Source of the DNA: Lentzea aerocolonigenes
GTDB taxonomy: Bacteria; Actinomycetota; Actinomycetes; Mycobacteriales; Pseudonocardiaceae
Direction of reading: 5' to 3'
NCBI RefSeq assembly: GCF_000974445.1
Contig: NZ_BBOJ01000005.1
Span: forward strand, 348,937 to 412,936
Length of the DNA: 64,000 nucleotides
Shown here: positions 1-64,000 of the stretch, one piece after another
Numbering within the stretch: position 1 is the first letter of the stretch
How the letters are laid out: every line of letters starts with the position of its first letter
Notes under the pieces: model-generated
Told to the model about the DNA's origin: nothing
Databases searched by the model: none
The model's input: the letters and a program-made list of their open reading frames with translations, nothing else
Made by a program: the position numbers and the translations under genes

Positions 1-200
1 CGTGCGCTGGGCGCCGTCGTGCCGGTCGCTGGTCGCGTGCGCTGGGCGCCGTCGTGCCGGTCGCTGGTCGCGTGCGCTGGGCGCCGTCGTGCCGGTCGCT
101 GGTCGCGTGCGCTGGGCGCCGTCGTGCCGGTCGCTGGTCGCGTGCGCTGGGCGCCGTCGTGCCGGTCGCTGGTCGCGTGCGCTGGGCGCCGTCGTGCCGG
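1..200. repeat. 35-bp direct tandem repeat, at least 5.7 copies
   Basis: A perfect 35-bp unit beginning cgtgcgctgggcgccgtcgt is repeated head to tail from base 1 to about 200, where it stops at 'gccggctgttccc'. The array is cut by the window start, so the copy number is a minimum. All frames stay open through it only because the unit lacks stops; 35 is not a multiple of 3, so the translated frames rotate and no protein call is made. It could be a minisatellite, a partition or binding array, or slippage-prone intergenic DNA. Confidence 0.95.
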
Positions 201-1052
201 CTGTTCCCTTCCTATGCAGTCCCTGAACCAAAGGGTGCGGGTTGGCGCGAGTGTTGATGCCACGTGCACGTGGGGGCTGACCAAGACATTTACAAGATCA
301 GGTCACGGCAAGGTCACGGCAGAGGCCCCTCCTCTTGCGAAGTGTCCTACTTGGATGTCTAATAGACATGTCAGTAGGACAGCAACCAAGGGGGCGACGA
401 GGACCAGGGCACGGCGTCCCTGCGAGTCGATCACCACGGCAACTTTCCTAACGACAACAACCTTAAGTCCCGTATAGCGCGGGCAACGGCTTGGGCCGTG
501 CGGTCAGCAGCGAATCCGTGCAGAGCGGAATGGTGAACGACGCGTAGCCAAACGCTCATTTCCGAGCGGGAATGTGTAGTAACTGCGCTTGCAGCACCAT
601 TTGTATAGCTCTTGCTATAGAGCGGAGTAGCGCGCATAAATGGCATGCCTGCCACAGGTGTGTCCCCAAGATAAGTCAATGGTGGTCTAGCACCGAAAAA
701 CGTCGCAATGTGTAGGCGTTCGGGGTTGTCTTAGGTGGTTGCCGACATTGGGTTTCTCTGGCTTGAGAGCGTCGCTCTCGCCTGCCCATAGCACGCCAAA
801 CCCTTACGGACATGGTTCCTTGCGTTGCGCGCTAGACATAACGGCTTATCCCAACAGTTTAGAGATTCAGGGAATGTGCCATCGGAACGCGCAACCCTCA
901 TCACGCGAGTAGTGCCGTATTGCACGGATACGGGATGTGTCCCCTTTGCGGAGATCTCACAACGGTGAGGGTTGCGCGTTTCGGTGCCAGTTCACAACTG
1001 GCCTGAATCACTGCCGGTCAATCACTTTTCTCGCACGAAATGGAGTACCGCC
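201..1052. other. Gene-poor region with regulatory-looking repeats
   Basis: No convincing gene. The region is less GC-rich than its surroundings. It holds a short direct repeat (ggtcacggca at 301-310 and again from 312) and a long interrupted palindrome at 344-380. The few ORFs here have no plausible ribosome-binding site or recognisable protein sequence. It probably carries the promoter and control region for the rightward hypothetical genes starting at 1053. Confidence 0.5.
344..380. promoter_or_regulatory. 37-bp interrupted palindrome (operator candidate)
   Basis: Outer arms gtcctac (344-350) and gtaggac (374-380) flank a perfect inner palindrome atgtctaatagacat (355-369) centred on base 362. 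Such nested dyads are typical of dimeric repressor operators. A related sequence, gatagacat twice in direct orientation, lies at 14406-14427 upstream of a small HTH-like gene, so the same regulator might bind both. No binding protein can be assigned from sequence alone. Confidence 0.5.
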
Positions 1053-1448
1053 ATGACTATGACTCTGATCGATTGGTCCGCCCGGATTAGCGCCATGGCG
1101 GACGCTTTGTCCGTTCCTGACGGCGGATTTTCCGTCAACCCGAACGACGGTTCCGACATCGGCACGGGCTATGCGGTTGCCGTACACCCGGAACACGAAC
1201 GCGTTTTCGACGGCCCCGTGACCAGTAACGATCTTCACGAATACATCGGGCAAGCGAAAGACGCTCTTTCGCTGCCCGGTCGCGTTCTCGGCGGATGGCG
1301 CGACCCTGCGACCGGTCGCGTCTACTTGGACGTTTCCGTCGTGACCGCAGACCTGTCCGAGGCAATGACGCTCGCGCGGGAAACCGCACAGCTCGCCATT
1401 TTCGATTTCTCCGCCATGGAATCAATTCCGGTCACAGTAGCGGCGTGA
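1053..1448 (+). CDS. Hypothetical protein, first gene of the ICE small-gene run
   Basis: 131 residues, family not recognised. The ATG at 1053 is preferred over the in-frame ATG at 972 because tggag lies 9 bases upstream and the extra N-terminal residues look non-coding. It is hydrophilic with no signal peptide or membrane segment; the middle contains a short charged stretch (VAVHPEHERVFDGP). It is followed within 20 bp by a short gene remnant, so it is probably co-transcribed with the downstream hypotheticals. Real coding is supported by the frame-specific GC pattern and the ribosome-binding site; function is unknown. Confidence 0.6.
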   Translation: MTMTLIDWSARISAMADALSVPDGGFSVNPNDGSDIGTGYAVAVHPEHERVFDGPVTSNDLHEYIGQAKDALSLPGRVLGGWRDPATGRVYLDVSVVTADLSEAMTLARETAQLAIFDFSAMESIPVTVAA

Positions 1449-1464
1449 ATCAAAGAGGCAAACC

Positions 1465-1752
1465 ATGAGTGTAGTCATCGTCATGATCAGCGACGGATAA
1501 GCGCGGCGTATCGCGTCCGATTGGCACGGCGGCATGTCGTCCGCCCTGTATTCCCTCGCCTCATCGGGCGCGATTGACCTTGACCGTGCGCGGGATGAGA
1601 TCTCCCGTGAACTGTGGCAATTGGACGTCGGAGAAGTGCGACGCGCATTGCTCGCCCTGGACAAATACGTACGAACGACCGGCGCGCGTCCCGCGCAATC
1701 GGGATGGGCCCGCTTGTGGGACGACTCGCCGGCGACCGTGAATCACACCTAA
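1465..1752 (+). pseudogene. Small ICE hypothetical gene interrupted by an in-frame TAA at codon 12
   Basis: An ATG at 1465 with an upstream purine stretch (aaagaggcaaacc) starts MSVVIVMISDG, then TAA (1498-1500), and the same frame continues ARRIASDWHGGMSSALYSL and on to 1752. The post-stop segment looks like the natural continuation, and an alternative internal ATG at 1534 would remove it. If it restarts at 1534 the product is 72 residues of acidic/helical sequence of unknown role. A single CAA to TAA or GAA to TAA change would explain the break. It lies between two intact small genes on the same strand. Whether the gene is dead, reinitiates, or is read through is not decidable here. Confidence 0.6.
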
Positions 1753-1768
1753 AAGGGACTGAATTGTC

Positions 1769-2584
1769 ATGCCTGCCCCCAGCGATCACCCATGGTTCCG
1801 GGCACACCCCGTGAGCCACGAAAACATCGTGTGGCACTGGGAACAGGCCACACCCGACGAAATCGCGCAGGGAATGCGCTGGTATGCCGACGCACACCAC
1901 GTGGCAACCGCCATCGCGAACGGTGACGCCCATCTCGGCGCCGGAATGCTCGCGATCTACTCGCCCCAGCAAGGATGGATCGGCAACGTCCTTAATGCCG
2001 CTCGCGTACTGCGCGAGGGTAAGGGAATCGGCGGGCCCGGTTCCGGAATGTTCGCCACAACCGGGCAGAAACGCGCGGCTGACCGGTTGCTCGACGGTGA
2101 GCGGTATGAGGACATCCTGAACGGTCCCAAGATCCGCGACTTTGCCCACCTGATCGAGTTCGGCGGAGATCAGGACCCGAATGACCCGCGCGTGGTGATC
2201 GACCGGCACGCGCTGTCAGTGGCGCACGGTCGCGCGCTCACCTCCGAGGAGTACGACTCCGCACCGGTCAACGGGTTCCGCCGCAAGGACGGAACGGTTT
2301 CCCGTCGGCAGTACGACCACGTGGTGAGCCTGTACCGCCGTGCCGCGGAGCTGATCTCCGAACGCACGGGAGAACGGGTCTCGGCACACCAGGTGCAGGC
2401 CGTGACCTGGCTCGCCCGTCAACGGCTCAACCAGGAAGCCGAACAACGGCGCGGCCCCAACCGACTGGACCGTGGACGCAACCGGGCCCGCGCGAACTCC
2501 GAACGCGCGTGGAACGACTTCCGAACCGTCTACCTGCCCCATCTCGCCAATTGCCCCGGCACGGGCTACCAGTCCGCCGCCTAA
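1769..2584 (+). CDS. Conserved phage/ICE protein of unknown function
   Basis: 271 residues. The sequence resembles a protein family found in actinophages and actinobacterial mobile elements and named only by DUF numbers; I recognise the pattern (MLAIYSPQQGWIGNVLNAAR, a Gly-rich GGPGSGMFATTGQK loop, FAHLIEFGGD, then VVIDRHALSVA) but not a function. The C-terminal third is basic and helical (EAEQRRGPNRLDRGRNR), which could bind nucleic acid. Start ATG 1769 has aaaaggga upstream. No membrane segment or signal peptide. The gene sits in a rightward run of similarly spaced hypotheticals and is probably part of a common transcript. Confidence 0.7.
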   Translation: MPAPSDHPWFRAHPVSHENIVWHWEQATPDEIAQGMRWYADAHHVATAIANGDAHLGAGMLAIYSPQQGWIGNVLNAARVLREGKGIGGPGSGMFATTGQKRAADRLLDGERYEDILNGPKIRDFAHLIEFGGDQDPNDPRVVIDRHALSVAHGRALTSEEYDSAPVNGFRRKDGTVSRRQYDHVVSLYRRAAELISERTGERVSAHQVQAVTWLARQRLNQEAEQRRGPNRLDRGRNRARANSERAWNDFRTVYLPHLANCPGTGYQSAA

Positions 2585-2608
2585 CGCATCACCGAGTGAG
2601 GTCTCACG

Positions 2609-2908
2609 ATGACTAACACGCAACGCCATTCGATTCGGATGACCGCTATTCGGATCGGTGATCTTATCTTCCTTGACAGTTTCTCCGGACTCGTCCCGGC
2701 CAAGGTGACCGGGTACACCCCGCGCGGCGAAATCGCCGTGCGGGTCACCGCCACGCGCGGCGCCTACCGCCGTGGCGAACACACCACATTCACCCCGAGT
2801 GGCTCTGTCCCGCGCGCACACGTCCGCGTGCGTTGCGGACAGTTCCGCATTTTCGGCGCGTGGACCTTTGACGGACTGCGCGACGAATTTCAACCGCGCT
2901 GGGCCTGA
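2609..2908 (+). CDS. Small hypothetical protein
   Basis: 99 residues, not recognised. It starts at ATG 2609 with gtgaggt upstream, 25 bp after the preceding gene. The protein is rich in beta-type residues and basic (many Arg), with a segment IRIGDLIFLDSFSGLVPAKV resembling the start of a small barrel such as an SH3-like fold; that is only an impression. There are no cysteine clusters or membrane segments. Its position in the same-strand run suggests expression with its neighbours. Confidence 0.6.
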   Translation: MTNTQRHSIRMTAIRIGDLIFLDSFSGLVPAKVTGYTPRGEIAVRVTATRGAYRRGEHTTFTPSGSVPRAHVRVRCGQFRIFGAWTFDGLRDEFQPRWA

Positions 2909-2955
2909 AACCGGCGCACGTAACCGACCGATCGGCCAACGTCAAGGGAGATCAC

Positions 2956-3264
2956 ATGTCCACCGACGCGGACAACGTCGTAGAGCTTCACTTTCAGTAC
3001 GCCCAAAACGGCTACGTCATGACAGACGACACGTACGGCGAACAGGACGCCGATAGCGCGGTCGCGTTCACGCGCGATGGGTGTGCGTTTGTCGCCTGCG
3101 AGCGCGCACCGCGCGGACGTTGGCGTATCGAGTCCACCGACGGCGCGGCTGGTCCGGTGCCGCTGTCCGCCTACCGGTACCGATTTTCGGACCTGGCGGA
3201 CGCTGCGGAGTACGTCGCCAATAAGTGCGGCGCCACGGTCCGCCGAGTCGATTCCTGGATCTAG
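2956..3264 (+). CDS. Small acidic hypothetical protein
   Basis: 102 residues, not recognised. ATG 2956 follows agggagat at good spacing. The protein is acidic at its N terminus (STDADNVVELHF) and ends with a short helix and RRVDSWI. Soluble, no motifs. It follows the previous gene by 47 bp and is followed by a hairpin terminator candidate (3318-3342), so it may be the last gene of the first small transcription unit. Confidence 0.6.
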   Translation: MSTDADNVVELHFQYAQNGYVMTDDTYGEQDADSAVAFTRDGCAFVACERAPRGRWRIESTDGAAGPVPLSAYRYRFSDLADAAEYVANKCGATVRRVDSWI

Positions 3265-3317
3265 CGCAATCGTCCAGCGCATTCCCGAAAATTTCACTGA
3301 TAGACAGCCGCGTGTCT

Positions 3318-3342
3318 CGGCGCCCGTTCATGACGGGCGCCG
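3318..3342. terminator. Hairpin, possible terminator
   Basis: Perfect 10-bp stem cggcgcccgt / acgggcgccg with a 5-nt loop, located in the 195-bp gap between two rightward hypothetical genes. There is no U-tract, as is common in actinobacterial intrinsic terminators. Confidence 0.45.
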
Positions 3343-3459
3343 CGCAGCTCTCACCCGCGCGCAACGGTTGCAACGGCTCGGCTTTCCGTTGCGGATTGTT
3401 CGACTCATCCGCGCGCACGTCATCACCACTGTTTCCCGAATCAGTAAAGGAGTTCAACC

Positions 3460-4029
3460 ATGTTCGTGTACGGCGTGTCCCTCACCGATATTCACCGCGT
3501 CGTACGCGACGCGTCCAGCGCGCTCTACGACGGAAACATCGCCGTGCGCACGGGCGAGGATCGCAGCAACCGCGCCGGCCCCCGCGCGACATTCACTCTC
3601 CGCGCAACCGACACGGCCGGTTGTGGCGCCAAGGGGAGCGCATCCGCGTTCGGCAAGGGCACCGGCCCGAACGGCAGGCGCCGCACGATTTCCGCGTGCT
3701 GGCACGCCCATTACGACGTGTTGGCCGAGTTGTTCGCCCGATTCCCGGCCGCTCGCGTGGTTACCGCGATTGCCACCTATACCGCGCCCACGTTCCGTGA
3801 CCGCGCGCTGGCCACCGCGTCCCGGAACGTCGGAAGCCAGTTGTACCCGGTCACCGCGCCGGACTGCTGCGAATGCGACCACACCGACTACGTCAACACC
3901 TTCGACCACACCGACCGCGCCGACTACGTCGACGACTTCGACTGGATGCCCTCCGGCGACGCGATGCGCCCGAACACCGACGTCGACTACTTCCTTGATC
4001 AGCTCGACCGCGTGCTCGCCGAACAGTGA
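3460..4029 (+). CDS. Hypothetical ICE protein with acidic C terminus
   Basis: 189 residues. ATG 3460 is preceded by aaaggag at 7-8 nt, a strong ribosome-binding site. The middle contains a Cys/Gly-rich stretch (TAGCGAKGSASAFGKG) and a central ISACWHAHYDVLAELFARFP; the C terminus is very acidic and Asp/Tyr/Thr-rich (DHTDYVNTFDHTDRADYV). Similar proteins occur in actinophages and actinobacterial ICEs without known function. No membrane segment. Confidence 0.65.
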   Translation: MFVYGVSLTDIHRVVRDASSALYDGNIAVRTGEDRSNRAGPRATFTLRATDTAGCGAKGSASAFGKGTGPNGRRRTISACWHAHYDVLAELFARFPAARVVTAIATYTAPTFRDRALATASRNVGSQLYPVTAPDCCECDHTDYVNTFDHTDRADYVDDFDWMPSGDAMRPNTDVDYFLDQLDRVLAEQ

Positions 4030-4085
4030 CCCCCTTTCCCATCACGCACATTCACGCAATTCGACCGACGAAAGCGAGCACCACG

Positions 4086-4961
4086 ATGACCACCGACCAC
4101 CCGACCACGCTGGACGCACTGCGCGCGGAACTCGACCGGGAACGCGCACGGGCCGACTCCCTGGAGACGGTGAACCGCGTGCAGGCCGCGAGCCTCTCCG
4201 GCCTGGCCAGGCTCGCGGCGGAGCTCCGCTGCCAGGTGGCCGACCTGCACGACGACGCGCTGAGCTCGCGACCGATGCCGGTGCAGGGCCTGCGCAGCGT
4301 CACCGGCCGCATGAACGGCTTGGCCGACACCTTGAGCCGCGCGGCACGCGGCTACTCCGGCGTCCGGACCACGGACATGATCTACCCGACCATTGACGAC
4401 GATCTCCGCGCACACGGGTGGACGCCCCGACCGGACCGGGGCCTGGACGGCGTGCTGCCACCGATCCCGATCACCGAACTGGGCGACCGGCGCGGCTATG
4501 CGCGCGGCTGGCATCGCGGCCCGCAGTGGATCACGTTGTGGTTCACCGGCCCGTGCGCGCTGGCCTACTCGGACAGCAGCGACCACGGCCGGCTCACCGA
4601 CGTCGACACCGTGCGCGCCGTGATCACCTCCCGCCGACCGCTGTCCGCGGACGCACTGGCCGAATGGGGCGCGGCCCGGCAGAAGGCCCACACGGTGCCG
4701 TTCGACGCCCCGTACGTCCGGGTGTTCGCGCACCTGCGGTCATCCTGGGGCGGGGGCCTGATCGTCGATGATCGGTGCGACCAACACGGCGCCCCCGCGC
4801 CCGACGGGCCCGGTCAGCGCTCCGTGTGGGCCTGCCCGAGCGACCCCGATTTCCGGCTCTACGTCTGGGGAATCGGCAACGAACCGGCCCACGTCCGCTA
4901 CTGGGCCGGTCCCGTGGTCGACATGGCCCACCTGGTCCAGATCACCGGCCACTGCCGCTGA
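4086..4961 (+). CDS. Hypothetical protein with N-terminal coiled coil
   Basis: 291 residues from ATG 4086, chosen over the in-frame ATG at 4026 because gaaagcga lies just upstream and the 20 additional residues look non-coding. Residues about 8-80 are a long charged helix (LDALRAELDRERARADSLET), likely coiled coil; the remainder is mixed alpha/beta with several Trp-rich segments (HRGPQWITLWFTGPCAL). No recognised domain. It lies in the rightward hypothetical run with 56 bp to its upstream neighbour. Confidence 0.6.
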   Translation: MTTDHPTTLDALRAELDRERARADSLETVNRVQAASLSGLARLAAELRCQVADLHDDALSSRPMPVQGLRSVTGRMNGLADTLSRAARGYSGVRTTDMIYPTIDDDLRAHGWTPRPDRGLDGVLPPIPITELGDRRGYARGWHRGPQWITLWFTGPCALAYSDSSDHGRLTDVDTVRAVITSRRPLSADALAEWGAARQKAHTVPFDAPYVRVFAHLRSSWGGGLIVDDRCDQHGAPAPDGPGQRSVWACPSDPDFRLYVWGIGNEPAHVRYWAGPVVDMAHLVQITGHCR

Positions 4962-5122
4962 CCTCCGTCTCTCTCCTTTCCCACCGGTCGGCCGTCCCCG
5001 TCGACGGTCGACCGGCGCCCCGTTGATCACCTCCGGCCGTTCAAGCCGCCTCCGTGGCCGAACGGCCGGCCTACGCCTTCCCCGATTCCGCCCATTACCG
5101 GCCTGAAGGGACCGATACCGCC

Positions 5123-5710
5123 ATGACCACCTCCTCTACCGCCCTCGTGGCGGACGTCCTCGACTGCGGCCACCCGCCCACCCCGGACCCCAGCGGGATC
5201 GGCACCGGCCGCGCCATCGACTCGACCACCGGCGCCACGAGCTGCTACCCGTGCTCGGACGAACACGAACGCCACGCGATGACCCGCGCGAACACCTTCG
5301 TCGCCTACGTGTCCTCGACCGGTGACGCGCTGACTACCTGGCCCGGCGGGCACCTGGCCACGATCGACCCCGCCGACGCCCACCAGATCGGCCGGCGCAC
5401 CTACACCCCCTCCGGCGGACGGTGGACCCGCTACGTCTGGCACGCCACCGACATCGACGGAGGCCGCTGGACCGGCGTCAACGGCGGCCCTGGCCTCGTC
5501 ATCCGCGTCCACCGGCTGCGCGTGTGCACCTGGCAAACCGAGTTCGGCAACGGCCGCACGCCGCGCTACTGCCACCGCCGCGCCACCCACGCCGGCCAGG
5601 GCGGCGCCTTCGACCTCTACTGCCGCACCCACGCCCGCCAGGTCCTCGACCTCTACGGCTGGACCACCACCGCCCTGCCACCCCACGCACTCGCCCAGAC
5701 CCGCGCGTGA
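5123..5710 (+). CDS. Actinophage/ICE protein with Cys-His (zinc-ribbon-like) start
   Basis: 195 residues from ATG 5123 (ribosome-binding site gaaggga at 5105). The first 60 residues have CGH ... CYPCSDEHER, a likely metal-binding pair of Cys/His clusters; further Cys/His occur at VCTWQ, RYCHRRATHAG and YCRTHAR. The pattern matches hypothetical proteins common in actinophages and actinobacterial ICEs. A role in binding nucleic acid is plausible but unproven. The next gene begins 34 bp downstream. Confidence 0.65.
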   Translation: MTTSSTALVADVLDCGHPPTPDPSGIGTGRAIDSTTGATSCYPCSDEHERHAMTRANTFVAYVSSTGDALTTWPGGHLATIDPADAHQIGRRTYTPSGGRWTRYVWHATDIDGGRWTGVNGGPGLVIRVHRLRVCTWQTEFGNGRTPRYCHRRATHAGQGGAFDLYCRTHARQVLDLYGWTTTALPPHALAQTRA

Positions 5711-5743
5711 AACCGCGCCACCGCACCGAAAGGGGAGTCCCTC

Positions 5744-6301
5744 GTGTTCGTGAAGTTCTACGACCGCCTCGACCTGTCACGTGCCCGCCTGGACGACGTG
5801 CTCACCGTGCCCGCCAACCGCGCCAAGGCGCTCGACGTGGCACGGGAGCGCCACCTGCCGCGCCAGTCGCTCACCCGCGCGACCAACCGCATGGGCTTCT
5901 GGGTCTACGTCTTCCAACTCGGCGCCGACGTCCAGCTCGGCACGGTCACGCTGGCCGGCGCCGAGCCCGGACCCGAGCACGTGGTCACGCTGCCGGTCCG
6001 CCAGCTCGACCACTACACCACCCCCGGCATGCCGTTGCCCGAAATGGCCGGGTTGCTGGCCGCGGTCGCCGAGGACTACCCACCCACCGCGCTGACCGCG
6101 CTGCTGGCCGACAGCCTCACCAAGGTCATCGACCTGTGGGCCGACGCCCGCCGCAACGGCCGGACCGCGATCGACATCCGCGACCTCGACCGCGCCGTCA
6201 CCAGCGAACTCGCCCCCGCCGTCCGCGCCTGGCGCACCGGCGACGCCTTCCCACGCCCTCGCCTGGCCGACACGGCCTGGCCCGAACCCGTTCCGAGGTG
6301 A
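5744..6301 (+). CDS. Hypothetical protein, GTG start
   Basis: 185 residues. GTG at 5744 (MFVKFYDRLDLSRARLDDVL) has aaagggga upstream at about 10 nt, which decides the start. The protein is largely helical and soluble, with no cysteine motif or membrane segment. Not recognised. It ends 6 bp before the next gene, indicating co-translation in an operon. Confidence 0.65.
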   Translation: MFVKFYDRLDLSRARLDDVLTVPANRAKALDVARERHLPRQSLTRATNRMGFWVYVFQLGADVQLGTVTLAGAEPGPEHVVTLPVRQLDHYTTPGMPLPEMAGLLAAVAEDYPPTALTALLADSLTKVIDLWADARRNGRTAIDIRDLDRAVTSELAPAVRAWRTGDAFPRPRLADTAWPEPVPR

Positions 6302-6307
6302 ACCACC

Positions 6308-7114
6308 ATGCCCATCGACGACCCCACGACCGCAACCCCGTCCGAGATCGACGAAGAACTCGCCCAGCTCGGCATCGAGCACGCCAAGGCCCAGGACGCC
6401 CTCGACAAGCTCACCGCCCGCGTCCAGCGCTTGGTGAACGACGGCATGGCCGAGTACGCGACCGAGTCGCAGCCCCGGATCGAGCAGGCCCGCCAGACCA
6501 TCGCCGAGTGCGAGGCCGCCGCGCGCCCCCTCGATGCGGAGTTCGAACGCCGAGGCGGCTGGACCCGCGCCTGGCTTGTCCTCAACACCGGCGGCCACGT
6601 CCACCGCACCATGGAGTGCCGCACCTGCTTCCCGTCCACCCGCTTCGCCTGGCTCACCCAGTTCTCCGGGCACGACGAGACCGAGATCGTCGAGCAGGCC
6701 GGCAAGGCCGCGTGCACCGAGTGCTACCCCAGCGCGCCGGTCGACGTCCGCAATCGGCCCAGCCGGATCAAGACCCCGGAGCAACTCGCGCGGGAAGCGG
6801 AGAAGACCGAACGCGCGAAAGCCAAAGCCGCCAAAGCGATCACCGCACCCGACGGAACCCCCTTGCACACCAAGGGCTACGGGCAGATCGACACCGAGTT
6901 CACGGCCCGCCGCTCCTACGCGGACGCCTTGGCCTACGCCCGGTACCTGACCAGGGCAAGCATCGCCCACCATCGGGACACCATCGCCGCGTACCAAGAG
7001 GACGCACGGCTCATCCTGGCCGCCCTGGCTGCAAAGCATGACCGGACCGAGGACGACCTGCGCGCCGAACTGGCGCCCAAGGTCGAAGCCAGGTGGAAGC
7101 GCGAATACAAGTAG
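6308..7114 (+). CDS. Phage/ICE protein: coiled coil plus Cys4 zinc-ribbon-like domain
   Basis: 268 residues. The N-terminal roughly 80 residues are a helical coiled coil (EELAQLGIEHAKAQDALDKL). A central domain has paired cysteines CRTC at about residues 103-106 and CTEC at about 137-140, likely chelating zinc, with a Trp/Phe-rich segment between (FAWLTQFSGHDETEIV). A Lys/Ala-rich helix follows (AEKTERAKAKAAKA). Similar proteins are common in actinophage genomes, with no function assigned. The start ATG 6308 follows the previous stop by 6 bp with gaggtgaac upstream. Confidence 0.7.
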   Translation: MPIDDPTTATPSEIDEELAQLGIEHAKAQDALDKLTARVQRLVNDGMAEYATESQPRIEQARQTIAECEAAARPLDAEFERRGGWTRAWLVLNTGGHVHRTMECRTCFPSTRFAWLTQFSGHDETEIVEQAGKAACTECYPSAPVDVRNRPSRIKTPEQLAREAEKTERAKAKAAKAITAPDGTPLHTKGYGQIDTEFTARRSYADALAYARYLTRASIAHHRDTIAAYQEDARLILAALAAKHDRTEDDLRAELAPKVEARWKREYK

Positions 7115-7191
7115 CGCCGCCACCTGCCGCCTGCGTCCGGCCACGTCCCCTTCCCGCGCACCCATCCGCTTCCCACGAAAGGGTCCAACCG

Positions 7192-7575
7192 ATGATTCTG
7201 GTCGAAACGCTGGAAGACCTGGTGCACAACTACCTCGAAAATCCCGCTCGGCCCGGCTCGGCCGTCGGCAAGGTCAACGCGCAAGACCTGGTCAGCCACG
7301 TCGTGCAACACCTCGCCGAGCGCGGAGTCGACGTGGGATTTCAGGACGGCTCACGCCTCACCGTATCGGGCTGCACGCCCCAGCGGCCCGAGCCCGAGCG
7401 ACACCGACTTCCCTTGGTACTCCAGGAAAACGACGACGGGCACGTCCGCATCTACTGCGACGGCCGCGACTGCGTCTGGTCCTGGCCGCTCTACCAGCAC
7501 ACGAGCGCGCAGACCAACGGCGACACGATCACCAACGCCGTCGAGCACGCCCGCCGGCGACACCGCCACTCCTGA
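7192..7575 (+). CDS. Hypothetical protein
   Basis: 127 residues from ATG 7192 with gaaaggg upstream; longer in-frame starts would overlap the preceding gene and add Pro-rich sequence without character. The protein has an N-terminal helix (LVETLEDLVHNYLENP) and a compact C-terminal part with YCDGRDCVWSWPL, whose two cysteines might bind metal. Not recognised. The gene ends 30 bp before a strong hairpin and is probably the last gene of the second small transcription unit. Confidence 0.6.
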   Translation: MILVETLEDLVHNYLENPARPGSAVGKVNAQDLVSHVVQHLAERGVDVGFQDGSRLTVSGCTPQRPEPERHRLPLVLQENDDGHVRIYCDGRDCVWSWPLYQHTSAQTNGDTITNAVEHARRRHRHS

Positions 7576-7604
7576 CCACTCCCTCAACCAGCAACGCAAC
7601 ATCG

Positions 7605-7652
7605 GCGCGATGCCCTCCCCAGCACCAACTCGCCACGGGGAGGGCATCGCGC
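7605..7652. terminator. Strong hairpin terminator candidate
   Basis: Perfect 16-bp stem (7605-7620 against 7637-7652; arm gcgcgatgccctcccc) with a 16-nt loop, 30 bp after a stop codon and 40 bp before the next start. No U-tract. Confidence 0.7.
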
Positions 7653-7691
7653 TGCATGGGCTGATACACATCCGAAGGAGCTCTAACCGCC

Positions 7692-8123
7692 ATGACTACC
7701 AACGACATTCACGATGCCCGGCAACTCATCGCCGAGATCGACGTCCCCACGGAACGCCCGCGCTGGGCTTGGTGGGCCCCCGGTGACGCCACCCGGTACC
7801 ACGCCACGCTGATCAACGCAGCACCCAGCGCCAGCATGATCGGTACCGCGCCCGGCGCCACCTTCCGCGCTCTCGTGATCACGATCGACCTGTTCACCTT
7901 ACGTCCCACCTCGATCGTGATCCCGCGGCCCAATGCCGACCTAGACCGTTACACCGCCGAGGAATGGCTCTTCCGGCGGCTTCCTGGTGGCTGGTGGGCC
8001 GGTATCCGGCCGCTGCTGGCCGCACTGGGCTGGACGCCCACGACCGACCGCGACACCAACTACCGCAGCACGGACCACCGCGACATCACCACGGCACAGT
8101 GCAACCCAGACGCCGATCGCTAG
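7692..8123 (+). CDS. Hypothetical protein, Trp-rich
   Basis: 143 residues starting at ATG 7692 with gaaggagc upstream. Several Trp-rich patches (RPRWAWWAPGD, LPGGWWAGIRP). No motif or family recognised; predicted soluble. It is separated from its upstream neighbour by the 7605-7652 hairpin and from the downstream gene by a decayed cadI fragment, so it may be its own unit. Confidence 0.55.
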   Translation: MTTNDIHDARQLIAEIDVPTERPRWAWWAPGDATRYHATLINAAPSASMIGTAPGATFRALVITIDLFTLRPTSIVIPRPNADLDRYTAEEWLFRRLPGGWWAGIRPLLAALGWTPTTDRDTNYRSTDHRDITTAQCNPDADR

Positions 8124-8203
8124 GACCAGGAACCCGCGGGTTGCCTCCGGCCACACGGCCGGGACCATTCCACAAGCCAGCGGCTGCGTTCGAGCACCAA
8201 TGA

Positions 8204-8345
8204 TCAGCTATAGCAGCCCGCCGGAGCGGACGTCTTGGCTGCTGCCTGGTCGGCATCGTCGATGCAGCGCATGGTGGCGGTGAGTCGGGTCGGTGCCGCG
8301 GGTCGCCGAGTCGCCCTTGACCACGTACACCTCCCACGGCTCCCC
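8204..8345 (-). pseudogene. C-terminal fragment of a CadI/ArsI-type glyoxalase-family gene
   Basis: On the minus strand, one frame reads GEPWEVYVVKGDSATRGTDPT and, after a frame change near 8285, another reads RCIDDADQAAAKTSAPAGC ending at a stop at 8204. These match the usual C terminus of actinobacterial CadI/ArsI (cadmium-induced / C-As lyase-like glyoxalase-fold) proteins, which end in GEPWEVYxV...(acidic/Cys-rich tail). The rest of the gene is absent: the match stops abruptly about 20 bp before the start of the oppositely oriented DUF4365-DUF2399 gene. Family recognition is from memory of the motif. It is clearly a relic, not a functional gene. Confidence 0.6.
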
Positions 8346-8363
8346 GCGCGGTACCGTTTGTTC

Positions 8364-9392
8364 ATGGGGCCAGCGTCGGACAGGGTCGGACGGTCAGGCG
8401 TTCATGGAGTCGCGTCCATCGTCCTGGACGGGCTGGGATGGAAGTTTCGTGAGCACCACGAGTCGGACTGGGGAGTCGACGCGATCATCGAGATTGCCGA
8501 CAACGACCAGCCAACGGGGCGCCTGATCGCTCTGCAAATCAAGGCCGGCGACGCGCGTACAGCTGACCTTCGTCGAGCTGGGCACTGGACTCTGTACGGC
8601 CACAAGCACCACCTAGCCCGCTGGCTTGAATACTCCATCCCCGTCCTGATCGTGCTCTACGACCGCACGCGAAAGACTGCGCACTGGCAGCACGTCAACG
8701 ACAAGACCGCTGTGTGGACGCCACGCGGATTCAAGATCGACATCCCTGACGGCCAACGCCTGGACGCCTCGGCAGCCGAGACGATCCGCGCCATCACCGA
8801 TCGTTGGGTACCGCACCGCGGCAGCCAACGATCCCGTGCGCTGCAGACCATAGCGATGTGCGGTGTCGCGGGCGTGCCGGTGCTGCCCACGGAACAACTC
8901 TGGCAACTGTTCATGGGCGAAGCGGCGAACCCGTCGCGCAGTGGAGCTTCGGCCGTCCGAACGTATCGACTGCCGTTGACCGGTGATGCGCCTGCGGTCG
9001 CGTCGGTCAACGAGAGCCCAGAGAGCGCTGTCACTCTTGACATGGACAAGCTCCGAGGCATTTGGAGCGTGCCAGCCGACACGACCGTTTATGTCTGCGA
9101 AAACGGCATGGTGCTCGACACAGCCGTTGCTCAGCTTGGCGCCAACTGCCAACCGATCGTGTTGCTGAACGGGTTTCCTACCCTTGCTGTCGAGTACCTT
9201 TTGATCGGCCTCGGTGCCTGTGGCGCACGGCTGCGGGTCCACGTCGATCACGACTCGACCGGACATCGCATCGCGGACTCCTTGTTCATGCGCAGCGTTC
9301 GCTTCGAACAGTGGTGCCCGCACGGATTGGTTGGCAACGCGAGGTTTGAGGAAGACTGCCTCCCGCAGATGCTCGGTGAACTCGCCGACTGA
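8364..9392 (+). CDS. DUF4365 nuclease-like domain fused to DUF2399 Toprim-like domain (putative defence effector)
   Basis: 342 residues from ATG 8364; longer in-frame starts (8235) would add sequence antisense to the cadI relic. Residues about 7-150 match DUF4365, a PD-(D/E)xK restriction-endonuclease-like fold: RxGxxG start, WGVDAIIEI with D39 and E43, and ALQIK with Q58 and K60 as the likely metal site. Residues about 235-342 match DUF2399, the Toprim-type C-terminal domain of TIGR02679 proteins and a relative of the Wadjet JetD nuclease: VYVCEN with E246, then a Gly-Pro-Thr segment, HVDHDSTG with D295 and D297. The linker holds a winged-helix-like stretch (residues 160-190). So two metal-dependent nuclease-like folds sit in one chain with no obvious partner gene. 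A role in DNA cleavage or defence is inferred. Confidence 0.7.
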   Translation: MGPASDRVGRSGVHGVASIVLDGLGWKFREHHESDWGVDAIIEIADNDQPTGRLIALQIKAGDARTADLRRAGHWTLYGHKHHLARWLEYSIPVLIVLYDRTRKTAHWQHVNDKTAVWTPRGFKIDIPDGQRLDASAAETIRAITDRWVPHRGSQRSRALQTIAMCGVAGVPVLPTEQLWQLFMGEAANPSRSGASAVRTYRLPLTGDAPAVASVNESPESAVTLDMDKLRGIWSVPADTTVYVCENGMVLDTAVAQLGANCQPIVLLNGFPTLAVEYLLIGLGACGARLRVHVDHDSTGHRIADSLFMRSVRFEQWCPHGLVGNARFEEDCLPQMLGELAD

Positions 9393-9445
9393 CGCTCCGG
9401 CGGGAAACATCGTGCTATAGCGCGAGAAGGACGAAGCTGCCAACT

Positions 9446-9712
9446 GTGGCGACATCGTGCGGTCCCTCGCACCCTCCACGCCCTCGGTCGGCGAGGAGAT
9501 CCACGCTCGGCGCCGGCACGTTGTTCACCGACACCGATGCTGATCTCGGTGTACCTACCGCCGTCGGCCTCGCGCCGGACGACGACCGGGACACCGACTG
9601 GCTCGACCCGCGCGCCTTGTACCGCTGCCACAACCAAACCGTGCGGCTCGAAGTCCGCATCGGCAGCCACACCAACGGGTGCGCACGCGACACCACGTCA
9701 CGCGCCGCCTGA
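9446..9712 (+). CDS. Doubtful small ORF (possible remnant)
   Basis: The 445-bp stretch between the DUF4365-DUF2399 gene and the next good gene has one rightward frame with protein-like sequence in its middle (PTAVGLAPDDDRDTDWLDP, then YRCHNQTVRLEVRIGS). The N-terminal 25 residues look non-coding and no ribosome-binding site supports any ATG, so it may be a fragment. Function unknown. Confidence 0.25.
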   Translation: MATSCGPSHPPRPRSARRSTLGAGTLFTDTDADLGVPTAVGLAPDDDRDTDWLDPRALYRCHNQTVRLEVRIGSHTNGCARDTTSRAA

Positions 9713-9837
9713 CAGCCCGGCAGCCGAACTCGACGCGGGCAAGTCGCCTGGCCGTCATTCACCCACCTTCAGCGTCGCGCACGGGCCTTCGCGTGCGTGC
9801 GCGACGCCATAAACCCATGGAGACAGGAGAAAGGATC

Positions 9838-10365
9838 ATGAACGACGTCATCGTGCCCCCGATCCCGTTGTCGCTACAGCACCTCCCGACCGTGGGCGGA
9901 CTGGTCGTGCCCTGGATCACGCCCCGCATGGCCGACGGTCGATACCTGTTCGGCTCGGTCGACCGCGATCGGATGGGCCGCGCCTTGGTCAACCGGTGGT
10001 GCGGAGTGTGCGGCCGGCCGCTGGAGCACCGCGCCGTGCTGATGATGCGACTGTCCGACCTACCACGGCAGTGCACGAGCGAGCCAGCGCTACACCCGTG
10101 GTGCGCCGCGTACACCAGCGAGTCCTGCCCGATGATCGGCGGACGCCTGGATCACTACCGCTCGTCCCTACCTCGGCTGGACACGAACATGCTGTCGGCG
10201 CCCGACGCGTCGGCCCGCCGAGGCGCTGCTGCCGAACCGTGGTTCGCCGTGTGGCTCGCTGGCTATCGAGTCGTCACCGACCACGGCAACCTCGCCGCCT
10301 CCTACGCCGGCGCGCGGCCTCTGCGTATCCGGCCCATCACCTGGCGCCTGCCGAACATCTTCTAG
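9838..10365 (+). CDS. Conserved ICE/phage protein with CxxC motif
   Basis: 175 residues from ATG 9838, with aggagaaagg 4-13 nt upstream deciding the start. It contains WCGVCGRPLEHRAVLMMR (a CxxC that may bind zinc) and later cysteines at QCTSEPALHPWCAAY. Proteins of this kind recur in actinobacterial ICEs and phages and are sometimes mislabelled as cell-envelope proteins; no function is established. No signal peptide or membrane segment. It is followed 60 bp later by the broken PAPS-reductase-like gene, a common neighbour in such elements. Confidence 0.65.
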   Translation: MNDVIVPPIPLSLQHLPTVGGLVVPWITPRMADGRYLFGSVDRDRMGRALVNRWCGVCGRPLEHRAVLMMRLSDLPRQCTSEPALHPWCAAYTSESCPMIGGRLDHYRSSLPRLDTNMLSAPDASARRGAAAEPWFAVWLAGYRVVTDHGNLAASYAGARPLRIRPITWRLPNIF

Positions 10366-10424
10366 TTTCGCAGGCGATCCACGCGGATCGCCTGCCCGGC
10401 AACGACATCGCCACGGAGGACAAC

Positions 10425-11732
10425 ATGCAAAGGAGGACACGAACAACCGCCGAACCCCTCGACCTGATGCCCTATGTCTGGTCGTACGGGATGGGCGCGG
10501 AATCAACAGCCGGAATCCTCTGCATGCTCACCGACCCGACTGCTCGACCTGACACGATCGCGTCGGACTTCTCGAACCTGGTCGTCGTCATCGCCTAGAC
10601 CGGAGACGAGTGGAGCACAGCCGGAAGACTGGTCCAGCACTACATTCTTCCCTTGCTCCGCAAGCACAACATTCGCCTGGTCGAAGTCGCCCGCAAGGGC
10701 CCGACCAAAAAGGATGGTGTCGCTGTACTTCAGGACACCCGGCAGCCGTGTCGGCTGCACCTCGACGGGGTGTACAAGCTTTCCCGCGAGAACCGCGTCA
10801 CCGGCACCATGCCGCAGCTCGGCGGAGTCCGCAAGTGCAGCCAGAAGGCGAAGGGTGCACCGCAGGATGCGTGGCGTGCCAACGAGTTCGGTGACCGGCC
10901 CTACATCCATGCGATCGGTTTCAACGTCCACGAGGGAACCAGGATCACGCGCGACTCCGCGTATTCCATGGGCGGACAACGCATCCCGACGTACCCGATC
11001 TACGAGTGGGGATGGAGCCGACAGGACTGCCTTGACTACCTGTACCGCAAACTCGGCGTAGCGTGGCCGAAAAGTTGCTGCCGACACTGTCCATACGCTG
11101 GCAACAAATCCGGCTGGCCCGAGCAACTCGCACGGTTCGCCGCGCTGCCAACCGAAGCGGCGCAGCACATCATCGACGAGTACGTGTGTCTGGCGCTCAA
11201 CCCTCGATCGGGACTGTTCGGGCCCGGCAAGTCACTGATCACCCGACTGCGCCGTGACCAGGTGACCGAGCCCATCGCCCTTGCCGTCGCCCGGATGAAG
11301 ACGATGCCGTGGACGATCTACCGCGTGCGCCGGCTCTACTACGCGCCGGCCAACGCTGCCCGGTCCGTGGACAGCGTCCTGCTCGGTGGACACCGCACCG
11401 TCCACACCGCGCTGACCGAAGTCAGCCGGCTCGTCGACATCCCGCTGACGAACAACGAGGAGATCGCTGGAGCACCGGCCCGCGATGGCGATCGTGATAC
11501 CCACCGCCGGCTGTGGCTCCGCAGGCGCGGTGACGGGACCTATCCAACCCAGGAAAAGTTCTACACGGTCGCGCCCGCCCAGGCACAGGACAAGGAGCTC
11601 GACAGCTTCGCCGACGCCTGGACCGACCACACCGACGAGGCACTGGCCCGGCTGGAACGCCGCGTCGACACGGCCGTTGCCGTTGTGCAGCAAGCCCTCG
11701 TCGAGGGCCAGGGCCGCAGCAACGCGGCCTGA
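10425..11732 (+). pseudogene. PAPS reductase-like (PP-loop) phage/ICE gene with in-frame TAG at codon 58
   Basis: From ATG 10425 the frame reads a PP-loop region (VWSYGMGAESTAGILCML, SxGxxS-type) up to NLVVVIA, then TAG (10596-10598), and continues TGDEWSTAGRLVQHYILP to 11732, 435 codons in all. Phage and ICE homologues of this PAPS-reductase/sulfotransferase-like family normally read 'xAQTGDEW' here, so CAG to TAG is the simplest change. Downstream features are intact: the Cys cluster CCRHCPYAG and a basic C-terminal helix. Restart after the stop is possible only at GTG/ATG codons that would lose the nucleotide-binding loop. The family resembles DndC-like ATP pyrophosphatases, but no other dnd gene is present. 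Confidence 0.75.
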
Positions 11733-11773
11733 ACCACTCACCGAAGTTTCCGCTCTCTTGAAGGGATACCGCC

Positions 11774-12574
11774 ATGTCTCGGTTCGACCTGCAGCCTGCG
11801 CACATCGACGGACTCGTCAACGCCGGACTGCAATTCGGCCTGATCGACGTCTTCGACGATCTCACCCCGGTCGGCCAGATGCTGCTCCAGCAGCACCAAC
11901 CTCACCGCGACATCGAGCAGGACGACGGTAAGCCGCCGGACTACGTCGCGACGGTGACCGACCGCGTGCTGCATCCGATCGCTGTGCTGTGCCTGTTGGA
12001 GTGCTACGAGTACCAGACCAGCGGAACGATCGGCTGGCGCACCAGCCAGGCGTACGCCTGGACACAGCGTCTGCGTGAGACGGTGCTGACCCGGCTGCCC
12101 GCCGAGGCCAAAGCCACTGTGCGCCATGGCGCCGACAAAGTCCCGGCCTACCGGCTTCTTGCGGCGTACACCGAGACACCCTGGGGCATCACGGAACTCG
12201 ACCAGATCTCGGAACTCGGGGACGGCGTCATCGCGGTTCCGGTCATCCGCAAGGGACTGCGCGCGGAGATCCTGACCGGCCCGATCCACTGCCCGAACAA
12301 AGGTCTGTCCTCCCGCGTCCGCTACGTGACCATCCTCGGCGTCGGGGAGGACCGGAGCCTGCCCGCCTTCGCCCGGATCTCCGAACCCTCGGACGACGCC
12401 CCAGGCGTCTACCTGCTGTTCCAGTACGGCCGCTTCGTTGCGCGCCCGGCCGATGCCCCGCCCGGCAAGTGGTTCATGGCCTCCGGTGCTCACATCCACA
12501 CCGGCGATTCCCGCTGGCGCGAGCTGATCGGTCACCGGCTGCCGATCCCACTGCACGACCGCACCGAGCCCTAA
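11774..12574 (+). CDS. Hypothetical ICE protein
   Basis: 266 residues, starting ATG 11774 with gaaggga upstream. Mixed alpha/beta soluble protein; the N-terminal part is helical (DGLVNAGLQFGLIDVFDDL) and the C-terminal half beta-rich (PGVYLLFQYGRFVAR). No catalytic motif recognised. It lies 41 bp after the broken PAPS-reductase-like gene and 70 bp before dprA, in the same orientation, and is likely co-transcribed with them. Confidence 0.65.
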   Translation: MSRFDLQPAHIDGLVNAGLQFGLIDVFDDLTPVGQMLLQQHQPHRDIEQDDGKPPDYVATVTDRVLHPIAVLCLLECYEYQTSGTIGWRTSQAYAWTQRLRETVLTRLPAEAKATVRHGADKVPAYRLLAAYTETPWGITELDQISELGDGVIAVPVIRKGLRAEILTGPIHCPNKGLSSRVRYVTILGVGEDRSLPAFARISEPSDDAPGVYLLFQYGRFVARPADAPPGKWFMASGAHIHTGDSRWRELIGHRLPIPLHDRTEP

Positions 12575-12644
12575 CCAGACCAGCGCCGGTCAAGGCTCGG
12601 AACCTCCCCGACTCATCAATCCCAACACATCCAGGAGTGTGACC

Positions 12645-13526
12645 ATGCCTTCACGCGATGAACTGCACGCCAGGCTGTTCCTGCTGCGCGCAGCCGAACC
12701 ACCAGCACCCGCCATCCACCAGTACGTCGCCGTCCACGGGCCGGTCGACGCCGTCGCGCGCATCCGGCACGGCACCGCCCCCGCCGCCGTCCTCAGCGAG
12801 ATCACCCGGCCCGAGGCCGAGATCGATAACGACCTACGAGCCCTCGACGGCGGCACGGCGCGCCTGCTCACACCCGAAGACGACGACTGGCCATTCGGCC
12901 GGCTGACCAGCCTGGCGGCCAGCCACGGCGTACCGCTCGCGCTCTGGGTGCGCGGCAGCGGCTCGTTGGCCGAGCTCACCACGCCAGCAGTCACGGTCAC
13001 GGGCTCACGTGCGTCCTCGGCGTACGGAAACACGGTCGCCGCGGACCTCGGCTACGAGCTCGCCCGCGCCGGAGTGACCGTCGTCAGCGGCGGCGGCCTC
13101 GGCGTGGACGAGGAGGCGCACCGCAGCACGCTGGCTGCTGACGGTCGGACGATCGTTGTGCTCGCCAACGGTGTCGACCGGACCCATCCGCACCAGCACG
13201 CTCGGCTCTACCAGACCGTGATCGAGCAGGGCGGATTGCTGGTCAGCGAGTACCCGATCGGCACACCACCGGCCCGCATCCGGTTCCACGCACGGTGCCG
13301 CCTGCTGGCTGCTCTCGCCGCGGCGACCGTCATCGTCGAGGCAGGACAGCGCAGCGGTGCCCTCGCCGTCGCCCGTGCCGCTGGAGAACTCGGCCGCCGG
13401 GTTTACGGCGTGCCGGGCTCGATCCACTCCGTGACGTCGAAGGGCGTGAACGAGTTGCTGCGCACCGGCGCGGCGACGGTGGCCAGCTCGGTCGAGCACA
13501 TCAACTACCAGGAGGGAGTGCGATGA
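12645..13526 (+). CDS. DprA/Smf-like DNA-processing protein
   Basis: 293 residues from ATG 12645 (aggag at 12633-12637). Residues about 115-280 form the DprA Rossmann-type domain: VTVTGSRASSAYG, then VVSGGGLGVDEEAHRSTL (the GxxxGxD-type loop), the RTIVVLANGVDRTHP segment, then AARIRFHAR-type and VIVEAGQRSGALAVARAAGE near the C terminus. Chromosomal DprA loads RecA on single-stranded DNA entering the cell. Copies on conjugative elements may protect or process incoming transfer DNA; that role is inferred. The stop overlaps the start of the next gene (ATGA), so the two are translationally coupled. Confidence 0.85.
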   Translation: MPSRDELHARLFLLRAAEPPAPAIHQYVAVHGPVDAVARIRHGTAPAAVLSEITRPEAEIDNDLRALDGGTARLLTPEDDDWPFGRLTSLAASHGVPLALWVRGSGSLAELTTPAVTVTGSRASSAYGNTVAADLGYELARAGVTVVSGGGLGVDEEAHRSTLAADGRTIVVLANGVDRTHPHQHARLYQTVIEQGGLLVSEYPIGTPPARIRFHARCRLLAALAAATVIVEAGQRSGALAVARAAGELGRRVYGVPGSIHSVTSKGVNELLRTGAATVASSVEHINYQEGVR

Positions 13527-14308
13527 CCGGCCCTGACGCCTTCCGGGCCGCCCTGGCCGCCCTCGACCTGCCGCCCGAGTGGCAGGTCGAGGTGGCCATC
13601 CGTCCACGACGGCGCAAGACCGGCATTCAGGTCAATCCAGGAGGCGGTGTCGCCGTGCTGATCCCGCCGACGGTCGCCCCGGAGCAGGTTGCGCGGTTTG
13701 TCGGCAGCCACCGTCGATGGATCGCCGAGAAGGTCGAGAGCGCCACGCGGTTGGCCCCGGATCACGCGGTCAAGGAGTTCGTCGACGGCGAGGAGTTCGA
13801 CCTGCTCGGCCAGCGTTACCGGCTCCAGCTCGTCGATGCGGCGCCCGCGGGCGCCGCACAGCTGCCTCTGATCACGGCCGACGGAGTCCTGTCCGTGCGG
13901 AGACAGCGGCCAGAGCTGGTCCGCCGGGCGGTGATCGGGCTGTACCAGCTGGTCGGGCTCGCCTGGTTGCGCCGCGAGGGACGCCAGTACGAACTGGACG
14001 GCCACGTCATCGGCCTGAGCTACGCGGTTCGCGATCTCGGACGGCGCCGCTGGGGCAACTACGAGGAACCGCCGAAGCACACGACCACGCTGCACTGGGC
14101 CGTGTTCGGCCTGCCGATGCAACTCATCCAGTACGGGCTCGCACACGAACAGGCTCACGCCACCCAGCCCGACGGACGCCCACACGGACGCGCCTGGCAA
14201 CGGCGCATGAACCTGTGGATGCCCGACTGGCGGCAGCGTCAGGCCGAGCTTGCCGAAGTCGGCCGTCACTGCTGGCTCGGGGACTACAAGGAGCGTGCGG
14301 GTGGCTAG
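13523..14308 (+). CDS. YgjP/SprT-like zinc metallopeptidase (DUF45 family)
   Basis: 261 residues from ATG 13523, overlapping the dprA stop by 4 bases with gaggag upstream. The N-terminal half (RRRKTGIQVNPGGGVAVLIP, then ARFVGSHRRWIAEKV) matches the substrate-facing part of YgjP-like proteins; the zinc site is HEQAH (residues about 209-213, in LAHEQAHATQP), followed by HGRAWQRRM, where H would be the third ligand. SprT-like enzymes in this superfamily cut DNA-protein crosslinks, and YgjP-like genes often travel with restriction systems. Together with DprA this suggests processing of protein-bound incoming DNA, which is inference. Confidence 0.8.
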   Translation: MTGPDAFRAALAALDLPPEWQVEVAIRPRRRKTGIQVNPGGGVAVLIPPTVAPEQVARFVGSHRRWIAEKVESATRLAPDHAVKEFVDGEEFDLLGQRYRLQLVDAAPAGAAQLPLITADGVLSVRRQRPELVRRAVIGLYQLVGLAWLRREGRQYELDGHVIGLSYAVRDLGRRRWGNYEEPPKHTTTLHWAVFGLPMQLIQYGLAHEQAHATQPDGRPHGRAWQRRMNLWMPDWRQRQAELAEVGRHCWLGDYKERAGG

Positions 14309-14345
14309 GTCATCGCTCCTGACTTCCAGCCTTGTCGCAAGCATC

Positions 14346-14385
14346 AGCGAGGGCGACGTCAGCCTTATCCGACGTCGCCCTCGCT
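14346..14385. terminator. Strong hairpin terminator
   Basis: Perfect 15-bp stem (arm agcgagggcgacgtc at 14346-14360, complement at 14371-14385) with a 10-nt loop, 37 bp after the metallopeptidase stop. It likely ends the rightward 1-14 kb gene run. Confidence 0.8.
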
Positions 14386-14405
14386 ATGTCCTCACAGAGG
14401 GGAAT

Positions 14406-14427
14406 GATAGACATGTGTGATAGACAT
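14406..14427. promoter_or_regulatory. Direct repeat of gatagacat (operator candidate)
   Basis: Two copies of gatagacat at 14406-14414 and 14419-14427, 13 bp apart, in the leader of the small HTH-like gene at 14489. The half-site also occurs in the palindrome at 355-369. Inferred binding site; the regulator is unknown and could be the downstream gene itself. Confidence 0.4.
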
Positions 14428-14488
14428 ACCCAGAACACGCCGTGTCGTCGCGTACGACACAACGACGACACGCGAGAGAGGCTCCCTG

Positions 14489-14767
14489 ATGAGCGACCCC
14501 GAGGAAGTCCTTCAGCTTCGGGCCAGCCGGGCCGAGGTCGAGGGGATCAAGAAGGAACTGGAAGCCGCCCGCACTCAGCAGGCCGAACTTGAAGAGAAGA
14601 TCAACGGGCTGCTCGCAAAGCAGCGAGAGGCCCGTAAGAAGCGCCGCAAGGCTGTGCTCGCCGCGGACGCTGCCGGAGTGCCTCGTTTGCGGATTTCCAA
14701 GGAAGTCGGCATGCAGCGCAGCAACGTCTACAAACTGCTCGAAGGCGACGACAGCGACGAATCCTAG
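14489..14767 (+). CDS. Small coiled-coil / HTH-like DNA-binding protein
   Basis: 92 residues from ATG 14489 (gagagaggct upstream); a longer in-frame start at 14417 would run over the direct repeats. Residues about 5-55 are a charged coiled coil (VEGIKKELEAARTQQAELEE), a Lys/Arg patch follows (KQREARKKRRKA), and the C-terminal part AGVPRLRISKEVGMQRSNVY resembles a helix-turn-helix. It probably dimerises through the coil and binds DNA. It sits directly after a terminator with repeated half-sites upstream, consistent with autoregulation (inferred). Confidence 0.65.
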   Translation: MSDPEEVLQLRASRAEVEGIKKELEAARTQQAELEEKINGLLAKQREARKKRRKAVLAADAAGVPRLRISKEVGMQRSNVYKLLEGDDSDES

Positions 14768-14837
14768 GTGCCGTTGGCGCCCAGCCGAATCCCGTGGCAG
14801 GGGAGAGAACGGCAGCACCGTCGCGCAGCAGGAGTCA

Positions 14838-15180
14838 CATCATGAGCAAGGACCAGTGGCCGACCTCCGACCACTGGGCGGAACTGTTGGAACCAGATGT
14901 GCCACAGCTCCCGATCTGCCGCAGCCTCACGCCGAGCCGGAACCCGGTGACGTCCAAGCGCTCGTCCAGACTGTCCACGATCAACTGCGGCCAGTTGATC
15001 ACGATCGAGCGGAGCCGGGGTCTAAGCGCCGCAACAACTCCGGATGCATGCAGGACAGCGTTGTTCGCCCTCGTAGTAGGCGTCCAGCAGTTCGAGTTCA
15101 GGGAGCTGCGCGTTGTGCAGCCGCGCGAGACGGGTCACCCACTGCTCGGGCGACAACGTGAACTTCGTGGTGATGGCCAA
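14838..15180 (-). pseudogene. Decayed phage portal protein gene (SPP1 gp6-like), several frameshifts
   Basis: Reading leftwards from a TTG at 15180, one frame gives AITTKFTLSPEQWVTRLARL, then LPELELLDAYYEGEQ, the typical N terminus of actinophage Gp6-type portal proteins. The match continues only by changing frame: SCMHPELLRRL, then VINWPQLIVDSLDERLDVTG (about 14960-15005), then ADRELWHIW (about 14905), then a fourth piece near 14850. At least three indels have occurred, so this is a relic. The rightward ORF covering the same bases is its antisense shadow. Family assignment rests on recognised motifs, not on a search. Confidence 0.7.
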
Positions 15181-15234
15181 CGGGACCACCACCAGCGAAG
15201 TCAGGGCGTGCACGCCCGTGGCTATGGTTGATCG

Positions 15235-15849
15235 ATGGGTGGAGCGTCAGCGCCGTTGTGGGTCACGATCATGCTCGGCGTTCTCGCTGTGATCGGCACA
15301 GTCGGCGGAGCATGGGGCGGACAGGTCATCGCGGCACGCCGTGACGACCGCAGATGGGAGCGGGAGCAAGCTCGCGAAGACCTGCGATGGCGTCGGGACC
15401 AACACTTACGTGCGGTACAACTCGATCACGACGCTCGGATGCAGTGGCGGGAGCAGCGTCTCCAGGCGTTCACCGAGATGGTCAGCGCAGCGGCCGCTTG
15501 GACGAATCTCGTCGCGTTACACCGTCACTCCATTCTTAAAGAGGGACTGTCTGTCGATCGCTTCAACCTGCTGCACGACGCCTTCAAGGCGGTAGGACAT
15601 GCGTGGTCCAGCGTTGAACTCGTCGGCTCCGAGAAGGTACTAGCTCGCGCCCGGTCACTCTTCAAGATCGTGCAGGAGGAGTTCTTCGCAGTACTGCAAG
15701 AAGATCTCGACTTGCTCGATCAGCGTGACCGTAAGTCGGTCCTCTCAGGGATCGAGGAGCTAAAGGCGGTGTTCCGGCACGACCTGGGAGTACGCTGCAG
15801 CGACACCGAACCGGTTAGCCGAGAACGACCATTCGAGACGACTTCTTGA
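15235..15849 (+). CDS. Small membrane-anchored coiled-coil protein
   Basis: 204 residues. One N-terminal transmembrane helix (VTIMLGVLAVIGTVGGAWGG, about 10-29), then a strongly charged helical stretch (DDRRWEREQAREDLRWRRDQ) and a helical cytoplasmic domain. Proteins of this general layout are common as accessory genes in actinomycetes; no function is known. ATG 15235 has a weak upstream site (ggttgatcg). It is inserted between two leftward phage relics where a large terminase gene would be expected, so it probably arrived by a separate event. Confidence 0.6.
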   Translation: MGGASAPLWVTIMLGVLAVIGTVGGAWGGQVIAARRDDRRWEREQAREDLRWRRDQHLRAVQLDHDARMQWREQRLQAFTEMVSAAAAWTNLVALHRHSILKEGLSVDRFNLLHDAFKAVGHAWSSVELVGSEKVLARARSLFKIVQEEFFAVLQEDLDLLDQRDRKSVLSGIEELKAVFRHDLGVRCSDTEPVSRERPFETTS

Positions 15850-15879
15850 GCTCGCTCGGGCTTGTCCGGCCGGATGGGA

Positions 15880-16187
15880 TCGGGTTCGCCGGGCGGGTGG
15901 CGGATCTCCACGGAGTCGAAGCAGTATTCGGCGACGGGGGTGCCGTGGGCGACCAAGCGGGCCAGCGCTCCACACACCACCAGGTACGCGTCCACATCCC
16001 AGGCTGTGAGCACCCCGCGTTCCTCCAGGTCGGGGCGAGGCGCTGCCAGATGGTACGTGCGTCCTCGGATACCCAGTCTGGGCAGCGGACATCGTCGTCT
16101 GGTGGTTCGGATTCGTCGACGTTGATCAGGTCGGCACGGTCACCATGCAGGACGCGCAGCTTGGTGGGCTTACCGGCGTGCCCGCGC
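15880..16187 (-). pseudogene. Decayed phage terminase small subunit gene (P27 family)
   Basis: Leftward from about 16187 one frame reads RGHAGKPTKLRVLHGDRADL, VRCPDWVSEDARTIWQRLAP, the characteristic N terminus of actinophage P27-family small terminases. After one base change of frame near 16030 it continues LEERGVLTAWDVDAYLVVC and GALARLVAHG before losing similarity. The expected start region contains a stop (ATG TGC TAG). With the portal relic it marks the remains of a leftward phage packaging module. Function is lost. Confidence 0.65.
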
Positions 16188-16266
16188 TAGCACATGGCAT
16201 CACCCCGTGTCGCCGGGCATGTGGTTGCCGCGGTGGCTAGCCTGTGATCAAGCGTGGTTGACGGGG

Positions 16267-17208
16267 ATGTGTGAGGCGGCCGTGAATGCTGTGCGTGATG
16301 CCGTGGTGGCGTCGACCTATGTCTCGGTGGGCGCGTTGTTCGGCGTCGAGCTGGTCGGGTGGGAACCGCTCTCCCTGGGCGTGACGGGAAGGGCGTACAA
16401 GGTCACCGATGGCCACGACGACTATGTGTTGAAGGAAGTAGCCGACGAGCCGGGTGTGAGCTTTGAGCTCGCCTGGCTGCGCGACCTCACCGGAAACCCC
16501 GATGTCCGCACGCCCGTACCGCTGGAGCGGGCAGACGGTGGCCTGATGCCGGTGTCGCGGGGTGGCCGGAAGTGGACGCTGTCGCGCTGGGTCCCAGGAC
16601 GTGCCAGTGCCTTGGAGACCGAACAGCTCCTGACCGCCTACGCACGTGTGCTGACGGCATTGCAGCGCACCGAGCTGTCGAAGTCGACCACGCGCGTGAT
16701 GGGCTCGGCCCGCCGCTATGACTCCACCTACTTCGACAACGCCGCGGGCATCGTCACTCACGCCGTGGGGGACGTGCTGGGAGGTGGGGAGTTCGGTTCC
16801 CTGTGGCGGGCGATGATGCGCGCCGAAGAAGTCTTGGAGAGCCTGGACAAGATCCCCGGCGAAATCGGTCCTGTGCACGCCGACGTCCATGAGGATCACC
16901 TGATGTTCGACGAGGCGGCTGGATCAGTCGGGGTGGTGGACTTCGCACGCTGTGGCGTCGGGGTCCGCGGACTCGATGTAGCGATGGTTGCGCACTATCT
17001 GCCCGACGAACTGCACGACGAACTCCGCTTGCAGTACACCACGCACGGCGGCAGCGCCGCAGGACTGGACGGCGACGAGTGGCCGAGCCTGCTCCTGCTC
17101 GCCGCCGTCGACAATCTCGCGACACTGACGACGAAGTCCCCCACCCGAGAGATGCTCCTTTCCGGGGTACCGGATCTCCTGCACTGTGTTCACAACGCGT
17201 TGAACTGA
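16267..17208 (+). CDS. APH-family kinase (aminoglycoside phosphotransferase-like)
   Basis: 313 residues from ATG 16267 (acgggg adjacent; the in-frame start at 16207 gives an implausible Trp-rich extension). Protein-kinase-like fold: nucleotide loop SLGVTGRAYKVTD, VLKEV lysine, catalytic loop VHADVHEDHLMFD (HxDxxxxx with His replacing Asn) and metal-binding GVVDFARCGVGVRGLD. The catalytic Asp and the second DFxxxx Asp are present; the usual Asn of HGDxxxxN is not, so activity may differ. Substrate unknown; resistance cannot be claimed. Cargo gene between phage relics. Confidence 0.7.
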   Translation: MCEAAVNAVRDAVVASTYVSVGALFGVELVGWEPLSLGVTGRAYKVTDGHDDYVLKEVADEPGVSFELAWLRDLTGNPDVRTPVPLERADGGLMPVSRGGRKWTLSRWVPGRASALETEQLLTAYARVLTALQRTELSKSTTRVMGSARRYDSTYFDNAAGIVTHAVGDVLGGGEFGSLWRAMMRAEEVLESLDKIPGEIGPVHADVHEDHLMFDEAAGSVGVVDFARCGVGVRGLDVAMVAHYLPDELHDELRLQYTTHGGSAAGLDGDEWPSLLLLAAVDNLATLTTKSPTREMLLSGVPDLLHCVHNALN

Positions 17209-17212
17209 ATTG

Positions 17213-17562
17213 CTAGGTGCCCGAGCTGCGGCCCGGCGAAGGGATGGCGGCGCGGCGCGAGATGGCGCAGCGGGCGCCTGCGATCAGTCGGCCGAGACGG
17301 CTTCGCAAACGTTCACTCCTCTCCGTTGTCGGTGGCGGCATGTTGACGCAGAGGACCGCGGCGGCGGCTCGGCCGTCGAGGTACTTGTCTCCGATGTGCA
17401 TCAGGAGCGCGGCCGTGAGGAACGGTTCCTTGTCCTCGCGGGACTTGAAGCACAGGGCGAACCAGGACTCGGAGTCGGTGGCGGGGCGGAAACGTTCGTC
17501 CTGGCGCTTGGTGCGTTCGCGGAACCGATCGCGAGTGCGTCAGTGAATCGTTCGCGGTACAT
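17213..17562 (-). pseudogene. Decayed phage/ICE protein gene, N-terminal frameshift
   Basis: The leftward frame reads ERTKRQDERFRPATDSESWF, ALCFKSREDKEPFLTAALLM, then GDKYLDGRAAA and LPPP-type residues, matching a small hypothetical family common in actinobacterial phages and ICEs (arginine-rich start, 'REQKEAFL..', 'GDKYLDG'). That frame has no start codon before an upstream TGA. A start exists one frame over (ATG 17562, MYRERFTDALA), so a single indel near 17525 has disabled it. An internal ATG (MHIGDKYLDG) would give only 62 residues. Function unknown. Confidence 0.5.
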
Positions 17563-17591
17563 GATCAGTGGTCATGTGTGCGCGGGAGTGG

Positions 17592-18551
17592 TCAAATGCG
17601 CGCGGAAGCCACAACGCGCGAATCGGTGGCAGGGCGACTCGCGGCTAGATAGTCATCACCGTTCCAGCGGTAGTTGCTGACCTGGACCGGCTGGCCGAAC
17701 GTCGGCGCGTGCACCATCTTGCCGGCACCGATGTACAGGCCGACGTGGTGGACGTTGCGCGGTGTGCCGTAGAGGACCAGATCTCCAGGCATGAGTGGCT
17801 GCCCGCTGGGGACCAGCGGTCCGGCGTTGTAGAGGTCCTGGGTGTGCCGGTGAATATGGATTCCTGCGGCGGCGTAAGCGGCCTTGGTGAGACCGGAACA
17901 GTCCCAACCAACTTCCCCGTTACCGCCCCACACGTAGGGTTCGCCGAGTTGCTCACAGGCGAACTTGATAGCGATGGCTGTGGCGGTACTGGGCGCCTGG
18001 ATGTTGTTGCAGTCGCCGGTGCCGACCAGGGTGTCGCTGTATTTCTTGGCTTGTGCAAGGACTTCGTCGACGTACCAGTCGGCGTGGTTGTAGGCGAAGA
18101 TCGCCTTGCGTAGGTCCTTGGGTGCTCCCGAGTCGCAGAGGTAGTAGGCCGCTGCGTAGATCGCGTCATGCGGGTTGTACCGGGATGGTGGTGTGGCGCC
18201 GCCTGGGGGCAATGAGTGGCGGGCGACGACGCCGTCGAATGTGGACTGCAAGAACTGCATAGGCCCACCGGCACCGGCGTAGTTTTCTCCGCTGGAGACC
18301 CCCGGCAGCGGTGACCGGCCGTGGTTGGTTTCGACCTTGCCTATGGCGGCGAGGATCGACCAGTCCAGGCCGGGGCACACGCTCGTGGCTTGCCGGTAGA
18401 GGGTGAGATAGTCAGCGGGGATGTCGGCGAGTGCTGCCTGGCTGGGTTGGGTGCTGCTGCCGAAGAGGGCCTTGACGACGGCTTGGCCGACACCGCCGAT
18501 GAGGATGGGGACGGCGATGATGGCCGCGACAGCGGCAACGGCGATCTTCAT
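17592..18551 (-). CDS. Bifunctional lysozyme-like / NlpC-P60 peptidoglycan hydrolase (T4SS VirB1 role)
   Basis: 319 residues. N-terminal membrane anchor or signal (IAVAAVAAIIAVPILIGG, 3-20). Residues about 45-165 form a lysozyme-like transglycosylase domain with a likely catalytic Glu in AAIGKVETNHG and GAGGPMQFLQSTF. Residues about 195-310 are NlpC/P60 with catalytic Cys in GWDCSGL (about 215), His in VHHVGLYIG and a third residue in MVHAP. Such two-domain hydrolases open the cell wall for Gram-positive conjugation machines. It is the last gene of the leftward transfer operon, 4 bp after the replication-relaxation gene stop. Confidence 0.85.
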   Translation of the reverse strand: MKIAVAAVAAIIAVPILIGGVGQAVVKALFGSSTQPSQAALADIPADYLTLYRQATSVCPGLDWSILAAIGKVETNHGRSPLPGVSSGENYAGAGGPMQFLQSTFDGVVARHSLPPGGATPPSRYNPHDAIYAAAYYLCDSGAPKDLRKAIFAYNHADWYVDEVLAQAKKYSDTLVGTGDCNNIQAPSTATAIAIKFACEQLGEPYVWGGNGEVGWDCSGLTKAAYAAAGIHIHRHTQDLYNAGPLVPSGQPLMPGDLVLYGTPRNVHHVGLYIGAGKMVHAPTFGQPVQVSNYRWNGDDYLAASRPATDSRVVASARI

Positions 18552-18555
18552 GGGG

Positions 18556-19599
18556 TCACCTCCGGAAGCGGCTGGTGGGAAGCGGTGGTGGAAGCGGGTC
18601 GGGCGCGGCCAGTTCCGCAGGGGTCTGCTGGGCCTGGGCGGAGGTCGAGGATGGCGTCGCAGTGAGTGGGTCGGCGTGGGGCCACAGCTGCGCGAGCTCG
18701 ACGAGGCGCAGTCGGCCGGGCCGTTGCGATGCTGGACCGGAGATCGGCAGCCACCGCGCGACGGCGGGGTTGTTCTCGCCGGCCACGCCCGCGACGTTCG
18801 CGGCGCTGGTGGCCACAGGTACGAGCGCTGGGCGGTCCAACTGGGACAGGGCGTCGGCGAGTGCTCGACGTGCTGTGGTTTCGCGGCGGCTGGTGGGCAG
18901 CCACATCAGGACGGGTGTGGTGATTCCTGTTGCGGTGGCGAGCTTTTCGTAGCCGTGCAGCTTGCGGCCGAGCTTGCCGAGGTCCTCGGTGCCGAAGTCG
19001 AATTCGAGGAAGAACTCGATCTGGTGGCCGTCTTCGCGCCAGCGGCCGTAGGCGTCGGGGCGGACCATGTCGCCGAAGAGCCGGCCGCAGCGTAGCTCGG
19101 ACCACCACGCGGTCAGTCGGCCGCGGGCACTGGGCTTCCGGCTCAGTGCGACGAGGCCGGTGAAGAAGCCGTTGACGCCTACAGTGTGCGCGAGGCGCAG
19201 GGAGTGGGCGATGCCGATGGCGTCTTCGTGGCGATAGCCGAGTTGTTTCGGGTCGAGACCGTCCTCGTAGGCGAGCGCCACGGAGCCGGCGATGTCGAGC
19301 ACGTAGTGCATCGGCGCAGTGCCGGAGCTGACGAACGGCTGAAAGCGGTCGACGACGCGCCACTTGAACAGGTCGAGCAGGCGGTGGTTGGCCGCGCGCA
19401 TGGTCGGGTAGCAGAGCTCGACGATCTGCTGGGTGGTGAAGACCTTGTGTTCGTGCAGCATCCGGGCCAGCCACCGGTCCCGAAGGGTGAGCCGCCCGGC
19501 GAGCCGGGTGTGGTGCTCCCCGGTGGTGGCCGCCCGCGGTGTGGGGCGCTGGGGCATGTGCCCGCGCAATGCCCTTTGAGGCGTGGGATTCGAGATCAC
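18556..19599 (-). CDS. Replication-relaxation family protein (MobC-like accessory factor)
   Basis: 347 residues from GTG 19599, chosen because ggaggt lies 8 nt upstream; an ATG at 19557 is less well placed. The N-terminal part is a winged-helix region (LTLRDRWLARMLHEHKVFTT, then IVELCYPTMRAANHRLLDLF) and the rest an alpha/beta domain with IEFFLEFDFGTEDLGKLGRK, matching Pfam Replic_Relax. These proteins accompany actinobacterial conjugative systems and are thought to assist DNA processing at the origin of transfer. C-terminal 60 residues are Pro/Ala-rich. Located between the coupling ATPase and the cell-wall hydrolase in the transfer operon. Confidence 0.8.
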   Translation of the reverse strand: MISNPTPQRALRGHMPQRPTPRAATTGEHHTRLAGRLTLRDRWLARMLHEHKVFTTQQIVELCYPTMRAANHRLLDLFKWRVVDRFQPFVSSGTAPMHYVLDIAGSVALAYEDGLDPKQLGYRHEDAIGIAHSLRLAHTVGVNGFFTGLVALSRKPSARGRLTAWWSELRCGRLFGDMVRPDAYGRWREDGHQIEFFLEFDFGTEDLGKLGRKLHGYEKLATATGITTPVLMWLPTSRRETTARRALADALSQLDRPALVPVATSAANVAGVAGENNPAVARWLPISGPASQRPGRLRLVELAQLWPHADPLTATPSSTSAQAQQTPAELAAPDPLPPPLPTSRFRR

Positions 19600-19726
19600 G
19601 GGTAAGCACCTCCCAGGCGTTGGCCGGAATGAGGGAAGGTGAAGCGCAACGCATGCGGGGATCACCGGAGCGGACGTGCGCAATAGGTGAGCCCGCATGC
19701 GTTTAGGGAGAACGAGATCTGCCGAG

Positions 19727-22270
19727 TCAGGCCGCGAGGCGCGGGTCCACAGTGGGCTGATCCGCGCGGCGTGTTGCGGCGTCAGCGTCGGTGACGGGTG
19801 GGCGTGTGTTGACCCTGGCTGCTTTGCGGATTGCCTTGGCACGTCCGGGAATCGCGGGCGGGAGCTTCTCGGTCACCGCGGTGAAGGGTGGTGCTTCCTC
19901 GCCGCCCAGGACGAGCCGGGCTGCGACGTGGTAGACGCCGAGGTTGGACAGGTCGTGATCAGAAAGTCGCGGCATGGTGTGCCGTGCCAGGCGTTTGGCG
20001 TCCTCGGGGCTGGCGTTGAAGAAGATCTTTGATCGGGCGTTGGTGCTGATGCCCTCTTCGAGCTCCTTCGGTAGCTGCCCGAGGTACTGGTGCGCCAACG
20101 CCATGGAGAGCCGGTAGCCGCGGGCCTCGGCCAGCATGTCCTCCAACGGATAGGCCAAGTTCAAGAAGTTGTGGCACTCGTCCACGTACAGCCCGCAGTC
20201 ACGGCGTTGACGCTGCGGGACGCGAGCTCGGCGAGTCGCGGCCTGCCAGGTGCGCGCCACGACGATGGAGCCGACCAGCCGCGCGGTTTCCATCCCCAGA
20301 GCGTCGCGAGCGATGCGCACCAGGCAGATTCCGCCGGTGTTGAGCACCTCGTCCATGTCCACTGTGGACTGGCCACCGGCGATGGCCGCACGGACGAAGG
20401 GACGCAAGAGGAATCCACGGACCTTGTTCATCAGCGGCGCGATCACTTGCGCACGGTTGGCTTCGGACAGGTCGTCGTACCAGGACCAGAAGCCCTTGAG
20501 GACCTCGTCGTCGATCTGACCGCAGACCCGCTGCCGGAACGCCGGCACGGTCAGCAGCTTGGGCAGATCGACCAGCGTCGGCGTACCCGGCATCGCGGTC
20601 AGCGTGAGCAGCCCCGCCCGCAGGATGTCGTCGGTGCGCGGGCCCCACGAGGAGGCATAGACCCGCGCGAAGATGCTCACGAGGTTGTCGACCGCGCGGG
20701 CCTTGTCCGCACCCTCCAGGGGGTTGAGCACTGGGGGACGGGTTCGGGAGTCGGCGTCGAAGAGCACGACCTTCTCGCCGAGCTCCTCGGGCAGGCGCAT
20801 GAGGATGTCGGAGACGAGGTCTCCCTTGGGGTCGACCACGACGACGCCGCGGCCGGCCTCGGCATCGGCCAGGATCATCCGGGCCATCAGCTCGGACTTG
20901 CCGGAGCCGGTGGCGCCGAGGATGTGCAGGTGGTGGCGGGCGTCGGCGACGTGCAGGCCGACCGGGCGGGAGTGCCCGGAGTCCGACAGCCCGAGCGGTT
21001 TGATCTGATCACCGGTCGTAGCGATGCCCGGCGGGGGCGGCACGGCCTTCGCTCCGGCCCGCTGCAGGCCGGGAATCGACTCGTCGATCGGCAGGTGCGC
21101 GATCGCGGCCAGTTCCGGGATCGAGAGCAGGTCACCCTTGCCGAGGCGACGTTCGGCCAGGACCTGGACCGGATTGCGGCGCAGCCGGACCCGGCGGTAG
21201 TAGTTGTGCTCGGAGTAGGCCGCGAACGCCGAGGCGATCGCGTGCCCGCGGCCCCGCAGCACCTCCCGTATCGCCTGGACCTCGCCCGCGGTGGCGTCCT
21301 CGGGCACGGTGGTGGCCACGGCGTAGCGGATGCGGGTCTCGAACTGGTTCGCCCGCAGCTTCTCGACCACAGCACGGTCCTCGGCGGCGTACTCCAGACT
21401 GGTCTGCCGATCCAGCTGCGGTATCCGCGTGCTGGTCGACGCCTTCGGGGTCTTGCCCGGCGTGATGACATCGAGCAACCGGCCGACCAGGTGGACCGAG
21501 CCGCCCTCGTGCACCCGCCGCGCCGCGCGGCGCGCCTTGGTCACTCGGTGGCCGGTGACCGGGCGGGCAAGGATCTGCACGCAGGCGCGCTCGTGAGGGC
21601 CGAGGCCGACCGGTGCGCCGAGCATCGCCCGGATCGGGTCTGCTGGGTGCTCGGTGCGGATCGGCAGGGCCTCCGAACGCGCCAGCCGCAGCTCGCCGCC
21701 GACCGCTTCGACGCGCCGGCCCGGTGTTGCCCTGGTCGGGATCGGGGACTTGGCGGGGGTGGTGCGGGTGTGCGCGCCAGGCCAGGCGGCCTCGATCGCG
21801 CGCTCGACCATGCCGGGTGGCACCAGGCCCGGCACCCACAGACGGATCTGCACGCCGTCGTCGGTGAAGGTCAGCTCGAAGGCCAGGTGCGGCTGCCCGC
21901 CGAAGCGGCGCAGCCAGCCGGGCCGCAGCAGGCCGACGAGGTTGGACCACACGGTGATCGCGCCCGTGGGGTCGACCGTGGGCGGCGCGAGGACGGTGAT
22001 CAGACGGGCGTCGGTCATCAGGCGCTGGTGGTAGCGGCGGTGCCACCGGCGCCGCGCGATGACCGCGGCGGTGACGGCGACCGCGAGCATCGGCCCGATG
22101 ATCGGACCCCACGTGAGGGCGAGGTCGCGCAGGTGCGCCAGGACATTGTGGAACGCACCGAGCGGGTCACGCAGGTAGTCGCCGATCGGTGAGGCGAGGA
22201 CCTCCGCCGTTCGCTCGACGCGCGGGGACGGGGCGGTGGACAGGGGTGTGGTGGTGATTGGCCAGGACAT
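19727..22270 (-). CDS. Type IV coupling ATPase (VirD4/TraG-like)
   Basis: 847 residues from ATG 22270 (gagaggt upstream). One transmembrane segment near residues 50-70 (IIGPMLAVAVTAAVIA). Walker A GATGSGKS at about 453-460, Walker B with GLYVDECHNF near 693, and a TraM-recognition-like motif region (LAHQYLGQLP) shortly after, as in type IV secretory system conjugative DNA transfer proteins. The N-terminal about 400 residues are a domain typical of the large actinobacterial members. It would recruit the DNA-relaxase complex to the channel at the membrane and drive DNA through. A partner relaxase is not visible in the window. Confidence 0.9.
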   Translation of the reverse strand: MSWPITTTPLSTAPSPRVERTAEVLASPIGDYLRDPLGAFHNVLAHLRDLALTWGPIIGPMLAVAVTAAVIARRRWHRRYHQRLMTDARLITVLAPPTVDPTGAITVWSNLVGLLRPGWLRRFGGQPHLAFELTFTDDGVQIRLWVPGLVPPGMVERAIEAAWPGAHTRTTPAKSPIPTRATPGRRVEAVGGELRLARSEALPIRTEHPADPIRAMLGAPVGLGPHERACVQILARPVTGHRVTKARRAARRVHEGGSVHLVGRLLDVITPGKTPKASTSTRIPQLDRQTSLEYAAEDRAVVEKLRANQFETRIRYAVATTVPEDATAGEVQAIREVLRGRGHAIASAFAAYSEHNYYRRVRLRRNPVQVLAERRLGKGDLLSIPELAAIAHLPIDESIPGLQRAGAKAVPPPPGIATTGDQIKPLGLSDSGHSRPVGLHVADARHHLHILGATGSGKSELMARMILADAEAGRGVVVVDPKGDLVSDILMRLPEELGEKVVLFDADSRTRPPVLNPLEGADKARAVDNLVSIFARVYASSWGPRTDDILRAGLLTLTAMPGTPTLVDLPKLLTVPAFRQRVCGQIDDEVLKGFWSWYDDLSEANRAQVIAPLMNKVRGFLLRPFVRAAIAGGQSTVDMDEVLNTGGICLVRIARDALGMETARLVGSIVVARTWQAATRRARVPQRQRRDCGLYVDECHNFLNLAYPLEDMLAEARGYRLSMALAHQYLGQLPKELEEGISTNARSKIFFNASPEDAKRLARHTMPRLSDHDLSNLGVYHVAARLVLGGEEAPPFTAVTEKLPPAIPGRAKAIRKAARVNTRPPVTDADAATRRADQPTVDPRLAA

Positions 22271-22317
22271 CGGGTACCTCTCATGCAAAGCGTCGATGGG
22301 ACGGGCGTGAGCTGCGG

Positions 22318-23163
22318 TCAGGCCGCTCGTGGCTGGTCGCCCCGTGCCGGGCGGGGCTCGACCGTGGGCGGTTGGCTGTGGTCGGGGCGGGTGTTGTCGA
22401 CGACGAGCCGCAGGTGCCGGCGGCCTCGGCGGGCGGAGCGTTCGGCGTCGACCTCGGCTTGCCACTCCGAGAACCGGCGTCCGGCCAGCCGCTTGAGGTA
22501 GGCGGGAATGCGGTTGGCCGGTACCCCGACCAGCCGCGGGCCCAGGACCGCGAGCAGGTCGCTGGCTTCCTGCGAGGCCCAGCCCGCCTCGGCGATCGCG
22601 GACTCGTCGGGAAACACATCCGCGACCCGGTCGACGGCGGGATCCAGCGCGGCATCCTGTGTCCCGCCGTAGGAGTAGACCCACAGAAAATTCGGCGGCG
22701 GGTCAGGCTCGACGAATGTCCGGAATCGGGATACCTCTTTGGTGTAGGCGTAGAAATTTGTGTCGGGGCGTGCCCGGCAGATATCCAGCCATGCTTGCAG
22801 GTATGCGTCGGAGAAGAAATCGCCGCTGTCGTGGATTCTGATCCAGGCGCCGCGGAACTTGGTCGCGCCGAGTTCGGTGACTATCGCGGCCTGCCAGCCG
22901 GTCAGGTCGTCGAGGACGTACGCCAGGTTCGCTTGGTGTTTGGCGCGGACGACCGGCCAGGTGTAGGTGCCGTGCCGGGCGTAGCACGCTTGGGCGCAGA
23001 TTCCGGCGCTGGGACAGGTGTTGTAGGTGCGGCCGTCGGCCAAGCGGCCGGCCCAGGCGGGCAACGACCAGTTCCACACGCCGATCTGGCGCATCTCGCT
23101 GTTTTGTGTCAGGAGCCGAGCGGGTCGGCTGACTGTGGCGGAAATGGGCAGCGACGTAGACAT
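22318..23163 (-). CDS. GP88-like protein with Cys cluster
   Basis: 281 residues from ATG 23163 (aggggat upstream). Matches the phage 'gene product 88' family: KTYNTCPSAG-type motif here TYNTCPSAGICAQACYARHG (Cys 50, 56 and 60), IRIHDSGDFFSDAYLQAW, FYAYTKEVSRF and later VYSYGGTQD. The conserved Cys set suggests an iron-sulfur or zinc site; the fold has been compared with TIM-barrel enzymes, but no reaction is established. C-terminal 60 residues are basic and disordered. Its place inside a conjugation operon between VirB4-like and VirD4-like genes is notable. Confidence 0.75.
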   Translation of the reverse strand: MSTSLPISATVSRPARLLTQNSEMRQIGVWNWSLPAWAGRLADGRTYNTCPSAGICAQACYARHGTYTWPVVRAKHQANLAYVLDDLTGWQAAIVTELGATKFRGAWIRIHDSGDFFSDAYLQAWLDICRARPDTNFYAYTKEVSRFRTFVEPDPPPNFLWVYSYGGTQDAALDPAVDRVADVFPDESAIAEAGWASQEASDLLAVLGPRLVGVPANRIPAYLKRLAGRRFSEWQAEVDAERSARRGRRHLRLVVDNTRPDHSQPPTVEPRPARGDQPRAA

Positions 23164-23219
23164 GGGTATCCCCTGGGTATGATTCGGTATGAATGGATTA
23201 GTTATTGCGATTAAGGTGG

Positions 23220-25124
23220 TTAGGCAGCGTCGAGTTCGATGTGTGACGCGTCGCCTTCGTCGAACGAGTTCGGGATTCCTGCGGTGTCGTCTGCGCCGAG
23301 TTCGACGAAGCCTGAGTTCGTTTCGGAATCCTGAAGAGTTGCGAGGAACTCCGGGGAAGTCGTGACCAGTTCGTGCTCGACTGGCGAGGCGATGGACTGG
23401 AACGCCACGCGCTGCGTTCCGGTCGACAGAAGCCCTTGGCCGCGGTCGGCGGAGAGCAGGAACTGGCGTTCACCCATGGACAGGTCGAAGGTGCGGGTGA
23501 TCTCGTCGATCGCCTGGGAGGCTTGCCGCAGCAGGATCTGCGTTGCTGCGTTGGCCACGACGGCTTTGCCGAGATCGGAACCCAGCACGTCCGCGGTGTC
23601 CTGGGTGGCGACCGTGAGGCCCGCCCACCGCTTGCGGCTCGCCTTGGCCATCCGGAACAGGAACTCGGCACCGGCGGGTTGCTTCATCAGTAGCCACGCC
23701 TCGTCGACCACTACCAGCCTCGGCTTGCGGATGGCAGGGTTGGAGACCTGGCGCCAGACCGCGTCGAGCGTCAGCAGCGTGCCGATCGGCTTGAGCTCGT
23801 CGGCGAGATCCCGCAACGAGAACACCACCAGGTGCCCCTCCGGACGGGTCGACGTCGGACCGGAGAACAACCCGGAGAACGCGCCGGTGACATACGGGTG
23901 CAGCCGCGCCGCGAGCTCCACGCCGGCCGGATCTCCGGCGTCGGCGAGAACCTCGGCGAGATCAGCCAGCAGCGGCGCCGGACGGGTCCAGGTCCGCGGA
24001 TCCGAGGTGATCCCCGCGCGCTGGTAGGTGGCGGTAATTGCCCGGTCCAGCGCCGCCCGTTCTGTCGCTTCGAGCTCGCTGCCCAGCAGCACCGAGATCA
24101 CGGTGTGCAGGAACAGCGACCGGCGGATCAGCGCGTCGCGCGGCGCGGTACGGCGCCCGTCCGGGCGAGTGTGGATCGGCAGGTCCATCGGGTTGAGGCG
24201 GACCTGCTCGGCGCCGAGATGGACATAGGTGCCGCCGACCGCGGCGGCCAGCCGGGCGTACTCGTCCTCAGGGTCGATGACGTGGATCTCGATCCCGCGG
24301 TACAGCGACCGCAGCAACTCCAGCTTCACCAGGTAGCTCTTGCCCGCGCCGGAGCGGCCGAGGATCACGCTGTTGTGGTTGTCCAGGGCGAACCGGTCGT
24401 GGTGCACAAGGCCCTGGCTGCCGATGTTGAAGCCGTAGAGTACGCCGCTCGGCGCGCCGACCGAGGTCGGGTCCGGTGGGGGCAGGTCGGGTGAGGTGAA
24501 CGGGAACGCGGCGGACAACGCCGAGGTGTCGAAGGTGCGGCGCATGCCGACCAGATCGAGGCCCATGGGCAGGCTGGTGATCCAACCCTGCAGGCTCCGG
24601 TAGGTGGTCGGTTTGCAGTCCAGCAGTAGCGACGCCGCCAGCGACCGGATGGCCGAGACCTCGTCGCCGAGGGCTTCCTCGGTGGGGGCGTGCACGGTCA
24701 GATACAGCCCGAGCCTATAGAGCTTGCCCTCACCACGAGCGACCCGTGCGGACAGGTCGTAGGCATCCTCGGTGGCGGCTTCGACGTGCGGGTCGATCAG
24801 CCGTCCTTTCTCGCTCGTATGCCGGCGACCGCTTTCGAGCTTCGCCAGCTGTTTCTTGAGCCGGTTGGCCGCGGTGACCGGGTCGATCGGCTCGATGTGC
24901 AGCGAGACGTCGACCCGTCCGGGGTAGGTCAGCAGCGGCTGCAACCAACCGGGGTGCACCTCGCGCGGGTAGCCGGTGACAGCGAAGGAAGCGACCCATT
25001 CGCCGCCGACTTCAAGCGCGCGTGGGCGTATGGAAACGGCGTCGGGTGTGAAGGCGCTGGCCCGTCCGAGCGGAGGCTGCACGGCCTGGGTCTTGCGGTC
25101 GCGGCGCTTGGTCTTGGTCTTCAT
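23220..25124 (-). CDS. VirB4-like conjugation ATPase
   Basis: 634 residues. N-terminal VirB4 CagE-like region, then Walker A GRSGAGKS at about 258-265 followed by YLVKLELLRSLYRGIEIHVI, and Walker B LVVVDEAWLLM near 473-483; a later motif is LTVATQDTADVL. It energises assembly of the type IV secretion channel at the inner face of the membrane. The start ATG 25124 overlaps the stop of the PrgI-like gene by 4 bases (ATGA), so the two are translationally coupled, the usual VirB3-VirB4 arrangement. C-terminal tail is acidic. Confidence 0.9.
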   Translation of the reverse strand: MKTKTKRRDRKTQAVQPPLGRASAFTPDAVSIRPRALEVGGEWVASFAVTGYPREVHPGWLQPLLTYPGRVDVSLHIEPIDPVTAANRLKKQLAKLESGRRHTSEKGRLIDPHVEAATEDAYDLSARVARGEGKLYRLGLYLTVHAPTEEALGDEVSAIRSLAASLLLDCKPTTYRSLQGWITSLPMGLDLVGMRRTFDTSALSAAFPFTSPDLPPPDPTSVGAPSGVLYGFNIGSQGLVHHDRFALDNHNSVILGRSGAGKSYLVKLELLRSLYRGIEIHVIDPEDEYARLAAAVGGTYVHLGAEQVRLNPMDLPIHTRPDGRRTAPRDALIRRSLFLHTVISVLLGSELEATERAALDRAITATYQRAGITSDPRTWTRPAPLLADLAEVLADAGDPAGVELAARLHPYVTGAFSGLFSGPTSTRPEGHLVVFSLRDLADELKPIGTLLTLDAVWRQVSNPAIRKPRLVVVDEAWLLMKQPAGAEFLFRMAKASRKRWAGLTVATQDTADVLGSDLGKAVVANAATQILLRQASQAIDEITRTFDLSMGERQFLLSADRGQGLLSTGTQRVAFQSIASPVEHELVTTSPEFLATLQDSETNSGFVELGADDTAGIPNSFDEGDASHIELDAA

Positions 25125-26356
25125 CGGTGGAACCTCCTCGCGGAGTTGGCGTAGTCGTCGGGGTCCTCGGCGAAGTCGTCGAAGCCGTCGTCCCAGGTGT
25201 CCTCGGCCTCACCGAACCTGTCGTCGGCGGGGAACGCGGCGCGGCCGAACGCGCCCGTGTCCCAGGCTTCGTCGGGGGCGGTGGTGATGACCTCGTCCGA
25301 GCCGGCGAGACCAGAGTTCGGCGGGATCGCGCTGTCGGGGTTGCAGGCCGCGGCGAGCACCGCGGTGGCCTGTCCAGCGTCCAGCGGAGTCACCACGATC
25401 CCCGACGGGGACAGCAGCTCGACCGCCTCACCGAGCCGGCGCACAAGCCGCGCTTCGGCGGCCCGCCGGGTGGCCTCGTCGACAGCGCCGGCCTGCTTGG
25501 CGACCCGGCGTTTTACGGTCAACGCGGCCAGCGGCGAGGCGCCGCCCAGCCCGTCGGTCGGCCCCGTGGCCAGCAGCGGTTCGCGCAGGATCAGCAGGAC
25601 CTGGCGGCGCAGCAGGTCGGTGGCGCGGCCGAGCTGGTCGAGGTACTCGGCGTGCTCGCGCGCTGCCTGTTCCAGCGCCGGATGCGGCAAACCGCCGGCC
25701 TGCTCGCGAAGCTCGGCGATCTGCCCGGACAGGTCCAGCCGTTCCGCACGCACCAACACCTGCACCGGCGCGGTCAGCGAGTGCAGATAACGCCCGAAGG
25801 AGGCGACGAGGGACTCCTGCTCGGCCGGGGTGCGCAGTCCGAAGTTGATCGTGGAGCAGACCGCGACCACGGCGACGCCGTCCTTGCCGAGGTCGATGAC
25901 ACCGGTGTCGGTGACCGCTTCGGCGGGCAGACGCAGCGGGGCCGGCGATACCGTCGATGCCGCGGCATCCGTGCTGCCCGCGTTGTCCTTCCGCTTGGCC
26001 CGGCCGTTGCTACTGGTGTTCGCGACCTGGCTGCCCAGCCACTCGGGGACGGGCCGGATGCCTTCCGGCGCGGCCACCCGATGCTGCGGGCTCATCCGCT
26101 GCCGCAGCGCCGCCAGCACCAACTGGTCAAGGGGAATGCCGTCGCGCTGACCGAGCGCGAGCAATGCGGCGATCACCCCGATCGGGATGGCTACGACGAG
26201 GAACGCCACTAGCGGCACGAACTCGCGAGTGAGCGTGTACGCCCCGTACAACACGATCCCTGCGACGGCGAGGACGAGCAGCTGCCGCGCGGTCAGCGGA
26301 CCGATCACGCGGTCCTCGCGATCGACGTCGGCGGGAATCCTAACCGGTTGACTCAT
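25121..26356 (-). CDS. PrgI/VirB3-like membrane protein (SCO6880-type)
   Basis: 411 residues. N-terminal PrgI-like part: MSQPVRIPADVDREDRVIGP, then two transmembrane helices (about 27-43 and 47-66). The remainder is a soluble alpha/beta domain found in actinobacterial homologues (SCO6880 family), with a Ser/Ala linker near 110-150 and an Asp/Glu-rich C terminus. It would anchor VirB4 to the membrane. Start ATG 26356 overlaps the stop of the VirB6-like gene by 4 bases. Confidence 0.85.
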   Translation of the reverse strand: MSQPVRIPADVDREDRVIGPLTARQLLVLAVAGIVLYGAYTLTREFVPLVAFLVVAIPIGVIAALLALGQRDGIPLDQLVLAALRQRMSPQHRVAAPEGIRPVPEWLGSQVANTSSNGRAKRKDNAGSTDAAASTVSPAPLRLPAEAVTDTGVIDLGKDGVAVVAVCSTINFGLRTPAEQESLVASFGRYLHSLTAPVQVLVRAERLDLSGQIAELREQAGGLPHPALEQAAREHAEYLDQLGRATDLLRRQVLLILREPLLATGPTDGLGGASPLAALTVKRRVAKQAGAVDEATRRAAEARLVRRLGEAVELLSPSGIVVTPLDAGQATAVLAAACNPDSAIPPNSGLAGSDEVITTAPDEAWDTGAFGRAAFPADDRFGEAEDTWDDGFDDFAEDPDDYANSARRFHR

Positions 26357-28269
26357 GTCCCTTCACCTCCTGGTGCGGGTTTCGGTGCGCGGAACACCGG
26401 CGGCGGAACCGAGTGGGTGCGCCGGTAGGCATCACCGATGCGCGGCTCGGGCTGCGCTTGCCGGAACACGGGTGCCGTAGGAGCTGACTTCGGCGTCGGG
26501 GGCGACGGTTGCGGCACTGGTGGCCTGGCGGGCTGGAACTGCAATTGCGGAGGCACTGAGGCGGTGCGGATCGCGCGAGCCGGAGGTGGGGTGCCGCGTC
26601 GACGAGGACCTCCGGCGGCTTGGAACTGGGGCGAAGAACCGGGACGTGGTCCACGCCGAGGCCGAGTCATCGGCGTGTCGGGTGCCTGTGCGGAGCTGAA
26701 CTCGGGCTGAGCCGGTCCGAGAGTCGCGGACATGACGGCGGGATCGTGGATGGTCTGTTGTGGCTGCGGCTGGAGGAACTTGGGTGCTTGGGAGGGCACT
26801 CGTGGCCGACGCGCCGTACGCCTGCGTTCCGCGTCGTAGGCCTCCTTGAGCCGCTTGCTGACCATCTGCGGGGTAGGAGCCAAACGTGGCTGTGCGGGCC
26901 ATGGCGGGTCTCCCGCGCCGGACGGTGTGCGGCGTGCCCCACCAGGCCCGTGCGCTGCCCGAGCACCCGCGAAGCCGAGACGGCCTCCCGATACGAGCGC
27001 CATGGCTTTGCCGAAGGCGAAGGCGTAGGCCAGGCCGCCGAGAAACGAGCGACGCCCACCGCCTATCCGGACCTGGTGCAGCACCCACGTCGGGATCTTC
27101 ACCAGGATCCACACCAGCGCGATCAGCACGATGAGGTTGACGATCCCGTCCGGCGTGGGCGTACCGAAGAAGCTGAAACCACCTGGCTGCAGGAACACCT
27201 TCAACGCACAGATCAGCGCCAGGCTCTGCCCGACTTGGATGCCGAGCACGCCTCCTCCGACGCGCCAGTACCACTGCGCCACACCTTCGGTCTGCGGCAG
27301 GCCGTGACACATCAGCGCCAGTGGTGCACCGCCGAGCCAGATGACGGTGAGCGCGACCCGCACGACATAGCCAATCAGCAGCCCGACCAACAGGATCGCC
27401 AGTACAAGCGACAACAACCCGGCGGACAGACCGCCGTCGAGCATCGACCTGCTCACCAACGCCACGAACAACTCGGAGATCGCCTGGCCGGCGGACTGTG
27501 GATCCAGGCCGTCACCGAGTACGGCCAGCGACGCCGCGTTGGCGAGCCGGATCGCCTGGTCTCCGAACAACAGACTGAGGTTCGCGGCGAGGAACCCGAC
27601 CACGAGGCGGGGCGCGATCTCTCGGATCGAGTAGCGGGTCTGAACGCTCTGGTGGCTCATCACCAGGATCCCGGCGAACAGCACCAGCAGCGAGTACACC
27701 GCGACGACCAACAGCCGAGACTGCTCCCAGATCTCACCGACGCGCGGCAACTGGTCCAGCGTCGGCGTGGAGAGGAGGGTGCTGCCGAGCATCCGGAGCA
27801 ACCAGTTCAGCGACTCGCCAACCAACAGGTTGATGAAGGAGCCGAACCCTTCACTGACGCACGCGGTCAGATCCGTGATGCCGCATTCCGAGCCACCCGT
27901 GCCGGGCCGCGGCGCACTGATGCTCGGCGGCGGAGTAGTCGGCAGTGACGTCGTTGGTGCCGCTGACGTGGTGGAGGGCGGTGTCGGTGTCGGGGCGCAC
28001 GGAATCGGCCGCGGTTCAGGCCCGGAACAGGGGGAGGCGGGAGCTGGCGCGCTGGGTTGCGCAACGGCAGTCGCACCGAGGATGCCCACCAGTACGACGA
28101 CGATGCCGAGCACCAGCAGCCAGCCCACACGGCGTGGCCGACCACCAGACCGCCGACCGGTCGTGGTGGCGAGAACCGGGGACAGCAACGCCCGGTCGTC
28201 CGCGGTGGAGGCAACCGGACCGCCACCACCGCGGTACGGGCGAACCGTGGGCAGGACGCTGACGGCCAT
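26353..28269 (-). CDS. VirB6/TrbL-like polytopic membrane channel protein
   Basis: 638 residues from ATG 28269; a longer in-frame start would overlap the pilin gene. One N-terminal helix (VGWLLVLGIVVVLVGILGAT), a Pro/Thr/Ser-rich external stretch (about 70-120), then about six further hydrophobic helices (for example LLSLVLAILLVGLLIGYVV and IVNLIVLIALVWILVKIP), and a 200-residue cytoplasmic tail rich in Pro, Arg and Gln. Layout matches VirB6/TrbL conjugation proteins of actinobacteria. It follows the VirB2-like gene by 2 bp. Confidence 0.8.
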   Translation of the reverse strand: MAVSVLPTVRPYRGGGGPVASTADDRALLSPVLATTTGRRSGGRPRRVGWLLVLGIVVVLVGILGATAVAQPSAPAPASPCSGPEPRPIPCAPTPTPPSTTSAAPTTSLPTTPPPSISAPRPGTGGSECGITDLTACVSEGFGSFINLLVGESLNWLLRMLGSTLLSTPTLDQLPRVGEIWEQSRLLVVAVYSLLVLFAGILVMSHQSVQTRYSIREIAPRLVVGFLAANLSLLFGDQAIRLANAASLAVLGDGLDPQSAGQAISELFVALVSRSMLDGGLSAGLLSLVLAILLVGLLIGYVVRVALTVIWLGGAPLALMCHGLPQTEGVAQWYWRVGGGVLGIQVGQSLALICALKVFLQPGGFSFFGTPTPDGIVNLIVLIALVWILVKIPTWVLHQVRIGGGRRSFLGGLAYAFAFGKAMALVSGGRLGFAGARAAHGPGGARRTPSGAGDPPWPAQPRLAPTPQMVSKRLKEAYDAERRRTARRPRVPSQAPKFLQPQPQQTIHDPAVMSATLGPAQPEFSSAQAPDTPMTRPRRGPRPGSSPQFQAAGGPRRRGTPPPARAIRTASVPPQLQFQPARPPVPQPSPPTPKSAPTAPVFRQAQPEPRIGDAYRRTHSVPPPVFRAPKPAPGGEGT

Positions 28270-28271
28270 GA

Positions 28272-28781
28272 TCAGGCCCCCACGATCCCTTTGAGGATCT
28301 CCACGACCAACGGTGCGAGCGCGGCCAGGCCATAGCCCCACCCGGCGGACTTGAAGCACTCCTTGGCCTTCTCGTGCTCGCCGGGATCACCGCCGGCCAT
28401 CACCCGTCGGACGCCGCCGATGGTCAGGAACACGGTCGCGAGCCCCGCGAGGATGCCCATGATCCAGTTACGGATGTTGTTCAGAACATCGGTAACTGAG
28501 CCGGCAAGGGCCAGGACCGCCGTATCTGCGTGCGCCGGGAGAACTGAGGCCAGCAGCACCAGGACCACCAGCCCGGCTGCTCCCGTCGCCCGTGACAAGT
28601 GACTGCGGCCAGCCCGCGCCAGGGAGTCCGGTTTAGTGATCGGAGCACTGATCGGCTGGCGGTCGATAAGTCCGTAGAGCTTGCTCGACGTTGCGGGGTC
28701 GGCCGTTGGCTGCGGATTGCCGATGAGGCGGGCGCGACGCGGCTCGCTCGCGGCGGGGAGGAAACGATCGATCAGGCGCAT
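28272..28781 (-). CDS. VirB2/TrbC-like pilin-type membrane protein
   Basis: 169 residues. A 55-residue basic N-terminal extension precedes a signal-like helix (AAGLVVLVLLASVLPAHADT) ending in a plausible signal-peptidase site (AHA-D). Two hydrophobic helices follow (IMGILAGLATVFLTIGGV and YGLAALAPLVVEILKGIVGA) separated by a polar loop VMAGGDPGEHEKAKECF, the standard VirB2-like layout in Gram-positive conjugation loci. Start ATG 28781 overlaps the end of the upstream gene by 10 bases. Confidence 0.8.
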   Translation of the reverse strand: MRLIDRFLPAASEPRRARLIGNPQPTADPATSSKLYGLIDRQPISAPITKPDSLARAGRSHLSRATGAAGLVVLVLLASVLPAHADTAVLALAGSVTDVLNNIRNWIMGILAGLATVFLTIGGVRRVMAGGDPGEHEKAKECFKSAGWGYGLAALAPLVVEILKGIVGA

Positions 28782-29749
28782 TGGGGCACCTCCGAAGGTC
28801 GGGCTGAGCGCGGGTGTGTCCCGCAGCCCTGAACTCCGGATTTCGCGTCCGTTTTGGACACGGGACCCTGAACTTTCTGCGCCGATTCGCCCTCGACGAT
28901 GGACACGGAAAGTGACGACCGTGGCAGGTCGCCGACCGGCGTGACCGGACGCGTCAAGGCCACCGCGGTGGCCACCTGGTCGGTCAGCGGGTCGGTCGGA
29001 TCGGTCTCGGCGGCACCGTCACGCAGGTACGCGGCGAGCCGGAGCTCTGCGCGTTTGCGCATCTTGTAGACCGCCCACTCGCCGGTCTGGTGCGCCTCGG
29101 CCCAGTCCGCGACGGGCACCTCTTCCAACCGAGTCGCCCCGATCAGCGCTGCCTCGGTTTGGGTCAGGACTCCGTCCGCGACCGCGCGGGCGAGGACCAG
29201 ATCTGGGTGTCCCCACGGCGTATGCGGCGGGGTGGATCGAAAGCCCGGCGCAACCGGAGTCGGACCCGCCAGTGCCTCGGCGAGCGCGTCGTAGCCGCAC
29301 CGGTAGGCGGCCCATCGCAGCCGCAGCATGATCCGCGGTGGACGCAGGTCGATGGTCGACAACGCGGTCAGAAAGCCGCGCAGCACCTCGGCGTGGACAT
29401 CGGCCGGATCGCCGGCGAACCGATCGGACAGGGTGGCCGCGACGCAGGTCAGCGCGGGCAGTGCGACACCTACCGCGGCGACCGTCCAGGTCGCTCCTTC
29501 AGTGCGGGAGCGAAGCACCAGATGCGCCCACACCGCGTCCCGCGTCGTCTGCGGGCACCGGCGCGCCAGCAGACGGTCGCGGACCTCGTCCAGCGGGATG
29601 TGCCGGTCTGGCAGACCGGGGAAGAGCCGGCCGTTCAGCGACACCGGATGTGGTCCGGTCACCAACCAGGTAAACGTGTCCCGCGCGATATCCAACGAGT
29701 TCGGAACAGCCTCGCCGCCACCGCGACGAAAGACGGATTGTGCTGCCAT
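28772..29749 (-). CDS. Sigma-region-4-like protein, first gene of the transfer operon
   Basis: 325 residues from ATG 29749; a GTG-initiated extension to 29887 would run into the repeat-rich leader. The first half is helical (HIPLDEVRDRLLARR, then VLRGFLTALSTIDLRPPRIM). Residues about 181-244 (DLVLARAVADGVLTQTEAAL, then VYKMRKRAELRLAAYL) resemble sigma-70 region 4: helix, acidic linker, then a helix with Arg/Lys for DNA contact. This is remote resemblance by eye. Being promoter-proximal in the operon and next to repeated CTAGTAG boxes, a role as transfer-operon regulator is inferred. C-terminal 60 residues are disordered. Confidence 0.55.
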   Translation of the reverse strand: MAAQSVFRRGGGEAVPNSLDIARDTFTWLVTGPHPVSLNGRLFPGLPDRHIPLDEVRDRLLARRCPQTTRDAVWAHLVLRSRTEGATWTVAAVGVALPALTCVAATLSDRFAGDPADVHAEVLRGFLTALSTIDLRPPRIMLRLRWAAYRCGYDALAEALAGPTPVAPGFRSTPPHTPWGHPDLVLARAVADGVLTQTEAALIGATRLEEVPVADWAEAHQTGEWAVYKMRKRAELRLAAYLRDGAAETDPTDPLTDQVATAVALTRPVTPVGDLPRSSLSVSIVEGESAQKVQGPVSKTDAKSGVQGCGTHPRSARPSEVPQCA

Positions 29750-29825
29750 GTCGTGACTCCACAGCGTCGATGCGAACAACAACGACGTCAGGAAGCCACA
29801 ACCGATACCACGGAAATACCACGGC

Positions 29826-29998
29826 ACTACTAGGCGCCAACTAGCAACCCGCGTTGAGGCTACTAGCGAACTACTATTTCGCCCCACAGACGAGCTCCAA
29901 AAAGATCAACTAATCGGCCCTGTGGACTGCGTGAATTGATCGACACTAGTAGCCGATTAGCTGCGGTAATGGTTGCTCACTAGTACGACGCTAGTAGT
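29826..29998. promoter_or_regulatory. Array of CTAGTAG/CTACTAG boxes between divergent operons
   Basis: The 541-bp divergent gap 29750-30290 is AT-richer than the element. It contains repeated boxes: actactagg (29826), ctactagcg (about 29860), actactat (about 29870), cactagtag (29944), cactagtac (29979) and gctagtag (29990), plus weaker half-sites. Several are self-complementary around ctag. The cluster lies immediately upstream of the leftward transfer operon and may control both directions, or may be an oriT/binding array. No gene is seen in 29750-30290. Confidence 0.6.
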
Positions 29999-30290
29999 CA
30001 GTCCGCGCGTCAACGCGGTCGCCTGTAAAGATCAACATGGCTACGGTGAAAAAATCTTGAAAAATCTTACCCCAGGCCGGTCCAGTGAGCGGTTCTGGGC
30101 GCGGCCAGGAGTCGCCGAACCAGCTACTGCGGGTCGCAGCTTGGTGAACTGTCTGAGCCCTTTCGAGGTGGGAGCAATGCGGGCTTCGTGATGCAAAGAA
30201 ATTTGACGAGGCGTGTCCAAAACGGGGTCGAAAAACGGAGTTAAGGGGCGTCAGAACGTACGGCACCCACCTCGTCAGAGGAGACCCGCG

Positions 30291-31271
30291 ATGACCCCGA
30301 CATACGGCAACGGCTCACCGGGAGACAGCTCCCATGAGCACGGCCCGACCGTCCCGATCCCGCTCCACCAGAGGCGGCGAACATCACGTCTGCGCGCCCT
30401 GCGCCTCACGCTGCGCCATCCGCGTCCGGCCCGGCCGAGCACCGTCTGGCCGTGCGCTCAGGACGACCTCCGTGAAGGCACCGGACTGCTCGCCAACTGG
30501 CTGCTGACGGCGATCATCAAGATCGTCACCACCTACACCCAGCCCGGCCAACGGGTGCTCCTGCTCGACCCCGCGCCCTACCTCGCGCCGCCCGCGTCGT
30601 GGTCACCAACAGGGAGCCGCAACCAGTTCCGGCCCAGGCCGTACGCCGGACTGCACGAAGCGGGCTGGACCGTGGTCCGACTCGGCCGCAGCGTCCACAC
30701 CCAGACCGCCGTCGCACACCCCGACCCGCTCGACGAACCCGTCAGCACCGCGGCAGCTGAGTCCGAGTCCGGACCCCGGCCGAACGCCGACAGTCCGACC
30801 GCCGACCAGCCCGCCGGGCCGTCAACGCACTGCCGGACCGGATCCGGTCCGACTGCAACCGGCGTCGGTCCGGACCGCTACGACCTCGTCGTCACCGCGG
30901 CCGACCCGCGCACCCTCGACTGGTTCTGCCCCGCCGACTGGGCCGGTCTGCTGACCCCGACCGGCACCCTCGCGGTCATCACTCACGGTGACCGTTCCTG
31001 TGACCGGCTCACCGACCCCGCCGGCTCACTGGTGCGCGCCGCGCACCGCACCGGACTGCGCTACCTCGATCGCATCGCACTGCTGCGCGTCCCCGTTCGC
31101 GACGGAGCGCTCGCTGCCGCGACCCCGGCCCCACACCCCCGGCCGCAGGGACCCGCGCGACCGTTCGCGACGCCCGCTCGGCACACCCAGGTGCATGACG
31201 ACCTCCTGGTGTTCGCCCGCCAGCCGGCCCTGACCGACGCCGCCGACGGTGAGGAGACCTCCGATGACTGA
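30291..31271 (+). CDS. Methyltransferase-fold protein, degenerate (ICE pair, first member)
   Basis: 326 residues from ATG 30291 (aggag at 30278). The segment LANWLLTAIIKIVTTYTQPG, then RVLLLDPAPYLAPP sits where a class I SAM-methyltransferase has its motif I, and YDLVVTAADPRTL is where motif IV lies; LLTPTGTLAVITHG resembles the later strand. Key glycines and the (D/N)PP(Y/F) catalytic motif are missing. An insertion of about 60 low-complexity residues splits the fold. It overlaps the next gene by 8 bases. Probably a non-catalytic or altered partner of the following protein (inferred). Confidence 0.6.
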   Translation: MTPTYGNGSPGDSSHEHGPTVPIPLHQRRRTSRLRALRLTLRHPRPARPSTVWPCAQDDLREGTGLLANWLLTAIIKIVTTYTQPGQRVLLLDPAPYLAPPASWSPTGSRNQFRPRPYAGLHEAGWTVVRLGRSVHTQTAVAHPDPLDEPVSTAAAESESGPRPNADSPTADQPAGPSTHCRTGSGPTATGVGPDRYDLVVTAADPRTLDWFCPADWAGLLTPTGTLAVITHGDRSCDRLTDPAGSLVRAAHRTGLRYLDRIALLRVPVRDGALAAATPAPHPRPQGPARPFATPARHTQVHDDLLVFARQPALTDAADGEETSDD

Positions 31272-32202
31272 CCGTCCCACGTCGCCCTGGCCGCTGCCCC
31301 AGCCGCCGGGGGAGGAGCCACCGATGCCGCTGCTGTCGGTCTGGCCGACCGGCCAGCGTGACCCGCTCGCGCAACTGCACGAGGCCGGCTGCGTGCCCGG
31401 CACCGAGACTGACACCGAGCGGATTCCGCCCGCCGTCGCCGCCCACGCGATCGCCCTCTACACCCGTCCCGGCGACCTCGTCCTCGACCCCGACTGCGGC
31501 GCGGGCACCGCCCTCATCGAGGCTCTGCGCGCCGGCCGCCATGCGCTCGGACTGACCGTGCGCAACCGGTGGTGGACGCTCGCTCGCGCCAACGTCACCG
31601 CCGCCAAGACCGCGGGCGCCTGGCGCGACGGCTCGGTCCTCGACGCCCGGCCGAAAGTACTCGCGACCGTCCGGGCGGCCGGACTGATCGGACGAGTCGG
31701 ACTCGTCCTGACCACCCCGCGCACCGCGGACCGCGCGAGCAGTCCGGACCGCGACCCGGTCGAGTCCGCCCTCACCGACCTCGCCACGACCCTGCTCTAC
31801 TGCGAGCCGCTGCTGCGCTCCGGCGGTCACGTCGCCGTCATCGCGCGACCTCTCCGGCACCCGGACGGCTCGCTGGCTGATCTGACCACCCCGCTCATCG
31901 CCGCCGCCACCGCTGCAGGGCTGGCGCCGGTCGAGCGGTGCATCGCGCTGACCGCCGGCCTGCGCGGCAGCCGACTGGTCACCCGAGCCTCACTCGCCGA
32001 ACGTCGCGCCGCTGCCCGAGCACGCGCCGCCGGTGCGCCGACCGCGCTCACCGCGCACCACGAGGTGCTGGTTTTCCAACTCGCCCACGACGCCGAACTC
32101 GCCGCCGCGACGGCAGCCGGCATCCCGTGGCCGAACGAGGACGACGTCATCCGGCCCGCCGTCAACGGCGTCACCTACCCCGGCTGGAGGCGAGCGGCAT
32201 GA
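31264..32202 (+). CDS. SAM-dependent methyltransferase-like protein (TRM11/N4-N6 type, atypical motif IV)
   Basis: 312 residues from ATG 31264. Motif I is good: GDLVLDPDCGAGTALIEALR, followed by ALGLTVRNRWW. At the motif IV position it has LVLTTPRTAD instead of a (D/N/S)PP(Y/F/W) motif. Ends with HHEVLVFQLAHD, parallel to HDDLLVFARQP of the preceding gene, so the two are diverged relatives arranged in tandem. Likely binds SAM; whether it methylates DNA or RNA is uncertain. It overlaps both neighbours, making an operon with the recombinase-domain protein and Dcm. Confidence 0.65.
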   Translation: MTDRPTSPWPLPQPPGEEPPMPLLSVWPTGQRDPLAQLHEAGCVPGTETDTERIPPAVAAHAIALYTRPGDLVLDPDCGAGTALIEALRAGRHALGLTVRNRWWTLARANVTAAKTAGAWRDGSVLDARPKVLATVRAAGLIGRVGLVLTTPRTADRASSPDRDPVESALTDLATTLLYCEPLLRSGGHVAVIARPLRHPDGSLADLTTPLIAAATAAGLAPVERCIALTAGLRGSRLVTRASLAERRAAARARAAGAPTALTAHHEVLVFQLAHDAELAAATAAGIPWPNEDDVIRPAVNGVTYPGWRRAA

Positions 32203-32960
32203 CCACCCGCCTGCACTGCCGCGAGTGCGGCTGGCACCCCGAGTTCCGCCGCAAGCGCGCCGCCCTTCGCGCCGCCTCCCGCCATCAATGCCTCGGCGCA
32301 CCGGTGGCCGAGATCCGTCCACCGTGGTGGTCCCGCATGTGGACAAATCTGTGGACAACGCGGTCGGGCGACTCCGGTGGCGACACCGAAGTCGGCGCGG
32401 GCGACCGGACCGGTGACGGCGAACTGGTCGACGCTTGCGGCAACCGGATCCAGTGGGCTGCGCTCGCCGCGCATCACGCCGAGACCACTCGCCGCGCCCG
32501 CGCCGCGATGGTCGACATCGTCCGAGCCGGCTACCAGATCGGGCCGCCGCCCTACGGCTACCGCGCCCTGCGCATCCGGGTCACCGACCCGACCGGACAC
32601 AGCAAGCTGAGGGCGGTCCTCGTGCCGGACTGGCAGACCGCTGCGGTCGTCAAGCAGATCTTCATCTGGCGCGCCGACCACGGCATGACGTTCGCCGTCA
32701 TCGCCGCGCGACTCAACAGCGACCCAGGGCAATACCCGGCATCCGTGCCCAACACGCGGTGGACCGCCCAGGCTGTCCGGCGGATCGTCGCCAACGTCAA
32801 GTACACCGGGCGCCAGGTCTGGGCGCGCACCATCTCCGGCCGCCCGGCACCGGTGGAGCAATGGGTCATCTCGGCGCCGAAGGTGCACGAGCCACTGGTC
32901 GACGAACGCACCTTCCACCAAGCGCAGCCCAAGCGTGTGGCAGGGGGGAGGCGGCCATGA
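32199..32960 (+). CDS. Recombinase-domain protein lacking the resolvase catalytic domain
   Basis: 253 residues from ATG 32199 (overlaps previous stop, ATGA). The N terminus is a small Cys/His segment (LHCRECGWHPEFRRKRA, then SRHQCLG), possibly zinc-binding. Residues about 95-245 match the DNA-binding 'Recombinase' domain of large serine recombinases: YQIGPPPYGYRALRIRV, VVKQIFIWRADHGMTF, IVANVKYTGRQVWAR, HEPLVDERTFHQAQ. The catalytic serine domain is absent and there is no room for it upstream. It may bind att or oriT DNA as an accessory factor. The stop overlaps dcm. Confidence 0.75.
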   Translation: MTTRLHCRECGWHPEFRRKRAALRAASRHQCLGAPVAEIRPPWWSRMWTNLWTTRSGDSGGDTEVGAGDRTGDGELVDACGNRIQWAALAAHHAETTRRARAAMVDIVRAGYQIGPPPYGYRALRIRVTDPTGHSKLRAVLVPDWQTAAVVKQIFIWRADHGMTFAVIAARLNSDPGQYPASVPNTRWTAQAVRRIVANVKYTGRQVWARTISGRPAPVEQWVISAPKVHEPLVDERTFHQAQPKRVAGGRRP

Positions 32961-34276
32961 CAGTGCTGCGTGACTGCTTCCCCTCACATCTCGGAGAGAA
33001 GGCCGACCTCACATTTGGCTCGCTCTGCACGGGATACGGCGGCCTAGACCTCGGCGTGGCGACCGCGCTTGGCGGCGGACGACTGCTGTGGGTGGCAGAC
33101 CCGGACCCACACGTGAGCAAGGTCCTTTCCACTCGTATGCCGGACGTTCCCAACCTCGGCGACATCACCACCATCGACTGGCAACAGGTTGAGTCCGTCG
33201 ATGTTCTCACCGCCGGATTCCCATGCCAGGACATCAGCGCCGCCGGCCGTCGAGCCGGCATCAGGAAAGGAACCCGAAGTGGAATCTGGCACCAGGTCGT
33301 CACAGCCGTTCGCCGTCTACGACCGAGGCTCCTCGTCGTGGAGAACGTCGCTGCCCTCCGCTGGCGCCAAGGCGGCCTCGACATCGTTCTCGGCGACTTG
33401 GCCGAAGTCGGGTATGACGCGCGGTGGACAAGCGTTCGAGCGTCCGACATCGGTGCACCCCATCGACGCGAGCGGGTGTTTCTGCTCGCCTACCCAGCCG
33501 GGACCGTCTTCTCCACGCAACCGGTCACGAAAGAAGACAACCTCGACGGCAGCCCGGCCGAGCCGGAATCCGTGCGAGACCGTCAGGCTGCTCCCGACAC
33601 CGCAAGCAAGGGACGACACGCGAGGCGGTTCCTCGCCGGAGTCCCGTCTGGCAGGTGGACACCAGGTGAACCTCACCGACACGGTGACGACCTTCCTGCC
33701 GACACCGGCGAGCAGCAACCCCAACGACGGCGAGGACCCCTCCGGTTGGTTGCGGCGGCAGGCTCGCCACCGTGCGCGGGGCATCAATGGCAACGGAATG
33801 GGCATGCCCCTGTCGATCGCAGTAAGGCTGCTGCCGACGCCACGAGCGAGCGACACGGGGACGTCCGGCAGGAGAGCAGGAGAGGGTTTCCGTCCGCCCT
33901 TGTCCCAGGAGGTTCTCCCGCTGTTCCACACGCCGCCCGAACCGTAGACGCTCATCAGGCCAAGTCCGAGACTGAGCACGTCAACTGGGGCCCGTATGCG
34001 CCAGCGATCCGGCGGTGGGAACTCGCCCGTGGCATAGCGGTCCCGCATCCGACGGAACCTGGCACCAGGGGCCGTGCCCGCCTGTCACCGCGATTCGTCG
34101 AATGGATCATGGGTCTCGACCCAGGCTGGGTGACCGCCGTCGAAATACCTCGGGCCGCACAGCTGAGAGCACTAGGCAACGGCGTCGTTCCTCAACAGGC
34201 CGAGTTCGCCGTCCGACTCATGCTGGCCGACCTGCTGCATCTCGATATGCACGATGACGAGGCTCAAGCCGCATGA
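32957..34276 (+). CDS. C5 DNA cytosine methyltransferase, central region frame-shifted
   Basis: 439 residues from ATG 32957 (ggggggaggcggcc upstream). Motif I FGSLCTGYGGLDLGV, motif IV TAGFPCQDIS with nucleophile C90, motif VI ENV at 129-131, motif VIII RRERVFLLA, and motif X ALGNGVVPQQAEFAVRLML are all present in one open frame. Between about 33560 and 33945 this frame gives Arg/Pro/Gln-rich sequence unlike the family, while the +1 frame gives the expected LPTPxAxD-type repeats; the native frame resumes at VNWGPYAPAIRRWE. So the target-recognition region appears disrupted by two compensating shifts, or the region is dual-coding. Likely role if active: modification of element DNA against host restriction. 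No cognate endonuclease is adjacent. Confidence 0.7.
   Translation: MTVLRDCFPSHLGEKADLTFGSLCTGYGGLDLGVATALGGGRLLWVADPDPHVSKVLSTRMPDVPNLGDITTIDWQQVESVDVLTAGFPCQDISAAGRRAGIRKGTRSGIWHQVVTAVRRLRPRLLVVENVAALRWRQGGLDIVLGDLAEVGYDARWTSVRASDIGAPHRRERVFLLAYPAGTVFSTQPVTKEDNLDGSPAEPESVRDRQAAPDTASKGRHARRFLAGVPSGRWTPGEPHRHGDDLPADTGEQQPQRRRGPLRLVAAAGSPPCAGHQWQRNGHAPVDRSKAAADATSERHGDVRQESRRGFPSALVPGGSPAVPHAARTVDAHQAKSETEHVNWGPYAPAIRRWELARGIAVPHPTEPGTRGRARLSPRFVEWIMGLDPGWVTAVEIPRAAQLRALGNGVVPQQAEFAVRLMLADLLHLDMHDDEAQAA
33189..33947 (+). other. Overlapping +1 frame inside dcm with LPTP repeats
   Basis: An open frame of 252 codons starting at TTG 33189 (or ATG 33201) within dcm. It encodes SSSWRTSLPSAGAK, ATWPKSGMTRGGQAFERP, then three 'LPTPxxxxx' repeats (LLPTPQARDD, FLPTPASSNP, LLPTPRASDT). 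These features recur in phage/ICE proteins found with or fused to cytosine methyltransferases. The second half is probably the true coding frame of the Dcm variable region; whether the first half is also a real product is unknown. No strong ribosome-binding site precedes the starts. Confidence 0.45.
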
Positions 34277-34303
34277 ACGTCCACCACACCCTGAGTTCGG
34301 ACG

Positions 34304-34591
34304 TCACCGGCTCGCCGGGGAATCGCTCGCCCCCGGCTCGTCGGTGAGCGAGATCTCGCGCGGAGGTACGACGCCGTACAGCTCGTCCGGCGTGCACTTC
34401 AGCGCGGTACATAGCGCTTGCAGGGTCTCGGTCTTCATCTGGACCGGCTGGTTGTTCATCAGCGCAGAGATCGACGGCAGGGACAGGGCGAAGTTGGCGC
34501 GTCGGGTGAGCAGTTCCTGCAGCTCCGTGCCTTTCCACACGTCGCGGGAGGCCATTACCTGCCTGAGCCGCCACCGAAGCTGCACCGCCAC
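34304..34591 (-). CDS. XRE-family (Cro/CI-type) transcriptional regulator
   Basis: 95 residues. Small single-domain HTH of the 'HTH_26' kind: VQLRWRLRQVMASRDVWKGT, ELLTRRANFALSLPSISALM, then VQMKTETLQALCTALKCTPD, followed by a short tail. Such small regulators accompany serine-recombinase islands in actinomycetes and commonly control integration genes. It is oriented against dcm (stops facing, 27 bp apart) and divergent from the resolvase/integrase operon, so it probably represses the shared intergenic promoters (inferred). Confidence 0.8.
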   Translation of the reverse strand: MAVQLRWRLRQVMASRDVWKGTELQELLTRRANFALSLPSISALMNNQPVQMKTETLQALCTALKCTPDELYGVVPPREISLTDEPGASDSPASR

Positions 34592-34705
34592 GCCTTCCCA
34601 CGCTCGCCCGTCACCGGCACCTGTCTGAGCGCCTGGTTGCCGCTGAGTCTCCCGTATGGACGCCGGGGACCCGACGGACCTCGCGGTGTGTTTCGGCCAC
34701 TGCGA

Positions 34706-34770
34706 CTAGGTAATACGTGAAGCACCTCATCTTCTTAAGTTGCACGTATGAAAATTAGGCATTACCTTAG
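34706..34770. promoter_or_regulatory. AT-rich divergent promoter with inverted repeat
   Basis: In the 294-bp gap between the XRE gene and the resolvase-like gene, ctaggtaat (34706) pairs with attaccttag (34761, one mismatch), and acgtg (34715) with cacgt (34743). It is one of the most AT-rich stretches of the window and is a good candidate promoter/operator for both directions. Confidence 0.45.
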
Positions 34771-34885
34771 TTTGATGGCAGACGATTGCCGCCACTCCGA
34801 GCCGACGTAGTCGGCACTCGCAGCCGTGCAGTCCTCGGTACGGCCCGGAGCCGCCGCGGCCTGCGTCGCCGAAGGGAGCAAAGCC

Positions 34886-35371
34886 ATGAGCCGAACCGTC
34901 AGTTCTGGGCCGACACGTGTGCGGCTCGCCTTCTACGGACGTACCAACCACACCGGGGAGAAAGCCGGGGCAGACATGTCCCGTCAGTACCTCGCCTGCG
35001 GTGCGATAGAGGCCAAGCTCGGCGCGATGACCCAGTGGTTCTACGACGCCCCGCATGCCCTCGACGGCAGCTTCTGTCTCAGCGTCCGCGACGTCGAGTC
35101 CCGGCTCGGCGCAGCACGCGGCGACTGCCGGGCGCTCGCTGTCAGCGTTGCGGATCCGGAGCGTGAGTTCGACGCGGTCGTCTGCGCTGCGCTCGATCGA
35201 CTTCCACGGCAGCCGCGCATGCGGGATCCACTTCTGCGCGCGGCGAGCATGAGCAACGTGCCCTTCGTGTTCGCTGACGACGACCTGTCTCTGGCTCGGC
35301 AACTTGCGTCCAACGCCCTGGTCTTCTACCGACTCGGGCTCAGCTGTCCCGAATGGCCGGCGCTTCGATGA
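34886..35371 (+). CDS. Degenerate resolvase-fold protein (catalytic serine lost)
   Basis: 161 residues from ATG 34886 (gaaggga upstream). The core resembles a serine-recombinase N-terminal domain: RVRLAFYGRTN, MSRQYLACGAIEAKLG, TQWFYD, then FDAVVCAALDRLPR and PFVFADDDL. The invariant RxS serine is replaced (GRTNHTG), and no DNA-binding recombinase domain follows, so it should not cut DNA. It could pair with the integrase or act as a directionality factor. It overlaps the next gene by 4 bases and is the first gene of the integrase operon. Confidence 0.6.
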   Translation: MSRTVSSGPTRVRLAFYGRTNHTGEKAGADMSRQYLACGAIEAKLGAMTQWFYDAPHALDGSFCLSVRDVESRLGAARGDCRALAVSVADPEREFDAVVCAALDRLPRQPRMRDPLLRAASMSNVPFVFADDDLSLARQLASNALVFYRLGLSCPEWPALR

Positions 35372-35553
35372 CCCCCACGAACGACCGCTTTCCCGAACCA
35401 GTCGCTGACCCGGAGATGCGGCTGGACATTCGCATTGCTGAAGGCGCCGAAGCCGAACGGCTCCGGCTCGAACAGGCCCAGGTACTGATGGAGGTGACGC
35501 AATGGCTGGCCCGGAGGCAATCCGAGACTGGCTCAACCAACAGGGCAGCCTGA
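35368..35553 (+). CDS. Small protein upstream of integrase (excisionase candidate)
   Basis: 61 residues from ATG 35368, overlapping the previous stop (ATGA). Acidic N terminus, then one long helix (EGAEAERLRLEQAQVLMEVT). It overlaps the integrase start by 52 bases, so the three genes are tightly coupled. No HTH is evident; a role as recombination directionality factor is speculation from position only. Confidence 0.5.
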   Translation: MTPTNDRFPEPVADPEMRLDIRIAEGAEAERLRLEQAQVLMEVTQWLARRQSETGSTNRAA

Positions 35554-37478
35554 GTGCCCACGCGGGCCCGTACCGCCCCGGCTGGCGCGGCTTCGAGTCG
35601 GCTGTGGTCACAGCCGCGCCCGCCCTGATCCCCGTCGCGTTTCTCGGACGCACCTCCACCGACGACCAGCAGGACCCAGTCGGATCATTGCTGCGCCAGC
35701 TGCGCATCTCGCAGGAAGCGCTGCCTGAGGGCTGCGTCATCGTCGCGCACTTCTACGACGTCGAGTCAGGTCGCAAGGATCTCAACGCACGTGGCCGGGG
35801 CGACCGTCATGAACGGCTCGCTATCCCCATTCCGCGCGACGGTGGCATCCATGATCTGCTCACTGAAGCGGCCAGCCCTGACCGGCGCTTCCAAGCCGTC
35901 ATCTGCGAACAGATCGACCGCATCGCCCGCCGGACGTACTACGGCACACAGATCGAGCACCAACTCCAGTCGGCCAACGTCGGACTGTGGGCAGCAGACG
36001 AACCCATCCGGCTCGACACCGACATGCTCATCGACCCGACCACGGTTCTCACGCGGCGGGTCAAGCAGGGCATCGCCGAGTGGTACGCGCTGGACATGAT
36101 CAAGCGCGCACGCGACGGGTTCGAGACCCACACCGATCAGGGCTATAACGTCGGTAAAGCGTGCTACGGCTACCGCAACGTCCAGGTGCGCCTCGACAAG
36201 CCGGACCCTGGCAACGGGGGCGTCGAACACGCGGTTCGGAACCGTCAAGGCAACCGGGGCAAAGGTCGAAACGGCCCGCGGACGAAGAGCAAGCTGGTCG
36301 TCGAGCCGGTCGAGGCTGCAGTCGTCAGAAGGATCTACGACTGGCGGATTACTGAACGGCTCGGCTACGAGGCGATTGCGGACCGGCTCAACCTCGACCT
36401 CTCGACCAACCCTCCGCCCATGCCGCCGGATCCCGAACGAGCGGTTGGCCGATGGACGGGCAGTAGCGTCCGGGAGCTCCTGAACCAGCCCAAGTACACC
36501 GGCTACATGGTCTGGAACCGGCGGGCGATGAAGACTCGCAACGGCAGCCCCAACCCGATGGAGAAGTGGGTCTGGTCCGAGGCGCCCACCCACGAAAAGA
36601 TCATCGAACTGGAGGACTTCATCGCGGCCCAGCAGGTCGTCCAGCGACGCGAGCGGTCCCGCACTCAGGCGGGCGCGAACCCCCATCCGCAGACGAAGCG
36701 CACGTACCGGCTGCGGTCCTACCTGTTCTGTGAACTGTGCCACCGCCGGATGTTCGGCAAGAGTCGGCACGAGACCGCCTACTACGCCTGCGCGGCGAAA
36801 AAGGGCTACGTCCCCGAGGGGCATCCGAACAGTCTCTGGGTTCGTGAAGACGCGCTGCTATGCGGCCTGAATGACTTCCTCAGCCACCACGTGTTCGGGC
36901 TGTACAGGCAAGAGTTGCTGGCGTCCGCCATGCGAGACCTTGACGCGCGATCGGAGCAAGAACGAAACGATCGAATCGCGGCCATCAAGAAATCCATCGC
37001 GGATCTGGATGCGCGGAAGAAGCGACTGGTCCGCACCCTTGAGGTCACCGGTGACGACGACGGTGAGCCCGACCAGGAACTCATCCAGGACATCAAGAAC
37101 CGGCGTGCCGAGATCAAGGCCGAACGTGCCGAACTCGCCGCCGAGTTGACGACGCTTGAGGAGCAGGCCAACGACCAGCAGAACCCCGATCTGCTTTGCC
37201 TCCTGCCGGTCGGCAGGAGCGATCTCGAAGAACTACCGGAGGCACTCGCTCGCAAGCTGTTCGAGGCGCTCCGGCTGGAGGTGCACTACAACAAGATCGA
37301 CAACACTGCTGTCTGCAGGATCACGCTGAGCGGCGAGACCCTCCCCGCGGTCCAGCAGGCTGTGCAAGAGAGCGGGGTGGTGATCCCGTTCAAGAAGCCG
37401 ACGCGCGGAGCCAAGACGAGTTCAAACAGTGAGGGCGAGCCGTTCGACGGCTCGCCCTCACTGTTCCCATCTGCTGTG
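35502..37478 (+). CDS. Large serine recombinase (integrase); frame stays open past the attachment site
   Basis: About 659 codons up to the tRNA. ATG 35502 has ggaggt 6 nt upstream. Catalytic domain: VAFLGRTSTDDQQDP with nucleophile S52, then AVICEQIDRIARRTYYGTQ; recombinase domain: GYNVGKACYGYRNVQVRL, YDWRITERLGYEAIADRL, LLNQPKYTGYMVWNRR; zinc ribbon: YLFCELCHRRMFGKS then YYACAAKKGY; coiled coil about 480-560. The frame has no stop before 37479: it continues antisense through the tRNA and, in frame, through the adjoining transporter to 38609. The natural C terminus in the excised circle is therefore different. Recognisable integrase ends near 37410 (VIPFKKPTRG). Confidence 0.85.
37425..37465. 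terminator. Strong bidirectional terminator at the element/tRNA junction
   Basis: Perfect 18-bp stem (arm aacagtgagggcgagccg at 37425-37442, complement 37448-37465) with a 5-nt loop. It lies inside the open integrase frame, 14 bp before the tRNA 3' end, and can end transcription of both the integrase (rightward) and the tRNA (leftward). Confidence 0.85.
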
Positions 37479-37550
37479 TGCCCCCGGCAGGATTCGAACC
37501 TGCGCACCCGCCTCCGGAGGGCGGTGCTCTATCCCCTGAGCTACGGGGGC
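37479..37550 (-). tRNA. tRNA-Arg (anticodon CCG)
   Basis: 72-nt cloverleaf on the minus strand: 7-bp acceptor GCCCCCG/CGGGGGC, D arm GCTC...GAGC, anticodon stem CCGCC/GGCGG with loop CTCCGGA (anticodon CCG), 4-nt variable loop, T arm GCAGG TTCGAAT CCTGC, discriminator A; CCA is not encoded. Upstream (plus-strand 37567-37572) is a taggat -10 box about 17 bp from the mature 5' end. The 3' half faces the element, and the intact gene is restored by the insertion, as expected for a tRNA attachment site. Confidence 0.95.
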
Positions 37551-37664
37551 GCTACCAACGTGGAAGATCCTAGCGCACTCCGGCGAGCCCGTTTCACGCC
37601 TACCCCCAAGAACGGTCCGACCGTGGTGTCCGTCACCTCCGCGCCTGGTCAGAGGTGCTGCCGA

Positions 37665-37693
37665 TTGCACTCATGCGCATATCGCTATATGTT
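37665..37693 (+). promoter_or_regulatory. Sigma-70-type promoter for a leaderless efflux transcript
   Basis: TTGCAC (37665-37670), 17-bp spacer, TATGTT (37688-37693). The predicted start of transcription falls at about 37700-37701, exactly the ATG of the CDF gene, and no Shine-Dalgarno sequence is present, so the mRNA is probably leaderless. Confidence 0.6.
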
Positions 37694-37700
37694 CCTGGTC

Positions 37701-38609
37701 ATGGGTCACGGCCACGGTCATGGACACGCGTCGGGGAGCGGGCAGCACGTCGGCAAGCTCTGGATCGCGTTCGGGATCGGCGCGGCGTTCATGGTGGTCG
37801 AGTTCGTCGTCGGGTTTGCGACGTCCTCGCTCGCGCTCATCTCCGACGCCGCGCACATGCTCACCGACGTGCTCGGGGTGGGGATGGCGCTGGCCGCGAT
37901 CATGGTGGCGCGCCGGGCCAAGGCCGGGAAGAACCGCACGTTCGGCTTCTACCGGGCCGAGGTGCTGGCGGCGCTCGCCAACGCCGTGTTGTTGTTCGGC
38001 GTTGCCGGTTACGTGATCTACGAGGCGGTCGGGCGGTTCCAGGACCCGCCGGCGGTGCCTGGCTGGCCCGTTCTCATCGCCGCGTCGCTCGGGCTGGTGG
38101 CCAACCTCGTCAGTTTCGGCGTCCTGCGAGAGGGCGCGAAGGACAGCATCAACGTCAAGGGTGCCTACCTGGAGGTGCTGGCGGACCTGATCGGGTCTGT
38201 CGGTGTGCTGGTCTCGGCGTTGATCATCCTCACCACCGGGTGGCGGTACGCGGACCCGATCATGGGTGTGCTGATCGGGATCTGGGTGTTGCCGCGGACG
38301 TACGGGCTCGCCAAGAACGCCTTGCACATCCTCTTCCAGCACGCGCCGGAGCGGCTCGACGTCACGGAGATGCAGAAGGCGCTCACCGCGCTGCCTGGTG
38401 TCACGGAGGCGCACGATCTGCACGTGTGGACGCTCACCAGTGGCATGGAGGTGGCTTCGGCGCACCTCACGACTGCTGAGGACGCTGATCACGAAGGTGT
38501 GCTCAAGGCCGCGCAGTCGTTGCTGGCGACCGAGTACGGCATCGAGCACGCCACGTTGCAGGTCGAGGGCGGCTCGTCAGCGCAGCGGTGCCGGGAGCTT
38601 TCGTGGTGA
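37701..38609 (+). CDS. CDF-family (CzcD/ZnT-like) divalent cation exporter
   Basis: 302 residues from ATG 37701 (supported by the leaderless promoter; ATG 37689 is an alternative). His-rich N terminus MGHGHGHGHASG, six hydrophobic helices, metal site HxxxD in SLALISDAAHMLTD (TM2) and a second acidic site in YLEVLADLIGS (TM5), then a cytoplasmic ferredoxin-like domain (VTEAHDLHVWTLTSGMEVAS). It exports Zn/Co/Cd-type ions by proton antiport. It is chromosomal, just right of the tRNA-Arg, and in the integrated state is in frame with the upstream integrase ORF, an accident of insertion. Confidence 0.9.
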   Translation: MGHGHGHGHASGSGQHVGKLWIAFGIGAAFMVVEFVVGFATSSLALISDAAHMLTDVLGVGMALAAIMVARRAKAGKNRTFGFYRAEVLAALANAVLLFGVAGYVIYEAVGRFQDPPAVPGWPVLIAASLGLVANLVSFGVLREGAKDSINVKGAYLEVLADLIGSVGVLVSALIILTTGWRYADPIMGVLIGIWVLPRTYGLAKNALHILFQHAPERLDVTEMQKALTALPGVTEAHDLHVWTLTSGMEVASAHLTTAEDADHEGVLKAAQSLLATEYGIEHATLQVEGGSSAQRCRELSW

Positions 38610-38803
38610 GCCGGGCAGGTCGCGCAGCTCGTCCTTAGTGGACGGGGCGCCGGTCCGTGACGGAACAACCATTCGCGGGTGTGGCACGAAGACCCGGACA
38701 CGGCCTCGTTCGAACGGCACCACAACAGCCTCCCCAGTCACCACCACACGAATTGCCAAGATCTCATCGGAGTATGTCCGAAGGAGATAGATCCTTTCAG
38801 GTG

Positions 38804-38848
38804 AATGAGAAAGGCCGCGCTCCGTGACGGAACGCGGCCTTTCTCATT
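38804..38848. terminator. Bidirectional hairpin terminator
   Basis: 16-bp perfect stem (arm aatgagaaaggccgcg 38804-38819, complement 38833-38848), ending in T-rich cctttctcatt, between the convergent efflux gene and the GH92 gene. The 38610-38803 stretch holds no convincing gene. Confidence 0.85.
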
Positions 38849-38868
38849 CGAACGAACTCAGTTGGTCG

Positions 38869-41800
38869 TTACAGACCAGTGCACTGTCCTGCCTTCGGTC
38901 CCTTGACGTCGTTGGCGAACCCGTTGTTCGACGGCTCCGGGTCGTTGCCCGTGCAGGACAACGGGCCGCCGACCGTGGAGAAGGCCACGACCGTCCTGGT
39001 CCTGTTCGACGTCAGTGACACCGGGCCGCCGACCGACGTGTTCTCGACGGCCACTTCGGTCGCGGAGCCGTTGACCGACACCGGGCCGCCCACGCGCGTG
39101 CCCACGAGCACCACGGAGGCCCCTTCCGACGCCGACAGCGGGCCCTTGATCTTGCCGCCGAAGACGTACAGCGTGGCGCCCTTCTCGACGGTCACCGGGC
39201 CGTTGATCGTGGCACCGTCCACATAGGTCACGCCCTTGACCTGCAGCGGACCGCTGACGGTGCCGGTCACCGTGGTGGTGGCCGCGGGCAGCGGCTTCGA
39301 CATCAGCTCGAACTCGGCGAGCGTCACGTCTGCCGAGAACTCCAGGCGGTAGAAGTTGTAGCGGCCCGGCGAGGCGATCTTGAACGACCGGGTGTACTGC
39401 TGCCACTGGAAGTTCTCACCGGAACGCTTGTCGACCGTCGCCCACGTCTTGCCGTCGTAGGAGGCCTTCAGCTCCCAGGACGACGGGGACGTGCCGGTCT
39501 TGGCGTTGGTCAACGTGTAGAACTCCGCCTTCTCCTTCACGTCCGCGGCCTTGAAGTCGAACGAATGAACCACCGCGGAGGTGCCGGAGTTGTTGTCCAC
39601 CAGCGCGCCCAACGACACACCGGACGACACGTCGCGCAACGGCGTCGGCACCGCGTCACCCTTGGTGATCGAGTCCGGCACGTCGTTCACGCCCGTGCCC
39701 CACTTCGACGGCGCCGGGCCCATGTCGAAGTCGATCGTGGCACCGGCCGCGAGCACATCGTGCGGCAGCGACGTCTTGTTCCACGCCTTGCCGTTGACCT
39801 TCACGCCCTGCACGTAGATGTTCTTCGCGCTGTTCTTCGGCGCGTTGATCACCAGCTTCTTGCCGTTCTCGAGCGACACCGTCGCCTTGGTGAACAGCGG
39901 CGAGCCGATCGCGTAGGCCGGCTTGCCCATCTGCAACGGGTAGAAGCCGAGCGACGAGAACAGGAACCACGCGGACATCTCGCCGTTGTCCTCGTCACCG
40001 GCGTAGCCCTGGCCCTGCTCGGAGCCCACGTACAGCCGCGACAGGATCTCGCGCACCTTCTCCTGCGTGCCCGACGGCTTGCCCGCGTAGTTGTACATGT
40101 AGGCGATGTGGTGCGACGGCTGGTTGGAGTGGCCGTACTGGCCCATCCGCACGTCCCGCGCCTCGATCATCTCGTGGATCACGCCGCCGTAGCCGCCGGG
40201 GAACTTCGCGGTCTCCGGCAAGGTGAAGAACGAGTCGAGCTTCTGCGCCAGCTTGTCCCGCCCGCCGTACAGGTTCGCGAGGCCCTGCCCGTCGTGCGGC
40301 ACCGTGAACGCCATGTTCCAGCCGTTCGTCTCGGTGTAGTCGTAGCGCCAGTCCTGCGGGTTGTACTTCGCCGGGTCCTCGACGCGCCACGAGCCGTCGA
40401 CGTTGCGGCCCTGGAAGAAACCGATCCGCTGGTCGAACGTCAGCACGTAGTTCTGGGCGCGGTTGAGGAAGTACTCATGTTCTTCCAAGTACCGCTTCTC
40501 GCCCGTCTTCTCGTGCAGCGCCTTCGCCATCGACGCGATGCCGAAGTCGTTGAGGTAGCCCTCGATCGCCCACGACCACGCCTCGCCCAGCTGGTCGTGG
40601 CCGGTCCAGCCGAGGAAGACCGAGCGGTCCATGCCCTTGCGGCCGACCCCGCTGCTCGGCGGCACCACGGACGCGTTCTTCACCGCCGCGTCGTAAGCGG
40701 CCTTGATGTCGAAGTTGCTGACACCCTTCAGGTACGCGTCGGCGAACGCCACGTCGGAGCTCGTGCCGGTCATCAGGTCCGCGTAACCGGGGGAGGACCA
40801 GCGCGAGATCCAGCCGCCGTCCTTGTACTGCTGGACGAAGCCCTCGGCCATCTCGCCCGCCTTGGACGGGGTGAACAGGCTGTACGCGGGCCAGGTGGTG
40901 CGGTACGTGTCCCAGAAGCCGTTGTTGACGTAGATCTTGCCGTCGACGATCTTCGCGCCGGTCTTCGTCGGCGTGCTCGGCCCGGACGCCGGCGACACCG
41001 GGGACGCGTACTGGAACTTGTCGCCGACCTTCTCGGAGCCCGAGTTCGGGTACAGGTAGAGCCGGTACATGTTGGAGTACAGCGTGATCAGCTGCTCCTC
41101 CGACGCGCCCTCGACCGAGATGATCCCGAGCTGCTTGTCCCACGCCGCCTGCGCGCGGTCGCGCACCGAGTCGAACGTGTCGGAGCCGCTGATCTCCTGG
41201 TCGAGGTTGGCGCGAGCCTGGTCGACCGAGATCAACGACGTGGCGATCCGCAGCTGCACGGTCTTGTCCGCGAACGCGAAGTACCCGCCGACGTTGTCGC
41301 GGCCCGCGCCCGTCAGCTTGCCGCTCGCCGTCACCGCCTTGTCGACCTTGCCGTAGACGAACAGCCGCGACGCGCCCGCCGACTCGCCGACGCCCACGTC
41401 CGAGAAGCCCGTGACGGTCCCGGTCGCCGCGTCCAGCGTCAGGCCGCCCGAGTTGTTGACGTTGTCGAAGACGAGGTTCTTCTGCGCCTCGTCGTTGAAC
41501 GTGAACCGGAACACCGCCGCGTGGTCCGCGGGAGCGATCTCGGTCTTGATGCCGTTCTCGAAGGTCACGCCGTAGTAGTGCGCCTTCGCGATCTCGTTGT
41601 CGTGCTTGAACGCCAACCCGCGCAGAGCTCGGTCCTGCGTCGGTGCCTTGTCGGACGGCATCACCTGGAACGTCTGCCGGTCGCGCATCCACGGGCTGGG
41701 CTCGTGCGACGCGGTGAACGCCTGCAGCACCGGCAGGTTCTGCGCGTTGTTGCGCTGCTGGTACTCGTACAGCCAGGACATCGAGCCGGCGTTGGTCATC

Positions 41801-43101
41801 GGCGTCCAGAAGTTGAAGCCGTGCGGCACCGCGGTCGCCGGGAAGTTGTTGCCGCGCGAGAACGAGCCGTTCGAGTTCGTGCCGCGCGTGGTCAGCACGT
41901 AGTCCGACGGCTTCGCGTACTGCTTCTTGACGACGTCGCCGATCCGGATGTCGTCGACCCAGGCACCGAACTCCGTCGGGCCCTTGGGACCGTCGTAGGC
42001 GACCAGGATCCGCTTGATCGTCTTGCCGGCCGCGACCGCGCCAATCGTGGACGCCACCTTGTTCCACTGGTTGGCGTACAGGAACTTGCCCGCGCCCTGG
42101 CCCTGCGGCGACAGCACCGCGCCGTGCTGGTCGACCGCCTTGAGGTCGCTCAGGTACGTGCCGTCGGAGAACGCGAGGTCCACCGAGGAGTACGTGCTCG
42201 GGTAGTTCAGGTTGTCGGTCACGAAGTCGGGGAAGATCATGTACGACAGCTCGGTCTGCTGCCCGACCTTGATGTCGACGTCGAAGACCTTGTTGTAGCT
42301 GTACGCGCGGCCTTCGGCGGTGTGGCGTCCCTGGAAGCGGAACGACTTCACGCCCGTCCAGCCGACACGGGACTTCGAGGTGTAGCCGCCGGTCGGGCCG
42401 TTGCCGACGACGCTGCGCATGTTCGGCGCCGGGGGCGTGGACGTGCCGTCGGAGAACTGCACCTCGGCGAGCTGCACGATGTTCGTGGACCCGTTGTTCG
42501 CCGTGATGTCGAGCTTGTACTGCGAGAACGTCACCGGTGCCGGGAGCTCGTAGACCTTGGTCTGGAGCCGCTCGGCGAACGTCTCGCCGGTGCGGGTGTC
42601 GAGCACCGTCCAGTCCGTGCCGTCGTTGGAGCCCTGCAGGGTCCAGTTCTTCGGGTCGCGGCCCGGCTCGTCGTTGGCCGACGAGAGCGCGTACCTCACG
42701 ACCTTCTGGGGCTCGCCGAAGCGGAACGACGCCCAGCCGGTGGTGGCGAAGACGAGCCACTTGGTGTTGACGCTCCCGTCGACGAGGTTCTCCTTCACCT
42801 CGCCCGCGTCCGCGTACTCACCGTTGGCCTTGACCTCCAGCACCTTGCCGGAGACGTTGCCGGGGATCTCCGTGCCCTCGGACCCGATCACGTTCGCCGA
42901 CCTGGGGTTGCCCGCCGCGTCGGTCTCGACGGTGTTCGCCCACGATGGTTGCGGTTGACCGTCCTCAAAGGACGAAGAAAAGCCCACGCCCTGCTCCTCT
43001 GGTGCGGCGGCCGCGTGGCCGGTGGTGACGCCGCACACCAGTGTCGCAGTGATCGCAACGCTCAACAGAGTTCTGGTTCGTCTCTTCCCCAGTTGCCTCA
43101 T
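38869..43101 (-). CDS. Secreted GH92 alpha-mannosidase with carbohydrate-binding modules
   Basis: 1410 residues from ATG 43101 (ggaaggg upstream). Sec signal peptide: basic KRRTRT, hydrophobic LLSVAITATLVCGVTTG, cleavage near HAAAA-PEEQ. An F5/8 type C (discoidin/CBM32-like) module at about 100-210 and another at about 1165-1260 (AEFYTLTNAKTGTSPSSWEL). The GH92 core is about 400-1130: HEMIEARDVRMGQYGHSNQP with the acid, and DEDNGEMSAWFLFSSLGFYP with the general base side. GH92 enzymes are calcium-dependent exo-alpha-mannosidases, here probably trimming fungal or plant mannans outside the cell. The last 130 residues are repeated 'GGPVSV'-like strands ending in a Cys pair. Confidence 0.9.
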   Translation of the reverse strand: MRQLGKRRTRTLLSVAITATLVCGVTTGHAAAAPEEQGVGFSSSFEDGQPQPSWANTVETDAAGNPRSANVIGSEGTEIPGNVSGKVLEVKANGEYADAGEVKENLVDGSVNTKWLVFATTGWASFRFGEPQKVVRYALSSANDEPGRDPKNWTLQGSNDGTDWTVLDTRTGETFAERLQTKVYELPAPVTFSQYKLDITANNGSTNIVQLAEVQFSDGTSTPPAPNMRSVVGNGPTGGYTSKSRVGWTGVKSFRFQGRHTAEGRAYSYNKVFDVDIKVGQQTELSYMIFPDFVTDNLNYPSTYSSVDLAFSDGTYLSDLKAVDQHGAVLSPQGQGAGKFLYANQWNKVASTIGAVAAGKTIKRILVAYDGPKGPTEFGAWVDDIRIGDVVKKQYAKPSDYVLTTRGTNSNGSFSRGNNFPATAVPHGFNFWTPMTNAGSMSWLYEYQQRNNAQNLPVLQAFTASHEPSPWMRDRQTFQVMPSDKAPTQDRALRGLAFKHDNEIAKAHYYGVTFENGIKTEIAPADHAAVFRFTFNDEAQKNLVFDNVNNSGGLTLDAATGTVTGFSDVGVGESAGASRLFVYGKVDKAVTASGKLTGAGRDNVGGYFAFADKTVQLRIATSLISVDQARANLDQEISGSDTFDSVRDRAQAAWDKQLGIISVEGASEEQLITLYSNMYRLYLYPNSGSEKVGDKFQYASPVSPASGPSTPTKTGAKIVDGKIYVNNGFWDTYRTTWPAYSLFTPSKAGEMAEGFVQQYKDGGWISRWSSPGYADLMTGTSSDVAFADAYLKGVSNFDIKAAYDAAVKNASVVPPSSGVGRKGMDRSVFLGWTGHDQLGEAWSWAIEGYLNDFGIASMAKALHEKTGEKRYLEEHEYFLNRAQNYVLTFDQRIGFFQGRNVDGSWRVEDPAKYNPQDWRYDYTETNGWNMAFTVPHDGQGLANLYGGRDKLAQKLDSFFTLPETAKFPGGYGGVIHEMIEARDVRMGQYGHSNQPSHHIAYMYNYAGKPSGTQEKVREILSRLYVGSEQGQGYAGDEDNGEMSAWFLFSSLGFYPLQMGKPAYAIGSPLFTKATVSLENGKKLVINAPKNSAKNIYVQGVKVNGKAWNKTSLPHDVLAAGATIDFDMGPAPSKWGTGVNDVPDSITKGDAVPTPLRDVSSGVSLGALVDNNSGTSAVVHSFDFKAADVKEKAEFYTLTNAKTGTSPSSWELKASYDGKTWATVDKRSGENFQWQQYTRSFKIASPGRYNFYRLEFSADVTLAEFELMSKPLPAATTTVTGTVSGPLQVKGVTYVDGATINGPVTVEKGATLYVFGGKIKGPLSASEGASVVLVGTRVGGPVSVNGSATEVAVENTSVGGPVSLTSNRTRTVVAFSTVGGPLSCTGNDPEPSNNGFANDVKGPKAGQCTGL

Positions 43102-43516
43102 TGCAACCCTTCCGCCGCCTGCCCCATGTGCGAGGGAGCGTTTCGGCACGTGACATCGTTGTCAAGGGACCGGACGGAGATTGTCTTCAAACCTGTCCTT
43201 TAAACAGTTGCGCCCGTGAAGGTGATCGGCACTGTTGATGTCCACAGTGGACAGTCGAAGGGTGCGGCCGTGGGGTTCGCCGTGGTGGCGTTCAGGGCAT
43301 CACGAAGGGCCGGGGAGCGACTCGCAAACGGACCTTCGGAGTCACTCTCTGAGAGTAGTCGAACGACCCTCACCTGGTAGTTCACTCAATCGTCGTAACT
43401 GTTAACGGCGTTTTGTGGCTTAGCGTTACCGGAACCTCCACCTGGAGGGTGTTGTGTCCTTCCGTTGCAAGGGGAGTCGGTAGGGGGATGCGGGGGACGT
43501 AGCCCCCTACCGGCCG
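43102..43516. other. Intergenic region upstream of the GH92 gene
   Basis: No gene seen. It must contain the leftward promoter of the mannosidase gene; several short inverted segments occur (for example tctctgagagtag near 43348) but I cannot name an operator. Confidence 0.5.
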
Positions 43517-43562
43517 TGCACTGGGCAGGTGCCGCGCCCGCACCATCAGCCTGCCCAGTGCA
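43517..43562. terminator. Hairpin terminator after the acyl-CoA dehydrogenase gene
   Basis: Perfect 13-bp stem tgcactgggcagg (43517-43529) / cctgcccagtgca (43550-43562) with a 20-nt loop, 10 bp beyond the stop of the leftward acyl-CoA dehydrogenase gene. Confidence 0.7.
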
Positions 43563-43572
43563 GTAACGGGCC

Positions 43573-45447
43573 TCAACGGGGCGTCGGCCGGTGCACGTTC
43601 GTCGCCGTCGACTCGCGGTGCGTCGAGTCCGCGATCCACCGGCCGGGGATGGACGCGTCGACCACGCCCTCCTCCAGCCACGTGAAGTTGCCGTCCATGA
43701 CCTGCCTGGCGAGCGCCACGTCGCTGTCGTCGGTGTTCGTCCAGAGCTTCTCGAACAGCTCGTCGACCCTGATCCGCGCCTGCTTGGCGAACGCGTCCGC
43801 GAGCAACTGGGCGTTCGGGTTCTCGTCCTGCGCGGCCCGCACGCACGCGGCGCTGATGGCGAACAGCTCGGCGCCGATGTCCACGATCCGGCTGAGGAAC
43901 CGCTGCTTGCGCTCCATCTTCCCCTGCCACCGCGACATCGCGTAGAACGTCTGCCGCGCCAGCTTGCGCGCCGACCGTTCGACGAACCGCAGGTGCTTGG
44001 CGAGCGGCCCGAACTCCGTGTAGCCGGCCGGACTCTGCCCCTTGCCGACGATCAACGTCGGGAACCACTTGGCGTAGAACCCGCCCGCCTTGGCGGCCGC
44101 CTTCATCTTGGCCTGGCGGTCCGCGTCGGGGTCGATGATGTCGCCGGCCACGCTGAGGTGGGCGTCGACGGCCTCGCGCGCGATCAGCAGGTGCATGATC
44201 TCCGTGGAGCCCTCGAAGATCCGGTTGATCCGGAGGTCCCGCAGAATTTGCTCGGCCGCGATGCCACGTTCCCCGCGCGCCGCCTGCGACTCCGCCGTCT
44301 CGTAGCCGCGCCCGCCGCGGACCTGCACGAGCTCGTCGGCCACCAGCCAGGCCTTCTCGGACGCGTAGAGCTTCGCGAGCGCGGCCTCGATGCGGATGTC
44401 GTGCTTGCCGGCGTCCGCGAGCTCGGAACTGAGGTCCAGCACGGCCTCCAGCGCATACGCCGTCGCCGCGATGTACGCGATCTTGCCCGCGATGGCCTCG
44501 TGCTTGCCGACGGGCAGGCCCCACTGGATGCGTTCGGTGGACCACTCGCGGGCGATCTTCAGGCACCACTTCGCACTGCCCGCGCAGAGGGCGGGGAGGC
44601 TGAGGCGTCCGGTGTTGAGGGTGGCCAGCGCGATCTTGAGGCCCGCACCCTCCTTGCCGATGACGTTCTTCTTCGGAACCCGGACCTCGTGGAACCTGGT
44701 CACGCCGTTCTCGAGGCCCCGCAAGCCCATGAACGCGTTGCGGTTCTCGACGGTGATGCCTTCCGCGTCCGCTTCGACGACGAACGCGGTGATGCCTTTC
44801 TCGGGGACCTGGGCCATCACGACCAGCAGATCGGCCACGACACCGTTGGTGGTCCACAGCTTCACGCCGTTGAGCACGTAGTCGTCGCCGTCCGGGGCGG
44901 CGGTGGTGCCGAGCCTGGCGGGGTCCGAGCCGACGTCCGGTTCGGTGAGCAGGAACGCCGTGATCTCGCCCTTGGCGCACCTCGGCAGGAACTCCTGCTT
45001 CTGCTCGGGGCTGCCGAACATCGCGATCGGCTGGGGGACACCGATGGACTGGTGCGCGCTCAGCATCGCGCCGATCGCCGGGCTGGCGCTGCCGACCAGC
45101 ATCAGGGCCCTGTTGTAGTAGACCTGGGTGAGCCCGACACCGCCGTACTCCGGCTTGATCTTCATGCCGAACGCGCCGAGGTCCTTCAGGCCCTTCAGCA
45201 CCTCGTCGGGGATCTGGGCGTCCCGCTCGATGACGGTGTTGTCGATGTGGGACTCGGTGAACTTCTGAAGCTTCTCGAGGAACGCTTCGCCGCGTTGGCG
45301 GTCTTCTGCCGTGCCGCTCGGGTGCGGGTGGATGAGGTCGATCCGGAAGTGACCGAGGAAGAGCTCTTTGCCGAAGCTCGGTCGCTGCCAGCGGGTTTCC
45401 CGTGCTTGTTCGGCGACCTGCCTGGCCGCGCGCTCGTCGACGGTCAT
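43573..45447 (-). CDS. Acyl-CoA dehydrogenase (long-chain/VLCAD-like)
   Basis: 624 residues from ATG 45447 (cggaggtaacc upstream). Flavoprotein acyl-CoA dehydrogenase: N-terminal helical domain about 60-165, AFLLTEPDVGSD FAD/substrate motif near 165-180, and the C-terminal domain with RGGRGYETAESQAARG and the catalytic base in IFEGSTEIMH (about 409). A 170-residue C-terminal extension of helices makes it VLCAD/ACAD9-sized rather than the usual 380. It would catalyse the first step of beta-oxidation in the cytosol, passing electrons to ETF. Chromosomal, single gene, followed by a hairpin. Confidence 0.9.
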   Translation of the reverse strand: MTVDERAARQVAEQARETRWQRPSFGKELFLGHFRIDLIHPHPSGTAEDRQRGEAFLEKLQKFTESHIDNTVIERDAQIPDEVLKGLKDLGAFGMKIKPEYGGVGLTQVYYNRALMLVGSASPAIGAMLSAHQSIGVPQPIAMFGSPEQKQEFLPRCAKGEITAFLLTEPDVGSDPARLGTTAAPDGDDYVLNGVKLWTTNGVVADLLVVMAQVPEKGITAFVVEADAEGITVENRNAFMGLRGLENGVTRFHEVRVPKKNVIGKEGAGLKIALATLNTGRLSLPALCAGSAKWCLKIAREWSTERIQWGLPVGKHEAIAGKIAYIAATAYALEAVLDLSSELADAGKHDIRIEAALAKLYASEKAWLVADELVQVRGGRGYETAESQAARGERGIAAEQILRDLRINRIFEGSTEIMHLLIAREAVDAHLSVAGDIIDPDADRQAKMKAAAKAGGFYAKWFPTLIVGKGQSPAGYTEFGPLAKHLRFVERSARKLARQTFYAMSRWQGKMERKQRFLSRIVDIGAELFAISAACVRAAQDENPNAQLLADAFAKQARIRVDELFEKLWTNTDDSDVALARQVMDGNFTWLEEGVVDASIPGRWIADSTHRESTATNVHRPTPR

Positions 45448-45524
45448 GGTTACCTCCGAGTAGGGGTGTGACCCACGTTACTCAGCGGTAGGCGGATGTC
45501 CACTGGTCTGGAGGGTGAAAGCAT

Positions 45525-45567
45525 GAACGGCGCATTCGTCCACCTCAGGTGGATGAATGCGCCGTTC
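45525..45567. terminator. Inverted repeat, terminator candidate
   Basis: Near-perfect 20-bp inverted repeat (gaacggcgcattcgtccacc / complement with one G-T) with a very short loop, 17 bp past the stop of the leftward DUF305 gene. Also lies just upstream of the acyl-CoA dehydrogenase gene start side. Confidence 0.65.
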
Positions 45568-45584
45568 GTCGAGGAAGTACCGGG

Positions 45585-46271
45585 CTACGGCAGCGGGGCG
45601 GCTCCGCGCTTCGCCAGGTAGTCCTTCATCAGCTCGGTCTCGGCTGACTGCGACTTCAGCATGTTGTCCGCCAGCGTCCGGACGAACGGCTGGCTCGCTC
45701 GCTGGGCCGCGTACTCGGCCATCGGCGCGCCGCCCACGTGGTGGCGGAGCATCAGCTGGAGGAAGTACACGTCGAAGTCACGGCCGGCCGGCATCGTGCG
45801 CAGCTTGGTCAGTTCGTCGGTCACCGCCATGCCTGGCATCAGCGGCTTGCCCGCTTCCGGTGTGGTGGCGCCGTGGCCGTGGACGCCCGAGTCGTTCATC
45901 CACGCCATGTAGACGCCGGAGACGTTCTGCTCGTGCTCGTTCCACATCATCAGCCAGCCCTTCATGCGCCCGACCTGTTCGAGCTGGGTGGAGGCGATGT
46001 CGAACGCCAGCTGCCGGACCTCCGGGTCGCTGGAGCGGTCGCGGGCGATGTTGGCCATCTGGATGCCCTGCAGGTGGTGCTGGGACATGTCCTGGCAGAA
46101 GCCGACGTCCACGGAGCCCGAGGCCGGGACCGCCGAGGACGACGAGCCCGGCAGCTTCACGAGCAGGCCCACTGCCGCGCCCAGGAGCAGCACGGCCAGC
46201 ACGGCGGCGCCGATGACCAGGGTCCGAGCGACCCCTGAGGGGCGCTCGGACGTGGTTTCCTCTGACGTCAT
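45585..46271 (-). CDS. DUF305 family membrane-anchored protein
   Basis: 228 residues from ATG 46271. One N-terminal transmembrane helix (VARTLVIGAAVLAVLLLGAA), then an extracytoplasmic DUF305 domain of ferritin-like four-helix type: VGFCQDMSQHHLQGIQMANI and YFLQLMLRHHVGGAPMAEYA, with conserved Cys/His/Met residues (MSQHH, RHH, MPGM) likely to bind metal such as copper. The Met/His pattern suggests copper handling; not proven. Its start overlaps the stop of the DUF3105 gene, so the two are coupled. Confidence 0.85.
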   Translation of the reverse strand: MTSEETTSERPSGVARTLVIGAAVLAVLLLGAAVGLLVKLPGSSSSAVPASGSVDVGFCQDMSQHHLQGIQMANIARDRSSDPEVRQLAFDIASTQLEQVGRMKGWLMMWNEHEQNVSGVYMAWMNDSGVHGHGATTPEAGKPLMPGMAVTDELTKLRTMPAGRDFDVYFLQLMLRHHVGGAPMAEYAAQRASQPFVRTLADNMLKSQSAETELMKDYLAKRGAAPLP

Positions 46272-47092
46272 CAGCTCGACGGGGGCGTCGAGACGGAGCT
46301 CGACGGCGGCGTGCTCATGTTCGGCTGGCCCTCGGTCTTCGACTCGTCGACGCCGCCGTCCATCGGCACCGCGTCGGCGCCCGGCTTCTCGGCCACGAAC
46401 GGCGCCGGGTTCGACAGGAACTGCGAGTTCTCGCAGGACGCGCCGACCTCGGGGTAGGTGTTCGGGTTGCGCAGCAGCGACGAGATGAACTGGTCGACGC
46501 GCTCGTCGTCGGCCTTCTCCAGCTTCAGCTGGTGGCCCCACGACTGCAGCGAGATCGGCTTGTCGAGGCCGGGGAACGGCGACAGCATCATGTACGGCAC
46601 GCCCTCGACCTTGGTCTTGAGCTTGGCCAGCTGGTCGTCCTTGACCTGGTCCGGGTTGTACGCGATCCAGACGGCGCCGTGCTCCAGGCCGTGGACCATG
46701 TTCTCCGTGCGGACGGCCTTGTCGTAGACGACGCCGGTGCAGTCGGCCCACTGACCGTCGTGCGGACCGCCGAAGGCCGGGGTCTGGTCGTACGCGACGC
46801 GCTGGGTCGGCTGGACGTGGCGGGAGCCCTTGTACTCCTTGGTCACGATGCCCGCGAGCTGCTGCGACGGGTCCTTGTTCGTGTCCGAGGGCTTCCACTT
46901 GGCCAGGGCGGCCTCTTTGACGTTGTTCGCGTGGATCTGCGAGTACGCATATCCGAACACGCCGCCCGCGAGGCCCAGCACGGCGATCACCGCGATGATC
47001 GTGCCCCACGGCTTGGGCTTGCTCGCCACCACCGAGGAACGGGCTGCGGCCACGCTGTTGCGTGTGGCCTTCGTCTTCTTGCCGCTGGTCAT
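46271..47092 (-). CDS. DUF3105 family membrane-anchored protein
   Basis: 273 residues from ATG 47092. Short basic N terminus, one transmembrane helix (WGTIIAVIAVLGLAGGVFGY), then an extracytoplasmic domain matching DUF3105: YDQTPAFGGPHDGQWADCTG, VHGLEHGAVWIAYNPDQVKD, SLQSWGHQLKLEKAD. Conserved His/Cys may bind metal. Widespread next to DUF305 genes in actinobacteria, unknown biochemical role. C terminus Ser/Pro-rich. Confidence 0.85.
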   Translation of the reverse strand: MTSGKKTKATRNSVAAARSSVVASKPKPWGTIIAVIAVLGLAGGVFGYAYSQIHANNVKEAALAKWKPSDTNKDPSQQLAGIVTKEYKGSRHVQPTQRVAYDQTPAFGGPHDGQWADCTGVVYDKAVRTENMVHGLEHGAVWIAYNPDQVKDDQLAKLKTKVEGVPYMMLSPFPGLDKPISLQSWGHQLKLEKADDERVDQFISSLLRNPNTYPEVGASCENSQFLSNPAPFVAEKPGADAVPMDGGVDESKTEGQPNMSTPPSSSVSTPPSS

Positions 47093-47569
47093 GTCCGCCT
47101 CAGATGTCGTCCTGGTCAACCGGCGCCAGTGTAGGGACTTCGTGTCTGGTCACTGTCAGCGCGTGGCGATACCACGTGGGCATTAACACTTGCCGTCTCA
47201 CCGTTACCTGGGACGTGAGCGAACGGGTGTTCGCTCGGTCTCGGTAGCCGTCACCTCGCGGTGTGGCGTTGACCTGGCCAGATGTCCGGGTCTTCCCGTG
47301 GCGGTACCCGCTGCCCGCGCGAGGCGGGGCTGACATGGGTTTCCATCGGGCTCGTTTCGCGTCGCCCCGCAACTCGGGGAGGACGTACCGCCCGCAACCT
47401 CGGCCGCGAGCCGGGCGAGGTTGCGAGCGCATACTGGTATGCCTGGATCACCGCGGTCATAGCGTCCCGACGGTAACGGGCACCACCGACAATCCCGGCG
47501 CCGTCTCACCCTCCGAGACCCGGTAACCCGGTCGAGACCTGCGACAACACTTCTCTAAACTCTCGGGGC
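47093..47569. promoter_or_regulatory. Divergent promoter region; leaderless argS promoter candidate
   Basis: No gene in this 477-bp gap. A -10 box taaact (47556-47561) lies 8 bp before the argS GTG (47570), and there is no Shine-Dalgarno motif, so argS mRNA is probably leaderless. The opposite direction must hold the promoter of the DUF3105-DUF305 pair. Confidence 0.5.
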
Positions 47570-49198
47570 GTGACCCCCGAAGCGCTCGCCGATCTCGTCC
47601 GGACCGCGGTTGCCCAGTTGCTGACCGACCGAGGCCTGGACGTCACCGCCGCCCCCCGGCAGGTGACGGTGGAGCGACCGAGAAACCCCGAGCACGGGGA
47701 CTACGCCACGAACGTCGCGCTCCAGCTCGCCAAGAAGGTCGGCGTCGCGCCGCGCGACCTCGCGACGTGGCTCGTCGATGCCCTGAAGGACCAGCCCGCG
47801 ATCGCCGAGGCCGACGTGGCCGGGCCGGGCTTCATCAACCTCACGCTCGCCACCGAGGCCCAGGGCGCGATCGTCGAGGACGCGCTGAAGGACGGCTACG
47901 GCACGGGCACCGAGCTCGCCGGCCAGAAGATCAACCTGGAGTTCGTCTCCGCGAACCCGACGGGCCCCATCCACCTCGGTGGCGCGCGCTGGGCGGCCGT
48001 CGGCGACGCGATCGGCCGCGTGCTGCAGGCCCGCGGCGCCGAGATCACGCGGGAGTACTACATCAACGACGCGGGCGCGCAGATCGACCGGTTCGTCCGG
48101 TCGCTGATCGCGGCCGCGAAGGGCGAGCCCGTGCCGGAGGACGGCTACGCGGGCACGTACGTCGGCGAGATCGCGGCCGAGGTGCTGCGCCGCGAACCGG
48201 GCGCGCTCGGCGATCCCGAGACCGTGCGCCGCGTCGGGCTCGAGCTGATGATCGACGAGATCAAGCGCAGCCTGGACGACTTCGGCACCCACTTCGACGT
48301 CTTCTTCTCCGAGCTCACGCTGCACCGCAGCGGCGCCGTCGCCGACACCGTCGCGAAGCTCAAGGCCAACGGCTCTCTGTACGAGAAGGACGACGCCTGG
48401 TGGCTGCGGTCCACCGACTTCGGTGACGACAAGGACCGCGTGGTCATCAAGAGCGACGGGAACCCGGCCTACATCGCCGGTGACATCGCCTACCTCGCGG
48501 ACAAGCGCAGCCGCGGTTTCGACCGCTTCATCTACATGCTCGGCGCCGACCACCACGGCTACACCGCGCGCCTCAGGGCGGCCGCGGCCGTGCTGGGTGG
48601 CGACCCGGACAGCGTCGAGGTGCTGATCGGCCAGCTCGTGAACCTCGTCAGCGGCGGCCAGCCCGTCCGGATGAGCAAGCGCGCGGGCACCGTCATCACG
48701 ATGGAGGACCTGGTCGACGCGGTCGGTGTGGACGCGGCGCGGTACGCGATGATCCGGTCGAGCGTCGACTCCGGTCTCGACATCGACCTCGACCTGCTGC
48801 GCAAGCACAGCAACGAGAACCCGGTCTACTACGTGCAGTACGCCCACGCGCGCACGTCGTCGATCCTGCGCAACGCCGCCGACCTCGGCATCACCCCTGG
48901 TGGGGACTTCGCGCTGCTCACCCACGAGCGCGAGGGCGACCTCATCCGCACCATCGGCGAGTTCCCGCGTGTGGTGGCCACCGCCGCCGAGCTCCGGGAA
49001 CCGCACCGCGTGGCTCGCTACCTCGAAGAGCTCGCGGGCACGTACCACCGCTTCCAGCAGGACTGCCGCGTTCTTCCGCGCGGCGACGAGGAGACGACTC
49101 CGTTGCACCAGGTCAGGCTTCAGCTCGTCAGCGCCACCAGGCGTGTCTTCGCCGCAGGTCTCGGTCTGCTCGGCGTGACCGCCCCGGAGCGCATGTGA
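47570..49198 (+). CDS. argS: Arginyl-tRNA synthetase
   Basis: 542 residues, GTG start at 47570. Class I synthetase: N-terminal Add1 domain, HIGH-type signature in [20 protein letters not shown], catalytic domain with [24 protein letters not shown]-type loop [11 protein letters not shown], and the alpha-helical anticodon-binding DALR domain at the C terminus ([19 protein letters not shown]). Charges tRNA-Arg in the cytosol. First gene of the argS-lysA-hom-thrC-thrB operon: stop and next start overlap. Confidence 0.95.
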
Positions 49199-50616
49199 TG
49201 CGCGCGCACCCGGCCGGACCCCGGCACGCCGACGTCGTGGTCCCCGGCAACACCGCCGGCGACCGCCCCAGCACCGCCGACCAGCTCGACCACCTGCCGC
49301 CGCACGTGTGGCCCCGCAACGCCAAGCGCACCGACAGCGGTGTCGTGGAGCTGGCGGGCGTCGACGTGCGCGAGCTCGCCGAGCAGTACGGCACCCCGTT
49401 GTTCGTCATGGACGAGCAGGACTTCCGCGCGCGTTGCCGTGAGCACGCCGAGGCGTTCGGCGACCCGACGCTCGTGCACTACGCCTCCAAGGCGTTCCTG
49501 AGCGTTCAGGTCGCGAAGTGGGTGGCCGAAGAAGGCCTCTCGATCGACGTGTGCAGCGGCGGCGAGCTCGCCATCGCGCTGCGGGCGGACTTCCCCGCCG
49601 AGCGCATCGCGTTGCACGGCAACAACAAGAGCGTTCCCGAACTGGTCGCCGCCGTCGAGGCGGGCGTCGGCGGGATCGTGCTCGACTCGTACCACGAGAT
49701 CGCGCGCCTCGACCAGATCGCGCGCGAACGCGGTGTGGTGCAGCCGGTGCTGATCCGCGTGACGGTCGGCGTCGAGGCGCACACGCACGAGTTCATCGCG
49801 ACCGCGCACGAGGACCAGAAGTTCGGCTTCTCGCTGTCCTCCGGCGACGCGGCCGAGGCCGTGCGGCGCGTGCTCAAGGCGAGCGGGCTCAAGCTCGTCG
49901 GCCTGCACAGCCACATCGGCTCGCAGATCTTCGACGCGTCCGGCTTCGAGGTCGCCGCCCGTCGCGTGATCGGCCTGCTCGCGGACATCCGCGAAGAGCA
50001 CGGCGACATCGAGTCGCTGACCGTCGTCGACCTCGGCGGTGGCCTCGGCATCGCGTACACGCCGGACGACGACCCGCCCCCGCCCGCCGAGCTGGCGCGG
50101 CAGCTGCACAACATCGTGCAGAAGGAGTGCGAGCACAACGGCCTGGAGATGCCTCGCATCGCGGTCGAGCCCGGCCGCGCGATCGTCGGCCCCGGCACGG
50201 TCACCGTGTACGAGGTCGGCACCATCAAGGACGTCGAGCTCGACGGTGGCGCGCGGCGCCGGTACGTCAGCGTCGACGGCGGGATGAGCGACAACATCCG
50301 CACCGCGCTGTACGACGCGGTCTACGACTGCAAACTGGTCTCACGCGCCGCGGAGCCGGAGTCGCGCGCGGTGCTGTGCCGCGTCGTCGGCAAGCACTGC
50401 GAGTCCGGTGACATCGTGGTGCGCGACTGCTGGCTGCCGGACGACCTCGCGCCGGGGGACCTGGTGGCGATCGCTGCGACGGGGGCCTACTGCTACTCGA
50501 TGGCGAGCGGGTACAACCGACTTCCACGGCCCGCGCTCGCCGCGGTGACCGGTGGAGAGGCGCGGCTGCTGCTGCGTCGTGAGACCGAGGACGATCTGTT
50601 CCGTCTGGAGGTATGA
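49198..50616 (+). CDS. lysA: Diaminopimelate decarboxylase
   Basis: 472 residues from ATG 49198, overlapping argS by 1 base. PLP-dependent fold-III decarboxylase: VHYASKAFL with PLP lysine K98, [19 protein letters not shown] glycine loop, [20 protein letters not shown], and C-terminal [19 protein letters not shown]-type sequence. Converts meso-diaminopimelate to L-lysine. The about 40-residue N-terminal extension is usual in actinobacteria. Followed by hom with a 4-base overlap. Confidence 0.95.
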
Positions 50617-51914
50617 AAGCCGTGAAACCGATTCGGGTCGCCTTGCTGGGTTGCGGCACGGTGGGCACGGAGGTGGTTCGGCTGCTGACGGACCAGGCCG
50701 AGGACCTCACCCAGCGCATCGGCGCGCCGGTTGAGCTCGCGGGCATCGCCGTGCGCAGGCCGAACAAACACCGCGAAGTACCTGAGCACCTGCTCACCAC
50801 GGACGCCGCCGGGCTCGTCTCGTCGGACGACGTGGACGTGGTCGTCGAGGTCATCGGCGGCATCGACCCGACGCGCGGGCTGCTGCTGGACGCGTTGAAG
50901 GCGGGCAAGTCCGTCGTCACCGCGAACAAGGCGCTGCTCGCCGAGCACGGTTCCGACCTGTTCGAGGCGGCCGACGCGTCCGGCGCGGACCTCTACTTCG
51001 AGGCCGCCGTCGCCGGCGCGATCCCGTTGCTGCGCCCGTTGCGGGAATCCCTTGCGGGAGACCGGATCACGCGCGTCATGGGCATCGTCAACGGCACCAC
51101 GAACTTCATCCTGTCCGCGATGGACGCCACGGGTGCGGGCTACGCGGAGACGCTCGAGGAGGCCTCGCGCCTCGGGTACGCCGAGGCCGACCCGACCGCG
51201 GACGTCGACGGGTTCGACGCCTCGTCGAAGGCCGCGATCCTCGCGTCGCTCGCGTTCCACACCCGTGTGACGGCTGCCGACGTGTACCGCGAGGGCATCC
51301 GTTCGGTGTCCGCGGCGGACATCGCGGCGGCCAAGGGCCTCGGCCGCACGGTGAAGCTGCTCGCGATCTGCGAACGCGTGGTCTCGCCGTCCGGCCAGGA
51401 GTCAGTCGCCGTTCGAGTGCACCCGGCCATGATCCCCAGGGCGCACCCGCTGGCTTCGGTCAACGGCGCGTTCAACGCGGTGTTCGTCGAGGCCGACGCG
51501 GCGGGGGAGATGATGTTCTACGGGCAGGGTGCCGGTGGCGCCCCGACGGCGAGCGCGGTGCTCGGCGACCTGGTCGCCGTGGCGCGCAACAAGGTCGCGA
51601 GCGGGCGTGGTCCGCGCGAGTCGGCCTACGCCGCGCTTCCCGTGCAGCCCATGGGGAACACGCCCACGCGCTACCACATCAGCCTCGACGTCGCGGACAA
51701 GGCCGGTGTCCTCTCGCAGGTCGCCGCCGTGTTCGCCGAGCACGACGTGAGCATCGCCGCGGTGCGCCAGGAAGGCCGCGTCGAGGACGCCAGCCTGGTG
51801 ATCGTCACGCACGCGGCGACCGACGCCGCGCTGCGGTCCACTGTGGACAAGATCGGCGGCCTCCCGGTGGTGCGGGAGGTCGTGAGCGTGATGAGGGTGG
51901 AGGGCGAGGAATGA
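50613..51914 (+). CDS. hom: Homoserine dehydrogenase with ACT domain
   Basis: 433 residues from ATG 50613. NAD(P)-binding [15 protein letters not shown] near residues 9-23, catalytic domain with [30 protein letters not shown], then [19 protein letters not shown], and C-terminal ACT domain (about 350-433, [20 protein letters not shown]) that normally gives threonine feedback inhibition. Reduces aspartate semialdehyde to homoserine. The stop overlaps the thrC ATG by 4 bases. Confidence 0.95.
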
Positions 51915-52966
51915 GCGGCGCTGCGAGAGCTGGCTGGCCTGGTCTCATCAACGCTTACCGGGACCGGATCGAGATCCCCGAGGGCGCGGAGGTCGTGACG
52001 CTGCACGAGGGCGGCACGCCGCTCGTGCACGCGAAGAGGCTTTCCGAGGTCACCGGTTCGGACGTGTGGGTCAAGGTCGAGGGCGCGAACCCGACGGGTT
52101 CGTTCAAGGACCGCGGCATGACCGTGGCGATGACGTACGCGCTCGCGTCCGGTCTGAAGGCGGTCATCTGCGCCTCCACGGGCAACACGTCGGCCTCAGC
52201 CGCGGCCTACGCGGCCAAGGCCGGCCTGACGGCGGCCGTGCTGGTGCCCAGCGGCAAGATCGCCATGGGCAAGCTCGCCCAGGCCGTCATGCACGGTGCG
52301 AAGATCCTGCAGATCGACGGCAACTTCGACGACTGCCTGGAGCTCGCGTCCAAGACGGCGGCCGAGTACCCCGTGACGCTGGTGAACTCGGTCAACCCCG
52401 TGCGGCTCATCGGTCAGCAGACCGCCGCGTGGGAGGTTGCCGACGTGCTCGGGCAGGCGCCGGACGTGCACTGCCTGCCGGTCGGCAACGCGGGCAACAT
52501 CACCGCGTACTGGAAGGGCTACACGTCGTACGACAAGGGCCTGCCGCGGATGTTCGGCTTCCAGGCCGCGGGCGCGGCGCCGCTGGTCAGCGGCCAGCCG
52601 GTGGCGAACCCGGAGACCATCGCGACCGCGATCCGCATCGGCTCACCGGCGTCTTGGACGGGTGCGATCAACGCCCGCGACGAGTCGGGTGGGCTGATCG
52701 ACGCCGTCACCGACGACCAGATCCTGGCCGCGTACCGGCTGCTGGCGTCGTCGGAGGGCATCTTCGTCGAACCCGCGTCGGCCGCGTCCATCGCCGGTCT
52801 GCTGATGACCTCCGAGGACGGCCGGCTGCCCAAGGGCTCGACGGTCGTGTGCACGGTCACCGGTCACGGTCTGAAGGACCCGGACACCGCGTTGCTCGGC
52901 GTCACCGAGGTCGAGCCGGTCCCGGTCGACCCCGGTGCGGTCGCGCACGCTCTGGAGCTCGCGTGA
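51911..52966 (+). CDS. thrC: Threonine synthase
   Basis: 351 residues from ATG 51911. PLP-dependent: [11 protein letters not shown] with PLP lysine K66, [18 protein letters not shown] phosphate loop region, [17 protein letters not shown], and [18 protein letters not shown] at the C terminus. Short (class II-type) threonine synthase converting O-phosphohomoserine to threonine. Overlaps hom by 4 and thrB by 4 bases. Confidence 0.95.
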
Positions 52967-53808
52967 GGTTCCTCGTCTCCGTCCCCGCGTCGACCGCGAA
53001 CCTCGGTTCGGGGTTCGACGCGCTGGGCATGGCCCTCGGTCTGCACGACGAGATCGAGGTCGCCGCTGCCGACGGCCTGTCGATCACGGTGGAAGGCGCC
53101 GGATCAGGTGACGTCCCGCTCGACGAGTCGCATCTCGTCGTGCGGGCCGTCCGCGCCGCCGGCTACTCGGGTGGGCTCGCTCTGAAGTGCCGCAACGTCA
53201 TTCCGCACGCACGCGGACTGGGCTCGTCGGCCGCCGCGATCGTGGCGGGTGTCGCAGCGGGATTCACCCTGACGGGTCGCGAGTTGGACACGGACGCGTT
53301 GCAAATCGCTGCCGAGTTCGAGGGGCACGCGGACAACGCCGCTGCCTCTTTGTACGGCGGCGTTGTCGTTGCGTGGTCAGAGGGAGAGCGCTACCGCGCC
53401 GTGCGTATGGAGCCCGACGCACGGGTGCGACCGGTCGTGCTGATCCCGTCCCAGGAGTCGTCCACCAAGACGACGCGCGGCCTGCTTCCGGCCGAAGTGC
53501 CGCACGCGGACGCCGCGCACGCCGCGGGACGGGCCGCCCTGGCGGTGCACGCGCTGACGTCGGATCCGACGGTTCTCCTTGCCGCTACTGAGGATCGCCT
53601 CCACCAGAACTACCGCGAGCCCGCGTGGCCCGACACCATCCGTGTGATCAACGATCTTCGCAAGCTCGGTGTTCCCGCCTGCGTGTCCGGAGCGGGACCC
53701 ACCGTGATCGCGTTCGGCGACCTGCCGTCCGAGGTCGACGTCCACGGCTTCGACGTGCGGAGACTCGACGTCGACACCGCCGGCGTGCGCGTTCGTCCAT
53801 TGGACTGA
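52963..53808 (+). CDS. thrB: Homoserine kinase
   Basis: 281 residues from GTG 52963, overlapping the thrC stop by 4 bases. GHMP kinase: [23 protein letters not shown] motif [39 protein letters not shown], and C-terminal [14 protein letters not shown]. Phosphorylates homoserine, feeding ThrC. Last gene of the amino-acid operon. Confidence 0.95.
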
Positions 53809-54129
53809 CACGCCCGACCCCGGTTGTTGCATGCGGGGGGACCGGCGTCTACCCTCGGGGGCGATCAGTCACCGCGCGCACGGGCGCCGGTGTCGCGCCC
53901 GGACACTCGTTCCGGGTCGCAATCCTTTTGTGTTCCGGCTCTGTGCCGTGCGGGCGGGGCGGACGCAAAAGAGGCACCCGATCGCCGTGTGACCTGAGAA
54001 AAGTCCCGTGCTTGCCGGAAGCGGTGTGTGCTTCCGTCTGCATCGGACTGACCGTCGTTCCCCAGTTGAAGCGGGAAGACGGGTCCGCTGGGCCGCGTAG
54101 GAGGCGGGGCCTGGTCAGGAAGGACATGT
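53809..54129. other. Leader region of rho
   Basis: 321 bp without a gene. A short C-rich/T-rich stretch and a T-rich ttttgtgttccgg segment (53925-53940) occur. It likely holds the rho promoter and a long untranslated leader; I see no defined riboswitch. Autoregulation of rho through its leader is known in other bacteria but is not shown here. Confidence 0.4.
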
Positions 54130-56094
54130 GTGAGCAACACCGATTTGCTGAGCAGCGAAGTCGCAGCTGCTTCTGGTTCTGGAGCCGAGGAGACCGCTCT
54201 GTCCACCCCTTCGAACGGCACGACGCCGCGCCGCCGCGCGGGTCTGTCCGGCATGGTGCTCGCGGAGCTGCGTGAGCTCGCCGGCCAAATGGGCATCACC
54301 GGAACCGCAGGTCTGCGCAAGGGCGACCTGATCGCGGCCATCAAGGAGAAGCAGGGCGCAGGCGCCCCGGCGAAAGCCGAGAAGCCCGCGAAGGCTGCGG
54401 CCAAGGCCGAGGCTCCCGCCGAGAAGCCGGCCGCTGCCAGGGTGGCCGAAAAGGTGGTCGAGAAGATCGTCGAGAAGGCCGCCGAAAAGCCTGTTCAGCA
54501 GCAGCTCGAGGTGACGGAGAAGCCTGCCGCCGCCGAGTCCGGGTCCTCTGCGGAGGACGGTGGGCGCCGGGGCAACCGCCGCCGCCGTTCCGGCCGTGGC
54601 GGTGGCAACGCCGAGGCGGGTGACGGCCAGCAGCAGGAGCAGCGCGCCGAGCGTTCCGACCGCGGCGAGCGGCAGGACCGCGGCGACCGCGCCGAGCGCC
54701 AGGACCGCGGAGAGCGTTCCGAGCGCCAGGACCGCGGCGACCGCAACGAGCGTGGCGACCGTGGTGAGCGGGGCGGCCGTGACCGCAACCGCGACCGTGG
54801 TGACCGCGGCGACCGCAACGACCGCCAGGGTGGCGGCCCGCAGGGCGACGACGACGGCGATGGCCGTCGTGGCCGCTTCCGCGACCGTCGCCGCCGCGGT
54901 GGTCGTGGCGAGGGCGGCGAGCGTGGCGACCGCGAGACCGAGGTGCGCGAGGACGACGTCCTGCTCCCGGTCGCGGGCATCCTGGACGTGCTGGAGAACT
55001 ACGCGTTCGTCCGCACGTCGGGCTACCTGGCGGGCTCCAACGACGTCTACGTGTCGCTGTCGCTGGTCCGCAAGTACGGCCTGCGCCGCGGCGACGCCAT
55101 CACCGGCGCCGTCCGCCAGCCGCGCGAGGGTGAGCAGCAGCGTCAGAAGTTCAACCCGCTGGTCCGCGTCGACAAGATCAACGGCCTGGACCCGGAAGAG
55201 GCGCGCAACCGCCCGGACTTCACCAAGCTGACGCCGCTCTACCCGAACGAGCGCCTGCGCCTGGAGACCGAGCCGCACATCCTCACCACCCGCGTCATCG
55301 ACCTGGTGATGCCGATCGGCAAGGGCCAGCGCGCCCTGATCGTGTCGCCGCCGAAGGCCGGCAAGACCTCGGTTCTGCAGTCGATCGCCAACGCGATCAC
55401 GAAGAACAACCCCGAGTGCCACCTGATGGTCGTGCTCGTGGACGAGCGTCCCGAAGAGGTCACCGACATGCAGCGTTCGGTGAAGGGCGAGGTCATCGCC
55501 TCGACCTTCGACCGCCCGCCGTCGGACCACACGACCATCTCCGAGCTCGCGATCGAGCGGGCGAAGCGCCTGGTCGAGATGGGCCACGACGTGGTCGTGC
55601 TGCTGGACTCGATCACGCGTCTGGGCCGTGCGTACAACCTGGCCGCTCCGGCGTCCGGTCGCATCCTGTCCGGTGGTGTCGACTCCACCGCGCTGTACCC
55701 GCCGAAGCGGTTCCTCGGCGCTGCTCGGAACATCGAGGGTGGCGGGTCGTTGACCGTCATCGCCACCGCGCTGGTGGAGACCGGTTCCGCCGGTGACTCG
55801 GTGATCTTCGAGGAGTTCAAGGGCACGGGTAACGCCGAGCTGAAGCTCGACCGGAAGATCGCGGACAAGCGGACGTTCCCGGCTGTGGACGTGGACTCTT
55901 CCGGTACTCGTAAGGAAGAGCTGCTGCTGTCGCCGGATGAGATGGCGGTCACGCACAAGCTGCGTCGGGTGCTGCATGCGCTGGACGGGCAGCAGGCGAT
56001 CGACCTGCTGCTGGACCGGCTGCGGAAGTCTCGTACCAACATCGAGTTCTTGATGCAGGTCGCGAAGACGACGCCGGGCGCCGAGCAGGACTGA
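54130..56094 (+). CDS. rho: Transcription termination factor Rho
   Basis: 654 residues from GTG 54130 (gaagga upstream; an ATG 4 bases earlier is out of frame). N-terminal Rho helical domain (LAELRELAGQMGITGTAGLR), then a roughly 190-residue Lys/Ala- and Arg/Asp/Gly-rich insert with DRGER/RQDRGDR repeats (about 75-275), the RNA-binding cold-shock domain (DVLENYAFVRTSGYL), and the ATPase domain with Walker A PPKAGKTS near 406-413 and Walker B VVVLLDSITRLGRAY. Hexameric RNA helicase that ends transcription. The insert resembles RNA-binding disordered regions of actinobacterial Rho. Confidence 0.95.
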   Translation: MSNTDLLSSEVAAASGSGAEETALSTPSNGTTPRRRAGLSGMVLAELRELAGQMGITGTAGLRKGDLIAAIKEKQGAGAPAKAEKPAKAAAKAEAPAEKPAAARVAEKVVEKIVEKAAEKPVQQQLEVTEKPAAAESGSSAEDGGRRGNRRRRSGRGGGNAEAGDGQQQEQRAERSDRGERQDRGDRAERQDRGERSERQDRGDRNERGDRGERGGRDRNRDRGDRGDRNDRQGGGPQGDDDGDGRRGRFRDRRRRGGRGEGGERGDRETEVREDDVLLPVAGILDVLENYAFVRTSGYLAGSNDVYVSLSLVRKYGLRRGDAITGAVRQPREGEQQRQKFNPLVRVDKINGLDPEEARNRPDFTKLTPLYPNERLRLETEPHILTTRVIDLVMPIGKGQRALIVSPPKAGKTSVLQSIANAITKNNPECHLMVVLVDERPEEVTDMQRSVKGEVIASTFDRPPSDHTTISELAIERAKRLVEMGHDVVVLLDSITRLGRAYNLAAPASGRILSGGVDSTALYPPKRFLGAARNIEGGGSLTVIATALVETGSAGDSVIFEEFKGTGNAELKLDRKIADKRTFPAVDVDSSGTRKEELLLSPDEMAVTHKLRRVLHALDGQQAIDLLLDRLRKSRTNIEFLMQVAKTTPGAEQD

Positions 56095-56117
56095 TCGCCC
56101 GCGTGAGTTTCACGTGA

Positions 56118-56150
56118 AAAGACCCCCGGTGCAGGTCACCGGGGGTCTTT
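56118..56150. terminator. Hairpin terminator after rho
   Basis: Perfect 14-bp stem aaagacccccggtg (56118-56131) / caccgggggtcttt (56137-56150), 5-nt loop, 23 bp past the rho stop, with a T-run in the 3' arm. Works in both directions. Confidence 0.85.
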
Positions 56151-56278
56151 CCACATCTCGTCACCCGAATGCCGAGCCTGTTCGAGTGCACGCGGGGAGC
56201 TTTCGTTCGCTGTGAGCACACGCGGGGTCCCCGCGTGCCGTCCGGGGAAGCGGGAGAGGGCTGGGTGGGGAGCGGGGG

Positions 56279-56641
56279 TCAGCGGCAGTCTGAGGCCGAT
56301 CTGCCCTCTTCGCTCTGCATCAGGCACTGGAACACCAGACCCAGCAGCACCGGCAGTCCCACCACCGCCGTGGCCAGGGCCGGGACCTCCACAGCTCCCA
56401 CCAGCACGCCGAACACCAGGACGGCGGCCAGGTACGGCCAGCGCAGCCAGGTTCGCTGCCACGGGCGCCTCCACCGGACGCCGCCTGAGACGGCCGCGGC
56501 CACTGCTACGCCCGCGCCTGAGACCACCGGTGACAGAGGCACGGTGGTCCAGGAAGCCGTGATCAAGCCTGCTGACCCCATCAGGCCGAACACGGCGGCG
56601 GAGAACAGGAACGGCACGGCCAGCCAGAGGCGCTGGTGCAT
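56279..56641 (-). CDS. Small polytopic membrane protein
   Basis: 120 residues from ATG 56641 (a GTG at 56665 is possible). Four hydrophobic helices: WLAVPFLFSAAVFGLMGSAG, VSGAGVAVAAAVSGG, YLAAVLVFGVLVGAVEV and TAVVGLPVLLGLVFQ. No family recognised; similar small membrane genes sit in this place near rho/rpmE in some actinomycetes. It converges with rho. Confidence 0.5.
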   Translation of the reverse strand: MHQRLWLAVPFLFSAAVFGLMGSAGLITASWTTVPLSPVVSGAGVAVAAAVSGGVRWRRPWQRTWLRWPYLAAVLVFGVLVGAVEVPALATAVVGLPVLLGLVFQCLMQSEEGRSASDCR

Positions 56642-56921
56642 TGGCCGTTCGGCGGCGCAGAACACGGTGCACAGTCTGATGGACCGCCACCAACAACATG
56701 GAGCCGTATGTGGCCGAACGGGCTCACCTTGCGCCGAACGGCGTATCAGGGAGGTTGAGCGGTTGTGACATCAGCCACCCTCAAGGCCGTGCGGGAGCTC
56801 TGGGAACAACCGCGTTTTTGCACGTGTTGAAGGGTCTGGCAAACTAAACGGTCGAGTCCGGCTCCGGTTCACCCGCTCACAAACAGGGACCCGGCGGCCA
56901 TCCTCTGAAAGGGACAAGATC

Positions 56922-57134
56922 TTGAAGACTGGAATCCACCCGGAGTACGTGACCACCGAGGTCACCTGCGGTTGCGGCAACACCTTCACCACCCGGAGCA
57001 CCAAGACCTCCGGCTCCGTGCACGTCGAGGTCTGCTCGAACTGCCACCCGTTCTACACGGGCAAGCAGAAGATCCTGGACACCGGTGGCCGCGTCGCGCG
57101 CTTCGAGGCGCGTTACGGCAAGCGCAACAAGTAG
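56922..57134 (+). CDS. rpmE: Ribosomal protein bL31 (zinc-binding type)
   Basis: 70 residues from TTG 56922 (gaaaggga upstream fixes the start). Conserved [16 protein letters not shown] and [20 protein letters not shown]; the four cysteines (CGC and CSNC) make the zinc ribbon of the C+ form. Part of the large ribosomal subunit. Zinc-starvation (Zur) control is known for the C- paralogue, not seen here. Followed by an 18-bp-stem terminator. Confidence 0.95.
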
Positions 57135-57143
57135 CTGCGTTCA

Positions 57144-57183
57144 CGGCGCCTGACCTCGGCAAGTCTGCCGAGGTCAGGCGCCG
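57144..57183. terminator. Hairpin terminator after rpmE
   Basis: Perfect 18-bp stem cggcgcctgacctcggca (57144-57161) with its complement (57166-57183), 4-nt loop, 10 bp past the rpmE stop. It would partly insulate prfA. Confidence 0.85.
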
Positions 57184-57222
57184 TTGCCGTCTGCACGACC
57201 TTCAACCAGGGAGTCAACGAAC

Positions 57223-58287
57223 GTGTCGCAGTCGCTGGACAGCCTGCTCGCCGAGTACGACGAGCTCGAGAAGAAGCTCGCCGACCCCAGCGTGCACGCT
57301 GACCAGGCAGGCGCACGGAAGCTGGGCAAGCGGTACGCCCAGCTCGGGCCGATCGTGAAGACGGCCCGGGAGATCGAGCAGACCCGCAGCGACCTCGAGG
57401 CCGCCAAGGAGCTGGCCGGCGAGGACTCGGCGTTCGCCGACGAGGCGAAGCAGCTGGAGGAGCAGCTCCCCAAGTTGGAGGAGAAGCTCACCGAGCTCCT
57501 GCTGCCGCGTGACCCGCACGACGGGGACGACGTGCTGCTGGAGATCAAGTCCGGCGAGGGCGGCGAGGAGTCCGCGCTGTTCGCCGGGGACCTGCTGCGC
57601 ATGTACACGCGGTACGCCGAGCGTCAGGGCTGGAAGGTCGAGATGCTCGACGGGACCGACTCCGACCTCGGTGGGTTCAAGGACGTCACGGTCGCCATCA
57701 AGGCCAAGAGCGCGACGCCCGACGGGGTGTGGAGCCGGTTGAAGTGGGAGGGCGGCGTGCACCGGGTGCAGCGCGTGCCCGTCACGGAGTCGCAGGGGCG
57801 CATCCACACGTCTGCCGCCGGCGTGCTCGTCTTCCCCGAGGCCGAGGAGGTCGGGGAGGTCGAGATCGACGAGAAGGACCTGCGCATCGACGTCTACCGG
57901 TCGTCGGGCAAGGGTGGTCAGTCGGTCAACACCACCGACTCCGCGGTGCGCATCACGCACCTGCCGACCGGCATCGTCGTGTCGTGCCAGAACGAGCGCA
58001 GCCAGCTGCAGAACAAGGCCCGCGCCATGCAGGTGTTGCAGAGCCGTCTCGCCGCGCTGGCCGAGGAGCAGAAGGCGCAGGAGCAGTCGGATGCCCGGCG
58101 CACCCAGATCCGCACCGTCGACCGCAGTGAGCGGGTCCGAACCTACAACTTCCCCGAATCGCGAATTTCCGATCACCGGGTTGGGTACAAAGCACATAAC
58201 CTGGACCAGGTGCTCGACGGTGACCTGGACGCGGTGGTGGACGCGCTGGCCGCCGCCGACCGGGCAGAACGGCTCGCAGGCGGGTAA
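57223..58287 (+). CDS. prfA: Peptide chain release factor 1
   Basis: 354 residues from GTG 57223 (cagggag upstream; in-frame earlier start not supported). Codon-recognition domain and GGQ motif in [19 protein letters not shown] at about 229-231, followed by the RF1 C-terminal helices ([15 protein letters not shown]). Hydrolyses peptidyl-tRNA at UAA/UAG. PrmC, encoded 3 kb downstream, methylates its GGQ glutamine, and the grouping is conserved. Confidence 0.95.
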
Positions 58288-58309
58288 TCCGACGTGAGAG
58301 GGGCGCGTT

Positions 58310-59518
58310 GTGGCCGAGATCCTGGTGAATCCGCAGTCCGCGCCTCTCGACCAACCGGTCGACGTTGTCGTCGTCGGCCTCGAACCCGGTCAGGCGATCT
58401 CGGTCCAGCTCTCCACGGGCGACCGGGCCTCCCACGCCTTCTTCACCGCTGACGATCGCGGTGTCGTCGACCTGACCAGGCACGCTCCCGTCGAGGGCAG
58501 CTACCACGGCGTTGACCCGATGGGGTTGTTCTGGTCGCTGGAACGCACGGGCGGGAAGTCGGCGCCCATGTGCCTGTCGGTGGAGGGCGTCGGTGACCGC
58601 GTCCTCGAACGGCTGAGCGTGCCCGAGGGCGTCGAGCGGCTGGAGGTCAGGGAGAACGGTCTGGTCGGCACGCTGTTCGCCCCTGAGGACGACGGAGGCG
58701 AGCTGCCGGGCGTGATCGTGCTCGGTGGGTCGGAAGGCGGCATCCACGAGACCGACGCGGCTCTGCTGGCGGCGTACGGGTTCGTCACGTTCGCGCTCGG
58801 CTACTTCGGCGTGAAGGGGCTGCCCGAGCACCTCGTGGACGTCCCGCTCGAGTACATCGGCACCGCGATCGAGTACCTGTCCGAACGGTGCGGCGAGATC
58901 GGCGTGGTCGGCGGCTCGCGCGGTGGTGAGCTGGCGCTGCTCGCCGGAGCGACGTTCCCGCAGGTCAGGGCTGTGGTCAGCGTGGTGGGCAGCGGCGTGG
59001 TGACGCAGGGCATCGGGCCCGGCGCGAACCTGCTGCAGAAGCTCTCGTACGAGGCGGCGTCCTGGACGTGGAAGGGCGAGCCGCTGCCGTACCTGCCCTA
59101 CTACGTGAGCGACGAGCTGCGGGCGAAGATCGTGAACGACGAACCGGTGCCGTTGCGGCTCGCGTTCGACACGAGCGACGGCATCCCCGAGAACACCGAG
59201 ATCCGCGTCGAGAACACCGTCGGGGGTGTGTTGCTCATCTCGTCCGGACACGACGACGGGTGGCCCTGCGTCGAGCTGAGCGAGGTCGCGATGCGGCGGT
59301 TGAAGGACCACGACCACCCGTTCCCGTACGAGCACGTCGTGTATCCCGAGGCAGGACACCTGATAGCGGGCCCGCCGCACCGTCCGGCGACCGACGTGAC
59401 CTATCCGGGGCCCGGTGTCACCTTCTCGGGTGGTGGTGTTCCGCAGACCACAGCGCACGCGCGTGCGGACGCTTGGAAACGGACGGTTGAGTTCTTGCAG
59501 GAGCAGCTCGGGACCTAG
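58310..59518 (+). CDS. Acyl-CoA thioester hydrolase/BAAT-type alpha/beta hydrolase
   Basis: 402 residues from GTG 58310 (cgtgagagggg upstream). N-terminal beta-sandwich domain typical of acyl-CoA thioesterase/BAAT proteins (about 1-105, [18 protein letters not shown]), then an alpha/beta hydrolase domain: [13 protein letters not shown] with nucleophile Ser (about 204), Asp in [12 protein letters not shown] and His in YPEAGHLI. It could hydrolyse acyl-CoA thioesters or act on acylated small molecules. It lies between prfA and lpdA without overlap. Confidence 0.8.
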
Positions 59519-59529
59519 GGTGTGTGCTT

Positions 59530-60915
59530 ATGAGCGCACACTTTGATGTCGTCGTCGTGGGTGCGGGTCCCGGCGGGTACGTCGCCGCGATCCGGGCGGC
59601 TCAGCTCGGGCTGAAGACCGCCATCGTGGAGGAGAAGTACTGGGGCGGTGTCTGCCTGAACGTGGGCTGCATCCCGTCGAAGGCTCTCCTGCGCAACGCC
59701 GAGCTCGCGCACATCTTCACGCACGAGCAGAAGACGTTCGGCATCAAGGTCGACGGCACCGTCAGCTTCGACTACAGCGCCGCGTGGCAGCGCAGCCGCA
59801 AGGTCGCGGACGGCCGCGTCAAGGGCGTGCACTTCCTGATGAAGAAGAACGGCATCACCGAGTACAACGGGTGGGCCAACTTCACCGACGACCACACGCT
59901 GACCGTCGGGGACGAGACGATCACCTTCGGCCACGCGATCCTCGCCGTGGGCGCCACGACCCGGATGCTGCCGAACACGCAGAAGTCCGACCGCGTCGTG
60001 ACCTACGAAGAGCAGATCATGACCGAGGACCTGCCCGAGTCGATCATCATCGCCGGCGCGGGCGCGATCGGCGTCGAGTTCGCCTACGTGATGCACAACT
60101 ACGGCGTGAAGGTCACCATCGTCGAGTTCCTCGACCGGATGGTGCCGCTCGAGGACGCCGAGGTGTCCGCCGAGCTCCTCAAGCGCTACAAGAAGATGGG
60201 CGTCGACGTGCGCGTCGGCACCCGCGTCGAGTCGATCGACGAGTCGGGCCCCAAGGTCCGCGTCACGGTGTCGAAGAACGGCGCCCAGGAGGTCCTGGAG
60301 GCCGACAAGGTCATGCAGGCCATCGGTTTCGTGCCGCGCGTCGAGGGCTACGGCCTCGAGAACACCGGCGTGAAGCTGACCGACCGTGGCGCGATCGACA
60401 TCGACGGCCGCGGCCGCACCTCCGTGCCGCACATCTTCGCCATCGGTGACGTCACCGCGAAGCTGATGCTCGCGCACACCGCCGAGTCCATGGGCATCAT
60501 CGCCGCGGAGACCATCGCGGGCGCCGAGACCATGGAGCTCGACTACGTCATGATCCCGCGGGCCACGTTCTGCCAGCCGCAGATCGCCTCCTTCGGCTAC
60601 ACCGAGGAGCAGGCCCGCGAGAAGGGCTTCGACGTCCAGGTCGCGAAGTTCCCGTTCACCGCGAACGGCAAGGCGCACGGCCTCGCCGACGCCGGTGGCT
60701 TCGTGAAGCTGATCAGCGACGGCAAGCACGGCGAGCTGCTCGGCGGCCACATCATCGGCCCCGAGGCGACCGAGCTGCTGCCCGAGCTCACGCTGGCCCA
60801 GCAGTGGGACCTCACGGTGCACGAGGTCGCGCGCAACGTGCACGCGCACCCGACGCTGTCCGAGGCCGTCAAGGAAGCGGTGCACGGCCTGGCCGGGCAC
60901 ATGATCAACTTCTGA
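59530..60915 (+). CDS. lpdA: Dihydrolipoyl dehydrogenase
   Basis: 461 residues from ATG 59530. FAD-binding [20 protein letters not shown], redox-active disulfide in [13 protein letters not shown] (C42 and C47), NAD-binding [36 protein letters not shown], and the C-terminal catalytic [10 protein letters not shown]3 component of the 2-oxo acid dehydrogenase complexes. Next to prmC in the same direction with 17 bp between. Confidence 0.9.
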
Positions 60916-60932
60916 GATAGCTTCCTCTGACG

Positions 60933-61802
60933 ATGATGAACCGGCAGCCGCTCCGCCTCGCGATCTCCGAGGCGGCCAAGATCCTCGCCGAGGCGGGCGT
61001 GGACAGCCCGCGCGTCGACGCGGAGTACCTGGCCGCGCACGTGCTCGGCGTGGAACGAGGGCGGCTGCCGCTCATCCCGCTGGTCGATCCGCCGGTGATC
61101 GACCAGCTGCACAAGCTCGTGCGCGTCCGGGCCTCGCGGATTCCGTTGCAGCACATCCTGGGCTGGGCGCCGATGGGTGCCATTTCGGTCGAGGTCGGGC
61201 CGGGGGTGTTCGTGCCGCGGCCGGAGACCGAGCTGCTGATGGAGTGGGGCCTGAAGGCGCTGGTCGGCGTTTCCTCGCCGGTCGTCGTGGATCTGTGCAC
61301 GGGGACCGGTGCGCTGGCGTTGTCGATCGCGCACGCCCGCCCGGACGCCGTGGTGCACGCGGTGGAGATCGACCCGCAAGCGCTTGCGTGGACCCGACGC
61401 AACGCGGACGCGCGCGCGGCGGCGGGGGACACGCCGATCCGCCTGCACTCCGGCGATGCCACGGATCCGTCACTGCTGTCCGATCTGGACGGTCTGGTCG
61501 ACCTCGTGGTCTGCAATCCGCCTTACGTGCCAGAGGGAACACCTGTGCAGCCCGAGGTGGGCGTGCACGACCCGCACCACGCGGTGTTCTCCGGCGCGGA
61601 CGGCCTGGACGTGATCCGGCACGTCGTGTCGGCGGCCGCGCGGTGGCTCAAGCCGGGTGGGGCCGTCGGGATCGAGCACGACGACACCCAGGGCGAGTCC
61701 GTGCCGGCGTTGCTGGCCGCACGCCGGGTGCTCACGGACGTCGCCGGCCACACCGACCTGGCGGGGCGACCGCGGTTCGCGACCGCCCGCAAGGTTTTCT
61801 AG
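60933..61802 (+). CDS. prmC: Release factor glutamine methyltransferase
   Basis: 289 residues from ATG 60933. N-terminal helical PrmC domain, SAM-binding VVDLCTGTGALALSIAHARP, NPPY catalytic motif in VVCNPPYVPEG, then VGIEHDDTQG. N5-methylates the Gln of the GGQ motif of release factors. Its end converges with the leftward 61799-62122 gene (4-base overlap). Confidence 0.9.
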   Translation: MMNRQPLRLAISEAAKILAEAGVDSPRVDAEYLAAHVLGVERGRLPLIPLVDPPVIDQLHKLVRVRASRIPLQHILGWAPMGAISVEVGPGVFVPRPETELLMEWGLKALVGVSSPVVVDLCTGTGALALSIAHARPDAVVHAVEIDPQALAWTRRNADARAAAGDTPIRLHSGDATDPSLLSDLDGLVDLVVCNPPYVPEGTPVQPEVGVHDPHHAVFSGADGLDVIRHVVSAAARWLKPGGAVGIEHDDTQGESVPALLAARRVLTDVAGHTDLAGRPRFATARKVF

Positions 61803-62122
61803 AAGAGCGCGTCGAAGGCCTTCGCCAGGTCCTTCATCTGTTCGCCGAGGCCGCGGTCGGCCAGCTTGTCCATCAGGTGAGCCGTGACGTCCTTGCTGGG
61901 CTTGGGTTTGCGCGCCTCGACCCGCAGGTCGTCGACCGCCTCGATGGTGGACGTGGGCGCCTTGGCGTCGTTGAGGTCCTCGCGGAGCTCGTCGAGCAGC
62001 CGCAGCACGGCGCTGACGTCCTTGATGTGTCCGATGTGGACATCTCCGGTTCTGGCTCGTCCGCTGGTGCCGACGTTGCTGCCGACCACCGGCCCGTGGA
62101 TCTCGAAGTTTCGCTCGTTCAT
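61799..62122 (-). CDS. Small soluble partner protein with shared 'GRARTG' tag
   Basis: 107 residues from ATG 62122. The first 30 residues hold a tag (FEIHGPVVGSNVGTSGRART) nearly repeated at the C terminus of the upstream protein (ITGPVIASNIATTGRARTG). The rest is helical and charged (VLRLLDELREDLNDAK, VTAHLMDKLADRGLGEQMKD). No enzymatic motif. Its start overlaps the upstream stop by 4 bases (ATGA), so the two are coupled. Possibly a regulator or subunit of the membrane protein (inferred). Confidence 0.65.
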   Translation of the reverse strand: MNERNFEIHGPVVGSNVGTSGRARTGDVHIGHIKDVSAVLRLLDELREDLNDAKAPTSTIEAVDDLRVEARKPKPSKDVTAHLMDKLADRGLGEQMKDLAKAFDALF

Positions 62123-63822
62123 CGCTTCTTGCCCCTGCCCGTGCTGACGTTGCCCGTGCGCGCCCGGCCCGTCGTGGCGATGTTGCTCGCGATCACGGGC
62201 CCGGTGATGTGCACGTTGTTGTTCGTGACCTGCATGGCCTGTTCCATGAACTCGGTGACCGAGATTCCCTTGCTCTGCAGGAACTCGCCGATCGTGCGCA
62301 ACAACCGTGCCTCCAGCACCTTGATGTAGCGCTCGACGTCCGTGAGCTGGAAGTAGTTGTCGACCGACGGTTCGGAGGCGAGCTCGCGGATGCTGACGCG
62401 GGCGCCGTACTTGTCCGACACGAACGTGCCGGGCGGCTGGTCGATCGGCGCCATCCACATGACCGCGTTCGAGAACCGCTTCGGCAGGGTCGCGGGAAAC
62501 CTCAGCAGATCCAAGAGCGCCTCGCCGAGCGGTCGCAGCGACTGCGGCGACCACTTGTCGATCTCGCGGTGCTTCGCCTCGATCGGGGTCAGCACGCACG
62601 GCGTCCACTCGATGTAGAGCATCTCGTTGTCGAGGCCGAGCGTGAGGTACGCCGACACCACCACGTCGCGGTCCCACGTCTCGACCTGGAAGGAACGGAA
62701 GTGTCGCATCCACTCCTTGGGCCTGTTGACGAGATCGTCCACAACGGACCCGTCGACGGTCCGCACCGGAGCCTTGTCCTTGTCCGGCAGGACGATCTGC
62801 GTCTCCGGGTCGCCGAGGTGGTCGATCAGCTCGACCGCGGACGCGACGACGCGGTCGCCGAAGGTGAGGTCGCGCAACCGGTGGCCTGGCGACAGCGACG
62901 GCGACCTGCCCGTCGTCACCAGGTCGTTCGTGACGTGGTCGTAGAGCTCTGTCAGGGTGAAGCCCAGTCTCGGCTTGGCTTCCTCGTCCTCGGCGGGCTT
63001 CAGCGGCAGCGCCATCGACCAGGGCTCGAACATGGTGCCCGAGCCCACGAACGGTTCGTAGCCGCGGTAGACGATGACCTGCGCCCGGCCGGAGTCGTCA
63101 GGAGCGTGCTCGTCCTCCTCGTCCGGGTAGAGCCGCAGCGCGTTGGCGTAGATCCCGTGCCCGAGCTGCCGCACCTTCCACTCGTTCTGCCACAGCTCCT
63201 GGCCCGGCCTGGTGCGGAACCTGTTGCGGCGGAAGCTCTTGGTGAGCAGAAGCCACACCACCACGCGGTCGGCCAGCAACACGCCGAAGATGAGAACGAG
63301 GGTGATGATCGCGATGACGGTCTCGGCGTCGCTGGAGTCGCTGTACCGCGGTCCGTAGCGGGTGCTTTCGAAGGCCGATCCCGCCTTGATCAGCACGATG
63401 CCCAACGCGATTGATCCGCCGATGGTGCCGACGATGAGCGGCCCTCGCCCGGTGGGCATCGACAGCTGCCGCACCAGTGGCCGGATGGTGAAGCCGGCGG
63501 AGGCGAACGCCAGCGGCAGAGCGGCGATCAGCCAGGGCACGAGTGCGATCGCGGTCGCGGTGAGCAGCAGCACGAGCGTCAGCACCAGCAGTGCGCTGTC
63601 GCGCATCTTGCGCCGCATGCGCCCGGCCACGGCCTCGCGCAGCACCGCCCCCGTGTTGACGCCGGGTGAGCGCGGAATCAACCGTGTCTTCTCCACCAAG
63701 TACTCGCGAATGGCCGCGTCCGCGAAGTGCTCGTCGCGGTGCGCGGCCCCGCAGAGGAAGCGGGTCGTGTCGTCGCGCAGCTTCGGTGAACCGGTGTTCG
63801 CTGTCGTCGCCGGAGATGACAT
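62119..63822 (-). CDS. Large multi-pass membrane protein with C-terminal tag
   Basis: 567 residues from ATG 63822 (GTG 63834 possible). Residues about 85-190 contain four hydrophobic helices (LLVLTLVLLLTATAIALVPW, PLIVGTIGGSIALGIVLI, VIAIITLVLIFGVLLADRVV). A large soluble region (about 200-540) has no recognised domain; it is mixed alpha/beta with a central MLYIEWTPCVLTPIEAK. The last 30 residues carry the tag ITGPVIASNIATTGRARTG and a basic end. Such hydrophilic 'GxVxxSNI' repeats resemble beta-strand tags of bacterial conflict systems; only a resemblance. Confidence 0.6.
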   Translation of the reverse strand: MSSPATTANTGSPKLRDDTTRFLCGAAHRDEHFADAAIREYLVEKTRLIPRSPGVNTGAVLREAVAGRMRRKMRDSALLVLTLVLLLTATAIALVPWLIAALPLAFASAGFTIRPLVRQLSMPTGRGPLIVGTIGGSIALGIVLIKAGSAFESTRYGPRYSDSSDAETVIAIITLVLIFGVLLADRVVVWLLLTKSFRRNRFRTRPGQELWQNEWKVRQLGHGIYANALRLYPDEEDEHAPDDSGRAQVIVYRGYEPFVGSGTMFEPWSMALPLKPAEDEEAKPRLGFTLTELYDHVTNDLVTTGRSPSLSPGHRLRDLTFGDRVVASAVELIDHLGDPETQIVLPDKDKAPVRTVDGSVVDDLVNRPKEWMRHFRSFQVETWDRDVVVSAYLTLGLDNEMLYIEWTPCVLTPIEAKHREIDKWSPQSLRPLGEALLDLLRFPATLPKRFSNAVMWMAPIDQPPGTFVSDKYGARVSIRELASEPSVDNYFQLTDVERYIKVLEARLLRTIGEFLQSKGISVTEFMEQAMQVTNNNVHITGPVIASNIATTGRARTGNVSTGRGKKR

Positions 63823-63840
63823 TGTTGTGTCCACTTTCTG

Positions 63841-63999
63841 TCATGGTTTAGCGTGGGTTGTCATCAAATTGAGCAACTTTTCGGCCGTTGCTCGTCCGGA
63901 CAGCGGTGAGACAACGAACAGGACATATTCGATACCGCCCGCCTCCCACCAGGCTCCTGTGCAGAACTGAGACGTTCCGTTCGATGTCGTGGTGTAGCT
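63841..63999 (-). CDS. C-terminal end of a gene cut by the window edge
   Basis: The leftward frame from the right edge to TGA at 63841-63843 gives 52 residues ending WWEAGGIEYVLFVVSPLSGR and ATAEKLLNLMTTHAKP. It reads as a genuine C terminus, and its stop lies 18 bp before the membrane-protein start, so it is probably the first seen gene of that operon. Family not identifiable from this piece. Confidence 0.5.
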   Translation of the reverse strand, partial: SYTTTSNGTSQFCTGAWWEAGGIEYVLFVVSPLSGRATAEKLLNLMTTHAKP

Positions 64000-64000
64000 C

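Follow-up and report, generated by a model that had tools for sequence, protein, structure and literature searches.

A serine integrase gene of a Lentzea element that probably spans its own attachment site and exchanges its C terminus on integration

The analysis concerns a window of 64,000 nucleotides, the whole stretch of Lentzea aerocolonigenes DNA under study (contig NZ_BBOJ01000005.1). Its G+C content is 68% and long spurious ORFs are plentiful. On the forward strand a single ORF of 1035 codons starts with an ATG at 35502, passes through an integrase, an RNA hairpin, the antisense strand of a tRNA-Arg(CCG) gene and a CDF cation-efflux gene, and ends at 38609 (Table 1). This stop-free frame had been pointed out in a preliminary description made from the letters of the DNA, and the ORF was present as given there. 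Pfam models matched the translated ORF in two parts, i.e. Resolvase, Recombinase and Zn_ribbon_recom at aa 122-452 (the last with 20.0 bits, below its 25.3 cut-off) and Cation_efflux and ZT_dimer at aa 753-1022. R4 and S6 of what we take to be the catalytic serine motif of serine recombinases were invariant across 28 aligned homologs, and the protein itself reads FLGRTS there. An attP with inverted arms around a short core common to attB was found as well. By its domains, its serine motif and this att-site layout the gene at 35502 classifies as a large serine recombinase (LSR).

Table 1. Features of the integrase locus (positions in the window).
Feature	Position	Strand	Remark
Large serine integrase body	35502..37412	+	Includes catalytic, recombinase, zinc-ribbon and coiled-coil parts; alignment conserved from about 35640
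Spacer without stop, in frame, predicted to encode a linker	37413..37477	+	Same stretch modelled as disordered in a homolog
Strong RNA hairpin lying in the coding spacer and reaching into the first part of attP	37425..37465	+	From folding energy
P arm of attP, CTGTTCCCATCTGCTGTGTG	37461..37480	+	Exact inverted repeat of the P' arm at attL, C51:290085
attR core, GTGCCCCCGGCAGG	37478..37491		Common to attL at C51:290070; empty site in relative G017
tRNA-Arg(CCG), integration target	37478..37550	-	Rfam 37479-37550; intact after integration
Putative replacement C terminus of the integrase, integrated state	37492..38609	+	Made up of antisense tRNA and intergenic DNA, with the CDF gene included by accident
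CDF cation-efflux gene	37689..38609	+	Start at 37689 or 37701, read from sequence; chromosomal, element-independent

The preliminary description had placed the integrase stop codon of the circular form on the far side of the attachment core, and had proposed that attL be sought and the frame be read across the rejoined attP. attL was located at C51:290070, 59 kb before the start of the window and 96,344 bp from attR. The two sites share a 14-bp core with perfect 20-bp inverted arms. Long direct repeats marking att sites were not found within the window; the core is short, at 14 bp, and attL is not part of the window. The predicted empty site was contiguous in the relative G017 (1632 bp at 86.6%), which confirms the edges of the element. 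Between attL and attR a TraC/TraG-type ATPase, PrgI and a TraD-like coupling protein are encoded; judged by these conjugation genes, the 96,344-bp element is an integrative conjugative element. Its circular form was reconstructed from the attL and attR sequences rather than seen, because phages and plasmids gave only distant matches (25.7-46.2% identity) and viral contigs none, so that close free-form relatives were not at hand. The predicted attP connects window position 37491 with C51:290084. When the integrase frame was followed across this junction, it continued in phase for 49 more codons past the core and then ended at a TGA, as had been anticipated. The 49-residue tail contains GRLVVEHRVSLD. 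The predicted C-terminal stretches of the integrase are ...PRQGTQQMGTAPTRGFLRGRLVVEHRVSLD... in the circle and ...PRQDSNLRTRLRRAVLYPLSYGG... when integrated.

Openness of the frame ahead of the tRNA was compared among 54 homologs, namely the integrases with a tRNA behind them, the present one included. A stop before the tRNA occurred in 1/54 in the integrase frame and in 40/54 and 31/54 in the other two frames. Within the last 60 nt before the tRNA, stops were seen in 1, 18 and 25 of the 54 for the three frames, and in 0, 9 and 10 of 21 when one homolog per cluster at 60% identity was retained. Judged by these counts, the stop-free stretch from integrase to tRNA exceeds chance. The preliminary description had named two observations that would speak against it: homologous integrases that stop well before the tRNA, and a sequencing error that creates the readthrough. 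Only the single homolog of 54 stops ahead of the tRNA, and a sequencing error was rejected because independent homologs (53/54) are equally open.

The distal part of the ORF behaved differently from the proximal part. The CDF gene adjoins the tRNA in 19/23 relatives from the genus. The antisense-tRNA frame was open over the same 1125 nt in 4/7 compared relatives, and three of these four (L026, L028 and L131) are genomes without an integrase match at this tRNA. Whether this frame is in phase with the CDF start could be checked in L028 and L131, whereas the start pattern was not found in L020, L022 and L026; in L011 and L013 the CDF gene is in a different phase from the antisense-tRNA frame. From these comparisons, the extension of the frame over the entire CDF gene is no more than chance. 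A functional integrase-transporter fusion was rejected, since the frame from antisense tRNA to CDF is open without the element too; the chimeric transporter protein is likewise a by-product of the DNA at the target site and does not belong to the system. As the sequence preceding the CDF start appears, by eye, conserved in the printed relatives, the CDF gene seems to have its own start. The hairpin in the spacer (-38.6 kcal/mol, z -7.9, equally stable shuffles 0/200) had been described as a terminator that alone prevents a chimeric protein. The hairpin itself held up. Its role as a terminator is unproven, for it has no T tract and the terminator scan did not call it; with that, and with an apparent start of the CDF gene itself, the protective role found no support.

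Conservation of the tail beyond attP was studied in elements for which attL could be found. Among the 16 tRNA-integrated elements searched (own included) attL was resolved for nine, and no convincing attL was obtained for the remaining seven (G047, G050, G073, G061, G060, G065 and the Leu element of G014). A motif of the form L-x-aliphatic-x-x-x-hydrophobic-x-aliphatic, 14-17 residues past the core, was in frame with the element's own integrase in 7/9 resolved elements, at Arg, Leu and Glu tRNAs and in differing core registers, and was present in 0/54 integrated-form tails; the pattern was composed after inspection of the tails. The 27 listed homolog loci without a tRNA behind them, of which L053, L062 and L050/L172 were looked at in detail, carry the motif only in L053 and L062. 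L053 has a cis junction with in-frame readthrough. In 3/3 further genomes, with the pairs on different contigs, integrase and tail share the same core register. The pattern was not universal. In Amycolatopsis bartoniae (L056/L137) the tail is out of frame, the sequence as read having a stop 10 residues past the core and the motif one frame away; Streptosporangium G046 has a 58-residue readthrough without the motif. Reading on from the best attL candidate of Glycomyces G060, whose arm score of 24 stayed below the background maximum of 26, would give 42 residues that lack the motif, and the integrase spacer of G014 reads in another frame. No usable tRNA was found in the examined stretch of G068 (two places), G066 and G005. 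For G011 and G006 the Leu sites were picked by a 13-bp core and the shared tail, their arm score of 14 not exceeding background, and the class I copy in G017 (L122) has a decayed core with one C missing.

Nucleotide variation in the class I tails points to selection on a protein. In frame, pN/pS was 0.157/0.516 over 14 codons and 0.191/0.443 over 21 codons; both of the remaining sense frames gave values above 1, and the in-phase antisense frame was nearly as low (0.165/0.476). Variation occurs mostly at third codon positions (excess p=0.00015). In pairwise comparisons of tails, G021 and G017 differ by 9 synonymous and 4 nonsynonymous changed codons, and G011 and G006 by 6 and 3. The class II tails, many of which are orphan remnants, show a weaker signal (p=0.012 and 0.037). 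On sequence grounds, integration removes a conserved C-terminal piece from the integrase, and the earlier proposal that integration changes the C terminus was borne out to this extent.

The attP-like form of the homolog L062 was modelled with AlphaFold. A linker with pLDDT of about 30 was followed by a strand at 586-594 with pLDDT 66-71, a prediction for one tail-carrying sequence in a model with pTM 0.39. The integrated-form control L068 showed no structure after 561 (pLDDT 24-32). In fold the L062 model matches solved structures of the phiC31, Bxb1 and Listeria serine integrases; among the matches listed, the full-length serine integrases stop at model residues 539-547, and the attP-coded strand is uncovered by all of them. 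A PDB sequence search gave no match. The extra strand of the circular form is predicted to dock on the C-terminal sheet, pairing with the last strand of the body.

Taken together, the integrase coding sequence most probably spans attP, and integration would swap its C terminus (probability about 0.85). In the circle, translation of the integrase would carry on past the core into the element's left end, adding the 49 residues with the strand motif. attP and the tRNA core would encode a flexible linker, so any core register should work if it is open. When the element inserts at the 3' end of tRNA-Arg, the tail would be left at attL and the translated antisense tRNA would take its place; at this locus the new frame happens to remain open through the CDF gene. 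The catalytic body would stay unbroken throughout. The strong hairpin between body and tail might end transcription before the tail is reached.

A frame that is open merely because the DNA is rich in G+C, with integrase and CDF in phase by luck and no real C terminus beyond the body, was considered. The composition of the window and its many spurious ORFs suit such an account, and the part from antisense tRNA to CDF is indeed chance. For the part from integrase to attP it is already contradicted by the frequent closure of the other two frames among the 54 homologs, and by a tail that is conserved as protein across different core registers; as an account of the whole it is very improbable. Equally improbable is the idea that the conserved stretch past the core is, instead of the integrase C terminus, a small gene of its own with its ATG in the P' arm (MGTAPTRGF...), or a site acting as DNA. 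In class I tails the arm does contain an ATG in phase, and the 13 orphan tail copies scanned (further copies exist) had 0 integrase matches in the 2.6 kb upstream. However, the G004 tail has AAG at the position of the ATG, class II and Leu tails lie in other registers without that start, and the tail follows the register of its own integrase in 7/9 resolved pairs. The third-position excess likewise favours coding.

A coupling of transcription is less improbable than these, though still unlikely. Here the integrase message of the circle would continue into the left-end genes, integration would sever the link, and the tail would be a mere coding bridge. Compatible with this, the tail stop overlaps the next start codon in L053, L159 and L137, and a DUF2637-like gene (18.7 bits, below the Pfam cut-off of 22.8) lies at the left end here, with genes after L053 and L137 that are similar by eye. 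However, a tail serving only as a bridge would have no need of a strand motif conserved 14-17 residues past the core, the next listed ORF in the present element begins about 220 bp past the tail stop, and the hairpin ahead of attP would hinder such a transcript.

The swap has about an even chance of making the integrase behave differently, in stability, activity or direction, when free and when integrated, by analogy with phage Mx8. A more tentative proposal, less likely than not, makes the attP-coded strand an inbuilt switch of direction. The circle's enzyme, with the strand, would be able to carry out attP x attB or would favour it, and integration would erase the strand and leave an enzyme no longer integrating, or able to excise.

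Phage Mx8 is the closest precedent. The integrase of this Myxococcus phage (and of Mx9) is described as having attP inside its coding sequence, so that integration supplies a new 3' end, after which the enzyme is reportedly not inactivated and changes in specificity (PMC6070905). Islander, a 2014 island database kept to tyrosine integrases with the statement that serine ones were not known at tRNA genes, lists the Mx8 integrase as extending across attP (PMC4383910). As in Mx8, the integrase frame here would cross attP to a stop beyond, an end that integration replaces; Mx8 has an unrelated tyrosine enzyme, whereas here a many-member family of serine integrases with tRNA targets carries a conserved, detachable tail. 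The suicidal tyrosine integrases of the archaeal SSV type, as characterized in PMC8371274, likewise have the att site within the integrase gene, in a compact integrase-att cassette, and the gene is split on integration. In these the catalytic C-terminal part is severed, whereas here the catalytic body is whole and the tail alone is exchanged: all the recombinase domains found are on the attR side. Among actinobacterial conjugative elements, AICEs with a serine recombinase at a tRNA gene, such as eight Mycobacterium recombinases at a tRNA-Leu gene, were called rare (PMC3218068); they resemble the present element in host group and target, and an integrase frame across attP is not mentioned in the passages compared. 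The Ralstonia phage phiRSM also uses a small serine recombinase at a tRNA 3' end (tRNA-Ser, 13-nt core), with its attP given as lying between ORF14 and ORF15, outside the recombinase gene; in phiRSS0 it is ORF13, not the recombinase gene, that is said to lose its C terminus on integration (PMC3816273). A gene-internal recombination site is shared with a few bacterial and archaeal viruses, but with an unrelated type of enzyme. A serine integrase with attP inside its own gene was not found in the open-licence PMC literature searched.

Whether a serine integrase integrates or excises is usually ascribed to a separate directionality factor. In this family of actinobacterial integrases, whose targets are tRNA genes for Arg, Leu and Glu, recombination itself would rewrite the C terminus beside the last strand of the body. 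For annotation this implies that integrated copies bear false C termini of antisense tRNA, so that an integrase cloned from the chromosome would lack its native end. If both forms behave differently, they would constitute a natural one-gene state switch, useful for studies of directionality and for tool building. Should the direction switch prove true, the recombination state of the element would be written into the C terminus of its enzyme, and the att site would double as a flexible protein linker.

The frame 35502-38609 is uninterrupted over 1035 codons. It opens with a large serine integrase (Pfam Resolvase, Recombinase and a weak Zn_ribbon_recom) and closes with the neighbouring cation-efflux (CDF) transporter (Cation_efflux, ZT_dimer), so that the single frame reported in the preliminary description, running across an antisense tRNA, was confirmed. 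Each of the other 23 genus genomes had matches to the tRNA and the CDF gene, 19 of them as a single alignment starting at 37467-37479. Because the alignments begin there, the DNA to the left is presumably inserted. When the junction was searched against the own genome, the contig of the window (which covers C51:348937-412936) proved to hold two inverted matches, each exact over 23 bp (C51:267161 and 290082, 119 and 96 kb off). Both read GGTGCCCCCGGCAGG followed by GCACACAGCAGATGGGAACAG, i.e. the tRNA 3' end joined to an exact inverted repeat of the arm that precedes the tRNA in the window. With attL, the left end that was to be looked for, located in this way, the element measures 96,344 bp from attL to attR. 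Its outer flanks joined in silico correspond to a contiguous sequence in the relative G017 (1632 bp, 86.6% identity, spanning the junction), which, judged by this alignment, is the empty site. By its gene content the element is an integrative conjugative element.

Features of the element, the window and the tails
Feature	Position	Remarks
attL	C51:290070	59 kb ahead of the window; nearer of the two inverted matches; core GTGCCCCCGGCAGG
Hairpin	37425-37465	between integrase and CDF parts; highly stable, -38.6 kcal/mol, z -7.9
tRNA-Arg(CCG)	37478-37550	between integrase and CDF parts; strand opposite to frame 35502-38609
Conjugation genes		between element ends; TraC/TraG-type ATPase, PrgI protein, TraD-like coupling protein
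C5 methylase gene		inside element, upstream of integrase
DUF2637-like gene		left end of element; under Pfam cut-off
35-bp unit in tandem copies	1-235	window start
Actinobacterial L31 ribosomal protein leader	56858-56899	Rfam match
Tail motif, own element (Arg)		LVVEHRVSL
Tail motif, G006 Arg element		LVLETSFVV
Tail motif, Actinomadura macra (Glu)		LTIPSRVPI
Tail motifs, Leu elements		G021 LQVSATMEV; G017 LQVSATVEV; G011 LQISATVPI; G006 LQISAAVPI

Once the circle is rejoined, the frame of the integrase crosses the core and continues as GTQQMGTAPTRGFLRGRLVVEHRVSLDRSSGPVSAQLAGDDEPMPGSRA up to a TGA, giving a tail of 49 residues; the stop codon thus lies beyond the core, as had been proposed. The integrase coding sequence spans attP, and integration exchanges the end of the protein. 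Related attL-type sites within the genus gave the same peptide pattern, and L053 is a natural attP-like junction in which the C-terminal half of an integrase continues in frame into the tail. The stop of the tail overlaps the next start codon in L053 (2254-2257, TGA/ATG), L159 and L137, an arrangement that suggests translational coupling in the circle. In the alignment of tails with the second group included (11 rows) the core is read as PRQ in the first group (class I) and as PPAG in the second (class II), i.e. in different registers. Immediately ahead of the LVV part the DNA of the two groups differs by a gap of one base, so that in either group this part is again in frame with the group's own integrase. 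If there were only a DNA site, such a shift would be absent. A decayed copy in G017 (L122) has lost one C from the core. Another attL-type site, with a conserved tail of its own (L029:17150, C51:267149), lies 23 kb to the left of the true attL and is probably what remains of an earlier element from this family; G017, whose tRNA is otherwise empty, carries a comparable site some 19.4 kb from that tRNA.

Homologs were matched 20 times in 12 of the 24 genus genomes (own counted) and at 64 loci from named genomes, 84 loci in total. Loci were kept if the integrase match extended into the C-terminal region and a tRNA lay no more than 260 nt away (54, own included); 27 lacked such a tRNA and in three the match did not extend far enough (30 set aside). 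A stop ahead of the tRNA was present in the integrase's own frame in one of the 54 (L111), and in the other frames in 40 and 31. Restricted to the last 60 nt these counts were 1, 18 and 25, and with one homolog per 60%-identity cluster 0, 9 and 10 of 21. With respect to the antisense tRNA, each of the three registers was found. Therefore, the integrase gene runs across the core in 53 of the 54 homologs, alike at Arg, Leu and Glu tRNAs, and the early stops for which the preliminary description had wanted homologs inspected are confined to a single case.

Of 16 elements integrated at tRNAs, the own one among them, nine yielded an attL that was accepted. In seven of these, the integrase's own frame encodes L-x-[VIL]-x-x-x-[VFMI]-x-[VIL] at 14-17 residues beyond the core; this pattern, devised after the tails were seen, occurred in none of the 54 integrated-form tails. 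The Leu attL sites of G011 and G006 were picked by a 13-bp core and the shared tail, their arm score being below background. The remaining two of the nine lack it: in Streptosporangium G046, 58 residues are read past the core and the pattern is absent; in Amycolatopsis bartoniae the tail is out of frame, with a stop after 10 residues and the motif in the next frame. The best attL candidate of Glycomyces G060, one of the other seven elements, would give 42 residues lacking the pattern. Core registers of integrase and tail agreed in Prauserella, Actinokineospora and Amycolatopsis arida (3/3), where the two may belong to different elements since they lie on separate contigs. A 45-bp tRNA-Arg 3' fragment was seen in Streptosporangium (L214:18592) 19 kb from the intact tRNA; such fragments typically point to another kind of integration at this tRNA, by a tyrosine-type enzyme.

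Class I tails (n=10, beyond the arm) gave in frame a pN of 0.157 and a pS of 0.516 over 14 codons, and 0.191 and 0.443 over 21. pN exceeded pS in the two other sense frames; the in-phase antisense frame gave 0.165/0.476, so that this test by itself leaves the strand unsettled. Differences were in excess at third positions (284/493, p=0.00015, column permutation; p=0.0011 with seven sequences after removal of two near-identical and one decayed). The effect was weaker in class II (21 copies, many of them orphan remnants; p=0.012 over 17 codons, 0.037 over 14). Among Leu tails, changed codons were nine synonymous and four nonsynonymous for G021 versus G017, and six and three for G011 versus G006. 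In class I, coding constraint acts on the native end of the integrase, and this end is conserved from one target class to another. Several orphan class II tails lie on the same strand about 1-22 kb apart (L200-L204 in G002 and G009; L205 in Saccharothrix deserti, G069), with no integrase match upstream, and some adjoin short tandem repeats ending in the core-like GGACCTCGGGCGGGA.

A second attP-like junction, L062 of Actinomadura macra, was folded as a single protein by AlphaFold2 (mean pLDDT 75.9, pTM 0.39). Residues 341-550 had block means of 69-91, with the last body strand at 534-542, followed by a disordered linker (561-580, pLDDT about 30) and a strand at 586-594 (66-71). The integrated-form control L068, 77% identical to L062 where aligned (mean pLDDT 74.3, pTM 0.38), was disordered from 561 to its end (24-32) and its last body strand covered just 535-539. 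Among solved structures, those of serine integrases from phiC31, Bxb1, Listeria and other sources match the L062 body to about residue 545, the extra strand lying outside these matches. According to the models the body amounts to a whole serine integrase and attP would code for a flexible linker, which explains why the core register is immaterial. The strand coded past attP probably packs against the C-terminal sheet, in the circle only; confidence in it is moderate, as one tail-bearing sequence was modelled.

The preliminary description had also envisaged a chimeric protein, averted by the terminator alone. The frame does continue into the CDF gene, but in four of seven relatives (L022, L026, L028, L131; not L011, L013, L020) the antisense frame likewise stays open over 1125 nt of tRNA and CDF. 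These include G002 and G017, in which the frame shares the phase of the CDF start although it has no integrase ahead of it. The sequence ahead of that start appears conserved by eye among the aligned relatives. Together this indicates that the fusion is an accident of the target locus.

An attP within an integrase gene is already known: the authors of Islander (2014; PMC4383910) state that the integrases of Mx8 and SSV extend across attP, and that serine integrases were then not known at tRNA genes. Ghinet et al. (2011; PMC3218068) describe eight serine recombinases of Mycobacterium that use a tRNA-Leu gene, which they term rare. A search of open-licence papers found none describing a gene of a serine integrase that extends over attP. 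Phage Mx8, whose integrase end is swapped on integration, is the nearest precedent; the enzyme is described as active after the swap with altered specificity (PMC6070905).

The free-form end may matter for integrase function, and its loss by integration would then set another state. Modulation seems more likely than suicide of the integrase because the catalytic body stays whole. In phiC31 the directionality factor reportedly binds the zinc domain of the integrase; the strand, if docked near this domain, could influence that control point in cis. Directly ahead of the integrase, the frame 34826-35371 looks like the N terminus of a serine recombinase when inspected by eye (RLAFYGRTNHTGEK), but another residue stands where the catalytic serine is expected; a Pfam search of it was without match, and it is a possible accessory or directionality factor. 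Long hairpins of unrelated sequence directly precede attP in the coding spacer of the window, L055 (4789-4828) and L056 (4689-4729); those of L035, L054 and L060 are weaker. Integration may have a second effect, on operon coupling: since the tail stop overlaps the next start in L053, L159 and L137, integration would also sever the integrase message from the left-end genes, and the hairpin before attP could limit both effects.
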